Part shown: piece by piece, positions 1 through 35,565 of the stretch | How positions within the stretch are numbered: the stretch's first letter is position 1 | Layout: the number at the start of each line of letters is the position of its first letter | IMG/VR virus record: IMGVR_UViG_3300037488_000797 | Location: 1-35,565 of that record | Strand: one strand, 5' to 3' | DNA length: 35,565 nt | DNA from: a virus | Notes under the pieces: model-generated | Database searches by the model: none | What the model was told of the DNA's origin: nothing | Seen by the model: the letters and a program-made list of their open reading frames with translations, nothing else | Program-made: the position numbers and the translations under genes

Positions 1-127
1 AAGCGTTTGATGATGACGTCGCAGTACTTGGGGTCGAGCTCCATCAGGCGTGCTCGACGGTTTGCTTTCTGGCAGGCGATCAGCGTGCTTCCGCTACCAC
101 CAAAAAGGTCAAGGACGATCCAGCCAT
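1..127. repeat. Terminal direct repeat, left copy (circular closure overlap)
   Basis: These 127 bases are identical to bases 35439-35565. The methyltransferase reading frame continues without a break when the two copies are merged, so the molecule is circular or circularly permuted with 35,438 unique bp. The exact length of 127 equals a k-mer size commonly used by de Bruijn assemblers, so the repeat is best read as an assembly overlap and not as a physical terminal repeat. Confidence 0.95.
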
Positions 128-1241
128 CCATGCTTGACCATTCCACCATGCGTTGCACCAGTCCGACTGGCTTCATGGTTGGGTGCAGATCGCTCTTGGT
201 TGGCCGGTCGTGGCGCACGATGGTGGTTGGCATTTGCTCTTTGATCTGCTTGAGCATGGCCACCATGTCATCCTTTTTCATCTTGTCGATGTCCAGATCA
301 TCATCAATCACTGAAGTCAAAGTGAAGTCTTTGCAGAAATAATGGCCAGCGCCTTCTTTCCATCCGTAAATTATTGGTTCATGTTTCCAATTAAAGTCTT
401 TTCGAGAGAGAGTTCCGCTTTGCTTTACCCAAATTAAAACCTGAGAAATTTTTAAACCTGAATCAACCAAACATTCAGAAAATGCTGCTCGTTCAACTTC
501 TGAATGAGCCACATAAATCACCGCGCCTTCGCGCATGTTCTCGAAGTACCTAGCATAGACCGCATCCAAAAACTTTCGGAATTCAGCGTCACTCATGTCA
601 TCGTTCATGATCTTTCCTGCTTTTCCGTTGATCGCCACGTTGTAGGGTGGATCAGTCCAAACGAGGTCAGCTTTGTCGCCATCCATGAGCTTGGCCAGAT
701 CATCAGCCTGCGTGCTGTCACCGCACATGAGGCGGTGTTCGCCAAGCAGCCAAACGTCACCGAGCTGGCTTTTCGGTTTCTCTTGGACTTCTGGGACTGC
801 GTTCTCGTCTGTCAAACCTTCGGTCGGTTCTTCGGCCATGAGCTCGGACAGCTCGTTTTTTCCAAAGCCAATCAGTGAAATGTCAAATCCCAAGTCTTGC
901 AACTCACTGAGTTCAAGGTTGAGCATGGATTCATCCCAGCCTGCGTTCATGGCCAGCTTGTTGTCGGCAATGACGTAGGCGCGTTTCTTGGCATCGCTCC
1001 AGCCTTTGGCCACCATGACCGGAACTTCGGTCATCTTTAGACGTTGGGCTGCAAGGGTGCGACCGTGGCCTGCGATGATGCTGCCGTCCTCATCCACCAG
1101 GACGGGGGTGGTCCAGCCCCATTCTTTGATGCTTGCTGCCAGTTGGCTGATCTGTTCATCGGAGTGGGTGCGGCTGTTGCGTGCGTAAGGTGTGAGGCGG
1201 GTGATGTCCCACTTTTCCACTTTGTCGGCTGGGTTTGTCAT
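1..1241 (-). CDS. ParB-like domain fused to beta-class DNA methyltransferase (N-terminal part, split by contig end)
   Basis: The complete protein is 440 residues once the circle is closed; this segment holds about the first 413. Residues 1-95 look like a ParB/Sulfiredoxin-type nuclease fold (LTPYARNSRTHSDEQI, then AGHGR at 57-61). Residues 160-420 are an amino-methyltransferase: the catalytic motif DPPY is at 197-200, HPTMKPV at 353-359 and the SAM-binding FGGSGST at 380-386. Motif IV before motif I is the beta-class order, which modifies adenine N6 or cytosine N4. The start ATG lies two bases after the stop of the upstream 43-residue gene, with no strong Shine-Dalgarno of its own, so translation is probably coupled. 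No restriction enzyme gene is nearby, so it is likely an orphan methylase for anti-restriction or regulation. Bases 361-480 are much richer in A+T than the rest of the gene. Confidence 0.92.
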   Translation of the reverse strand, partial: MTNPADKVEKWDITRLTPYARNSRTHSDEQISQLAASIKEWGWTTPVLVDEDGSIIAGHGRTLAAQRLKMTEVPVMVAKGWSDAKKRAYVIADNKLAMNAGWDESMLNLELSELQDLGFDISLIGFGKNELSELMAEEPTEGLTDENAVPEVQEKPKSQLGDVWLLGEHRLMCGDSTQADDLAKLMDGDKADLVWTDPPYNVAINGKAGKIMNDDMSDAEFRKFLDAVYARYFENMREGAVIYVAHSEVERAAFSECLVDSGLKISQVLIWVKQSGTLSRKDFNWKHEPIIYGWKEGAGHYFCKDFTLTSVIDDDLDIDKMKKDDMVAMLKQIKEQMPTTIVRHDRPTKSDLHPTMKPVGLVQRMVEWSSMDGWIVLDLFGGSGSTLIACQKANRRARLMELDPKYCDVIIKR

Positions 1242-1243
1242 GC

Positions 1244-1375
1244 TCAAAACCCCCCACCACTGCGTGTGGTGCAAGTCACGCTGCCGTCCCAGTTCTTGAC
1301 GCACCGGGTTGTTTGCGATTGAGCGCTGGCAAATGTGGCCAGAGTGGTTATCAAAATGATGATGGCGGTTTTCAT
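1244..1375 (-). CDS. Small predicted secreted peptide (43 aa)
   Basis: The start ATG at 1375 follows AAAGGGAGCAAC, a good Shine-Dalgarno. The first 18 residues (MKTAIIILITTLATFASA) look like a Sec signal peptide with an ASA cleavage site. The mature part would be only about 25 residues, with two cysteines that could form one disulfide (TTRC...VTCTTR). No lipobox cysteine follows the hydrophobic segment, so it is not an Rz1-type lipoprotein. It sits between the DUF3310 gene and the methyltransferase, two bases from the latter's start. Function unknown; a periplasmic or envelope role such as superinfection exclusion is only a guess. Confidence 0.65.
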   Translation of the reverse strand: MKTAIIILITTLATFASAQSQTTRCVKNWDGSVTCTTRSGGGF

Positions 1376-1406
1376 GTTGCTCCCTTTAGATTGTGGGTTT
1401 TTGTGG

Positions 1407-1622
1407 TCATGCTGCATTGTCCTTCAGTTCGATGAGCTTGTCCAAATAGTGCCTGGCTTTTTTGAGGTCGTTAATTCCGCCCTTGTCTTGCCAACGTGAA
1501 ACGTATTTCACGATGTTTCCTTCAAAGTAGCCGAGCTGGTTGGCCGCAATAAAGTCCCATGGCTGGATGGATTTTTCCTTGTAGTGATCTCCGCCGATCT
1601 GGGTGTCGTTTGCTGTTGTCAT
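1407..1622 (-). CDS. DUF3310 (SaV-like) protein
   Basis: 71 residues. The motif GGDHYKEKSIQPWDFI near the N terminus and the following GNIVKYVSRWQDKGG, DLKKARHYLDKLIEL are the hallmarks of the DUF3310 family, common in phage early regions and distantly similar to nucleotide-pyrophosphohydrolase-like proteins. The biochemical role is not established. The start at 1622 is chosen because it overlaps the previous gene's stop as ATGA and is preceded by GGAGG; an in-frame ATG seven codons upstream would overlap the neighbour more deeply. Confidence 0.88.
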   Translation of the reverse strand: MTTANDTQIGGDHYKEKSIQPWDFIAANQLGYFEGNIVKYVSRWQDKGGINDLKKARHYLDKLIELKDNAA

Positions 1623-2182
1623 AAGTCCTCCAAGTCTTCGCAAAGGTTGTTAAAAATGTCAAGTCTGTGCTGCTTAAGTAGCATGGCATTTTTTGTCATG
1701 AGCAGCTTTCCATTTTTAGATGAAAGCCAATAGTTTGCTTTATGAGGCACTCGCTGACCAAGCGCGACGACTTTGAGGTTGTTGCAGTTTGGTGCGTATT
1801 CTTTGCGAAACAACCGCCATTCGACGCCTGGTTCATTGTCATCGTCAAGCCTGGTGCTAGTAATCCATCCATCGCCGTCTGGCGGGTTTCCGGCAAACAT
1901 CTTGGTGGATGATTTTTTCGCACGTGTCTTTTGTGCGTTAAGTTTTTGAACACATGGGACGCACCAGCGTTTAACACCGCCATCTTCAATGAGGCCATTT
2001 TCCATGAGTTGATTGATGATGCCACCAGTTCTTGATGGGGCTGCGTGATTGTTGATGGTGCGCTCTGCGTAACCCTGAGCCGCCATCCATTGAACAAAGT
2101 CATCCCGCTTGACGATGAAATTGATGCTGTCTGGTAAAGCACCAAGATGAAGGCAGAGCTTGTAAAAGGATTTCTGATTCAT
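1619..2182 (-). CDS. Winged-helix-like protein, long paralogue (187 aa)
   Basis: I do not recognise a named family. Residues 30-68 (QGYAERTINNHAAPS, then GGIINQLMENGLIE) align with residues 24-55 of the upstream 80-residue protein, in a pattern typical of a helix-turn-helix or winged helix. A CVPC pair and a basic stretch (KTRAKKSSTK) follow, then a C-terminal domain of about 90 residues. The start at 2182 overlaps the preceding stop as ATGA. The gene's base composition is clearly A+T-rich (22 G+C in the 60 bases from 1681). Its place downstream of the primase-helicase and the 2422-2615 regulatory gap suggests a replication or regulatory role, which is inference. Confidence 0.75.
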   Translation of the reverse strand: MNQKSFYKLCLHLGALPDSINFIVKRDDFVQWMAAQGYAERTINNHAAPSRTGGIINQLMENGLIEDGGVKRWCVPCVQKLNAQKTRAKKSSTKMFAGNPPDGDGWITSTRLDDDNEPGVEWRLFRKEYAPNCNNLKVVALGQRVPHKANYWLSSKNGKLLMTKNAMLLKQHRLDIFNNLCEDLEDL

Positions 2183-2421
2183 TGCGATGCTCCATGCTTG
2201 CTCATCATCATGGCGCTGGCCCATGCGTCATCAATGATGATCCAGCCATGCTCGAATGGCTCGATCATGTTGGCTTGAAGCAATCCTCCAATGAGTCCAT
2301 CGCCATTTGATGGGTCAACTGCCTTGCGAATTTTGGCTGCTGAGTAGCCCTGATTCTCCAAATGGTTTTTCAAACCACTTTCGCTGATGTAGGGTCTTGA
2401 CCCCTGTTTTTCCCAATTCAT
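2179..2421 (-). CDS. Winged-helix-like protein, short paralogue (80 aa)
   Basis: 80 residues, starting at 2421 after GGAGCAACT. The central part (QGYSAAKIRKAVDPS, then GLIGGLLQANMIEP) matches the same region of the next gene: both have Q-G-Y, an isoleucine-centred helix, P-S, a glycine-rich turn and an I-E before the predicted wing. This is a plausible small DNA-binding protein of the winged-helix type, unnamed. It is the first gene after the hairpin and repeat region at 2422-2615 and would be driven by the candidate promoter there. Confidence 0.72.
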   Translation of the reverse strand: MNWEKQGSRPYISESGLKNHLENQGYSAAKIRKAVDPSNGDGLIGGLLQANMIEPFEHGWIIIDDAWASAMMMSKHGASQ

Positions 2422-2474
2422 AGTTGCTCCAAATTTAACCGCATTACCGAACGACCCTCCTACCTATCACTCAT

Positions 2475-2498
2475 CCCCCAGTTTCACTTAACTGGGGG
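2475..2498. promoter_or_regulatory. Perfect hairpin in the regulatory gap
   Basis: CCCCCAGTT (2475-2483) and AACTGGGGG (2490-2498) form a perfect 9-bp stem with a six-base loop. Outer arms CTCAT and ATGAG extend it after a one-base bulge. Neither side has a run of T typical of an intrinsic terminator, so an operator, an mRNA leader structure or an origin element is as likely as attenuation. It lies between the primase-helicase stop and the 80-residue gene. Confidence 0.6.
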
Positions 2499-2509
2499 TA
2501 TGAGAGTAT

Positions 2510-2525
2510 GGGTAGGGTAGGGTAG
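2510..2525 (+). repeat. Three tandem GGGTA repeats
   Basis: GGGTA occurs three times head to tail at 2510, 2515 and 2520 and is followed by another G. With the GGGGG run at 2494-2498 the plus strand has four G tracts and could in principle form a G-quadruplex. An inverted TACCC lies at 2552-2556. Confidence 0.6.
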
Positions 2526-2563
2526 TTTCCGGAATTTATGCCACCTTCAACTACCCTGCGCTT

Positions 2564-2592
2564 AGTATATAACATATTGCTTTGGGTTGTAA
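2564..2592 (-). promoter_or_regulatory. Candidate sigma70-type promoter for the leftward 80-aa gene
   Basis: On the minus strand a TATACT box (2564-2569, five of six consensus) lies exactly 17 bp from TTACAA (2587-2592, a weak -35). It points toward the 80-residue gene, leaving a leader of about 140 bases containing the hairpin and GGGTA repeats. The overlap with the phased GGGTT sites suggests a regulator could bind there. Confidence 0.35.
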
Positions 2593-2610
2593 TGGGTTTT
2601 TTAGGGTTGT
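2581..2610 (+). repeat. Three GGGTT motifs at exact 10-bp spacing
   Basis: GGGTT occurs at 2584, 2594 and 2604, each inside a 10-base unit with A/T flanks. One helical turn between copies puts them on the same DNA face, as in protein-binding iterons or cooperative operators. They end six bases before the stop codon of the primase-helicase gene. Confidence 0.5.
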
Positions 2611-2615
2611 TTTTG

Positions 2616-4409
2616 TTATCTTGTTTCGGCTTGTGTTGACCACCAAGCATTTTCAAGAACACGCGCCTCTGAACTGAATTTGGATTCCTTTTTCTTGGCT
2701 GTTGGGGCATCTGCGCAGACAACCACCGCGCTGGTGACTTGCTGGTCATCTTCATCGCGCCAGCCTGGGATCGCAACTGTGTGAAGTTGTACGAAAACGG
2801 GTTCTGCCATCTCTGCGTCTTTGCTCTTGCGCTGCACGATCTGCATGGGCTGGTCATCTTTGCCTGGAATGATGCTGATCTCAATGTCCAGAGCACCGCG
2901 CCATGCTGATGATCCCCTGGCCCGGTGCTGGGCTTCCTCTGACACGCCGGTGTGGTGCACCAGGATGACAGAGCAGTCGAACTCTTGCATGAGTGCGTTG
3001 CATGCGTCCAGCATGGTCTTGGCATCCTGTGCGCTGTTTTCGTCGCCTGAGAGGAATCGGTGCAGGGTATCGACCACAATCACGCTGGGCCGGTCTTTGA
3101 GCATTCTGACCTGCTCGACGACTTTGAGATAGCCAGTCGGGGTGTTGAGGTCGCAGCCGTCTTTGGAGAGCCACATCTTGAGCTTGCCTGCTTTGTGGTG
3201 GTGCTTCCATGCAGCGACCCTGCCGCGCAGACCGTGGTGACCTTCACCAGCCAGATACACCACGTTGCCTTGGCGCACTTTGTGGCCTGCCCAGTCCTCG
3301 ATGCCGCTGGCCATGCGCAGGCACCAGTCGAGCACCACGAATGTCTTGCCGCCACCGCTGGGGCCGTGAACCATCACCAAGGCTTGGGATTGAATCCAGC
3401 GCTTGACGAGCCAGCTGATGGGGGAGGGCTGAGAGCAGAAGTCGTCCGCTGGGATGAGCCAGTCATCCTTGATGGGCATGAGGAGGCTGGCCAAATCATT
3501 GCCTGCTTGTGCATAGTCGTTGGCATCACCGAGTGTCGGAGGCATAACCATGCGTGCGCCGAATTTGGCGCTGGCCTGTTCTGCGTATCGTTGGCCGACG
3601 CCTGATTTGTCATTGTCTGCCACGATCACGATGTCCTGGGTTGCGCCGTATATTTCCCGGAGCGTACCAGTTACCGGGACCAGGTTGCTGGCGCTGTAGG
3701 CCACTACGACGGGCCTGTCGGTGGTCTCATGGATGGTGGCTGCGGTTGCAAAGCCCTCGGCGACGTATAGGGTGCCGGGTTCGTCTGTGGTGCCGAGCAT
3801 CCAAAACTTGCCGCCTGTCTGACCGCCTGGGTGATAGAGCTTTCCGCCTTCGTGGTCGATGTATTGGAGGGTGGCCAGTGTTCCGTCTTGATCGTAGAGT
3901 GGCAGCACCAGTCGACCGTCTCCTGTGATTCGTGCGCCATGCACATCGATTCCCTTCTTGGCCAGGTATGGGTGCTCGGAGCTGGCTGGGTTAGCCGTTG
4001 TCCAGATTTTCTCGACTGTGTCGCTGGCCACTTGATGCTGGCGCTCCAGTGCTGCATCTCGCAGGGCTTTGGCTTCTGTCAGGCGTTTGAGGTGGGTCAT
4101 TTCCTCGATCTGAGTGAGCTTGCGGCCAACGTCTGCACGCCAGGTCACTTCCATGCCCATGCGCCAGCAACCGAACCGGCCGGCAGGGATTCCGTCTCCA
4201 AAAACCAGATACCAGCCCGGCTTGTCGATGCCTGGTGTGCCTTTGGTTCCTGATTTGAAGCGGTGGATCTTGCCGTCCATCTCGATATGGTCTGGTGGTT
4301 CCAGACCGGCTGCACGCATTGCGTCAATCAGTTGCACTTCTGGGGGTGCGACCAGTTTCTCTGGTGGTGGTGCCCAAGGTCCGCCGAGGACTTTGGAGAG
4401 GTCAGCCAT
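2616..4409 (-). CDS. TOPRIM primase / RecA-fold helicase
   Basis: 597 residues. An N-terminal primase-like region leads into a TOPRIM domain at about 212-300, with the conserved glutamate in VAEGFATA (E218) and the D-x-D in ADNDKSG (265-267). The C-terminal half is a RepA/AAA_25 hexameric-helicase ATPase: Walker A GPSGGGKT at 349-356, Walker B VIVVDTLHRF with D447, and VILVHHTG at 481-488. The protein should prime and unwind DNA at the phage origin. There is no phage polymerase, so the host enzyme is presumably recruited. I chose the ATG at 4409, which overlaps the HTH gene stop by 8 bp; a longer in-frame extension to 4517 would lie almost entirely inside the HTH gene and reads like shadow sequence. 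Confidence 0.9.
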   Translation of the reverse strand: MADLSKVLGGPWAPPPEKLVAPPEVQLIDAMRAAGLEPPDHIEMDGKIHRFKSGTKGTPGIDKPGWYLVFGDGIPAGRFGCWRMGMEVTWRADVGRKLTQIEEMTHLKRLTEAKALRDAALERQHQVASDTVEKIWTTANPASSEHPYLAKKGIDVHGARITGDGRLVLPLYDQDGTLATLQYIDHEGGKLYHPGGQTGGKFWMLGTTDEPGTLYVAEGFATAATIHETTDRPVVVAYSASNLVPVTGTLREIYGATQDIVIVADNDKSGVGQRYAEQASAKFGARMVMPPTLGDANDYAQAGNDLASLLMPIKDDWLIPADDFCSQPSPISWLVKRWIQSQALVMVHGPSGGGKTFVVLDWCLRMASGIEDWAGHKVRQGNVVYLAGEGHHGLRGRVAAWKHHHKAGKLKMWLSKDGCDLNTPTGYLKVVEQVRMLKDRPSVIVVDTLHRFLSGDENSAQDAKTMLDACNALMQEFDCSVILVHHTGVSEEAQHRARGSSAWRGALDIEISIIPGKDDQPMQIVQRKSKDAEMAEPVFVQLHTVAIPGWRDEDDQQVTSAVVVCADAPTAKKKESKFSSEARVLENAWWSTQAETR

Positions 4410-4587
4410 GCGACACCTTGCGGCTTTCGAGGTAGTCCGAGAGAGCCTGCAAGACTTTGTGCGTGGGGTTTGCGTCTGGGTTGTCGCGCACCTTGCGGAT
4501 GGTGTTGTAGTGCACACCGGTGGCCTCTGCCACCTTCATGGGCATTCGGTCTGAGAGGGCATCTCGTATCTGTTCGAGGGTCATCAT
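4402..4587 (-). CDS. Small Cro-like HTH protein
   Basis: 61 residues. The segment MKVAEATGVHYNTIRKVRD (17-35) has the helix-turn-helix pattern of XRE/Cro-type repressors (A-x3-G at the turn, then NTIRK as recognition helix). It is the first gene of the leftward block, directly at the divergent gap, so it could repress its own promoter or the facing Sak4 promoter. The start has two adjacent ATGs (4587 and 4584); the first is eight bases after GGAG. With no integrase or second repressor, a lysogeny switch is not implied. Confidence 0.75.
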   Translation of the reverse strand: MMTLEQIRDALSDRMPMKVAEATGVHYNTIRKVRDNPDANPTHKVLQALSDYLESRKVSHG

Positions 4588-4714
4588 GTTGGTTTCTCCT
4601 TGTTGAAAAAAAATATTTCGATGTGCAAATCTTACCCCAAAAAATGGTTTATGATTCGATCACGCCACAAACAGATTCCCTGACAGTGGTGCAAACAACC
4701 AAGGAGAGCCAAGC
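4588..4714. promoter_or_regulatory. Divergent promoter gap
   Basis: This 127-bp A+T-rich gap separates the leftward HTH gene from the rightward Sak4 gene, so both transcription blocks should start here. On the plus strand TATGAT (4650-4655) fits a -10 box, but no good -35 lies 16-18 bp upstream. On the minus strand TAAGAT is a weaker -10. A run of eight A follows TTGTTG. I could not identify a clear operator. The Sak4 ribosome-binding site is AAGGAG at 4700-4706. Confidence 0.45.
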
Positions 4715-5392
4715 ATGGCAATCAATTTGAAGACGACCGGCAGTTTGTCTGCCAATGGAGTGAAGTTGCTTGTTTATGGTGCTGCTGGTGCTGGCAAGAC
4801 TACGCTTGTCAAAACCCTGCCCAATGTGATTGTGCTGAGTGCCGAGGGTGGCTTGTTGAGCATTCAAGATGCTGACCTGCCTTACATTGAGATCGCCAGC
4901 ATGGACGATTTGCGCGAGGCATTCACATGGTGCCGCGACAGCAAGGAGGCCGCTGGGTTTCAATCGGTCGCGCTGGACTCGATCAGCGAGGTGGCCGAGG
5001 TGGTGCTGTCGCATGAGATGAAGAAGTCCAAGGATGGCCGCGCTGCTTATGGCGAGATGAACAGCACCATGCAGGAGCTGATTCGCGCCTTCCGCGATCT
5101 GCCAGGCAAGCATGTCTTCATGTCGGCCAAGCTGGAGAAGTCCACCGACGAGATGGGCAAGATGCTCTACAACCCAGGCATGCCAGGCAAGAGCCTGACA
5201 CAAGGCCTGCCTTACTTCTTTGATGAAGTGCTGGCGCTGCGGGTTGAGCGCGATGCTGAGGGTGTGACGCAACGCGCCTTGATGTGCGACTCGGATGGCC
5301 TCTGGCTGGCCAAGGATCGCTCTGGCAAGTTGTCTGGCTGGGAAGCCCCAGACCTGGGCGCGATCATTGCCAAGATTGGAGCACGATCATGA
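4715..5392 (+). CDS. Sak4-like RecA-fold ATPase (AAA_24), recombinase
   Basis: 225 residues. Walker A is GAAGAGKTT at 22-30 and a Walker-B-like strand SVALDSISE is near residue 90. Length and layout fit the phage Sak4 / AAA_24 family, RecA-core ATPases used in single-strand annealing recombination. It is the first gene of the rightward block and is followed by DUF669, a Cas4-like nuclease and helicases, which is the usual setting of Sak4. It starts 8 bases after AAGGAG and its stop overlaps the next start as ATGA. Confidence 0.85.
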   Translation: MAINLKTTGSLSANGVKLLVYGAAGAGKTTLVKTLPNVIVLSAEGGLLSIQDADLPYIEIASMDDLREAFTWCRDSKEAAGFQSVALDSISEVAEVVLSHEMKKSKDGRAAYGEMNSTMQELIRAFRDLPGKHVFMSAKLEKSTDEMGKMLYNPGMPGKSLTQGLPYFFDEVLALRVERDAEGVTQRALMCDSDGLWLAKDRSGKLSGWEAPDLGAIIAKIGARS

Positions 5393-5565
5393 AATTAGAA
5401 CTGACTGAAGATGAAGTTAAGGAATTCGTTTTGGTGGGTATCAACAAGCAATTTAGCGGCATTTTTAACACCGTACAACTGGATTGCAGCTATGGTTATG
5501 TCACGAAAGCAGTTCTGACATTTGAAGATGCAGAAGATGACATCAAGGAGATTTCAAATGAGTGA
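5389..5565 (+). CDS. Hypothetical small acidic protein (58 aa)
   Basis: 58 residues beginning MKLELTEDEVKEFV and ending in an acidic tail (FEDAEDDIKEISNE). Not recognised. It is coupled to Sak4 by an ATGA overlap and to the next gene by an 8-bp overlap. The repeated acidic residues and position beside Sak4 and DUF669 could mean an accessory or DNA-mimic role, which is speculation. Confidence 0.7.
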   Translation: MKLELTEDEVKEFVLVGINKQFSGIFNTVQLDCSYGYVTKAVLTFEDAEDDIKEISNE

Positions 5566-5944
5566 ATTACAGAACCTGAGTGCTGCGTGGATGCTTCAAA
5601 AAACCACTGAAGAACATGCCGTGATTGAACGCCGCAAGGTTGAAGATCAGATTGTAAAACTTCTGGCTATTTCCGAGAACTTTGAAGGCACTGAGACTGC
5701 GGAGCCCGAGGGCTTTGTGGTGAAGATCTCTGGCCGCATTGATCGGAAGGTCGATGGCGACAAGGTGCAGGAGCTGGCCGCTGAGTTTGGTTTGAGCGAC
5801 CACTTGGCCAAGCTGTTCCGCTGGAAGCCTGAACTGAACATGTCGGCCTGGAAAGCTGCCGACGCAACGATCACCGGACCTTTGGCTGGTGCTATTACGG
5901 CCAAGCCTGGCCGCCCTTCTTTCAAAATCATCCCCAAGGAGTAA
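5558..5944 (+). CDS. Hypothetical phage recombination-region protein (128 aa)
   Basis: 128 residues; the start at 5558 is chosen for AAGGAGATTTCAA just upstream. The N terminus is helical and charged (EEHAVIERRKVEDQIVKLL), followed by a beta-rich part (GFVVKISGRIDRKVDGDKV) and a C-terminal GRPSFKIIPKE. I do not recognise a named function. Proteins of this shape often lie between Sak4 and DUF669 in phages, so a role in recombination is inferred from context only. Confidence 0.75.
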   Translation: MSELQNLSAAWMLQKTTEEHAVIERRKVEDQIVKLLAISENFEGTETAEPEGFVVKISGRIDRKVDGDKVQELAAEFGLSDHLAKLFRWKPELNMSAWKAADATITGPLAGAITAKPGRPSFKIIPKE

Positions 5945-5950
5945 TTCATC

Positions 5951-6457
5951 ATGGCTTTTCTTTCTGAATCTTTCGACGTCAACGAACTGCCCCAGGGCAA
6001 CACTGGCAACTTTGAGCCTCTGCCTGCTGGCTGGTACACCGCCACCATCTCTCAGTCTGAGCTGAAGGCAACCAAGGCAGGGAACGGCCAGTACATCAAG
6101 CTGCGTTACGACGTGACGGGCCCGACCCACCAGGGCCGTGTGGTGTTTGGCAACCTGAACATCAAAAACCCGAACCAGAAGGCTGAGGAGATCGGCCGGC
6201 AGCAACTGGGCGACATCATGCGTGCGATTGGCTTGGCCAAGGTGACGAACACCGACCAGTTGATCGGTGGCCAGATTGCCATCAAGCTGGAGGTCAAGCA
6301 GGACGATCAGTACGGTGCAAGCAATGAGGTCAAGGGCTTCAGGTCTTTGTCTGGAAGTGCTGCACCGGCTGCTGCTGGTGTGCCGCCCTTTGTGAAGCAG
6401 GCCGAGGCTGCTCAGGCTGCGACCGCGAAGGCCGCACCGCCTTGGGCTAAGAAGTAA
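5951..6457 (+). CDS. DUF669-type protein, putative ssDNA-binding
   Basis: 168 residues. GNFEPLPAGWYTATISQSEL, then GNGQYIKLRYDVTGP and GRVVFGNLNI match the DUF669 family found beside Sak4 and other phage recombinases. The C terminus is a flexible alanine/proline tail ending APPWAKK, reminiscent of the protein-docking tip of single-strand DNA-binding proteins, although it is basic and not acidic. No separate SSB was found, so this gene may fill that role. Confidence 0.82.
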   Translation: MAFLSESFDVNELPQGNTGNFEPLPAGWYTATISQSELKATKAGNGQYIKLRYDVTGPTHQGRVVFGNLNIKNPNQKAEEIGRQQLGDIMRAIGLAKVTNTDQLIGGQIAIKLEVKQDDQYGASNEVKGFRSLSGSAAPAAAGVPPFVKQAEAAQAATAKAAPPWAKK

Positions 6458-6459
6458 GC

Positions 6460-6517
6460 AAAAAAAGCCCAGGCTGTAAGGGTGTGAATTGAATTCCCCC
6501 CCCTTTGCAGTCTGGGC
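6460..6517 (-). terminator. Hairpin with T-tract on the minus strand (antisense-facing terminator)
   Basis: GCCCAGGCTG (6467-6476) pairs with CAGTCTGGGC (6508-6517) over 10 bp with one G-T wobble, and the inner AAGGG / CCCTT can extend it. Seven A at 6460-6466 become seven T after the stem on the minus strand. It therefore has terminator form for leftward transcripts, opposite to the genes around it. For rightward mRNA it is only a hairpin before the Cas4-like gene. Confidence 0.5.
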
Positions 6518-6542
6518 AATCGGCAACTACAAGGAGAACAAC

Positions 6543-7568
6543 ATGAAGATTCCCGAGTCAGAGCATACCATCCAGGCCTTGATTGACAAGGCGCATGAGG
6601 CCAAGAAGGAGCTTCCGAGGCCTCACATGGGGGCTAGTACGCTTGGCCATGTGTGTGATCGGTGGCTGTGGCTGTCGTTTCGCTGGGCTGTGCAGCCGAG
6701 CTTCCCTGGTCGAATCCTGCGCCTGTTCAGGCGTGGCCACCAAGAGGAGGCCAACATCATCAGCGACTTGCGTGCGATCGGCATGGATGTGCGCAAGGTG
6801 TCGAGCCAGCACCGTGTGGACTTTGGCGGCCATGTGTCTGGAAGCCTGGACGCGATCATTGATGCTGGCGTGCCTGATGCGCCAAAGACCAAGCATGTGG
6901 CCGAGTTCAAAACGCACAGCAAGAAGTCATTCGACGCGCTGGTGAAGGATGGCGTGGAGAAGTCGAAGCCCGAGCATTTTGTGCAGATGCAGGTATACAT
7001 GGCCGGGACTGGTCTGGATCGTGCGCTGTATCTGGCCGTGTGCAAGGATGATGATCGGATTCACACCGAGCGTGTGAAATTCGACCCTGCTGTGGCGCTG
7101 CCTGCGATTGAGCGAGGCCAGCGCATTGCACTGACTGACCGGATGCCGGAGCCGATCAGTTCTGACGCAAGCTGGTACCAGTGCAAATTCTGCGATGCGC
7201 ATGAGTTCTGCCACCAGTCCAAGACCACAAAGCATGTGAACTGCCGAACCTGCGCCATGGCCACGCCGTTGTCGGACTCGACCTGGCACTGCGCGAAGTG
7301 GGATTCTGTGATCCCGCTGGACTCTCAGCGCACCGGCTGCGAGGGTCATGTCCTGCACCCTGATCTGGTGCCGTGGAAGCGCAAGGACGGGCCCGACGAA
7401 TTCACCGCTGTTTACGAGATCAATGGCGTGAATCTGGCCAATGGTGATCCTGAACAGGAGGGTGTCTATGGCTCTAAGGAGTTGCTGGCCAATGCCAACG
7501 CTTGTTCCGGTGGAGATCCGCTGATCGCTCAGATGCGCAAGGACTTTGCGGCTAGGGTGGTGGGATGA
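6543..7568 (+). CDS. Cas4/RecB-like PD-(D/E)XK nuclease with cysteine cluster
   Basis: 341 residues; ATG at 6543 follows AAGGAGAACAAC. Nuclease motifs are in order: SGSLDAI (D103), VAEFKTH (E121, K123) and QMQVYM (Q148, Y152). One cysteine at 38 and three at 214, 217 and 223 are spaced as in Cas4/AddB iron-sulfur nucleases. Four more cysteines at 234, 237, 250 and 263 (CRTC...C...GC) look like a zinc ribbon. It probably acts as an exonuclease producing single strands for Sak4. The next gene overlaps its stop as ATGA. Confidence 0.87.
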   Translation: MKIPESEHTIQALIDKAHEAKKELPRPHMGASTLGHVCDRWLWLSFRWAVQPSFPGRILRLFRRGHQEEANIISDLRAIGMDVRKVSSQHRVDFGGHVSGSLDAIIDAGVPDAPKTKHVAEFKTHSKKSFDALVKDGVEKSKPEHFVQMQVYMAGTGLDRALYLAVCKDDDRIHTERVKFDPAVALPAIERGQRIALTDRMPEPISSDASWYQCKFCDAHEFCHQSKTTKHVNCRTCAMATPLSDSTWHCAKWDSVIPLDSQRTGCEGHVLHPDLVPWKRKDGPDEFTAVYEINGVNLANGDPEQEGVYGSKELLANANACSGGDPLIAQMRKDFAARVVG

Positions 7569-9169
7569 AACTGCGCGATTATCAGCAACGCGCCATTGAT
7601 CAGCTTTACGCCTGGTTCGAGGCTGGTGGCCGGGGCAATCCCTGCCTGGTGCTGCCGACTGGATCTGGCAAGTCGCACATTGTGGCCGCGCTGTGCAAGG
7701 ATGCTTTACAGAACTGGCCCGAGACCCGTGTCTTGATGCTGACCCATGTGAAGGAGCTGATCGAGCAAAACGTTGAGAAGATGCGCCAGCACTGGCCTGG
7801 GGCGCCGATGGGGATCTACAGCGCCAGTATTGGCCGCAAGGACTTGGGGGAGCCGATCACGTTTGCTGGCATCCAGTCGGTGCGCACCAAAGCCAAAGAG
7901 TTGGGACACATTGACCTGGTGATCATCGACGAGTGCCACCTGGTCAACCATAAGGACGAGGGCGGTTATCGCAAGTTGCTGGCCGAACTGAAAGCGATCA
8001 ACCCAAGCCTGCGCGTGATTGGCCTCACGGCCACGCCGTACCGCCTGGGGCATGGCCTCATCACCGACAAGCCTGCCATGTTTGATGCGCTCCTGGAGCC
8101 TGTGAGCATCGAGGAATTGATATTCAAAGGCCACCTGGCCACGTTGCGCTCAAAGATGACACGATCAAAGCTGGACACTTCGGGTGTGAAGAAGCGCGGG
8201 GGCGAGTTCATCGAATCCGAGTTGCAAGCTGCGGTTGACACAGATGATCTGAACAGCGCCGTGGTGCGTGAGGTGATTAAGCTGTCAGGAAATCGTAAGG
8301 CATGGCTGTTTTTTTGCTCTGGTGTTGACCATGCTAGGCATGTTGCTGACGTGCTGAATGACTACGGGGTGGTAGCTGACTGCGTGACCGGGGACACGCC
8401 GAAGAAGGAGCGCGAGCGCATCCTGACCGACTTCAAGGCTGGGCGACTACGTGCCCTGACCAACGCCAACGTGCTGACCACCGGCTTTGACTATCCCGAC
8501 ATCGACCTGGTGGCCATGCTGCGCCCGACGATGAGCGCAAGCCTATACGTGCAGATGGCCGGCAGGGGCATGAGGGTCAAGAGCCACACCGATCACTGCC
8601 TGGTGCTGGACTTTGCTGGGGTGGTGGAGACCCATGGCCCGATCACGAACGTGCAGCCACCAAAGAAGGGTGGCGATGGGAATGGCGAGGCACCTGTGAA
8701 GGTGTGTGATACCTGCGGGGAGCTGGTGCATATCTCTGCCGCAATCTGCCCGGCCTGCGGTGCTGCTTTCCCTGAGCCAGTCAAGAAGGCCATGATGCTG
8801 CGAGACGACGACATCATGGGACTGGAAGGAAAAGACCTTGAGATCACGAGTTGGAACTGGCGCAAGCACATCAGCAAGGCCAGTGGAAAGTTTATGCTGG
8901 CCTGCACTTATTACGGCAGTCTGTCTGACAAGCCGATAACCGAGTACTTGCCGGTGCTTCACGATGGCTATGCAGGCCAGAGGGCCATGCAGCAGTTGTT
9001 CACCATGGCCAACAGTGCTGGCGCTGATTTGGCCCAAGCATCGCGCATGGATGGCGAGGCAGGGCTGGACTACATTGGCGTGCAGATGAGCAATTCAACG
9101 CCGCCAAGCAGTATTGAGTATCGGCTGGATGGAAAGTTTTTTAGGGTAATCAAAAGGAGCTGGGAATGA
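7565..9169 (+). CDS. SF2 DNA helicase (DECH box) with zinc finger
   Basis: 534 residues. Walker A PTGSGKS at 31-37, DECH at 122-125, TATP at 155-158, and motif VI QMAGRGMR in the second RecA domain. After the helicase core comes VCDTCGEL...ICPACGAAF, a CxxC-CxxC zinc ribbon at about 380-405, then a C-terminal domain of about 130 residues. This architecture is common for phage UvsW/RecG-like helicases in recombination-dependent replication and repair. It sits directly after the Cas4-like nuclease. Confidence 0.9.
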   Translation: MKLRDYQQRAIDQLYAWFEAGGRGNPCLVLPTGSGKSHIVAALCKDALQNWPETRVLMLTHVKELIEQNVEKMRQHWPGAPMGIYSASIGRKDLGEPITFAGIQSVRTKAKELGHIDLVIIDECHLVNHKDEGGYRKLLAELKAINPSLRVIGLTATPYRLGHGLITDKPAMFDALLEPVSIEELIFKGHLATLRSKMTRSKLDTSGVKKRGGEFIESELQAAVDTDDLNSAVVREVIKLSGNRKAWLFFCSGVDHARHVADVLNDYGVVADCVTGDTPKKERERILTDFKAGRLRALTNANVLTTGFDYPDIDLVAMLRPTMSASLYVQMAGRGMRVKSHTDHCLVLDFAGVVETHGPITNVQPPKKGGDGNGEAPVKVCDTCGELVHISAAICPACGAAFPEPVKKAMMLRDDDIMGLEGKDLEITSWNWRKHISKASGKFMLACTYYGSLSDKPITEYLPVLHDGYAGQRAMQQLFTMANSAGADLAQASRMDGEAGLDYIGVQMSNSTPPSSIEYRLDGKFFRVIKRSWE

Positions 9170-9849
9170 CACCTCTCATACGAGAAATGGTCGGCTACAC
9201 ACCGGAGGCAGAAACCTTTATGTGGTTCGACTTGGGAAAGCTGCCGACTGAAGAAGTGCGGTTTTTGGTTGATGGCGAGGTACTCACGCACATTCCTTTC
9301 CATAAAGTGATTGTCTGCTGCATCGACTCGGATGGCGACAGGTGCATGTTGACTCTGATTGGTGGCAACGGGTTGGTTGCCGCTGCTGGTTTTGTCCTGT
9401 CTTTAACCTCGTATGAGATGGTCAACGCATTTGCCTACATGGACACCCCAGAAGGCTTGCGCTTGCTGCCAGCAACCGAAGGTAACGCACCGCCACAGCG
9501 CGAGCAATGCTATTCCGTTCTTTGCACCATCAAGCATTTCCTCGACCTGCTCGGTCAGAAGGCGGTAGAGGCCCATCAGCCAAGGCCAAAGCGTAGCCTC
9601 ATCAATGACAAGCGAAAAGCCAAAGGCAAGTTGCCATCGATGTTCGACTGGCATACGGTCATCATTGAGCCACCAGCAACGAAAGCCGATTCGCAAGGTG
9701 GGCACCACGCAAGCCCACGGCAGCACGACCGGCGAGGCCACTGGCGCAAGCATCCAGCGGGCAGGCAGGTGTGGGTAAAGCCCTGCAAAGTAGGCGACGC
9801 CAGCAAAGGCGTCATTTTCAAAGATTACAAAGTGAAGGATTCAAAATGA
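9166..9849 (+). CDS. Hypothetical protein with C-terminal GGHHASPRQHDRRGHWR motif
   Basis: 227 residues. The N-terminal 130 residues are a globular alpha/beta region of no recognised family. The C terminus carries a conserved-looking histidine/arginine-rich module (HDRRGHWRKHPAGRQ, then VWVKPCKVGD) that I have seen as a recurring phage element without a known function; the fold may bind nucleic acid or metal. It overlaps the helicase stop as ATGA. Function unknown. Confidence 0.75.
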   Translation: MTPLIREMVGYTPEAETFMWFDLGKLPTEEVRFLVDGEVLTHIPFHKVIVCCIDSDGDRCMLTLIGGNGLVAAAGFVLSLTSYEMVNAFAYMDTPEGLRLLPATEGNAPPQREQCYSVLCTIKHFLDLLGQKAVEAHQPRPKRSLINDKRKAKGKLPSMFDWHTVIIEPPATKADSQGGHHASPRQHDRRGHWRKHPAGRQVWVKPCKVGDASKGVIFKDYKVKDSK

Positions 9850-10043
9850 CAACCCGACCACCAGATCCACAATTCTTGGTTGACTACCGCGAGTGGGTCA
9901 AGGCTGGCCCACCGAAGTGCTGCCACACCTGCGAGATGTACGGAAACGATGGCCTGTGCACCGAGTTCTTCATGACACCGCCAGCCGAGTTTGCTGCCGA
10001 GGTGGATGCCTGCCCTAAGTGGGAACTGGAGATTCCATTTTGA
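9846..10043 (+). CDS. Small four-cysteine protein (65 aa)
   Basis: 65 residues, coupled to the preceding gene by an ATGA overlap. It has the pattern C-x2-C-E-M-Y, then G-L-C-T-E-F, then A-C-P-K-W-E, four cysteines fit for one zinc ion. The same arrangement occurs in the 132-residue protein at 23470-23868 on the opposite strand. Molecular role unknown. Confidence 0.75.
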   Translation: MTTRPPDPQFLVDYREWVKAGPPKCCHTCEMYGNDGLCTEFFMTPPAEFAAEVDACPKWELEIPF

Positions 10044-10399
10044 CCGCCGAGCGAATCCCAACCGAACACGAAGAACAGCGCGAGCTGGTGCGCTGGTTTC
10101 GCCAGACGTACAAAGGCGTGCGGATCTTTGCAATCCCGAACGGTGGGGCGCGAAGCCCTGCCACCGCTGGCCGCTTGAAGGCCGAGGGCGTTTCCTCTGG
10201 CGTGCCTGATCTGTGCATCCCTGCCTGGAAGCTGTGGGTGGAGATGAAGCGCACGAAGGGCGGGAGCGTCAGTCCAGAGCAAAAGGACTGGATCAAATAC
10301 CTCGAAGATGTGGGTTATTGTGTTAAAGTGTGCAAAGGTTCTGAGGATGCAAAAAAGCAGATTCAGGCTTTTGTAACCATTGAAAATTTAACGGAGTGA
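10040..10399 (+). CDS. VRR-NUC domain nuclease (TTG start)
   Basis: 119 residues. EHEEQ, then PNGG, GVSSGVPDLCIP, LWVEMKR and VSPEQKDW follow the VRR-NUC order, with the D of VPDL and the E-x-K of VEMKR as active-site residues. Stand-alone VRR-NUC proteins are structure-specific nucleases and may resolve branched DNA. The only start with a good Shine-Dalgarno (GGAG eight bases upstream) is TTG at 10040, which overlaps the previous stop as TTGA. A GTG at 10019 is possible but would overlap more and lacks a site. Confidence 0.88.
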   Translation: MTAERIPTEHEEQRELVRWFRQTYKGVRIFAIPNGGARSPATAGRLKAEGVSSGVPDLCIPAWKLWVEMKRTKGGSVSPEQKDWIKYLEDVGYCVKVCKGSEDAKKQIQAFVTIENLTE

Positions 10400-10404
10400 A
10401 ACCC

Positions 10405-10644
10405 ATGAGCACACGCATTTACCTGGTCACCGATGTGGAGACCAACAAGCACCGCCTGATCCGCGCAAGCAACCAGGCGCAGGCGATCAAGTACGCCGCC
10501 CAGACGCGATTCGACATTGAGGTGGCTGGCCAGGATGACTTGGTGAGCCTGCTGACTGGTGGCACGGCCATCGAGTTGGCTGGCTCTGGGGCCATGATTG
10601 ACATGTTTGAGGAGACGATCTCCAACGCTGGGGGGACAGACTGA
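10405..10644 (+). CDS. Hypothetical protein (79 aa)
   Basis: 79 residues starting MSTRIYLVTDVETNKHRLIRA at 10405, eight bases after GGAG. IYLV...RLIRASNQAQAIKYA resembles small phage proteins of unknown role that lie next to nucleases. No motif of catalysis is visible. Confidence 0.72.
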   Translation: MSTRIYLVTDVETNKHRLIRASNQAQAIKYAAQTRFDIEVAGQDDLVSLLTGGTAIELAGSGAMIDMFEETISNAGGTD

Positions 10645-10802
10645 TGACCACCGAAAAAGTGAAAGATCGTTATATGACGATGCGGCTGCCTGACGATGTG
10701 GAGCGTGAGCTGCGCAAGATGGCCGAGGCGAACACGCGCACGCTGGCTGCGCAGATCCTGCACTACGTGAAGCAGGGACTGGCGAAGGAGGTGAAAGCAT
10801 GA
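10644..10802 (+). CDS. Arc-like ribbon-helix-helix protein (52 aa)
   Basis: 52 residues. YMTMRLPDDVERELRKMA is the N-terminal strand and first helix of a ribbon-helix-helix fold, followed by the second helix (LAAQILHYVKQGL). Such dimers bind operator DNA. The start overlaps the previous stop as TGATG. It may regulate the rightward block or act at a host promoter; target unknown. Confidence 0.72.
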   Translation: MTTEKVKDRYMTMRLPDDVERELRKMAEANTRTLAAQILHYVKQGLAKEVKA

Positions 10803-10972
10803 GCAAGCCTGATCCATACGCCCCACGGGTCAAACGCCCTAACGAGGCGACTCCGCCAAAGAGTAACTACAAAGCAACTACATATAAAACGGGTGATGGG
10901 GACCTGTCCCCCCCACCTCGCCCCGGATCACTGGACTTCCTCAAGTACAAGTCCAAAGGATATTCGACATGA
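10799..10972 (+). CDS. Hypothetical small protein (57 aa)
   Basis: 57 residues, proline- and lysine-rich (SKPDPYAPRVKRPNEATPPK, then GDLSPPPRPG), probably unstructured. Both ends are coupled by ATGA overlaps to neighbours. No family recognised. Confidence 0.6.
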   Translation: MSKPDPYAPRVKRPNEATPPKSNYKATTYKTGDGDLSPPPRPGSLDFLKYKSKGYST

Positions 10973-11136
10973 GCCCCGGCTACTGGGTGATGCTTATCCT
11001 AGGCGTTGTTGCGGGCTGCTGGCTTACGGCATTTCTTGCGGAAGTTGCAGACGGCACCCCAGAAGAGCGCCGTGCGTACGAGGCCAAACGGGCACAGCAA
11101 GATGCTGAAGCCCTGCTGCGGGGAGAGAAGCTGTGA
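10969..11136 (+). CDS. Small single-pass membrane protein (55 aa)
   Basis: 55 residues. Residues 5-24 (YWVMLILGVVAGCWLTAFLA) form one hydrophobic segment, followed by a charged helix (EERRAYEAKRAQQDAE). An inner-membrane anchor with a cytoplasmic tail is likely. Role unknown; not near the lysis genes. Confidence 0.65.
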   Translation: MSPGYWVMLILGVVAGCWLTAFLAEVADGTPEERRAYEAKRAQQDAEALLRGEKL

Positions 11137-11465
11137 GAAAACAATACACCAATCCATTCTGGCCGTCAGCCGAAAAGCTCGAGCTAGACAGGCAGCTAAG
11201 CAACTATCTGATATGGCTGCACATGCTAGACGAAGGCCAGCCCATAGGTGATGGCTTTGTGATGCTGCGCGTGTTGTGCGAGGCTTTCAAAGCGCCAGGA
11301 ACTACAGCAGCAATCGTAGTGATGGACGAAGCAAAGCAGCGCGGCACATGGCGCAAGGCTGACTTGCTGCCACTTGTGACAGCGATCAATTTAATTCACG
11401 GCAGGCCGATGTTGAGCAAGCAAGACGCTCAGCGGGTGCTGAAGATTCAGGGACTAGCAGCATGA
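11133..11465 (+). CDS. Hypothetical protein (110 aa, GTG start)
   Basis: 110 residues. GTG at 11133 overlaps the previous stop as GTGA and is preceded by GGGGAGAGAAGCT, so it is preferred over later ATGs. The sequence is mostly helical (LDRQLSNYLIWLHMLDEG, TAAIVVMDEAKQRGTW). No family recognised. Confidence 0.7.
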   Translation: MRKQYTNPFWPSAEKLELDRQLSNYLIWLHMLDEGQPIGDGFVMLRVLCEAFKAPGTTAAIVVMDEAKQRGTWRKADLLPLVTAINLIHGRPMLSKQDAQRVLKIQGLAA

Positions 11466-11776
11466 CAGAACAAGAAATAACCCAAGCCCGCGCTGATCTG
11501 GCGCTGCTTGACATCGAACAATTGCGTTGCGGCGTGATGATGCAAATATGGCATATCGAAGCGATCACAAAAGAGCGTGACGAGTACCGCGCAAAGTACA
11601 ACGAGTGCTATTTGGTACTCAACGATGTGATTAAAGAGCGTGACGCACTGATGTCGGCTGCAAAGCTGGCACTTGACTTCGTGGGCTTCTGCTGGCGGGA
11701 TGTGACTCTCAATGAGTACGCAGAAGATCGCCGTGGGAATGTAGAAATTGCGCTACGTCAGGCGGGTGCGCAATGA
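11462..11776 (+). CDS. Hypothetical coiled-coil protein (104 aa)
   Basis: 104 residues; the N-terminal 60 are charged and helical (ITQARADLALLDIEQL, ITKERDEYRAKYNECY) with coiled-coil spacing. Coupled to both neighbours by ATGA overlaps. Unknown function. Confidence 0.68.
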   Translation: MTEQEITQARADLALLDIEQLRCGVMMQIWHIEAITKERDEYRAKYNECYLVLNDVIKERDALMSAAKLALDFVGFCWRDVTLNEYAEDRRGNVEIALRQAGAQ

Positions 11777-11925
11777 AACCGCGTATCAGAAAAGAAATGT
11801 CGGCACTCTACCGTCGCCCCATGTGGTTTTGCCGTGGGGCTAATTGCCTTGGCGTAGCACACAATCCGGCTTTAGCTTACTGGGACTGGAAGTGGCGCGT
11901 CAACGAGAAAGCGAGGATGCAATGA
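11773..11925 (+). CDS. Hypothetical small basic protein (50 aa)
   Basis: 50 residues, rich in arginine, tryptophan and tyrosine (YRRPMWFCRGANCLGVAHNP, AYWDWKWR). It has two cysteines and overlaps both neighbours by ATGA. Not recognised. Confidence 0.6.
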   Translation: MKPRIRKEMSALYRRPMWFCRGANCLGVAHNPALAYWDWKWRVNEKARMQ

Positions 11926-12128
11926 GCCTGCCACCAGTCCCAGATAGCAGCTACGTAAAGCACTTTGACGGAATGCTCTGGATGGCGTACACGCCGAAAG
12001 ATATGAAAGCCTACGGCCAAGCCTGCCGAGATGCTGCACTTGAAGAAGCTGCAATGGCCGCTGAAAACGGTTTTAAATATGCAAAAGATGGCTACCAGAT
12101 ATCTGACGCAATCAGGAGTTTGAAATGA
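11922..12128 (+). CDS. Small protein with AALEEA-type helix module (68 aa)
   Basis: 68 residues. The C-terminal half (KAYGQACRDAALEEAAMAA, ISDAIRSLK) matches the C-terminal half of the 75-residue protein at 12507-12734 (KAWQAGREAALLDAMNA, IAAAIGALK). The helix module is widespread in small phage proteins of unknown function. Confidence 0.68.
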   Translation: MSLPPVPDSSYVKHFDGMLWMAYTPKDMKAYGQACRDAALEEAAMAAENGFKYAKDGYQISDAIRSLK

Positions 12129-12520
12129 GATGGCTTGATAGACGCATAGCAGCAGCAGGGCCGTATCTGACACTATGTTTATCCAACAAAGAATTTATTA
12201 CCGCCCTATCTCACTGCGGCATAAAGGAACGTGTTGATTTTGTACGTGGAAACAGCGCTCATGCTACGACACACATATGCACAAATCAAAAGTCAGAACT
12301 TGTGTGCATTGTGACTCTGCGAGATTGGAAAGGACGCGATCCTATTGAAGTGGCTGGGTTACTAGTGCATGAAAGCGTGCATGTATGGCAAGAGTACCGC
12401 AAGAGCATTGGTGAAACCCATCCAGCAGCAGAGCAAGAGGCGTACGGCGTCCAAGCCATCGCCCAAGAACTCATGGCCGAGTTTGTTCGGCTGACGAAAG
12501 GCAAAAATGACACCCTTTGA
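12125..12520 (+). CDS. HExxH-motif protein, putative metallopeptidase-like
   Basis: 131 residues. Residues 82-88 in LLVHESVHVWQEY hold the zinc-binding HExxH signature, and a later glutamate-rich helix (EQEAYGVQAIAQELMAEF) could supply the third ligand. The preceding strand LVCIVTLRDWKGRDPIEVAG fits the edge strand of a minimal zincin. It could be an SprT-like or other small protease, or a catalytically inactive relative. Target unknown. It lies among small accessory genes, away from virion genes. Confidence 0.68.
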   Translation: MRWLDRRIAAAGPYLTLCLSNKEFITALSHCGIKERVDFVRGNSAHATTHICTNQKSELVCIVTLRDWKGRDPIEVAGLLVHESVHVWQEYRKSIGETHPAAEQEAYGVQAIAQELMAEFVRLTKGKNDTL

Positions 12521-12734
12521 GCAACACATAGACGACTGCATTGCCTCCGAAGTCGGACTAGCGCAAGCATTACAACGCGATGGATTCGGGGATTACACCG
12601 TGCCTTGGGTGGCCTCTAAGCATAAAGCGTGGCAGGCGGGCCGAGAGGCTGCGCTGCTTGACGCCATGAACGCCACTCTCGCATTTGGAAAAACCGGAGC
12701 CGTTATTGCGGCTGCAATCGGAGCATTGAAATGA
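12507..12734 (+). CDS. Small protein with AALLDA-type helix module (75 aa)
   Basis: 75 residues, overlapping the HExxH gene by 14 bp; AAAGG precedes the ATG. The module KAWQAGREAALLDAMNA...AIGALK is shared with the 68-residue protein at 11922. Function unknown. Confidence 0.65.
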   Translation: MTPFEQHIDDCIASEVGLAQALQRDGFGDYTVPWVASKHKAWQAGREAALLDAMNATLAFGKTGAVIAAAIGALK

Positions 12735-13087
12735 AAGAACCAAGCCGAGAGGCATTTGAGAAATGGGCAGTTGGCATTCTTGGTGATAACCCTAACTGGT
12801 GCGAATCGGGTGACTGTGAGCTTGCATGGCAATCGTGGCGAGCATCCCGTGAAACAGAGCAAGCGCAGGCGGTGGAGCCCATCGGCTACGTCAGACATGC
12901 AGACAAGACTTTTTGGCCTCATCCCGAATGCGCCGTGTATGCATCCGTGTCACCGAGCCTTGCGCCTGTGTACGCGCACCCAGCCCCACTAGTGCAGCTG
13001 GTCACGAAACCAGATTCACGACCACAAAACTGCGGCACGGGTCACTGTAGCTGCATTGAGTGCCCGTATCCAAAACAGAAAGTATGA
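12731..13087 (+). CDS. Hypothetical protein with C-terminal cysteine cluster (118 aa)
   Basis: 118 residues. The N terminus (SREAFEKWAVGILGDN, ELAWQSWRASRE) resembles the helix module of the two preceding small proteins. The C terminus has C-G-T-G-H-C-S-C-I-E-C-P, four close cysteines and a histidine that could bind zinc. Unknown role. Confidence 0.65.
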   Translation: MKEPSREAFEKWAVGILGDNPNWCESGDCELAWQSWRASRETEQAQAVEPIGYVRHADKTFWPHPECAVYASVSPSLAPVYAHPAPLVQLVTKPDSRPQNCGTGHCSCIECPYPKQKV

Positions 13088-13088
13088 A

Positions 13089-13730
13089 ATGACAGTCAAA
13101 TTAGTATGGGCCACGCCCGGAGCCGATCAGCTTGTCGGCTATTGCGCACGGGTGAGCAACCCGGCAAATCAAGACAATGAAAACGTAGCTGGCCTGTTGG
13201 CCTACTGCGCCCGTAATCACCACTGGAGCGTCTTTGAAATGGCTTCAGCAGTCATTGAGATCAACACTACCCGCGACATTGGGCGGCAGATTCTCCGGCA
13301 TCGTAGCTTTTCATTTCAGGAGTTTTCTGGTCGTTACGCAAGCTATGACGCGCTGGAAGTCGCACCACTGCGAGAGTGCAGATTGCAGGACACCAAGAAC
13401 AGGCAGAACTCGCTGGAGAATTCAAGCCCCGATCTTGAAAGCTGGTGGAGCAACGCGCAGATGGCAGTTCAAGGCACCGCCGGCCAGTTTTACCAGCAGG
13501 CTTTAGCCAAAGGCATCGCCAAAGAGCAAGCCCGCGCACTTCTGCCGGAAGGTTTGACGCCAAGCCGGATGTATATGTCGGGCTCCTTGAGAAGTTGGGT
13601 AACGTACTTGCAAACCCGGATTCACCCATCTACACAAAAAGAACATCGCGTCATTGCACAGCAAGTGCTCGAGGTGCTGCGCAGCGTGGCGCCTGTCACG
13701 ATGGACGCATTTTTCAAGGTGGTCGCATGA
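13089..13730 (+). CDS. thyX: Flavin-dependent thymidylate synthase ThyX
   Basis: 213 residues. The ThyX signature RHRSFSFQEFSGR lies at 70-82, after NTTRDIGRQIL, and the C-terminal LPEGLTPSRMYMSGSLRSW and TRIHPSTQKEHR regions complete the FAD/dUMP site. It converts dUMP to dTMP using methylene-tetrahydrofolate and reduced FAD, supporting phage DNA synthesis. The start ATG at 13089 comes two bases after the previous stop codon. No other nucleotide-metabolism gene was found in the window. Confidence 0.93.
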   Translation: MTVKLVWATPGADQLVGYCARVSNPANQDNENVAGLLAYCARNHHWSVFEMASAVIEINTTRDIGRQILRHRSFSFQEFSGRYASYDALEVAPLRECRLQDTKNRQNSLENSSPDLESWWSNAQMAVQGTAGQFYQQALAKGIAKEQARALLPEGLTPSRMYMSGSLRSWVTYLQTRIHPSTQKEHRVIAQQVLEVLRSVAPVTMDAFFKVVA

Positions 13731-14017
13731 GCTTAGAGCAAGTCAAAGCAGCACTGGATAAGCACGGCGAGTTGTCCGCAGTCGAACTGCAAGACATCAC
13801 AGACTACTGCCGGTCAAGCGTCAATGACAAGCTGCGCAGGTTGATAGCTGCAAATGAGGTACACGTCAGCGGCCTGCGTCCGCAGGTGGGTGTACAGGGT
13901 TGCCCGACGCCTGTGTACTCCATTGGGGCAAAGAAGGCGCGGAAGCCAAAGCAGGTGAAGTTTGCAGTAGCCAGGGTACGCCCGAGCGCAGGCATGTGGG
14001 CAGGGCTGATGCAATGA
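13727..14017 (+). CDS. Winged-helix-like protein (96 aa)
   Basis: 96 residues. SLEQVKAALDKHGELSAVEL, then SSVNDKLRRLIAANEVHVSG, follows a winged-helix pattern (helix, turn, recognition helix, wing). The C-terminal third is basic (KKARKPKQVKFAVARVR). It may bind DNA. It lies between ThyX and the FtsK-gamma-like protein with ATGA overlaps on both sides. Confidence 0.68.
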   Translation: MSLEQVKAALDKHGELSAVELQDITDYCRSSVNDKLRRLIAANEVHVSGLRPQVGVQGCPTPVYSIGAKKARKPKQVKFAVARVRPSAGMWAGLMQ

Positions 14018-14403
14018 CACACAAGATAAGCAGCGATGGCGCGGCAGTGGTAAGCCTTGATGCTGAGTGGCTACCGATTGACGCAAGCACCCCGAGAGGC
14101 ACCGCACCACAAGTGGTAGACACAACTTTTACAGGCACGCAGCTATGGAGCTTGCAAACCTTAAGGATGATGGCCGTGGCTGAAATAACCGCAATCGAAA
14201 ACCGCCCCGGTTTATCGCTGGTAACTGCTGACATGATCGAGTCCGCGCTTGCATTGTTCCGCAAGAACCCAGAGCGAATCTCTATCAGCTTTACGCAGCG
14301 CAATCTGCGTATTGGCTACAACCAAGCCGCAAGGCTGATTGAACACTTGGAAAAGTGCCAGTACCTTGAAACGAATAAAACCTTTGGATGGAAACTGCTA
14401 TGA
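14014..14403 (+). CDS. Stand-alone FtsK gamma-like winged-helix protein
   Basis: 129 residues. Residues 75-115 (IESALALFRKNPERIS, then QRNLRIGYNQAARLIEHLE) closely follow the FtsK gamma domain, where SxxLQRRLRIGYNRAARL binds polar KOPS sequences on the chromosome. No FtsK motor domain is present. Residues 1-70 are unrelated and unrecognised. Such a protein could recognise KOPS-like sites on host or phage DNA. Overlaps both neighbours by ATGA. Confidence 0.75.
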   Translation: MTHKISSDGAAVVSLDAEWLPIDASTPRGTAPQVVDTTFTGTQLWSLQTLRMMAVAEITAIENRPGLSLVTADMIESALALFRKNPERISISFTQRNLRIGYNQAARLIEHLEKCQYLETNKTFGWKLL

Positions 14404-14594
14404 CTTTAGAACACGATTACCTCGACGGGAAAATAAAGGTGGGCGAAGTGACCTATGACACATCAGCGCCACTGGTGTTGTTTGCTGACCATCCTTTGTA
14501 TGCCGCTGCCCGTGCACGTGCTGAGGATGTGGCCGCTGAACAAAAAGCAAAGTACGAAGCACGCCGCGCATCTTGGAACTTGGCCGCAGTTTGA
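14400..14594 (+). CDS. Hypothetical protein (64 aa)
   Basis: 64 residues; an N-terminal beta part (DYLDGKIKVGEVTYDTSAPL) and a C-terminal helix (AAARARAEDVAAEQKAKYEA). Not recognised. It is followed by a hairpin at 14602-14616. Confidence 0.62.
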   Translation: MTLEHDYLDGKIKVGEVTYDTSAPLVLFADHPLYAAARARAEDVAAEQKAKYEARRASWNLAAV

Positions 14595-14601
14595 TCAACC
14601 T

Positions 14602-14622
14602 GGGGCCAATGGCCCCGCCTTT
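14602..14622 (+). terminator. Weak terminator-like hairpin
   Basis: GGGGCC (14602-14607) and GGCCCC (14611-14616) form a 6-bp stem with an AAT loop, followed by GCCTTTT. The T-tract is short and the next gene's ribosome-binding site follows at once, so it may attenuate transcription or only shield the site. Confidence 0.4.
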
Positions 14623-14635
14623 TGGAGAATGAAGC

Positions 14636-14800
14636 ATGAAACCCTCTTACACACAGACACCCCGTAACTTTGCAGACTGCACCTGGGTGCAGGGCTATGG
14701 CCGCCCAGAGCCTCTTTGGGAGCGCGTGGCTGGCTATGCCTTGGCTTTGGTAATTGGCGTCGGTATGGCCGCATTGCTGGTCGCGTGGTGGTCGTCATGA
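14636..14800 (+). CDS. Small membrane protein (54 aa)
   Basis: 54 residues; ATG at 14636 lies eight bases after GGAG. Residues 31-52 (YALALVIGVGMAALLVAWW) form one transmembrane segment. Role unknown. Confidence 0.62.
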   Translation: MKPSYTQTPRNFADCTWVQGYGRPEPLWERVAGYALALVIGVGMAALLVAWWSS

Positions 14801-15012
14801 GCTGCTGCGACGAGTACGGGAACTGCAACCAAGGCCGTGACTGTCCTGTGCGAGTTGCAAGAATCAAACAACGGTATCCAAAATACCCTGATGGGAAATA
14901 CCAGCCCTGTTTGAATCGGCACCTCAAGCGGCTGGCGTACTGGATGCTGATGGCCTTGATCGGCCTGACTGTGTGGCCAGCGTTGGCTTATTTGATTTTG
15001 CGCTTGTCGTAG
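14797..15012 (+). CDS. Small cysteine-rich membrane protein (71 aa)
   Basis: 71 residues. The N-terminal half has five cysteines (CCDEYGNCNQGRDCP, later QPC) and the C-terminal half a hydrophobic segment (WMLMALIGLTVWPALAYLIL). The last 25 bp overlap the 3' end of the holin gene on the opposite strand. No terminator is seen after the stop. Not recognised. Confidence 0.6.
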   Translation: MSCCDEYGNCNQGRDCPVRVARIKQRYPKYPDGKYQPCLNRHLKRLAYWMLMALIGLTVWPALAYLILRLS

Positions 15013-15158
15013 ACCGACCAGCCGACACCAGCCAGAGCGGAGGCACCGCTAACGATTGCGTCAATAGTGCCTCCATCGACACCGTACTTAACAGCGAAGC
15101 CGCCAGCCAAAGCGGTCAAGATGTGACGGACGAGAGCTTGAATGATTGTTGCGTTCAT
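14988..15158 (-). CDS. Pam3-gp28-like putative holin
   Basis: 56 residues. VRHILTALAGGFAVKYGVDG, then DAIVSGASALAGVGWSVYDKR, resembles Pam3-gp28-type phage holins: two short hydrophobic stretches joined by a glycine turn and ending W-S-x-Y-D-K-R. It would form the membrane hole that releases the endopeptidase. ATG at 15158 overlaps the endolysin stop as ATGA. It ends the leftward block. Confidence 0.78.
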   Translation of the reverse strand: MNATIIQALVRHILTALAGGFAVKYGVDGGTIDAIVSGASALAGVGWSVYDKRKIK

Positions 15159-15535
15159 GGGTATGTTTTCCTTGGTAGTTGAAAATGTGGGCCGTCTTTG
15201 AAATTGCGCCAATCGCCGCCCCACTCGATCGGCACATTCACCTGTTTTGAAGCTTCTTTCATAGCCGCTGCAACCTTGTGATACAGCGGCCACGACCAGT
15301 CCACCTGATTGTCCACCCAAGCCCCAAGATCGACCGCATGTCCGGTGATGTGACGTGAGTTGAGGGTCTGGCTTGCACCGGACTCCATGAGCGTTTTCTG
15401 GCGCTCAGGAGTGCGCAGGCCTTCGAGCACCGTGAAGTCCACAGTGCTGATCTCAATGGCACGCTCGACGACCTTCACCAGGTCTTCATGCACGCCTTTG
15501 AGCCGCTGTTTTGACCTGGGTCCGAGTTTGTACAT
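15155..15535 (-). CDS. M15-family peptidoglycan endopeptidase (endolysin)
   Basis: 126 residues. SRHITGHAVD at 60-69 gives zinc ligands H62 and D69, and EWGGDW (104-109) with DGPHFQL (114-120) gives the third ligand H117. This is the layout of small phage L-alanyl-D-glutamate peptidases such as the T5 endolysin. The start at 15535 is chosen for the TGATG overlap with the upstream gene. No signal peptide, so a holin is required. Confidence 0.9.
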   Translation of the reverse strand: MYKLGPRSKQRLKGVHEDLVKVVERAIEISTVDFTVLEGLRTPERQKTLMESGASQTLNSRHITGHAVDLGAWVDNQVDWSWPLYHKVAAAMKEASKQVNVPIEWGGDWRNFKDGPHFQLPRKTYP

Positions 15536-15747
15536 CAGTTTTTCCAGTGGCTGACCACAAAGCCAACAAAGGCCGAAAACGCCGAGGCGATGCTCATTCC
15601 AATCCAAAGCCCACCCTTGGAGCGATTGGCCAGGGCAAGCAGCTCTTCGAGTTGACGCTCCATTTTGTCGAACTTGCGATCCATGTCATGGACTTTCTGC
15701 CAGAGGACGCCGTACTTCACCAAGTCGATCTCTTTCCCATCCGCCAT
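15535..15747 (-). CDS. Coiled-coil membrane protein, second holin-like or XhlA-like protein
   Basis: 70 residues. A charged helix (DMDRKFDKMERQLEELLALA) is followed by one transmembrane segment (LWIGMSIASAFSAFVGFVV). The layout fits XhlA-type haemolysin/holin partners in phage lysis cassettes. The start at 15747 has GGAGG eight bases upstream; an ATG six codons earlier overlaps the previous stop but lacks a site. Confidence 0.68.
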   Translation of the reverse strand: MADGKEIDLVKYGVLWQKVHDMDRKFDKMERQLEELLALANRSKGGLWIGMSIASAFSAFVGFVVSHWKN

Positions 15748-15764
15748 GACGTCAGCCTCCAACA

Positions 15765-16118
15765 TTAGAGGCCTTCGCCAGGCGTGACGTAGATCGTGGT
15801 CGCTCCAGAAGCAAGACCGCTGAAGAAGGTATCCTTGTTGAAGCGCAAGACCTCAACAGCGCCAGGCACCAGCACGATGGCGTCAGAAGGCGTTCCAGCC
15901 ACTGGAGCAACGGCAGCGGCCTGGGCCAGTGCAGCTGTGGGGCCAGTGCCCAAGAACACGGTGTTCGTTCCATTGTTGATAAATCGATACTGGCCTGCGT
16001 TTTGTGGGTCAAATTTGGCATAAACAGGCGCTTGGATGCCAGCAGGTGCTGATGCGGCTGCCGCCACCACGATGGTTTTGCCAAGTGGTGCAAATGCGAT
16101 TTGTGAATTACCGGCCAT
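15765..16118 (-). CDS. Hypothetical beta-rich virion-type protein (117 aa)
   Basis: 117 residues starting MAGNSQIAFAPLG at 16118 after AAGGAGTCTGAC. It is rich in small residues and beta strands (YRFINNGTNTVFLG, TTIYVTPGEG), similar in style to the jelly-roll-like proteins at 23883 and 24228. Probably a minor structural or decoration protein; no family recognised. Confidence 0.65.
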   Translation of the reverse strand: MAGNSQIAFAPLGKTIVVAAAASAPAGIQAPVYAKFDPQNAGQYRFINNGTNTVFLGTGPTAALAQAAAVAPVAGTPSDAIVLVPGAVEVLRFNKDTFFSGLASGATTIYVTPGEGL

Positions 16119-16119
16119 G

Positions 16120-16365
16120 TCAGACTCCTTGTGCAGCGGTAGCTGCTTTAAATGCTGCAATCACGTCAGCAGTGTGTGTGGCAGCGCAGATAGCCTGCAC
16201 GCGCTCATCCTCACCAGCGTAGTCGTCTCCGGGTGAAACAACGTGGCGGTGGAATGTGCCACTGATTTGTTTGCCATCTTCCATGATGGCGGTTTTGGTG
16301 CGTACTTGGACGACACCTGATTCGACCACTTCGATGCGGTCAACTACGGTTACTTTTTCCAGCAT
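16120..16365 (-). CDS. Hypothetical phage protein (81 aa)
   Basis: 81 residues. IEVVESGVVQVRTKTAIMED, then RHVVSPGDDYAGEDERV, is a pattern seen in small proteins next to tail genes of many phages. Exact function unknown. A Shine-Dalgarno AGGAG precedes the ATG. Confidence 0.72.
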   Translation of the reverse strand: MLEKVTVVDRIEVVESGVVQVRTKTAIMEDGKQISGTFHRHVVSPGDDYAGEDERVQAICAATHTADVIAAFKAATAAQGV

Positions 16366-16386
16366 GATGCTCTCCTAGTCATTTAA

Positions 16387-17823
16387 TTAAGGTTGTGTCC
16401 AGTTGGTCATATCAAACGACACACCTGCCAATTCAACGTCAACGGTGCTTCCTGACAGCACTTCAACATTTCCAGAGGGAAAAATTAACAGCAGCGCGAC
16501 TGCGCCATTTGATGTAGTAGGAATTCGCATTTTGTACGTTGGCCTGTAACCAACTGGCAAGATCATAATGACCGTTTGCCCTGGAGTGCTTGGGTTGGTG
16601 CAAGTGCCCCGCAAATGAACCCTTCCAGTAGAGTCAATCATGAAAGATGGAACTGGAAAAGGCGCAAGAAATGTTGCAGTCCATGAAGACTGAAAAGTAG
16701 CCGTTTGCCACGAAGCGTAATAGCCAAGGTTGACAGTGCCACCCCAGATTTGATCTCTGTACAGCAAGACCTGTGCATACGGGAAAGCCTCTGGCGGCTT
16801 CATCGTAATGTTGGGCTGTATCAGCGTCAGATTGTTGGATTGGAAAAACAAAAAGTGGTTGGGTCCAGCAAGAAGATCGTATCGACCGCCAACAATGTTC
16901 AAGCTGGGCAACTTAAGGCCACCAATGGCGCAGGTCAACTTGATGCCATATAACGGGTCGCCACCTTGGAGTCGTTCTCCACTGCAACCAACAAATGTAA
17001 GTGGCCCAATCATAGAAAGCCCATCAGCAAGACCTGTGGCAATTTCTATGTATGAACCTGATGCGGTTGTTGTGTAACCGCCATAAAATGACCAGCTTCC
17101 GACAGCCTCTGCACCTTCAATGTAAATGCAAGCTGCGTCCACATTACCAGTTCCGTTCGTAAACCAGAATTTATTAAACGTGTTGGTTAGATTGGATGAC
17201 GTAAACAGAGGCGTGGTAATTGCGGGAAAAATATTTCCAATGCCCGTGTATAAGCAATATTTTGCTGTGCCAGAATACACCCAGACATTAAGGTCTTCCC
17301 AGTAATTGTCTTCGCTGGCAATAGAAAATATACCCGCCGTACCGTAAGCGCCATAAACAGAAATTCGTTTGATTTGGTGATAACCGCAAGATGCAGCCGT
17401 TGTGCGCCCAAGCATCAATCCTGTTTGTGGATACGAGCCTGAAGATGGTCCGCTTTGCAAGCACAAGTCTTGTATTTGGCAAGACAAAGAGCCAACAAGA
17501 CTAAAGATAAAATCATTGCCATGATCGGCGTAAATGGTTGTGCAGCCTTGGTCGTATGCACTAAAGCCACCAAACATACCATCACCAATGACCGTTACAT
17601 GGGACGGAATGGTAATGCCTGCTGTCGTCTTGTAAAGACCTTTTGGCATCCGCATTGTCCCACCGCTGCCACCAAACGAAGCAAGGGCGCTTACGATTGC
17701 AGAAGTAACGTCTTGCGCTTTGTCCCTGGCTTTAACAGACGAAATCTGTGCTGGGGTCATATAGTCAAAAACGTTGACTATATCCCCAGAGATCATCGAA
17801 TAGGTTACTTTCGTTAAAGACAT
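16387..17823 (-). CDS. Tailspike / beta-helix receptor-binding protein, putative depolymerase
   Basis: 478 residues. Residues 15-110 fit the start of a pectate-lyase-type beta helix (VNVFDYMTPAQISS, TMRMPKGLYKTTAGITIP, VIGDG), with helix rungs to about 340 and a C-terminal beta domain from about 365. It probably recognises and perhaps cuts a surface polysaccharide. No head-binding domain is present; that domain is encoded separately at 18335-18820. The gene lies in an A+T-rich island (23 G+C in the 60 bases from 17461). Confidence 0.8.
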   Translation of the reverse strand: MSLTKVTYSMISGDIVNVFDYMTPAQISSVKARDKAQDVTSAIVSALASFGGSGGTMRMPKGLYKTTAGITIPSHVTVIGDGMFGGFSAYDQGCTTIYADHGNDFIFSLVGSLSCQIQDLCLQSGPSSGSYPQTGLMLGRTTAASCGYHQIKRISVYGAYGTAGIFSIASEDNYWEDLNVWVYSGTAKYCLYTGIGNIFPAITTPLFTSSNLTNTFNKFWFTNGTGNVDAACIYIEGAEAVGSWSFYGGYTTTASGSYIEIATGLADGLSMIGPLTFVGCSGERLQGGDPLYGIKLTCAIGGLKLPSLNIVGGRYDLLAGPNHFLFFQSNNLTLIQPNITMKPPEAFPYAQVLLYRDQIWGGTVNLGYYASWQTATFQSSWTATFLAPFPVPSFMIDSTGRVHLRGTCTNPSTPGQTVIMILPVGYRPTYKMRIPTTSNGAVALLLIFPSGNVEVLSGSTVDVELAGVSFDMTNWTQP

Positions 17824-17832
17824 TTTTGTTCC

Positions 17833-18324
17833 TTAAACAATGTAGGAGAAGTCACCCTGCAAACGATATGCAGTTCCGCCGGGATATGTTCCGGTAAATG
17901 TCTGAACGAAAGCAAATGTGGTCGCTGCAATTGCGTTGGCATAAATACCAAATCCAATAGTATCGCTTTCAACACCAACACCAAAACCCCGTTGGGCCAA
18001 GGTAAACGGCAATCCATCAATTTTAATTGCGCCAGTGCCAGTGCCGTTTGCCGTGATTTGAATGTTGTACGTGATGTAAACCTCACGGCCAATTTTTGTG
18101 TATGTGCCTGTTGCATTAACGCCTGCAAGTGAGCCGACAGTGGACGTAATGGCTGGAGTCCAAGTGCCTTCTTCGTAGTCATTAAGCAGCTCACTGGTTG
18201 CACCAGGGGTAGCAGGATTGATAGAAAAATCAATGCCTTGACCTGCAGTGCCAATGACGAGGTTGCCTGCGACGATGGTCTGATCGCCGGTGCGTGTTGA
18301 TGGGAATCCAACTGTTTTGAGCAT
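17833..18324 (-). CDS. Small tail-tip protein with DYEEGTW motif
   Basis: 163 residues. NDYEEGTWTPAITS, then GTYTKIGREVYITYNI, is a repeat element found near the C termini of many phage tail fibres, here as a separate gene. It probably sits at the tip of the tail and contacts the receptor or the spike. AAGGAG precedes the ATG and it lies 9 bp from the tailspike gene. Shares the A+T-rich composition of the spike gene. Confidence 0.75.
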   Translation of the reverse strand: MLKTVGFPSTRTGDQTIVAGNLVIGTAGQGIDFSINPATPGATSELLNDYEEGTWTPAITSTVGSLAGVNATGTYTKIGREVYITYNIQITANGTGTGAIKIDGLPFTLAQRGFGVGVESDTIGFGIYANAIAATTFAFVQTFTGTYPGGTAYRLQGDFSYIV

Positions 18325-18334
18325 TGCTTTCTCC

Positions 18335-18820
18335 TTAGATCAGGAACTCGATCACCGAGGTAAATGGGGGGGCTTCTGAGAATGTGACGTTACCGCTGGC
18401 CACTGTGTAGGTGTTCTGGTTCTGGTAGACGCCATTGATGAAGATGGCACTAGGAAAAGATGAGACTGCAAAGATCTGTTGAACACCGTCTCCTGTTGCG
18501 TTGGATGCAACAAATCCATCACCAGAAAGATTGTCGTTCAATGAGGTGTAGACCACGCTGCCTTTGGAGTCGAGCACCTGGATGCTGTAGTCGCTGGCCA
18601 CGTAGAAACGCGCAGGCGTGCCGTTGCGCGATGGGTAGCCGTTAAGCGTGCGGATGGGCAAAGGCGCTGCGATGGTGTTGGCTGCATCCCAATAGACTGC
18701 TATTGGGTTGACCTGTGGCGAGAGGTTGACAGCTCCGATCCAGATGTAACCATTCTCCAACGGCAGGCCGTCAGTGCCAGCAAATGCCGGGTACGGTGGT
18801 TGAACTTCAATCGTAGACAT
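18335..18820 (-). CDS. P22 tailspike head-binding-domain-like adaptor
   Basis: 161 residues. PAFAGTDGLPLENGYIWIG, then PRTL-like GYPSRNGTPARFYV and YSIQVLDSKGSVVYTSLND, match the head-binding domain of P22 gp9, which attaches spikes to the tail hub. In P22 it is the first 110 residues of the spike; here it ends shortly after that domain and would anchor the two downstream proteins. Position after the ejection genes agrees with P22 order. Confidence 0.82.
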   Translation of the reverse strand: MSTIEVQPPYPAFAGTDGLPLENGYIWIGAVNLSPQVNPIAVYWDAANTIAAPLPIRTLNGYPSRNGTPARFYVASDYSIQVLDSKGSVVYTSLNDNLSGDGFVASNATGDGVQQIFAVSSFPSAIFINGVYQNQNTYTVASGNVTFSEAPPFTSVIEFLI

Positions 18821-18851
18821 TTACTGGTTCTCCTGGATGGTGGATTGTCGC

Positions 18852-20783
18852 TCAAGGCTGCACGGGTGGCAATGCGTTGAGGGCGTCATTGATCTTGGCC
18901 TTGGTGCGCCCTTCTTGGCGCATCTTAATGATCTGGCGCAGGCCAGATGCCACTGGCAATGGCAGGCCTGTGAGTGCGCCTGTAGCCCCGGCTTCTGCGA
19001 TGGCTGCCATGAGCGTTCCTGCTGTGCCTGAGCTGTTGACCAGTGTGCCTGGTGGCACTGTGGTGACGTAGCGCACGACGTCATCAAGATCGCGCACTGT
19101 CTGTGCGTTTTTCTTGCCAAGGATGACGTCGAGTCGGCCATTGGCGTCGAGGGCTTGCACGGACTGGTGCAGCTTGGCTGGAGAGATCAAAGGGCGGTCT
19201 TGTGAGTCCATGCCCATGCCCTTGGTGGCCTCGTCTCTGAGGTGGCGCACGGTTGCACCTTGCAACTCTTTGAAGGCTTGCTGTCCGTCTTTTCCGCTGG
19301 TGAGCAAGACACGTTTCAAGAATGTGATTTCCTCAGGTGACGAGTTCAGGATGGACTTGCGGAAAACCTGGTCGGCTGCAACTTGGGGATCTTCCATGCC
19401 TTTGCGGTTCTTGATGAGACGGGCAACGATGGCACGGTTCTCGAACTTGCGTGCCTGGTCCAGACGGATCTGACGGGCCTTTTTGTAGAGGTCTCCGCCC
19501 ATGCCTTCGGTCTCAACGTCAAATGCACGCTTGAGGCTGCCGCCGTGGAACTGGTCTGCGCCCTCAAAACCAGCACGCTGGAAGGTCTGGCGCAGGCTTT
19601 CTGCCTGGCGCAAGGTGATGGGCTGGGCCACGAGCCTGCCGTCTGCGTCTGGCACTGCTGCGCCGATTGCAATGGCCTTCTGCTGTGCTGCCTTGAGGAT
19701 GGGGGCCAGGTCGCCTTCTGGGATGTTCTCGTTGATGTAGTCCACCACCGAGCTGAGGGTGACGTTGTTCTCCAGCTCGCCAGCGTTCTCGGCTGCTTTG
19801 TAGGCTGCGCGAGTTTTGTTCTTGGCAGCTGTGAGGCCATCGGTCAGGGACTTGACGACAGCGCCGCCTGTGGACGATAAGTCCATGAGCTGGGCGTCGG
19901 TCATCTCTGCGAGTGCGTCAAAGTTCTGCAAGGCTTGCAGGTTGTTTTCTTCGGCACGCTGGCGCAGTGGGCCGCCGAGATCGCTCTTGATCTGTTCCTT
20001 TTCAAATGCCAGCTGCTGGGCGTCCCTGGTGGCCGCGCCTTTGGTGAGCTGCACCGGCACTGGAAGGCTTTCGGCAGTCGTAACTCTTTGCAATTCGGCT
20101 GGGGTAGCTGCTGCGCCCATTGAAACTCGTGCGCCTGCTGCTGGGGCTGTGGTGGCCACGGCTGGCGTCTCCATGCCCAAGGTCTCGCGCACGGCTGTGG
20201 TGGCCGCTTGCACTGGCCTGGCGATGGCTTGGCCTGTTGCTGTGGCTGCGCGTTGGCCTGCTGCGCCTGCGATCTGTCGAGCTGCGCCGACTGTTGGGGC
20301 TGCGGTGCGTGCGGCTTGCATCACGGCGCCAGGAGCTGCAATCGCTGGAAGAACTGGCGGTAGGACGTTGGCCAGGACTTGACCCACGGATTGCACCTGC
20401 TCCTGGCCAGCTTGGGTGCGTGGCTGGTAGGTGAGCGCTTGAGCGCCTGCGGCTGCTGCCTTCTCGACCGCACGCACGGCTTCTGGCGTGCCGAACTGAC
20501 CGGACAGGATCTGCTGAGATAAACCCTGGAGAGTGCCAGCCAGTGTGCCGAGCGTGCCACCGACTGCGCCAGTTCCAAGGGTCAAAGCTGTTTCGCCAGC
20601 GCCGACGATCTGATCCATCACGCCTGGCTGCTGTGGTGCTGGTGCGTTCTGTCTTTGGAACGTAGCCGTGTTTTCTTCACCCTTGGCAAGCTGGTAGGCC
20701 TGCGCCACAGTGTCGAACTCAGGAGTTCCGCGCTTGGCGGAATTCTTGACGATCCAGGCTGCGTATTCGTCAGCTGTTGCCAT
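18852..20783 (-). CDS. DNA ejection protein, gp16-like
   Basis: 643 residues, close to the 609 of P22 gp16. The N terminus (MATADEYAAWIVKNSAKRGT) is typical of podoviral internal virion proteins. Residues 60-225 are rich in alanine and glycine, consistent with membrane-active segments, and the rest is helical. Expelled into the cell to form a channel for DNA. Position third in the gp7-gp20-gp16 order supports the call more than sequence does. Confidence 0.75.
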   Translation of the reverse strand: MATADEYAAWIVKNSAKRGTPEFDTVAQAYQLAKGEENTATFQRQNAPAPQQPGVMDQIVGAGETALTLGTGAVGGTLGTLAGTLQGLSQQILSGQFGTPEAVRAVEKAAAAGAQALTYQPRTQAGQEQVQSVGQVLANVLPPVLPAIAAPGAVMQAARTAAPTVGAARQIAGAAGQRAATATGQAIARPVQAATTAVRETLGMETPAVATTAPAAGARVSMGAAATPAELQRVTTAESLPVPVQLTKGAATRDAQQLAFEKEQIKSDLGGPLRQRAEENNLQALQNFDALAEMTDAQLMDLSSTGGAVVKSLTDGLTAAKNKTRAAYKAAENAGELENNVTLSSVVDYINENIPEGDLAPILKAAQQKAIAIGAAVPDADGRLVAQPITLRQAESLRQTFQRAGFEGADQFHGGSLKRAFDVETEGMGGDLYKKARQIRLDQARKFENRAIVARLIKNRKGMEDPQVAADQVFRKSILNSSPEEITFLKRVLLTSGKDGQQAFKELQGATVRHLRDEATKGMGMDSQDRPLISPAKLHQSVQALDANGRLDVILGKKNAQTVRDLDDVVRYVTTVPPGTLVNSSGTAGTLMAAIAEAGATGALTGLPLPVASGLRQIIKMRQEGRTKAKINDALNALPPVQP

Positions 20784-22288
20784 TAGCGGCCCCCTGCAAG
20801 GATTGCGTCAGCTTGTGACCGAACATTGTTCTGCGCTGCACCGGGGTTTGGATTGCTTGGCGTCGGGATTTTATCTACCTGTGAGCTGCTTCCACCGGAT
20901 GCGTATTTCTTGTTTACGTCGATGGCTACGCGCTGGCTGAAATCATTGAATGTCTCGCCTGGCTTGACTGCGTAGTCACCAGCGGTAAACGATGATCCGG
21001 CGCGGGTGAGGGTGCCACGGTTTTGAGCAAGCCAGTCGGTCTTTGCATTGCTGACGGATGCTTCAATGTCTTGGAGCTTAGCCATGCCCTTGAGGAATTG
21101 CGCGATGCTTTTTGAGTCCGATGTATCTTTTGGAAAGCCTTTGAGGGCCATTTCAATGTCTTTGTCGGTGGCTGGGCCGGGTGGAAGTGATTTGATGGCC
21201 GCTTGATTGCGCAGGCGTGTGTACTCTTGACGCAAAGACGTTTCGTAGCCTTCCGCGCCAATGGTTGATTTCGCAAACTCTCCAAGGGTTGCGAGCTTCC
21301 CGTAACCGCCTAATCCTTCGATTCTCTTGGCTAGGTCATTAAATTGATCGGCTGATTGCTTGGCCACTGCACCAGAAACGGCTGCTTCATTAATGAGTTT
21401 GCGGGTATCGGCTGGAATGTCATTCAGGTTTTTCTGAATGCTTGATAGCTTTTCTGCTACGGTGGCCGCTGTGGTTTGCTGGTCTAGCTTGAGTCGTGAT
21501 GATCGATCACCGATTTGGCTTCTCAGATTCTTTACGTCCCAGCCTATTTTGTCTAACCCAGCAAGCTCAACCTTTTCGGCATACTTCGCTGTTACTTTCG
21601 CCTTGTCAGCATCTGCCTTTGCTTTGGCTGCGTCTGCCGCTGCCTTTTCTGGCGCGTTGGTGGCGGTGGCCTGCGCTGTGATGGCGTCTGCTACGGCTTT
21701 GTCAGCGGATGCAATCTTTTGGCGCAACTCTGCTGGGGCTTGCGCTTCTGTTCTGCGTTCACCGCCAAGTTTGACGGCACTTTCGATGACCTTATCGCCA
21801 CCAGGCATCTGCGAGATGGTGAAGCCAAAATAATCTTCGGTTGCCTTTGGGTTTTCCTTGGCCACATCGCGCCAGGTCTCCAAGAACATCGCGCCCTCGT
21901 TGTCGCCGCTGTTGCGCTTGGCTTCGATCTGACGCTCAAGCAGGCTGATGGCGATCTCTGGCTTGCCAGCTTTAAAGGCTGAGAAAACTTGGCCAGATTG
22001 CTGCAAGGCGTTTTGCTGACGCTCGCCTGACAGCATGTTGAAACTCTCGCGCACGGACTTGGCCTGCGCCTCTGGCAAGACCATCGCTAGGTTTGCGTAG
22101 TCGGCTGCTGTTGCACCTGGCTGGCGCAGTTTGTTGAAGCCTTCCTGGACCAGCTTCTGGTTGGCCATCTGCTGTTGTTGCTGCTCTTGCTTGAGCCTAG
22201 TGTCTTGGATGGCCGCGCCTGTTTGGAAGGCGCTCAGAAATGACTGCGTTGGGTCTTGGATCTCGACCCCGTAGTTGATGGGTTGCAT
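20783..22288 (-). CDS. DNA ejection protein, gp20-like
   Basis: 501 residues (P22 gp20 has 471). Mostly helical with long coiled-coil stretches at about 185-290 (KAKADADKAKVTAKYAEKV). The N terminus YGVEIQDPTQSFLSAFQTGA is common to podoviral internal virion proteins. Assignment rests on order and length; TAATG links it to the next gene. Confidence 0.7.
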   Translation of the reverse strand: MQPINYGVEIQDPTQSFLSAFQTGAAIQDTRLKQEQQQQQMANQKLVQEGFNKLRQPGATAADYANLAMVLPEAQAKSVRESFNMLSGERQQNALQQSGQVFSAFKAGKPEIAISLLERQIEAKRNSGDNEGAMFLETWRDVAKENPKATEDYFGFTISQMPGGDKVIESAVKLGGERRTEAQAPAELRQKIASADKAVADAITAQATATNAPEKAAADAAKAKADADKAKVTAKYAEKVELAGLDKIGWDVKNLRSQIGDRSSRLKLDQQTTAATVAEKLSSIQKNLNDIPADTRKLINEAAVSGAVAKQSADQFNDLAKRIEGLGGYGKLATLGEFAKSTIGAEGYETSLRQEYTRLRNQAAIKSLPPGPATDKDIEMALKGFPKDTSDSKSIAQFLKGMAKLQDIEASVSNAKTDWLAQNRGTLTRAGSSFTAGDYAVKPGETFNDFSQRVAIDVNKKYASGGSSSQVDKIPTPSNPNPGAAQNNVRSQADAILAGGR

Positions 22289-22935
22289 CAGAATTTACCT
22301 CCAAGGCCGCTAAACAAACCGAGGCCTCCAGAAATTGCGGAAGGGATTGCGCCGAATGCTTTGCCCTGGGCGATCTCAGCTCCGGCTGCTGCTGCACCTT
22401 GTTGGCCGAGCAGATTGGTCACGTTGGCGCCCATCGTCTGTGCTGCTGCACCAGTGCCTGCGGCTGCGTTTTGGCCAAGGGTGGTGAGGCCACCGAGTCG
22501 GCCGTATTGCTGGTCGATCAGGCTGGAGAGCAAAGCAGGGCGAAACTGTGCCAGTGCGCCTTGGATGTTGCCACCGCGCAAGCCACCAGTGGCCGATGCG
22601 CTTTGCAAGAGGGCGTTCTCACCCTGCTGTTGCAAGGCCTGGAAAGTCTGACCGCCTTGGATGCGCTCGATGGCCGCACGTTCTGCTTCTGGGCCTTTCA
22701 GACCCAAGAATGCTTGCTGCGCTTCAAGGGCTGGGACTCCGGCCTCGGTGTAAGGCTTGAGCAGCTCTTGAACTTTGTCGAACTGGCGACGCTGCTCTTG
22801 GATGCCTGCCTCTGATGCTGCGCCTTGAATGGCTGCTGCATCTCCTGCTGCTTCGCCTTGCATGTAGCCAGAAACGAGTGTGGCACCACCGACGGCAATG
22901 CCTGCCAGTGCTGCGCCTGATAGTCCGAATGTCAT
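22288..22935 (-). CDS. DNA ejection protein, gp7-like
   Basis: 215 residues (P22 gp7 has 229). After a glycine/alanine-rich hydrophobic start (LAGIAVGGATLVSG), it carries QRRQFDKVQELLKPYTEAG and QQGENALLQSASATGGLRGG, a well-conserved stretch in many phage ejection or tail-assembly proteins. First of the three ejection genes. Confidence 0.75.
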   Translation of the reverse strand: MTFGLSGAALAGIAVGGATLVSGYMQGEAAGDAAAIQGAASEAGIQEQRRQFDKVQELLKPYTEAGVPALEAQQAFLGLKGPEAERAAIERIQGGQTFQALQQQGENALLQSASATGGLRGGNIQGALAQFRPALLSSLIDQQYGRLGGLTTLGQNAAAGTGAAAQTMGANVTNLLGQQGAAAAGAEIAQGKAFGAIPSAISGGLGLFSGLGGKF

Positions 22936-23390
22936 TTTGATTCCTCCAGGTGCGCTGTTTTGCCAACCTCAAGGGCTGGTGCTGGCGCTGGAATGGTGAA
23001 CATATCCCACAAGGCTTGCGGGTCTTGCTCGTTGCTTGGGTTTGCGTGAAAAGTGGTGACTTCGACTGCGGTCAAAGCAATGCCAGCACGCTTGGCGCCG
23101 ATCTTAGAGACGCTCATGTCGCCTGGGCCCAGGGTGCGTGGGCCGCTGTCTGTGCTGACGATCAGCTCGCCTTTTCGCACCAAGAAGAACGATTCCTCTC
23201 GGTGGATTGCACCAGTCAGGACGGTGCCAGCAGGGATGTGCATTGTTCGAGCGTACAGGCCATTGCAGAATGCATGTTCGACCGGCATCTCAACCTGTGG
23301 GAGCTTGAGCAGCTCGGCCTCCAGGCGATAGATGGGCAAGTGCGCTGCTGGCACTTGCTTTTCCATTTCCTGAATCGTGACGTTGCTCAT
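22932..23390 (-). CDS. Cupin-fold protein in the virion gene block
   Basis: 152 residues; the ATG at 23390 lies six bases after AGGAG. GLYARTMHIPAGTVLTGAIH, then SFFLVRKGELIVSTDSG and TLGPGDMSVS, give a cupin (RmlC-like) beta barrel, with H and E in the usual motif 1 positions (GAIHREE). Role in a virion is unknown; it could be a chaperone, a scaffold for tail assembly or a host-metabolism protein carried in the late operon. Confidence 0.72.
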   Translation of the reverse strand: MSNVTIQEMEKQVPAAHLPIYRLEAELLKLPQVEMPVEHAFCNGLYARTMHIPAGTVLTGAIHREESFFLVRKGELIVSTDSGPRTLGPGDMSVSKIGAKRAGIALTAVEVTTFHANPSNEQDPQALWDMFTIPAPAPALEVGKTAHLEESK

Positions 23391-23469
23391 GGGGCACTCC
23401 TGTAAAGGGTGAGCCACTGGCAGCTCGGTCAGCTCAGTGCAGCGATTGTCCCATATTTGCATGGTCTGT

Positions 23470-23868
23470 TCAATCCATCTCGAATTCGCGCTCTTCCCAG
23501 GCCTGGCAAGCACGCAGGTCGTGGCAGATGAAGTCGAATTTGGTGCAGTAGCCTCGGAAGCCTGCATTGGTGTCCCAGGCGTTGCGCGGGATGCGCTCCA
23601 TCTTGGCCTGGGTCATAGTGCTGTTGTCGTAATACTCGCAGTTGGAGCAGCGACGACGACGGGCTTCTTTCTCATCCACTTGCATGGCCTGGCCAAGCGC
23701 GACCCAGTACACCTTGTTGGCAGTTGGCTCGTTACTGGGGTTTTCTGGGCCAAGCATCCAGTCGTCGATCACCACTTGGGTGTTCTTCTTGTTCTCGGCT
23801 GTGGTGATGAATTCCTCATTCATCGGCAGTCCCATGAAGCCCTTTGGCATCATCATGAATTTGTCCAT
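23470..23868 (-). CDS. Cysteine-cluster protein (132 aa)
   Basis: 132 residues. The C-terminal half has C-S-N-C-E-Y-Y, then G-Y-C-T-K-F-D-F, and A-C-Q-A-W-E, matching the zinc-type motif of the 65-residue protein at 9846. The N-terminal half (KFMMMPKGFMGLPMNEEF) is unrecognised. AAGGAG precedes the ATG. Perhaps a structural zinc protein. Confidence 0.72.
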   Translation of the reverse strand: MDKFMMMPKGFMGLPMNEEFITTAENKKNTQVVIDDWMLGPENPSNEPTANKVYWVALGQAMQVDEKEARRRRCSNCEYYDNSTMTQAKMERIPRNAWDTNAGFRGYCTKFDFICHDLRACQAWEEREFEMD

Positions 23869-23882
23869 GCTGCTCTCCTTGA

Positions 23883-24218
23883 TTAAGTGATTTCGCGGCC
23901 AGATGCGCGGATGGTCAGTGATGTGGCTGCGCTGGCAATGGTGCTGATGAAGCCGCCAGGGTCAAGTGCTTGGCCGACCAGCTCTGGGCAGGTGTAGGTC
24001 TCATCGGGCGCGATGGCACGGGTGTCCATGATCAAGTTGGATGCGCCTGGGGCGCCACCACTTGTCACCAAGTTAACACTGATCGTCACGTTGCCTGCGC
24101 TGGTGTTGGTGATGGTGAATTTGTCAATGATGGCTTTGCAGTTGGTGGCTGTGTACTGCGTGGTCTGGCTGTTCTCGGCCTGCTTTGCTGGGATCAGCAC
24201 CTTGATGGATACGGTCAT
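23883..24218 (-). CDS. Beta-rich virion-type protein, paralogue A (111 aa)
   Basis: 111 residues. The strand pattern (KFTITNTSAGNVTISVNLV) and the C-terminal TSLTIRASGREIT match the next gene upstream (FSIANTTAAAINVRVFLV and AGLTIIASGGEAT). The two look like a tandem duplication of a jelly-roll decoration or minor tail protein. Confidence 0.72.
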   Translation of the reverse strand: MTVSIKVLIPAKQAENSQTTQYTATNCKAIIDKFTITNTSAGNVTISVNLVTSGGAPGASNLIMDTRAIAPDETYTCPELVGQALDPGGFISTIASAATSLTIRASGREIT

Positions 24219-24227
24219 GATTGCTCC

Positions 24228-24563
24228 TTATGTAGCTTCGCCGCCGCTGGCGATGATGGTGAGGCCTGCGGATGCAGCCTGGATCTGGATGGTATCTCCT
24301 GCGTTCAGCACCTCGATGCCGTTGTATTGCAGGGAGTTGTTGGCTGGGACTGAAACATCGTACAAGAACGCATTTCCAGTGCCTGCCGAGCCTGCGGATG
24401 GCACTAAGAAAACGCGCACATTGATGGCCGCAGCTGTGGTGTTGGCGATGCTGAACTCTTTGAGCAGGGCGCGGGTGCTGGCCGGTACTGTGTAGAGCGT
24501 TGTCACGCCTGTCGTGATGGCCGCTTGGCCGAACTTGGTGGGTGTGATTACATCGAAAGCCAT
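24228..24563 (-). CDS. Beta-rich virion-type protein, paralogue B (111 aa)
   Basis: 111 residues, same length and fold pattern as its neighbour at 23883-24218. Rich in threonine and alanine with alternating hydrophobic strands. Overlaps the upstream gene by 16 bp. Likely decoration or tail structural protein. Confidence 0.72.
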   Translation of the reverse strand: MAFDVITPTKFGQAAITTGVTTLYTVPASTRALLKEFSIANTTAAAINVRVFLVPSAGSAGTGNAFLYDVSVPANNSLQYNGIEVLNAGDTIQIQAASAGLTIIASGGEAT

Positions 24564-24970
24564 GTGAGCACCTGGTTAGATCGCACGGATGCGGGTAGGT
24601 TGGCCAAGGGCAATGTGCCGTTGACGTCGTGCGCAAGCTCGATATTGTTGCGGACTGGGGCTAGTGCCAGCAACTCTAAGGCCTGGGCCAAGCGAGGGAT
24701 GGCGTCGATGGATTGTTGGATCTTGGCTTCAAGTGCTGCGTTGGTGACGGCCGTATCTTGGGCGAGTGCGCTGAGGGAGGCCAGAGCCTCGTTTGCTGTG
24801 GCCGCTGCGTTATCCGCCTGATACTCAAAGTCAGTCCCGACGATGACCTGGATCTGATCGACTGTCGCAAACAGCAGCTCAAACTGCCTGATCTGTTGCT
24901 GGTCGGTCAGGAAGGTGGCGAGTTGATCTCGCGTCAGGTTGAGCCTGCGGGATGTTGGTGCGGTGGCCAT
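24548..24970 (-). CDS. Helical tail-region protein (140 aa), possible gp26/gp14 equivalent
   Basis: 140 residues. RLNLTRDQLATFLTDQQQI and QFELLFATVDQIQVI, then a long helix (DNAAATANEALASLSALAQ). It directly follows gp10, the place of the tail needle gp26 in P22, and its helical character would suit a needle or a small injection factor. Sequence alone does not prove either. Confidence 0.62.
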   Translation of the reverse strand: MATAPTSRRLNLTRDQLATFLTDQQQIRQFELLFATVDQIQVIVGTDFEYQADNAAATANEALASLSALAQDTAVTNAALEAKIQQSIDAIPRLAQALELLALAPVRNNIELAHDVNGTLPLANLPASVRSNQVLTWLSM

Positions 24971-26382
24971 CAGTACGCCAATGCCTCGATTTGCGCCTCA
25001 AGGCGTGCGAAAGAAACGTGCGCGTCGCTGTCGCCTTGGAAGCGCTGGATTCTCCAGTTCCTCATGTGGCCCTGCTGAAACCATGCAAGTCGCTTGGCAG
25101 TGTTGCCAATCGTGCCCACTCTGATGCTGCGGTCTTGACTCCAAGACAGGCCGTCTGTGCTGTAGCTGGTGCTGATCTGTGGGTTGGCGCCAAGAGCCAC
25201 GCTGCCGGTCAAGCTGACCAGCTCCAGCCGGTTGAAGATCGCTCCGTTGCCCTCGTTGTAGGCAATGATGGTGCCGAATTCCCAGCGTACCTGCTGGCCC
25301 CAATGGTGGCCGGTGTTTTGCACCAGGTAGCCGATGGCGCTGCTTTGCGGGTCTCCTACCAGCCACTTGTCGTAGATCCAAACCATGTTGCGTGCGCGGT
25401 ACTGCGAGAAGCCGACCACGGTACTGGTGAGGGTAAACCATACCTGATCACCGAGCGCCTCTGATGCCGATGCGTCATAGACGATGGTGCGGTCTGGGAG
25501 GTGGACATAGAGGTGCTGATGGTTTTTGTCGTTGCGTGCCTCGAATTGCACGCGCACCAGCTGCGCCTCGGTGTAGGTCAAAAGCAGGTTGTCGATTTCC
25601 TGTGTGCTGATCTTTTGGGTGGTGGCTGCTGCGCCGATGTAAATGCCTGGAGCCTCATTGCGGCCACCGCCCAAGAAGGCAATGCGCTCCAAGTAGATGC
25701 AGCAGGCGTGTGTGCCAAGGCAACCTTTTTGGACTTGAGCGCCGTCGATGCGTGCGAAGGGAAACAGCTCGCCGCCCACGTTGTCGAACACCTCGATGGT
25801 GTTGCTGTTGAGCGCGTAGATCTCATTGCGCAGCTTGATAAGGGCCACGACTGGATCTGGGTCGATCTCTGAGCTGCCGTATTTCAGGGGGTTGACCTGC
25901 AAAGGATCTGTCAGCTCAGTGACGACCAAATTTGCGCCGTCTGTGGTCATGAAATAACCGTCCACCCAGGCCACGTCCAACACGATGCCAAGATCTGGGT
26001 CTGTGTTTTGCGCCAGCGTGTTGGTTGCTGGATTCCAAAAATACAGTCGTCCACCGGATGCGATGCCCAGCAAGTCGAAACTGTAATCCATCGTCACCAG
26101 ATCAGTGACTGGCCCACCAACATCGCCTAGAGTAGTCACTGTGCCATCGCTGGCCACTGACACCAGCTTGGTGCCCATGACCCGGTAGCAGACGCCGTTC
26201 CAGTTGATGCCGCCACGGTCTGTGCCTGGGCCTGTGCCGTTGGCCACGATGCCGTCACCAGGGCGCAGGAAGCCATTGCTGATGCCTGACTGCTTTGGGA
26301 CTGGCACCATATTGACCGGGTAGGCCGTGCGCAGTTCTGGGGTGGCGTCGGCATAGATGCCGTTGAGGATTGGGATTTGCAT
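24970..26382 (-). CDS. Tail accessory factor gp10-like (packaged DNA stabilisation)
   Basis: 470 residues, equal to P22 gp10 (472). N-terminal MQIPILNGIYADATPELR, then PVNMVPVPKQSGISNGFLRP, is the recognisable gp10 start, and the rest is a beta-propeller-like series of strands. In P22 it plugs the portal tunnel with gp4 and gp26. A TGATG overlap links it to the next gene. Confidence 0.87.
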   Translation of the reverse strand: MQIPILNGIYADATPELRTAYPVNMVPVPKQSGISNGFLRPGDGIVANGTGPGTDRGGINWNGVCYRVMGTKLVSVASDGTVTTLGDVGGPVTDLVTMDYSFDLLGIASGGRLYFWNPATNTLAQNTDPDLGIVLDVAWVDGYFMTTDGANLVVTELTDPLQVNPLKYGSSEIDPDPVVALIKLRNEIYALNSNTIEVFDNVGGELFPFARIDGAQVQKGCLGTHACCIYLERIAFLGGGRNEAPGIYIGAAATTQKISTQEIDNLLLTYTEAQLVRVQFEARNDKNHQHLYVHLPDRTIVYDASASEALGDQVWFTLTSTVVGFSQYRARNMVWIYDKWLVGDPQSSAIGYLVQNTGHHWGQQVRWEFGTIIAYNEGNGAIFNRLELVSLTGSVALGANPQISTSYSTDGLSWSQDRSIRVGTIGNTAKRLAWFQQGHMRNWRIQRFQGDSDAHVSFARLEAQIEALAY

Positions 26383-26385
26383 GGC

Positions 26386-26673
26386 TTATTTCCACTTAAC
26401 GCGGTCAGCCCAGTACGCTGCGCTCATTTTGCCCTTGGCAATGTTCTCAGCATGTCTGGCCTTGAATGATTTTCGACGAGCCTCGGATGCCTTCGACTCG
26501 CCTTCCTTCTTTGGTGATCCAGACACGCCTTGCTGACCGAAGCGAATGGTTTTCACTTGGTCGCCTTCCTTGGCCACGACAACGTGGCTCTTGGTCGAGT
26601 GCGATGGAGTGCGTTTGGGCTTGTTGTAGCCCTCAACTCCAATGCGAGCAAGGCGAGTGTCTTTGGTGGCCAT
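26386..26673 (-). CDS. DUF6321-like small basic protein
   Basis: 95 residues, lysine-rich. SHVVVAKEGDQVKTIRFGQQG, then ARRKSFKARHAENIAKGKM and AAYWADRVKW, match the DUF6321 family of phage proteins, which sit in the structural regions of marine and freshwater phages. Unknown role; a DNA-associated virion component is possible. The start follows the upstream stop by 2 bp with no Shine-Dalgarno. Confidence 0.8.
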   Translation of the reverse strand: MATKDTRLARIGVEGYNKPKRTPSHSTKSHVVVAKEGDQVKTIRFGQQGVSGSPKKEGESKASEARRKSFKARHAENIAKGKMSAAYWADRVKWK

Positions 26674-26675
26674 GA

Positions 26676-27866
26676 TCAGAACAGGATGTGCATGTTGTAG
26701 TATTCCAACTGAACCAACTCGTTTGCGGTGGCTGGTTGAGCAGTGATTGCAAATGTCTGATCCACATTAGTGTTAACACTTAGAGTCACGACAGCACCTG
26801 TTGATGCTCCGTGGCCAGTTGCGCCAACTGCATTTGAGACAATTTGCGATCCGCCACGATTAACGATGTTCTTTTGAACCGACACGCTTGCAACGTTGGC
26901 TGCGGCCAATGTAAAGATTGCACTGCCACCAAAAGTCATGTTCAGGTTTTTGGCATTGGCGCTGTTGGTCATGCTGAAAAGTGCATCGAGCTCGATCTCT
27001 CCACCAGTGCCGACTGACCAGCCTGGAACTGTGACAGATGCCAAAGTGACAGCGGTGTTTGCCACGGCCACGACTGCTGTTCCATACCAGACCAAGGCAG
27101 TTTGCACGCCACTTTGTGTTCCGCTGGTGGTGACGGCTGCTCCGCCTGCGGAGGTGGACACGGTGAAGGTGTTGGCCGATAGTACGGTTTTGACGTAGTA
27201 GGTCGTATTGATGGTTAGGCCGGTGGGCAGTGCGCCGGTGGTGGTAAAGCGGACGGTGTCGTTGATCGACAGACCGTGAGCTGCCCATGTCACTACGCCT
27301 GGATCCGCGATGCTGATGGTGACGGTGGAGCTTTTGTAAGTCTGATCAATTGTGACTGCTGTTCCTGTGGTGTCGGTGTCTAATGCGGTGACTGGATACA
27401 AGCCTGTTACGCCTGTTCCGCCAGTCCATGTTACATAAACATTTTCACCAACTGCCACGGCTGCTGTGAGGCCATGAGCGCCAGCGCTGTTCAGACGAAC
27501 TTTGCCTGCGTTGTTGTTGTAGGTCAGGGTCACGAATGTTCCAGCAGGCTCGACCAATCCAATTGGGCCTTTGTTCTCAAGCACCAATGCAGGGAAACTG
27601 CGCAGATTTGGCTGTGTTCCGATGTCGTATTCGACTTGGGCATTCCGATTTTGGATGCGAATCACGCGATCTTGACCGTATGGCCCAAAGGTCTGCGCCC
27701 TGTTCAAAAGCGTGGCCAGTGTGGTGTAGATCCACGCTTGGCCTGGATAAGCAGCCTCCAGTTGGACGATGGTGGACTCGTTGCCCGTGTTGCCGATGCT
27801 GATCGATTGACCGGCTGGGAGTTGCAGATCAACGTCGTTGGTGGTGGTGGATGGCTGGATGAACAT
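26676..27866 (-). CDS. Structural protein with HGLSxNDTVRF module (396 aa)
   Basis: 396 residues. Residues 197-255 hold HGLSINDTVRFTTTGALPTG, TYYVKTVLSANTFTVSTSAG and a GTQSG end, a domain seen in many phage head or tail decoration proteins, with a related HGLTAAVAVGENVYVTW unit before it. The N terminus (LPAGQSISIGNTG) and C terminus are beta-rich. Probably a head fibre, decoration or tail-side protein. Confidence 0.72.
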   Translation of the reverse strand: MFIQPSTTTNDVDLQLPAGQSISIGNTGNESTIVQLEAAYPGQAWIYTTLATLLNRAQTFGPYGQDRVIRIQNRNAQVEYDIGTQPNLRSFPALVLENKGPIGLVEPAGTFVTLTYNNNAGKVRLNSAGAHGLTAAVAVGENVYVTWTGGTGVTGLYPVTALDTDTTGTAVTIDQTYKSSTVTISIADPGVVTWAAHGLSINDTVRFTTTGALPTGLTINTTYYVKTVLSANTFTVSTSAGGAAVTTSGTQSGVQTALVWYGTAVVAVANTAVTLASVTVPGWSVGTGGEIELDALFSMTNSANAKNLNMTFGGSAIFTLAAANVASVSVQKNIVNRGGSQIVSNAVGATGHGASTGAVVTLSVNTNVDQTFAITAQPATANELVQLEYYNMHILF

Positions 27867-27887
27867 GTGGATCTCCTTGGATGGGGT

Positions 27888-28343
27888 TTAGGCGACGCGA
27901 TACCAGCTGTTGGTAGCCTGGTAGAAGCGCATGGTGAAGAAGGCATTGGCGGCCAAGGTGGTGGGTGCGCCGAATGCTGCTGCTGCGCCGTTCAGGGCCA
28001 GGGTGAAGCTGGTGATGATCTGGGTGGTGGTGACCAGCACCTGTGTGCCGTCTGGCACGCCAGTGTTCAAAGGCAGCGTGACTGTGCCAGCGGCCAAAGT
28101 GCCGGCAGGCTGGATGACCATCCACTGTTGTTCGTTGGTGGGTGTGGGCACTGTGATGTTGAAGCCGGTGCCAGGGGTGTAGAGGTTCGTGGCCACTGTG
28201 GGGGCTGCGAACGTCTGCTGGAAGTATTGCAGCAGCTGGTTGATCGAGACCTTGCGTGCGTCGCCGTTGTTGGAGACGTAGACCGGCAGGAGATCGCCGC
28301 CAGATACCTGGCTGATGCCCGAGAGTTGGTTGATGGTTGGCAT
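27888..28343 (-). CDS. Hypothetical virion protein (151 aa)
   Basis: 151 residues. MPTINQLSGISQVSGGDLLP, then VSINQLLQYFQQTF, suggests a short N-terminal attachment domain followed by a beta sandwich (TLPLNTGVPDGTQVLVTT). Lies between gp4-like and the 396-residue protein and is likely part of the tail or head surface. GAGGAACC precedes the ATG. Confidence 0.7.
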   Translation of the reverse strand: MPTINQLSGISQVSGGDLLPVYVSNNGDARKVSINQLLQYFQQTFAAPTVATNLYTPGTGFNITVPTPTNEQQWMVIQPAGTLAAGTVTLPLNTGVPDGTQVLVTTTQIITSFTLALNGAAAAFGAPTTLAANAFFTMRFYQATNSWYRVA

Positions 28344-28352
28344 GTTGGTTCC

Positions 28353-28835
28353 TCAGTTGAATTCGATGGGGCCATCTTGACCGGCCAGGACTGGATCGAC
28401 GGGCGGACGGATGAAGGGGTTGTCGTAGACGCGCCAAGGCTTGTTGCCTGCGCCTGCTGGCATGGTGCTGGGCAGTTGTTGCTGCACTGGCATGGCTGCG
28501 CGTGACAGGAGCGTGTTGTACGACTCTTTGGCCGTGGCCTTGGTGTCGGGCATAACCTGCTTGCCGTAGGACGGCCCCAGCTTGATGGCCAAGTTGCTGT
28601 AGATGGCCTCGTTGGAGCTGTCGGGCACGTTGGTCTGCTCGTCGAGATCGCTGTCCTGGGGGCTGGATGGCAGAGGGTAGCCTAGGCGGATGCCGAGGGC
28701 GTTCCATGCGGCCATCATGGTGTCCAAGCGCCGGAGGGCGGATTGCATTTGCTCTGGTGTGAGATCAAAGGCGTAGGAGGCCATGCCGATCTCGTCGAAG
28801 GCCTGCTCGATAAATTGGCGCTTGGTCCATCCCAT
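28353..28835 (-). CDS. Tail accessory factor gp4-like
   Basis: 160 residues (P22 gp4 has 166). FIEQAFDEIGMASYAFDLTP, then LDTMMAAWNALGIRLGYPLP, is the helical signature of P22 gp4, which extends the portal ring. I chose ATG at 28835 because GGAG lies seven bases upstream; the ATG at 28841 overlaps the preceding stop as ATGA but is too close to GGAG. Confidence 0.85.
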   Translation of the reverse strand: MGWTKRQFIEQAFDEIGMASYAFDLTPEQMQSALRRLDTMMAAWNALGIRLGYPLPSSPQDSDLDEQTNVPDSSNEAIYSNLAIKLGPSYGKQVMPDTKATAKESYNTLLSRAAMPVQQQLPSTMPAGAGNKPWRVYDNPFIRPPVDPVLAGQDGPIEFN

Positions 28836-28837
28836 TG

Positions 28838-29143
28838 TCATTCTCCAGTTGGCGCGGACAGTCTGTCCTGGATCAATTGTCCCAGTTTTTTGTCCCCAGT
28901 GCGACCGTCGAAGCGAATGCCGAGTTCTTTGGCCTTGGCCTCTAGCTCGGCACGGGTGGGTGGCGCGTCGTCTTCTGGGACTGCTTCCACAAGTTCCACG
29001 GCCTTGGCTTCTGCCTGGGCTGCGGCTTCTGCTTGCTCGCGCAGCAGGCGGTGGTTGATGCCGTCGATGGGCTTGGAGGGCTTGCGAACCTTGACGGGTT
29101 TTTTTCCCTTGCGGTGTTTTGGGGTGAGGATGTTGTCCTGCAT
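28838..29143 (-). CDS. Small protein with HeH/LEM- or SAP-like C-terminal domain (101 aa)
   Basis: 101 residues. The basic N terminus (KHRKGKKPVKVRKPSKP) is followed by an alanine/glutamate linker, and PTRAELEAKAKELGIRF with LGQLIQDRL fits the helix-extension-helix or SAP fold that binds nucleic acid. Such small proteins lie near capsid genes of many phages. TAATG overlaps the upstream gene. Confidence 0.68.
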   Translation of the reverse strand: MQDNILTPKHRKGKKPVKVRKPSKPIDGINHRLLREQAEAAAQAEAKAVELVEAVPEDDAPPTRAELEAKAKELGIRFDGRTGDKKLGQLIQDRLSAPTGE

Positions 29144-29310
29144 TATTTGGCCTTCTTGGGTGCTTTGCCTGGCTTGCCTGCGGCCTTGGCTGCTTTGGTA
29201 GCCACGTTCAATGCAATGGCCACAGATTGCTTTTGAGGCTTTCCGGACTTCATTTCTTTGGCAATGTTCTTGCCGATGGACTTGCTCGAATAACCTTTGG
29301 TCAATGGCAT
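29143..29310 (-). CDS. DUF6496-like small basic protein (55 aa)
   Basis: 55 residues. MPLTKGYSSKSIGKNIAKEM, then GKPQKQSVAIALN and a lysine/alanine tail, match a family of very small basic phage proteins. It may bind DNA in the capsid; role unproven. GGAG lies shortly before the ATG. Confidence 0.78.
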   Translation of the reverse strand: MPLTKGYSSKSIGKNIAKEMKSGKPQKQSVAIALNVATKAAKAAGKPGKAPKKAK

Positions 29311-29326
29311 GGAGTTCTCCTATTGC

Positions 29327-29349
29327 AAAAAGGGGGGCCGAAGCCCCCC
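29327..29349 (-). terminator. Rho-independent terminator with UUCG tetraloop after the coat gene
   Basis: On the minus strand GGGGGGC-TTCG-GCCCCCC followed by TTTTT forms a 7-bp GC stem with the very stable C(UUCG)G loop. It starts 16 bp after the coat gene stop. Partial termination here would make coat mRNA more abundant than the downstream tail messages. Confidence 0.9.
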
Positions 29350-29364
29350 AGTTTTTTGGCCAGA

Positions 29365-30651
29365 TTACTGGTTGAACAACAAGATGCCGGACATCTCGGG
29401 GTTCTTGTTGACCACACCGAACAGGGTGTCCATGCGGTACTTGATGGTCATGCTGTCGATGTCATAGAACTTCTGCAAGACCAGTTCGATACCTTGATCG
29501 GTGCTTGCACGCATCACTGCAACGCCAGCGTCCGAAGGCACTGCGTAACGGCCAGGCAAGATTTCCAAGGAGTCACGCTGCCAGAACACGTTCACCGAAG
29601 CGGCGTTCACGTTCAGGAAGGTGATGGCAGAGGTGTCGGAGGCGGTAGACACTTCCACGTTCTTGTACTGCAACTGAGCATCGGTTGGGGACACGCCCTG
29701 AGCGCCGATGATCGGAGGAGTGATCACCAAAGTGGTGCCACCGGCTGGGACGCTCACGACACGGAAGGTCTTGAGCTGGCCTGTGGACTGCTTGGTGATG
29801 TGGTGCACGGCGAACACGCCAGCGATGGTGAAGGCGTCGCCAGCGACCACGCTTGCCGATGAGCTAACGGTGACTGTCTGGAAGCGGTTGTCCACGTTGA
29901 TCTGGCCACCCACGGAAGTGGATGTAGCCTGAGGCGTGTAATTCGCTTGAGTGCCTGCGCCGCTGGTGTCAATGGTTTTGCCTGCGCCTCCAGCTGCTGC
30001 TGTTTGACGGTTGGCGTAGTCCATCTTGTAGGTGTCGAAGCCTGCGACCATGCCAACGTAAGAACGCTCATAAGCCTTGTCAGACTTCTGATTGCCAAAC
30101 GAACGGGCAGTTCCGACCAGGTTGCCGGCCAAACCGTTGTAGTCGCGGCTGGACAGGGCCATGAAGCGGTCATAGTCAGGCACACCTTGCTCGTTCATGA
30201 TGGCGTCGCACAGGGCCACGTCGTCATAGTCACCAGCAGCGGCTGCGATTGGCACAACCAAAGAGCCCAGGCCAGCGGCAGAGTTCATGATGGCGATGTT
30301 GATGTCGCTGGCCAGCTTTTGCTTGGCGGAGTCACCCAGGCGGCCTTCTTGCAAAGCGTCGCGCAGCTCGAGGGAAGTCATTTCCCAAGGCACGGTCTTG
30401 CTGAAGCCCAAAGTGGCGGGGACGGCCAACTGTGTCATGCCCTGGTAGCCAGGGATCGCAGTACCGGGGGTGCTGTTGATCGACTGGGCGATGTAGGGCT
30501 GGGGACGCCAGATGGTGTTGTTGGAGCGCTCCATCATTGTCTGATCTGTGCTGTAGATGTTGACGTGACGGGACAGGACCAGTGCGTCTTGGAAGCCTTC
30601 GAGGAGGTCTTCAAAGGCAACGCGCTCTTCTTTCGAGAAACTATTGGACAT
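29365..30651 (-). CDS. Major capsid (coat) protein, P22 gp5-like
   Basis: 428 residues; P22 coat has 430. N-terminal helical part (FSKEERVAFEDLLEGFQDAL, LSRHVNIYSTDQTM), then the HK97-fold core (NTIWRPQPYIAQSI, PGYQGMTQLAVPATL) and an inserted beta domain near 225-330, all as in the P22 coat family. Follows the scaffold gene and is followed by the strong terminator. Confidence 0.9.
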   Translation of the reverse strand: MSNSFSKEERVAFEDLLEGFQDALVLSRHVNIYSTDQTMMERSNNTIWRPQPYIAQSINSTPGTAIPGYQGMTQLAVPATLGFSKTVPWEMTSLELRDALQEGRLGDSAKQKLASDINIAIMNSAAGLGSLVVPIAAAAGDYDDVALCDAIMNEQGVPDYDRFMALSSRDYNGLAGNLVGTARSFGNQKSDKAYERSYVGMVAGFDTYKMDYANRQTAAAGGAGKTIDTSGAGTQANYTPQATSTSVGGQINVDNRFQTVTVSSSASVVAGDAFTIAGVFAVHHITKQSTGQLKTFRVVSVPAGGTTLVITPPIIGAQGVSPTDAQLQYKNVEVSTASDTSAITFLNVNAASVNVFWQRDSLEILPGRYAVPSDAGVAVMRASTDQGIELVLQKFYDIDSMTIKYRMDTLFGVVNKNPEMSGILLFNQ

Positions 30652-30668
30652 GGTATTTCCTTAAAAAA

Positions 30669-31544
30669 TCATTTGGAGGATGCTGCACGCTTTTGCGCCT
30701 TGTACTGGATGACCTTGGTCATGTTGCCAGTACGGGCAGCTTCTTCGCGCAGCCGTTCTAGGGTTGAGTCCACCGCCCCAGAGACTCGGCCGGTTCCGGA
30801 CACGATTCTTTCGGGCGGTGGGGCTGCCCTGCGGTTGGTAACTTTCAAGTCTTTCTCCAGTTTCGCTACCGCAAAGGCAAACTTTACGGGGTCTTTGATG
30901 GCTGCCAGCTCTTGCGCCTTCTTGGGGTTCTTGCCGAGTGCGTAGACGACCAGGGCGGGGTTATCCGCACCTTGCAGCATGACGCCTTGCTGGGTGACGT
31001 TGAAGAACTCCTGGGCCACGGCCTCGGCATCTTCAAAGTCTTTGACTCGCAGCTCGGCTTTCGCCTTGCCGTAGCCATCCAGTTTGGCTTGCCAGGCTTT
31101 CTGCTGATTCATAACTTCAGCTTCTTGCTTGGCGTTGGCTTCGTCGGCTTGTCGCTTGCGCTCAAACCAAGTGGCCAGTGCTTGCTCGAACTTATCGGCA
31201 TCGTAGTCATGTTCTTCAAGGCTTGGCTTCTTGCCTAGCACGACCGGCTTGGTCTCAGTCTGTGCGGTGGTTTGCAGCTTGGCTTCTAGTTCACGAATGC
31301 GTCGCGATTTTTCGCGGTCTGACTTGCGCAGCTCGCGCACCCATTCAGGAGCGTGTGCCGGTTCTTCGGGAGGTGGCGCTTCCTCACCAATGGAGACTAC
31401 AACCTCGTCGGATTCGCCGTCGTCTGCTGGGGTCTCGGCCTGATCGCCTTCGGCTTGCGCTTCGGGTTGCTCGGTGGCCTCGTCCTCAAGGACTGCGGTG
31501 TCGTCGTTGGTGGTGTCGATCTCCTGATCTGCCTTTGTGTTCAT
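30669..31544 (-). CDS. Scaffolding protein
   Basis: 291 residues (P22 gp8 has 303). Acidic N terminus (EDEATEQPEAQAEGD), long charged helices (EWVRELRKSDREKSRRIRE; KRQADEANAKQEAEVMNQQ) and a basic C terminus (VIQYKAQKRAASSK), which in P22 binds the coat. Start at 31544 is six bases after AGGG; an upstream GTG at 31565 is less likely. Confidence 0.85.
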   Translation of the reverse strand: MNTKADQEIDTTNDDTAVLEDEATEQPEAQAEGDQAETPADDGESDEVVVSIGEEAPPPEEPAHAPEWVRELRKSDREKSRRIRELEAKLQTTAQTETKPVVLGKKPSLEEHDYDADKFEQALATWFERKRQADEANAKQEAEVMNQQKAWQAKLDGYGKAKAELRVKDFEDAEAVAQEFFNVTQQGVMLQGADNPALVVYALGKNPKKAQELAAIKDPVKFAFAVAKLEKDLKVTNRRAAPPPERIVSGTGRVSGAVDSTLERLREEAARTGNMTKVIQYKAQKRAASSK

Positions 31545-31603
31545 CTTTGACCCTGTGAAACTCACCCATTAAAACGGCTGGGTGGATACCGTGTGCGTAA
31601 TTG

Positions 31604-33676
31604 TCACTCAATTGTGGGTTGGTTGACAAATGGTTGTGCTTGTTGCTGGATCATGCCGCCGATTTGCTCGGCCATTTTTAAAGCATGGTCTTGCGAATCC
31701 ATGTCGATGTTGCTGAGGGTCTCGACTGTTTTGGCCCGGCTGAGTTCTGCGTCGGCCACGGTCTTGACGGTGTCGGCACGGGCTTTGGCTGCTTTGGCTG
31801 TGGCTTCCTCGGCTGCTGCCTGCAAGTACATGGCGTTGGGGTCTTGTGGCTGGCCTTGCATCTCGGCCATGAGTTCTTGGGCCTCGTCGTCGGTGGGCTT
31901 GACCACGCCCATGCGCAGGAGCTTCTTGCGGAAGTAGGCGTTGGCGTCGCTGATGCCCTCGCCTTCCATGTTCATCATGGCCATGGCAGTAATCACTTGC
32001 TGGGTCTCTGGATCTGCTGTGATCTGGAGCATCCCGGTCAGGGCGCGGACTGTGGCCTCGCGCTTGCTGGTGCTGGATGGGCCGACCTCGGCCACGACGT
32101 CAAAGGTGGCGGAGCTGAGGTCGTTTTGCATGACGACTTCGCCGGTCTCTTGATCGATGCTGGGCTGCATGAGTTCGACCATACCGGCCTCGCCTGTGGG
32201 GGCGATGGTCTTCATCTTGCGTTTGTCCTCGATGTAGACCTCTTTGGCCATGGAGAGCCAGATCTCGCCGCAGCGCTTCATGCCTTTTGCGAAGTTGCTC
32301 ATGTAGATGAAGGCCTGCATGTCGACGCGAGTCTGGATCATCTCCACGGCTTTGCCTGACATACCGCTGACCATTTTGTCAGCGCCTTGGGGGTTGCCCA
32401 GGATGTCTTGCATGTCGGTTTCGGTGATCTGCAAGAGCGCTGCCATGGCCGGTGGGATGTTGGGGGCGCGGGTGTAGGCGACCGGACCAGACACGGCTTG
32501 GTTGCCGTTCTGGTCGGTGATCGGGTTGATCAGCAGATACGGGTAGTCCTTGAGGTTGTCCTCGGACCACATAACTTGGTGGCCAGCGACCTGCTCAGGC
32601 GTGAGGATTGGCTTCTCGACTGAGGACAAGGCGCTGATCTCGCCCAGCTTGGACAGCTGCATGTTCTTGAGGCGCTGGGCATCTTTGGCCAAGCGCACGT
32701 GGCCCATGCAACGCTCGATGTTGTCGACAAACCAGCGCTTGCCGTACACGACCACGATCGGGATGCACTTGCCTGCGATGTAGCCTGCGTCTTCGAGCAC
32801 CTTGCCGCCCGACATGATGTACTTGTGCACGCGCTTGCGATTGACGCGCTTCTGGCGGATCTCGACTGTGCCGATGGCCGCGAGGGTTTCTTCCAGGGTT
32901 TCGTCGTTGGCAAAGTCGGCTGGGGTGTAGCGTTCTTCCTCGCCTGCGATGTTCTGGAAGATGCGGATGGTCTCTGTCTTTTCCTCGACCTTGTAGTACT
33001 CGGCCACATACACGACGTCAGGGGTGCACCAGTCGAACTCGTACTGGTGGATGATCTTTGGCCAGTCGGTTGGGTCATCGCCCCAGGTGTCTTTGTAGGC
33101 CTGGCGCGTCATGCTGGTGACGACGTAGCAATACTTGGCGTCGGACTTGTCCTGGCGCTTGGCCCCGAGATCAAAGAACACCGAGCTGTCAGCGTCGAAT
33201 ATGGGTTCGATCCTGATGCGCTGCCGGTCATCCTCTGGGTCTTCCTCGTCCTCGTAGACAGTGCGCAGACGCCAGGCGCCGATGCCGCCGCCGACTGCTT
33301 CCTCGAAGGCGTTGTCGTAGGCTTCATCTGCAACGGATGCCTGCTCGTCTGCACGATACAGACCGTCGCAGACCTCGGCCAGCTTGTCGTTTTCCTGGCC
33401 GTCCTTAGACACGTAGTCCACCGTGATGCGGTTGTTGCGGTACTCGTTGATGATGCGAATCACCGAGAGCATGATTTTGTTGACCTCGAACTTGGGCTTG
33501 TTCTCGTACAAGTCCCAAAGTGGGCCTTCCCACTGGCTGCCTGCCAGCGAGTAGAAGCGCCGGTCTTGGAGGCATTGCAAGCGCTCGTCACGGAGGGCTG
33601 TTTGTACGTCGTCAAACTGCGCCAGGGCTTCTGCGTGAAGGTTGGCGAGTCGTTGGTCGTTGCTCATTCGGGCCAT
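31604..33676 (-). CDS. Portal protein, P22 gp1-like
   Basis: 690 residues (P22 gp1 has 725). WDLYENKPKFEVNKIMLSV, then RNNRITVDYVSKDGQ and GGIGAWRLRTVYEDEED, are characteristic of the P22-like portal family. The C-terminal 150 residues form a long helical barrel (ATAKAAKARADTVKTVADA). GAGGAAAT precedes the ATG at 33676. It makes the dodecameric ring at the DNA entry vertex. Confidence 0.92.
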   Translation of the reverse strand: MARMSNDQRLANLHAEALAQFDDVQTALRDERLQCLQDRRFYSLAGSQWEGPLWDLYENKPKFEVNKIMLSVIRIINEYRNNRITVDYVSKDGQENDKLAEVCDGLYRADEQASVADEAYDNAFEEAVGGGIGAWRLRTVYEDEEDPEDDRQRIRIEPIFDADSSVFFDLGAKRQDKSDAKYCYVVTSMTRQAYKDTWGDDPTDWPKIIHQYEFDWCTPDVVYVAEYYKVEEKTETIRIFQNIAGEEERYTPADFANDETLEETLAAIGTVEIRQKRVNRKRVHKYIMSGGKVLEDAGYIAGKCIPIVVVYGKRWFVDNIERCMGHVRLAKDAQRLKNMQLSKLGEISALSSVEKPILTPEQVAGHQVMWSEDNLKDYPYLLINPITDQNGNQAVSGPVAYTRAPNIPPAMAALLQITETDMQDILGNPQGADKMVSGMSGKAVEMIQTRVDMQAFIYMSNFAKGMKRCGEIWLSMAKEVYIEDKRKMKTIAPTGEAGMVELMQPSIDQETGEVVMQNDLSSATFDVVAEVGPSSTSKREATVRALTGMLQITADPETQQVITAMAMMNMEGEGISDANAYFRKKLLRMGVVKPTDDEAQELMAEMQGQPQDPNAMYLQAAAEEATAKAAKARADTVKTVADAELSRAKTVETLSNIDMDSQDHALKMAEQIGGMIQQQAQPFVNQPTIE

Positions 33677-33704
33677 GGGGATTTCCTCAATTTGTGCGAT
33701 TGTC

Positions 33705-34931
33705 TCACCACTTTTTCACGTTGGCGATAGGGGTGAAGATCGCGGGTTTGGATGCACCGGCTCGGCGCACGGCTTCGCAGGCGTAGCGCAGGGCATCGAT
33801 GACGTGGTTTTTCTTGTCCTCCAGCACGGGCAGGATCTTTCCGGTCAGGGGGTCTTGCTTGTAGCTGTAGAGGGTGAGTTCGTCGATGGTGTGGATGCAC
33901 CGAGGGTGCACGACGATGTCGTAGTTCTTGAGAAACTCGATACCTTCCTCGACCGACTTCGGGCCTTTTACCGCCGTCATGATCTTGGGGAAGCCGTTCT
34001 TCTTCATGTGGCTGATGGTCTCGGGCCTGGCTGAGTCGGCCACGATTGGCCACTTCTCGGCCTCGGGAACGGTCATGAACAGCTCTGGGGTGTTCACGAT
34101 CTCGCATCCGACCATGTAGGCTTCGTAGTCGATGTAGAGCGTGCGGCCAACAATGTGGCAGCGCACCAGTGTGGTGGGGTCGATGGAAAAACCCCAGTCA
34201 GCGCCGAGCCGGTGGATAGCATCTGCGGGTGCTTCGAATTCCTCGACACGCCAGTTCTTAAAAACTCTTGTGTTGCTGTTGGTCAGGTAGCTGCCCATCC
34301 AGACGTGCTGGTACTTGTCGGGGTCGCGCCTCTTGTCGTACTCCATTTCGTCTCGGAGCACATCGGGAAACCACGGGTTGTCGGTGAAGTTGACCTTGAG
34401 GACTTTGGCGTCTTTGGGTGGCGTTGGGCCGCGTAGGAGGAAGTCGACAGGGTCACTGTTCTGCCTTGGGTTCCATGTGAACCATAGCTCGGACTCGGGC
34501 TTTCGGATGGTTGGCCGGAGCAGGTCAAGACTGGTCTGGCTCAGGCTTTGTGCTTCCTCCACCCAGGCGCAGTCGTAGCCTTCCAGCGACTTGATCGAAT
34601 CCGCCGTGTGGTTCTGCATACCCTGGAAGATGATCGCCCCGTCGCCTTTGCGACACTTGATCACGGCCTCCTGCACCTCGAAGTAGGCGCCTGCGTTCAT
34701 GGCCTCGATCTTGTTCTCCAGCAGCCGTTTGACGGACTGGCTGAGGGATTTCTGAATCTCGCGCACGCAGACGCTGCGCCGCTTCTGATCCATGATGTGA
34801 GCCTCGATCATGAGCTCGGCAAAGAAGTGGGACTTGCCGGAGCCTCGGCCACCCCATGCGCCTTTGTAGCGCGAGGGGTTCATGAGGGGCAGCGCCCATT
34901 CGGGGGTTTGAAGCTGGAGCACCTTACCCAT
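33705..34931 (-). CDS. Terminase large subunit (PBSX/Terminase_3 type)
   Basis: 408 residues. Walker A GGRGSGKS at 27-34, Walker B CAWVEEA near 120-126, and nuclease aspartates in LGADWGFSID, VADSARPE and HVIDALRYA. Powers DNA packaging and cuts the concatemer. Overlaps the small subunit gene by 8 bp. The type is used by headful-packaging phages. Confidence 0.93.
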   Translation of the reverse strand: MGKVLQLQTPEWALPLMNPSRYKGAWGGRGSGKSHFFAELMIEAHIMDQKRRSVCVREIQKSLSQSVKRLLENKIEAMNAGAYFEVQEAVIKCRKGDGAIIFQGMQNHTADSIKSLEGYDCAWVEEAQSLSQTSLDLLRPTIRKPESELWFTWNPRQNSDPVDFLLRGPTPPKDAKVLKVNFTDNPWFPDVLRDEMEYDKRRDPDKYQHVWMGSYLTNSNTRVFKNWRVEEFEAPADAIHRLGADWGFSIDPTTLVRCHIVGRTLYIDYEAYMVGCEIVNTPELFMTVPEAEKWPIVADSARPETISHMKKNGFPKIMTAVKGPKSVEEGIEFLKNYDIVVHPRCIHTIDELTLYSYKQDPLTGKILPVLEDKKNHVIDALRYACEAVRRAGASKPAIFTPIANVKKW

Positions 34932-35373
34932 TCTTGACGATCACCCGCTCGATCTTGGCAAACTCCAGCGGTGCACCGTCTGCGCCAGTCAGCTCATGCT
35001 TCTGGGTTTCTGCCCAGCGCATTTGCGTCTTGCTCCACCAGATCATTGCGCTGGTATCGCCGCCCATGGCTTTCTGGAATAGGGTTTTCCCTACCTGTCC
35101 ATTGGCCTTGGCTTTTCCAGACACCAGCTCGGTGGCAAAGTGCGCACGCAGCGTGTCGACGTGGATGCCATCGCGCACCAGTGCGCCAATCTGCTCGATG
35201 GGCAGCCCGTAGCCGGACAGCGCCTCGACCTGTTTGCGCTCGGCGTCGGTGGGTTCGAAGGCTGGTCTGCCTGCGTTATCACGAGCGCCGCCGTAGTTTG
35301 GATCATGCGCTTTAACTGGCACGCTTTTTGTTTTTTTGCTTTTAGTAATTGGTTTTTCAAGTTTTACTGTCAT
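34924..35373 (-). CDS. Terminase small subunit
   Basis: 149 residues. An HTH-like segment (GLPIEQIGALVRDGIHVDTL) follows a basic N terminus (KPITKSKKTKSVPVKAHD, then ARDNAGRPAF); the rest is helical (KTLFQKAMGGDTSAMIWW). It recognises the packaging site. Its first 17 bp overlap the end of the methyltransferase. A pac site may lie within or near this gene, as in P22. Confidence 0.85.
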   Translation of the reverse strand: MTVKLEKPITKSKKTKSVPVKAHDPNYGGARDNAGRPAFEPTDAERKQVEALSGYGLPIEQIGALVRDGIHVDTLRAHFATELVSGKAKANGQVGKTLFQKAMGGDTSAMIWWSKTQMRWAETQKHELTGADGAPLEFAKIERVIVKNG

Positions 35374-35565
35374 TGTGTACCTCCGCGAAAGGCTTTCCGG
35401 TTTCTGCGTGAACTGCGATTTTGCCTGCGAAGTCCTGCAAGCGTTTGATGATGACGTCGCAGTACTTGGGGTCGAGCTCCATCAGGCGTGCTCGACGGTT
35501 TGCTTTCTGGCAGGCGATCAGCGTGCTTCCGCTACCACCAAAAAGGTCAAGGACGATCCAGCCAT
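35357..35565 (-). CDS. ParB-methyltransferase fusion (C-terminal part, continues at position 127/1)
   Basis: This is the 3' end of the methyltransferase. The frame running through the 127-bp overlap gives ELDPKYCDVIIKRL and ends with TGA at 35357-35359. The last 17 bp overlap the start of the small terminase gene (ATG at 35373), which ties the methyltransferase to the packaging genes on one transcript. Bases 35439-35565 duplicate bases 1-127, so this entry and the left one describe one gene. Confidence 0.9.
   Translation of the reverse strand, partial: GWIVLDLFGGSGSTLIACQKANRRARLMELDPKYCDVIIKRLQDFAGKIAVHAETGKPFAEVHNDSKT
35439..35565. repeat. Terminal direct repeat, right copy (circular closure overlap)
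   Basis: This is an exact copy of bases 1-127. It lies inside the 3' part of the methyltransferase gene, which starts at 1241 on the minus strand and stops at 35357 after crossing the junction. Confidence 0.95.

Follow-up and report, generated by a model that had tools for sequence, protein, structure and literature searches.

A candidate replication origin and its presumed winged-helix reader in an exchangeable cassette family of tailed phages

The segment at positions 2422-2615 of a 35,565-base virus record (the window, that is, the whole stretch of DNA analysed, to which all coordinates refer) is quite probably an initiator-binding array, most likely a replication origin, that belongs to a family of exchangeable cassettes made of an origin and a winged-helix (WH) reader. 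Going by its gene content the record is a tailed phage; it looks like a freshwater bacterial virus, and the segment looks like its replication start site. To our knowledge, no origin has been assigned for the majority of metagenomic tailed phages. In this family, which has cultured members, a probable origin could be located, and a word and a protein reader assigned to each phage, from sequence alone. No description of these origins was found in the literature searched, most subscription papers being outside its scope.

Results

The replication block of the window

The module is flanked by a primase-helicase gene and by genes for a free winged-helix protein of 80 residues (WH80) and a 187-residue protein (Table 1). 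Pfam analysis of the primase-helicase core detected Toprim_3 (51.7, curated cut-off 27.2) and AAA_25 (127.8, cut-off 27) in one protein, the helicase being AAA_25 and not the D5/DUF927 type of SaPI/D5-type Rep, and the only sequence relative of the core in the PDB was the RSF1010 RepA helicase (1g8y, E 9.5e-6). The core reading frame is extendable upstream to 4517 via GTG and terminates in WWSTQAETR and a stop codon, without the usual C-terminal winged helix. The region had been placed, in a reading made from the sequence only, between the primase-helicase and two winged-helix-like genes, and this held: WH80 is a homologue of the WH domain discussed below, and in the 187-aa protein a profile-profile comparison with the WH alignment picked out another, paralogous winged helix (probability 93, E 3e-7). 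A ParB_N + N6_N4 methyltransferase gene (3-1304) adjoins the replication block and is conserved past the cassette edge. On the other side, a Cro-like HTH gene (4402-4587; PHROG transcription regulator) overlaps the start of the primase gene and is divergent from an AAA_24 gene at 4715, which is Sak4-like in named relatives. A tRNA search found none.

Table 1. Features of the candidate origin module and the neighbouring genes (window coordinates)
Feature	Position	Strand	Basis or remark
Primase-helicase core, Toprim_3 + AAA_25, 597 aa	2616-4409	-	Pfam; likely start ATG, MADLSKVLGG
Whole module, candidate origin and promoter/leader	2422-2615	-	Between core stop and WH80 start codon
GGGTT words, three copies, upstream word cluster	2584-2608	+	GGGTAGT variants
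Sigma70-like promoter reading towards WH80	2564-2593	-	Conserved in the split clade
AGGGTAGTT word, in opposite orientation to the tandem words	2549-2557	-	
GGCATAAA box	2535-2542	-	Conserved
Tandem GGGTA, three copies, period 5	2510-2524	+	Other families have tandem words at this position
Hairpin	2470-2504		9-bp perfect core; 14-bp stem with one bulged base
Inverted words ACCCT (2454-2458) and CTACC (2460-2464)	2454-2464	+	Distal to hairpin
TAATGCGG box	2439-2446	-	Distal edge of module
GGAG, ribosome-binding-like	2427-2430	-	5-6 nt before WH80 start codon; TTTGGAG conserved in the split clade
WH80, free winged-helix protein, 80 aa	2179-2421	-	Homology to fused C-terminal domains; AlphaFold2 (AF2)
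WH187, 187-aa protein	1619-2182	-	Start codon overlaps WH80 stop (ATGA)
DUF3310 gene	1407-1643	-	Pfam DUF3310; far edge of exchanged block

Words, hairpin and promoter of the window module

The elements named by the sequence-only reading were confirmed on the sequence: three GGGTT copies at exact 10-bp steps (2584, 2594 and 2604, plus strand), three tandem GGGTA copies (2510-2514, 2515-2519 and 2520-2524), a perfect 9-bp stem (CCCCCAGTT at 2475-2483 and AACTGGGGG at 2490-2498), and a TATACT box (2569-2564, minus strand) 17 bp after TTACAA. The phased GGGTT words overlap the -35 region of this promoter, as had been said of the TATACT box, and ATTACA (2593-2588), 18 bp before TATACT on the minus strand, is an alternative -35 element. 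The AGGGTAGTT word, the GGCATAAA and TAATGCGG boxes and the inverted words distal to the hairpin had been overlooked. The module, promoter included, is conserved in all relatives with a free WH gene (the split clade; L001, L064, L082, L084, L085 and L156). Among these, L085 has GGGTAGT at the first GGGTT position, the L082 promoter reads TTTACA..TATAAT, and the hairpin carries compensatory changes in L085 and L082. The GGCATAAA box reads GGCAAAAA in L082, L085 and L156 and GGCAAAA in many other families, and TAATGCG of the TAATGCGG box is invariant across the split clade (compare GATGCG in some other families).

Three identical 5-mers spaced by 10 bp occurred in 0 of 2000 dinucleotide shuffles and in 0.5% of the other 194-bp windows of the phage; the corresponding values were 0.05% and 0.3% for three tandem 5-mers, and 0.6% (500 shuffles) and 1.1% for a 9-bp hairpin. 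GGGTAG is about 100-fold denser in the module than elsewhere in the phage (4 versus 0.04 expected), and the fold energy of the module as single-stranded DNA has a z of -3.35 against shuffles. The total GGGTA count alone was not significant against shuffles (p = 0.085), so the case leans on the comparison with relatives; the words of the window are fewer and more degenerate than those of other families. DnaA box TTATCCACA was absent from the window. The GC-skew check for a replication peak was uninformative, with no consistent extremum at the module in the window, PB15, 1N2-2 or MW202867.

WH80 as a split-off domain of the primase-helicase

The comparison set comprised about 290 relatives. Among the 80 best IMG/VR relatives, the core reads on in about 75 into a winged helix of about 75 aa with the pattern PYISRSAL...EHGW...SAMMM, which is homologous to the separate 80-aa ORF of the window, and an HMM scan of all loci placed 280 of 295 WH matches inside the primase-helicase frame. 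A free WH was found only in the window clade (the window, L001/L081, L064, L082/L083, L084 and L085) and in the more distant L156, and the gene order of the split clade is core, stop codon, module, promoter and free WH gene. WH80 aligns over its full length with the fused C-terminal domains at 27-47% identity with invariant PY, I and GW; by this homology, WH80 is the split-off C-terminal domain of the primase-helicase. We also considered the 194 bp as a recent insertion or intron in a normal gene and rejected it: WH80 is about 40% identical to fused WHs whereas the cores are 90% identical, WH80 begins at a start codon of its own behind its own ribosome-binding site, and exchange of the block includes WH80.

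AlphaFold2 predicted a winged-helix topology for WH80 (pLDDT 85.5). Foldseek gave no strong solved homologue: matches to solved structures were weak, though several were winged helices (best 1bja, E 0.17). A predicted viral Prim_Pol protein matched the WH80 model with a TM of 0.89. P4 alpha was absent among the top 50 PDB structure matches, and all PDB matches were weak; a PDB sequence search with the WH profile returned chance-level matches only. Pfam gave no family, RepA_N included, for WH80 or two fused WHs, PHROGs gave none for WH80, and no sequence match of WH80 to RSF1010 RepC was found.

L153 (1091-2154) is an intermediate between the fused and split forms, with a fused WH whose recognition sequence is similar, a window-type module downstream and then a 187-like winged-helix gene. 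L127 (MW202867.1) and L324 (12539-14431) combine the AAA_25 helicase, the WH and the module with a Prim-Pol/PriCT_1 primase in place of TOPRIM; the primase type is exchanged in this branch while helicase, reader and origin layout are kept.

The module in relatives

Most relatives carry, directly beside the WH, a module of about 170 bp with the same architecture as 2422-2615 and another word: direct and inverted 5-6 bp words, a GGCAAAA box, period-5 tandem words, a hairpin (its loop often TTTA in relatives) and inverted words. At least ten words occur across the modules, among them GTAAC, GGAAC, CCCCT, GCCCC, GGGTC, GGACA, GTACA, GTTCA and GTACC, with GGGTAG in the window clade; the word families were chosen partly by eye, and 46 of 264 loci yielded none of the listed words. 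Named phages with the module are CGphi29 (GGGGACA), 1N2-2 (GGTACA), PB15 (GGTTCA) and MW202867 (GGGACA). The last three have 8-12 word copies per module versus 0.04-0.1 expected, with GGTTCA in PB15 reaching 12 versus 0.1 expected. A WH group with the pattern PYLTRSALYEW.../GSRRNL... has no word array after the gene (L268, L271, L274, L275, L277, L278, L281 and L285).

Motif enrichment was measured on 117 dereplicated fused loci against control regions. Of the modules, 31% had an exact DnaA box, against 0% of the controls; GGCAAAA was present in 34% versus 1-3% and on one strand only, and stems of at least 8 bp in 45% versus 1-5%; GATGCG was weakly enriched (22% versus 16% in the downstream control). 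An apparently sequence-specific domain in a replicative primase-helicase, an adjoining word array, a hairpin and DnaA boxes together lead to the origin reading; the cassette itself is real and conserved, and it probably functions as an origin. The iteron-like sites proposed beside a replication gene are an array of short specific repeats at the primase-helicase gene. Exact 10-bp phasing is not a general feature, as other families space their words differently; conservation in related phages was found for the module in all split relatives and not for spacing across other families. Nor is a G-quadruplex, which the GGGTA words could form, a shared function, because GTAAC, GTTCA and GTACA words cannot form one.

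The features of the split clade could also be taken to mean that the module serves solely for transcriptional control, with WH80 and/or the 187-aa protein repressing the 2564-2593 promoter and the hairpin shaping the mRNA 5' leader; a sigma70-like promoter and ribosome-binding site are conserved there, phased words overlap the -35 region, and two winged helices are encoded downstream. We consider this unlikely, since in most families the module follows the primase-helicase stop codon and the replicative enzyme itself contains the reader, inspection by eye showed no comparable promoter in most fused-family modules, many modules are flanked by DnaA boxes, and an operator needs no inverted words and hairpin on both sides. 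Of the two proposals of the sequence-only reading, an origin or a tightly regulated leader, the origin is strongly supported by the same module lying beside the WH in most relatives and by the covariation of word and WH, and the leader stood in part: as the promoter is conserved in the split clade, a regulated leader of the WH80 operon may coexist with the origin.

Maintained pairing in the stems raised the question of a function as RNA. There are 100 distinct hairpins in 207 loci, in which the arms change wholesale and complementarity is kept, and the module is probably transcribed with its operon, both as expected of a structured leader or 3' UTR in which the words are merely stem strands. 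An RNA stem, however, needs neither a repeated word in separate stems and tandem copies nor covariation with the WH, an Rfam search gave no match, no intrinsic terminator was found, and DnaA boxes are DNA sites, which makes this explanation very unlikely in our view.

Covariation of word and reader

The partial Mantel correlation of module and WH given the core was 0.595 over 139 loci; the two control regions, the CDS ahead of the WH (0.33) and the DNA lying 420-640 bp downstream (0.27), also kept some residual correlation with the WH. Among pairs with cores at least 97% identical, the word was common to 96% of those with WHs at least 85% identical (n = 223) and to 0 of 24 with WHs below 55% identity. 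The word changes 23 times on the core tree (57 loci) versus 8 times on the WH tree. On these comparisons, the word follows the WH and not the core.

Association with the word was strongest at WH columns K33, D36, N39 and G46 (WH80 numbering), with an excess information of 1.0-1.17 bits; the maximum among 394 core columns is 0.83 bits. In the AF2 model of WH80, K33, D36 and N39 fall where helix 27-34 ends and in the loop that follows. Residue 33 is Q, L or M in 28 of 28 unique GTAAC WHs and V, T or I in all eight GGAAC WHs; this group has 8 word changes and 8 residue changes on the core tree, hence few independent contrasts, and the residue-33/word contrasts on supported branches were concordant in 4 of 4 (p = 0.125). 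L071 and L073, with cores 97.7% identical, have a switched array (9 GGAAC versus 7 GTAAC), and their WH stretches differ at four sites: A/T before the domain, Q/V at 33 and two in the following loop. By alignment they are a natural near-minimal pair, in which three substitutions at or just after the recognition helix accompany the word switch. Such pairs make the protein-DNA recognition code directly testable.

Exchange of reader and module as a cassette

L012 and L015 are 100% identical over 900 bases of core, about 40% identical over WH and module, and 98-100% identical beyond. The same drop over WH and module was observed for L011/L019, with about 95% identity on either side, and for L013/L018, with flanks of about 96% and 95%. 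As metagenomic contigs make up most of the sequences, an individual swap, L012/L015 for example, could be a chimera of assembly; taken over the pairs, the identity profiles indicate that WH and module are swapped together as a cassette between phages with near-identical cores.

The split form shows a similar pattern. Core DNA of the window and L064 is 77-89% identical, while identity is mostly 97-100% from the 3' end of the core through the module, WH80 and most of WH187 and DUF3310, with one 200-base stretch at 84-88% and no identity past the block. By core, L064 is nearest to the fused L007, and L085 to the fused L073. By these alignments the split cassette also moves as a unit. Against fused relatives, the window block runs from the core C-terminus to the DUF3310 3' end, where about 36 bases (1390-1426) are 88-100% identical in relatives with diverged surroundings; this stretch is a possible recombination edge of the cassette.

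Cassette exchange means frequent recombination at the locus, and packaging sites also have repeats and hairpins, both of which would suit a packaging (pac/cos) or recombination site in place of an origin. The word, however, tracks a domain fused to the primase-helicase and not the terminase, and the terminase genes form a separate block in 1N2-2 and CGphi29; among the explanations considered here we find this one the most improbable.

Discussion

Proposed mode of action

For the origin favoured here, the covariation suggests that the WH binds the 5-6 bp word, GGGTAG in the window clade, via its helix-turn-helix and the loop after it. Direct and inverted words flanking a cruciform-prone hairpin would gather several WH copies. 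Since the primase-helicase of most relatives carries the WH as its C-terminal domain, binding would bring both enzyme activities to the hairpin, the presumed starting point of melting and priming. In the window clade, the separate 80-aa WH, expressed from a promoter overlapping the phased words, would need to bring in the core in trans and could also act as a repressor of the promoter it is made from; with a free reader and this overlap, autoregulation is likely in addition to the origin role. If this reading is true, the split clade is a natural case of an initiator domain acting in trans.

The helicase core is related to RSF1010 RepA, and a single-stranded hairpin with words resembles the ssi sites of RSF1010-type replicons. 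The module might on these grounds serve lagging-strand priming as an accessory single-strand initiation site, at which a primosome assembles, and not be the initial origin, but words also lie outside the hairpin, near DnaA boxes and an A-rich stretch, as in a duplex origin, and we judge this quite unlikely.

Comparison with known replication systems

The best reading, by analogy, is that the candidate origin works like the origins of P4 alpha or SaPI Rep. P4 alpha and SaPI Rep each have a site-specific origin-binding domain in the replicative protein (PMC4234260, PMC7581432), and the C-terminal domain of the initiator helicase of SaPI Rep and SCCmec Cch2 recognises a short-repeat array directly downstream of the gene (PMC7581432, citing Ubeda et al. 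2007). The family described here likewise has a C-terminal domain as presumed reader of short repeats downstream of the gene. It differs from P4 alpha in its AAA_25/RepA-like helicase, the candidate origin directly beside the gene, the tandem 5-6 bp words around a hairpin, the many exchangeable specificities and, in the window, the winged helix as a separate protein. It differs from SaPI Rep and SCCmec Cch2 in its helicase and primase families, with a TOPRIM or Prim-Pol primase within the same protein, in the conserved hairpin and GGCAAAA box, and in residing in tailed phages, not islands.

The RepA_N initiator of PLE, a satellite in Vibrio cholerae, has a DNA-binding domain that varies in step with the origin and was exchanged on several occasions, and replication by cognate RepA_N-origin pairs only was established experimentally (PMC8263062). 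Covariation and swapping of word and reader are similar here, as deduced from sequence only, whereas RepA_N is no primase-helicase and has iterons of about 30 bp and few alleles against the at least ten words found here. The pRN1 replication protein unites primase, helicase and C-terminal winged helix, and its origin is a stem-loop of about 100 bp just 3' of the gene, of which the structure is kept while the sequence changes (PMC4234260). Most relatives of the window share this fusion and the stem-loop 3' of the gene; pRN1, however, is an archaeal plasmid with an archaeo-eukaryotic primase and an SF3 helicase, and no iterons are recognised in it. The family also resembles the RepA/RepB/RepC system of RSF1010 (IncQ) in its RepA-like helicase and, in the split clade, in a presumed iteron reader that is separate, as RepC is, but it has the primase fused to the helicase and 5-6 bp words. 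A scan of genome contigs for hosts or prophages found no relative, and a plasmid search gave partial primase or helicase matches only, below 60% identity.

Replication specificity as a possible exchangeable trait

Cassette exchange suggests diversifying selection on replication specificity, as proposed for PLE satellites. As a tentative possibility, somewhat less likely than not, origin and WH reader may form replication-compatibility cassettes that are swapped as a block and obey a readable residue-base code (constant GG plus variable bases; residues 33, 36 and 39), yielding numerous mutually incompatible specificities, the diversity of which competitors, satellites or origin-targeting nucleases would maintain; the window clade would then be the trans-acting version, with specificity carried as a separate mobile gene under its own promoter. 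In MW202867.1 a GenBank hypothetical protein is annotated over the word array (L324, 14428-14592), so that the origin module is hidden there as coding sequence.
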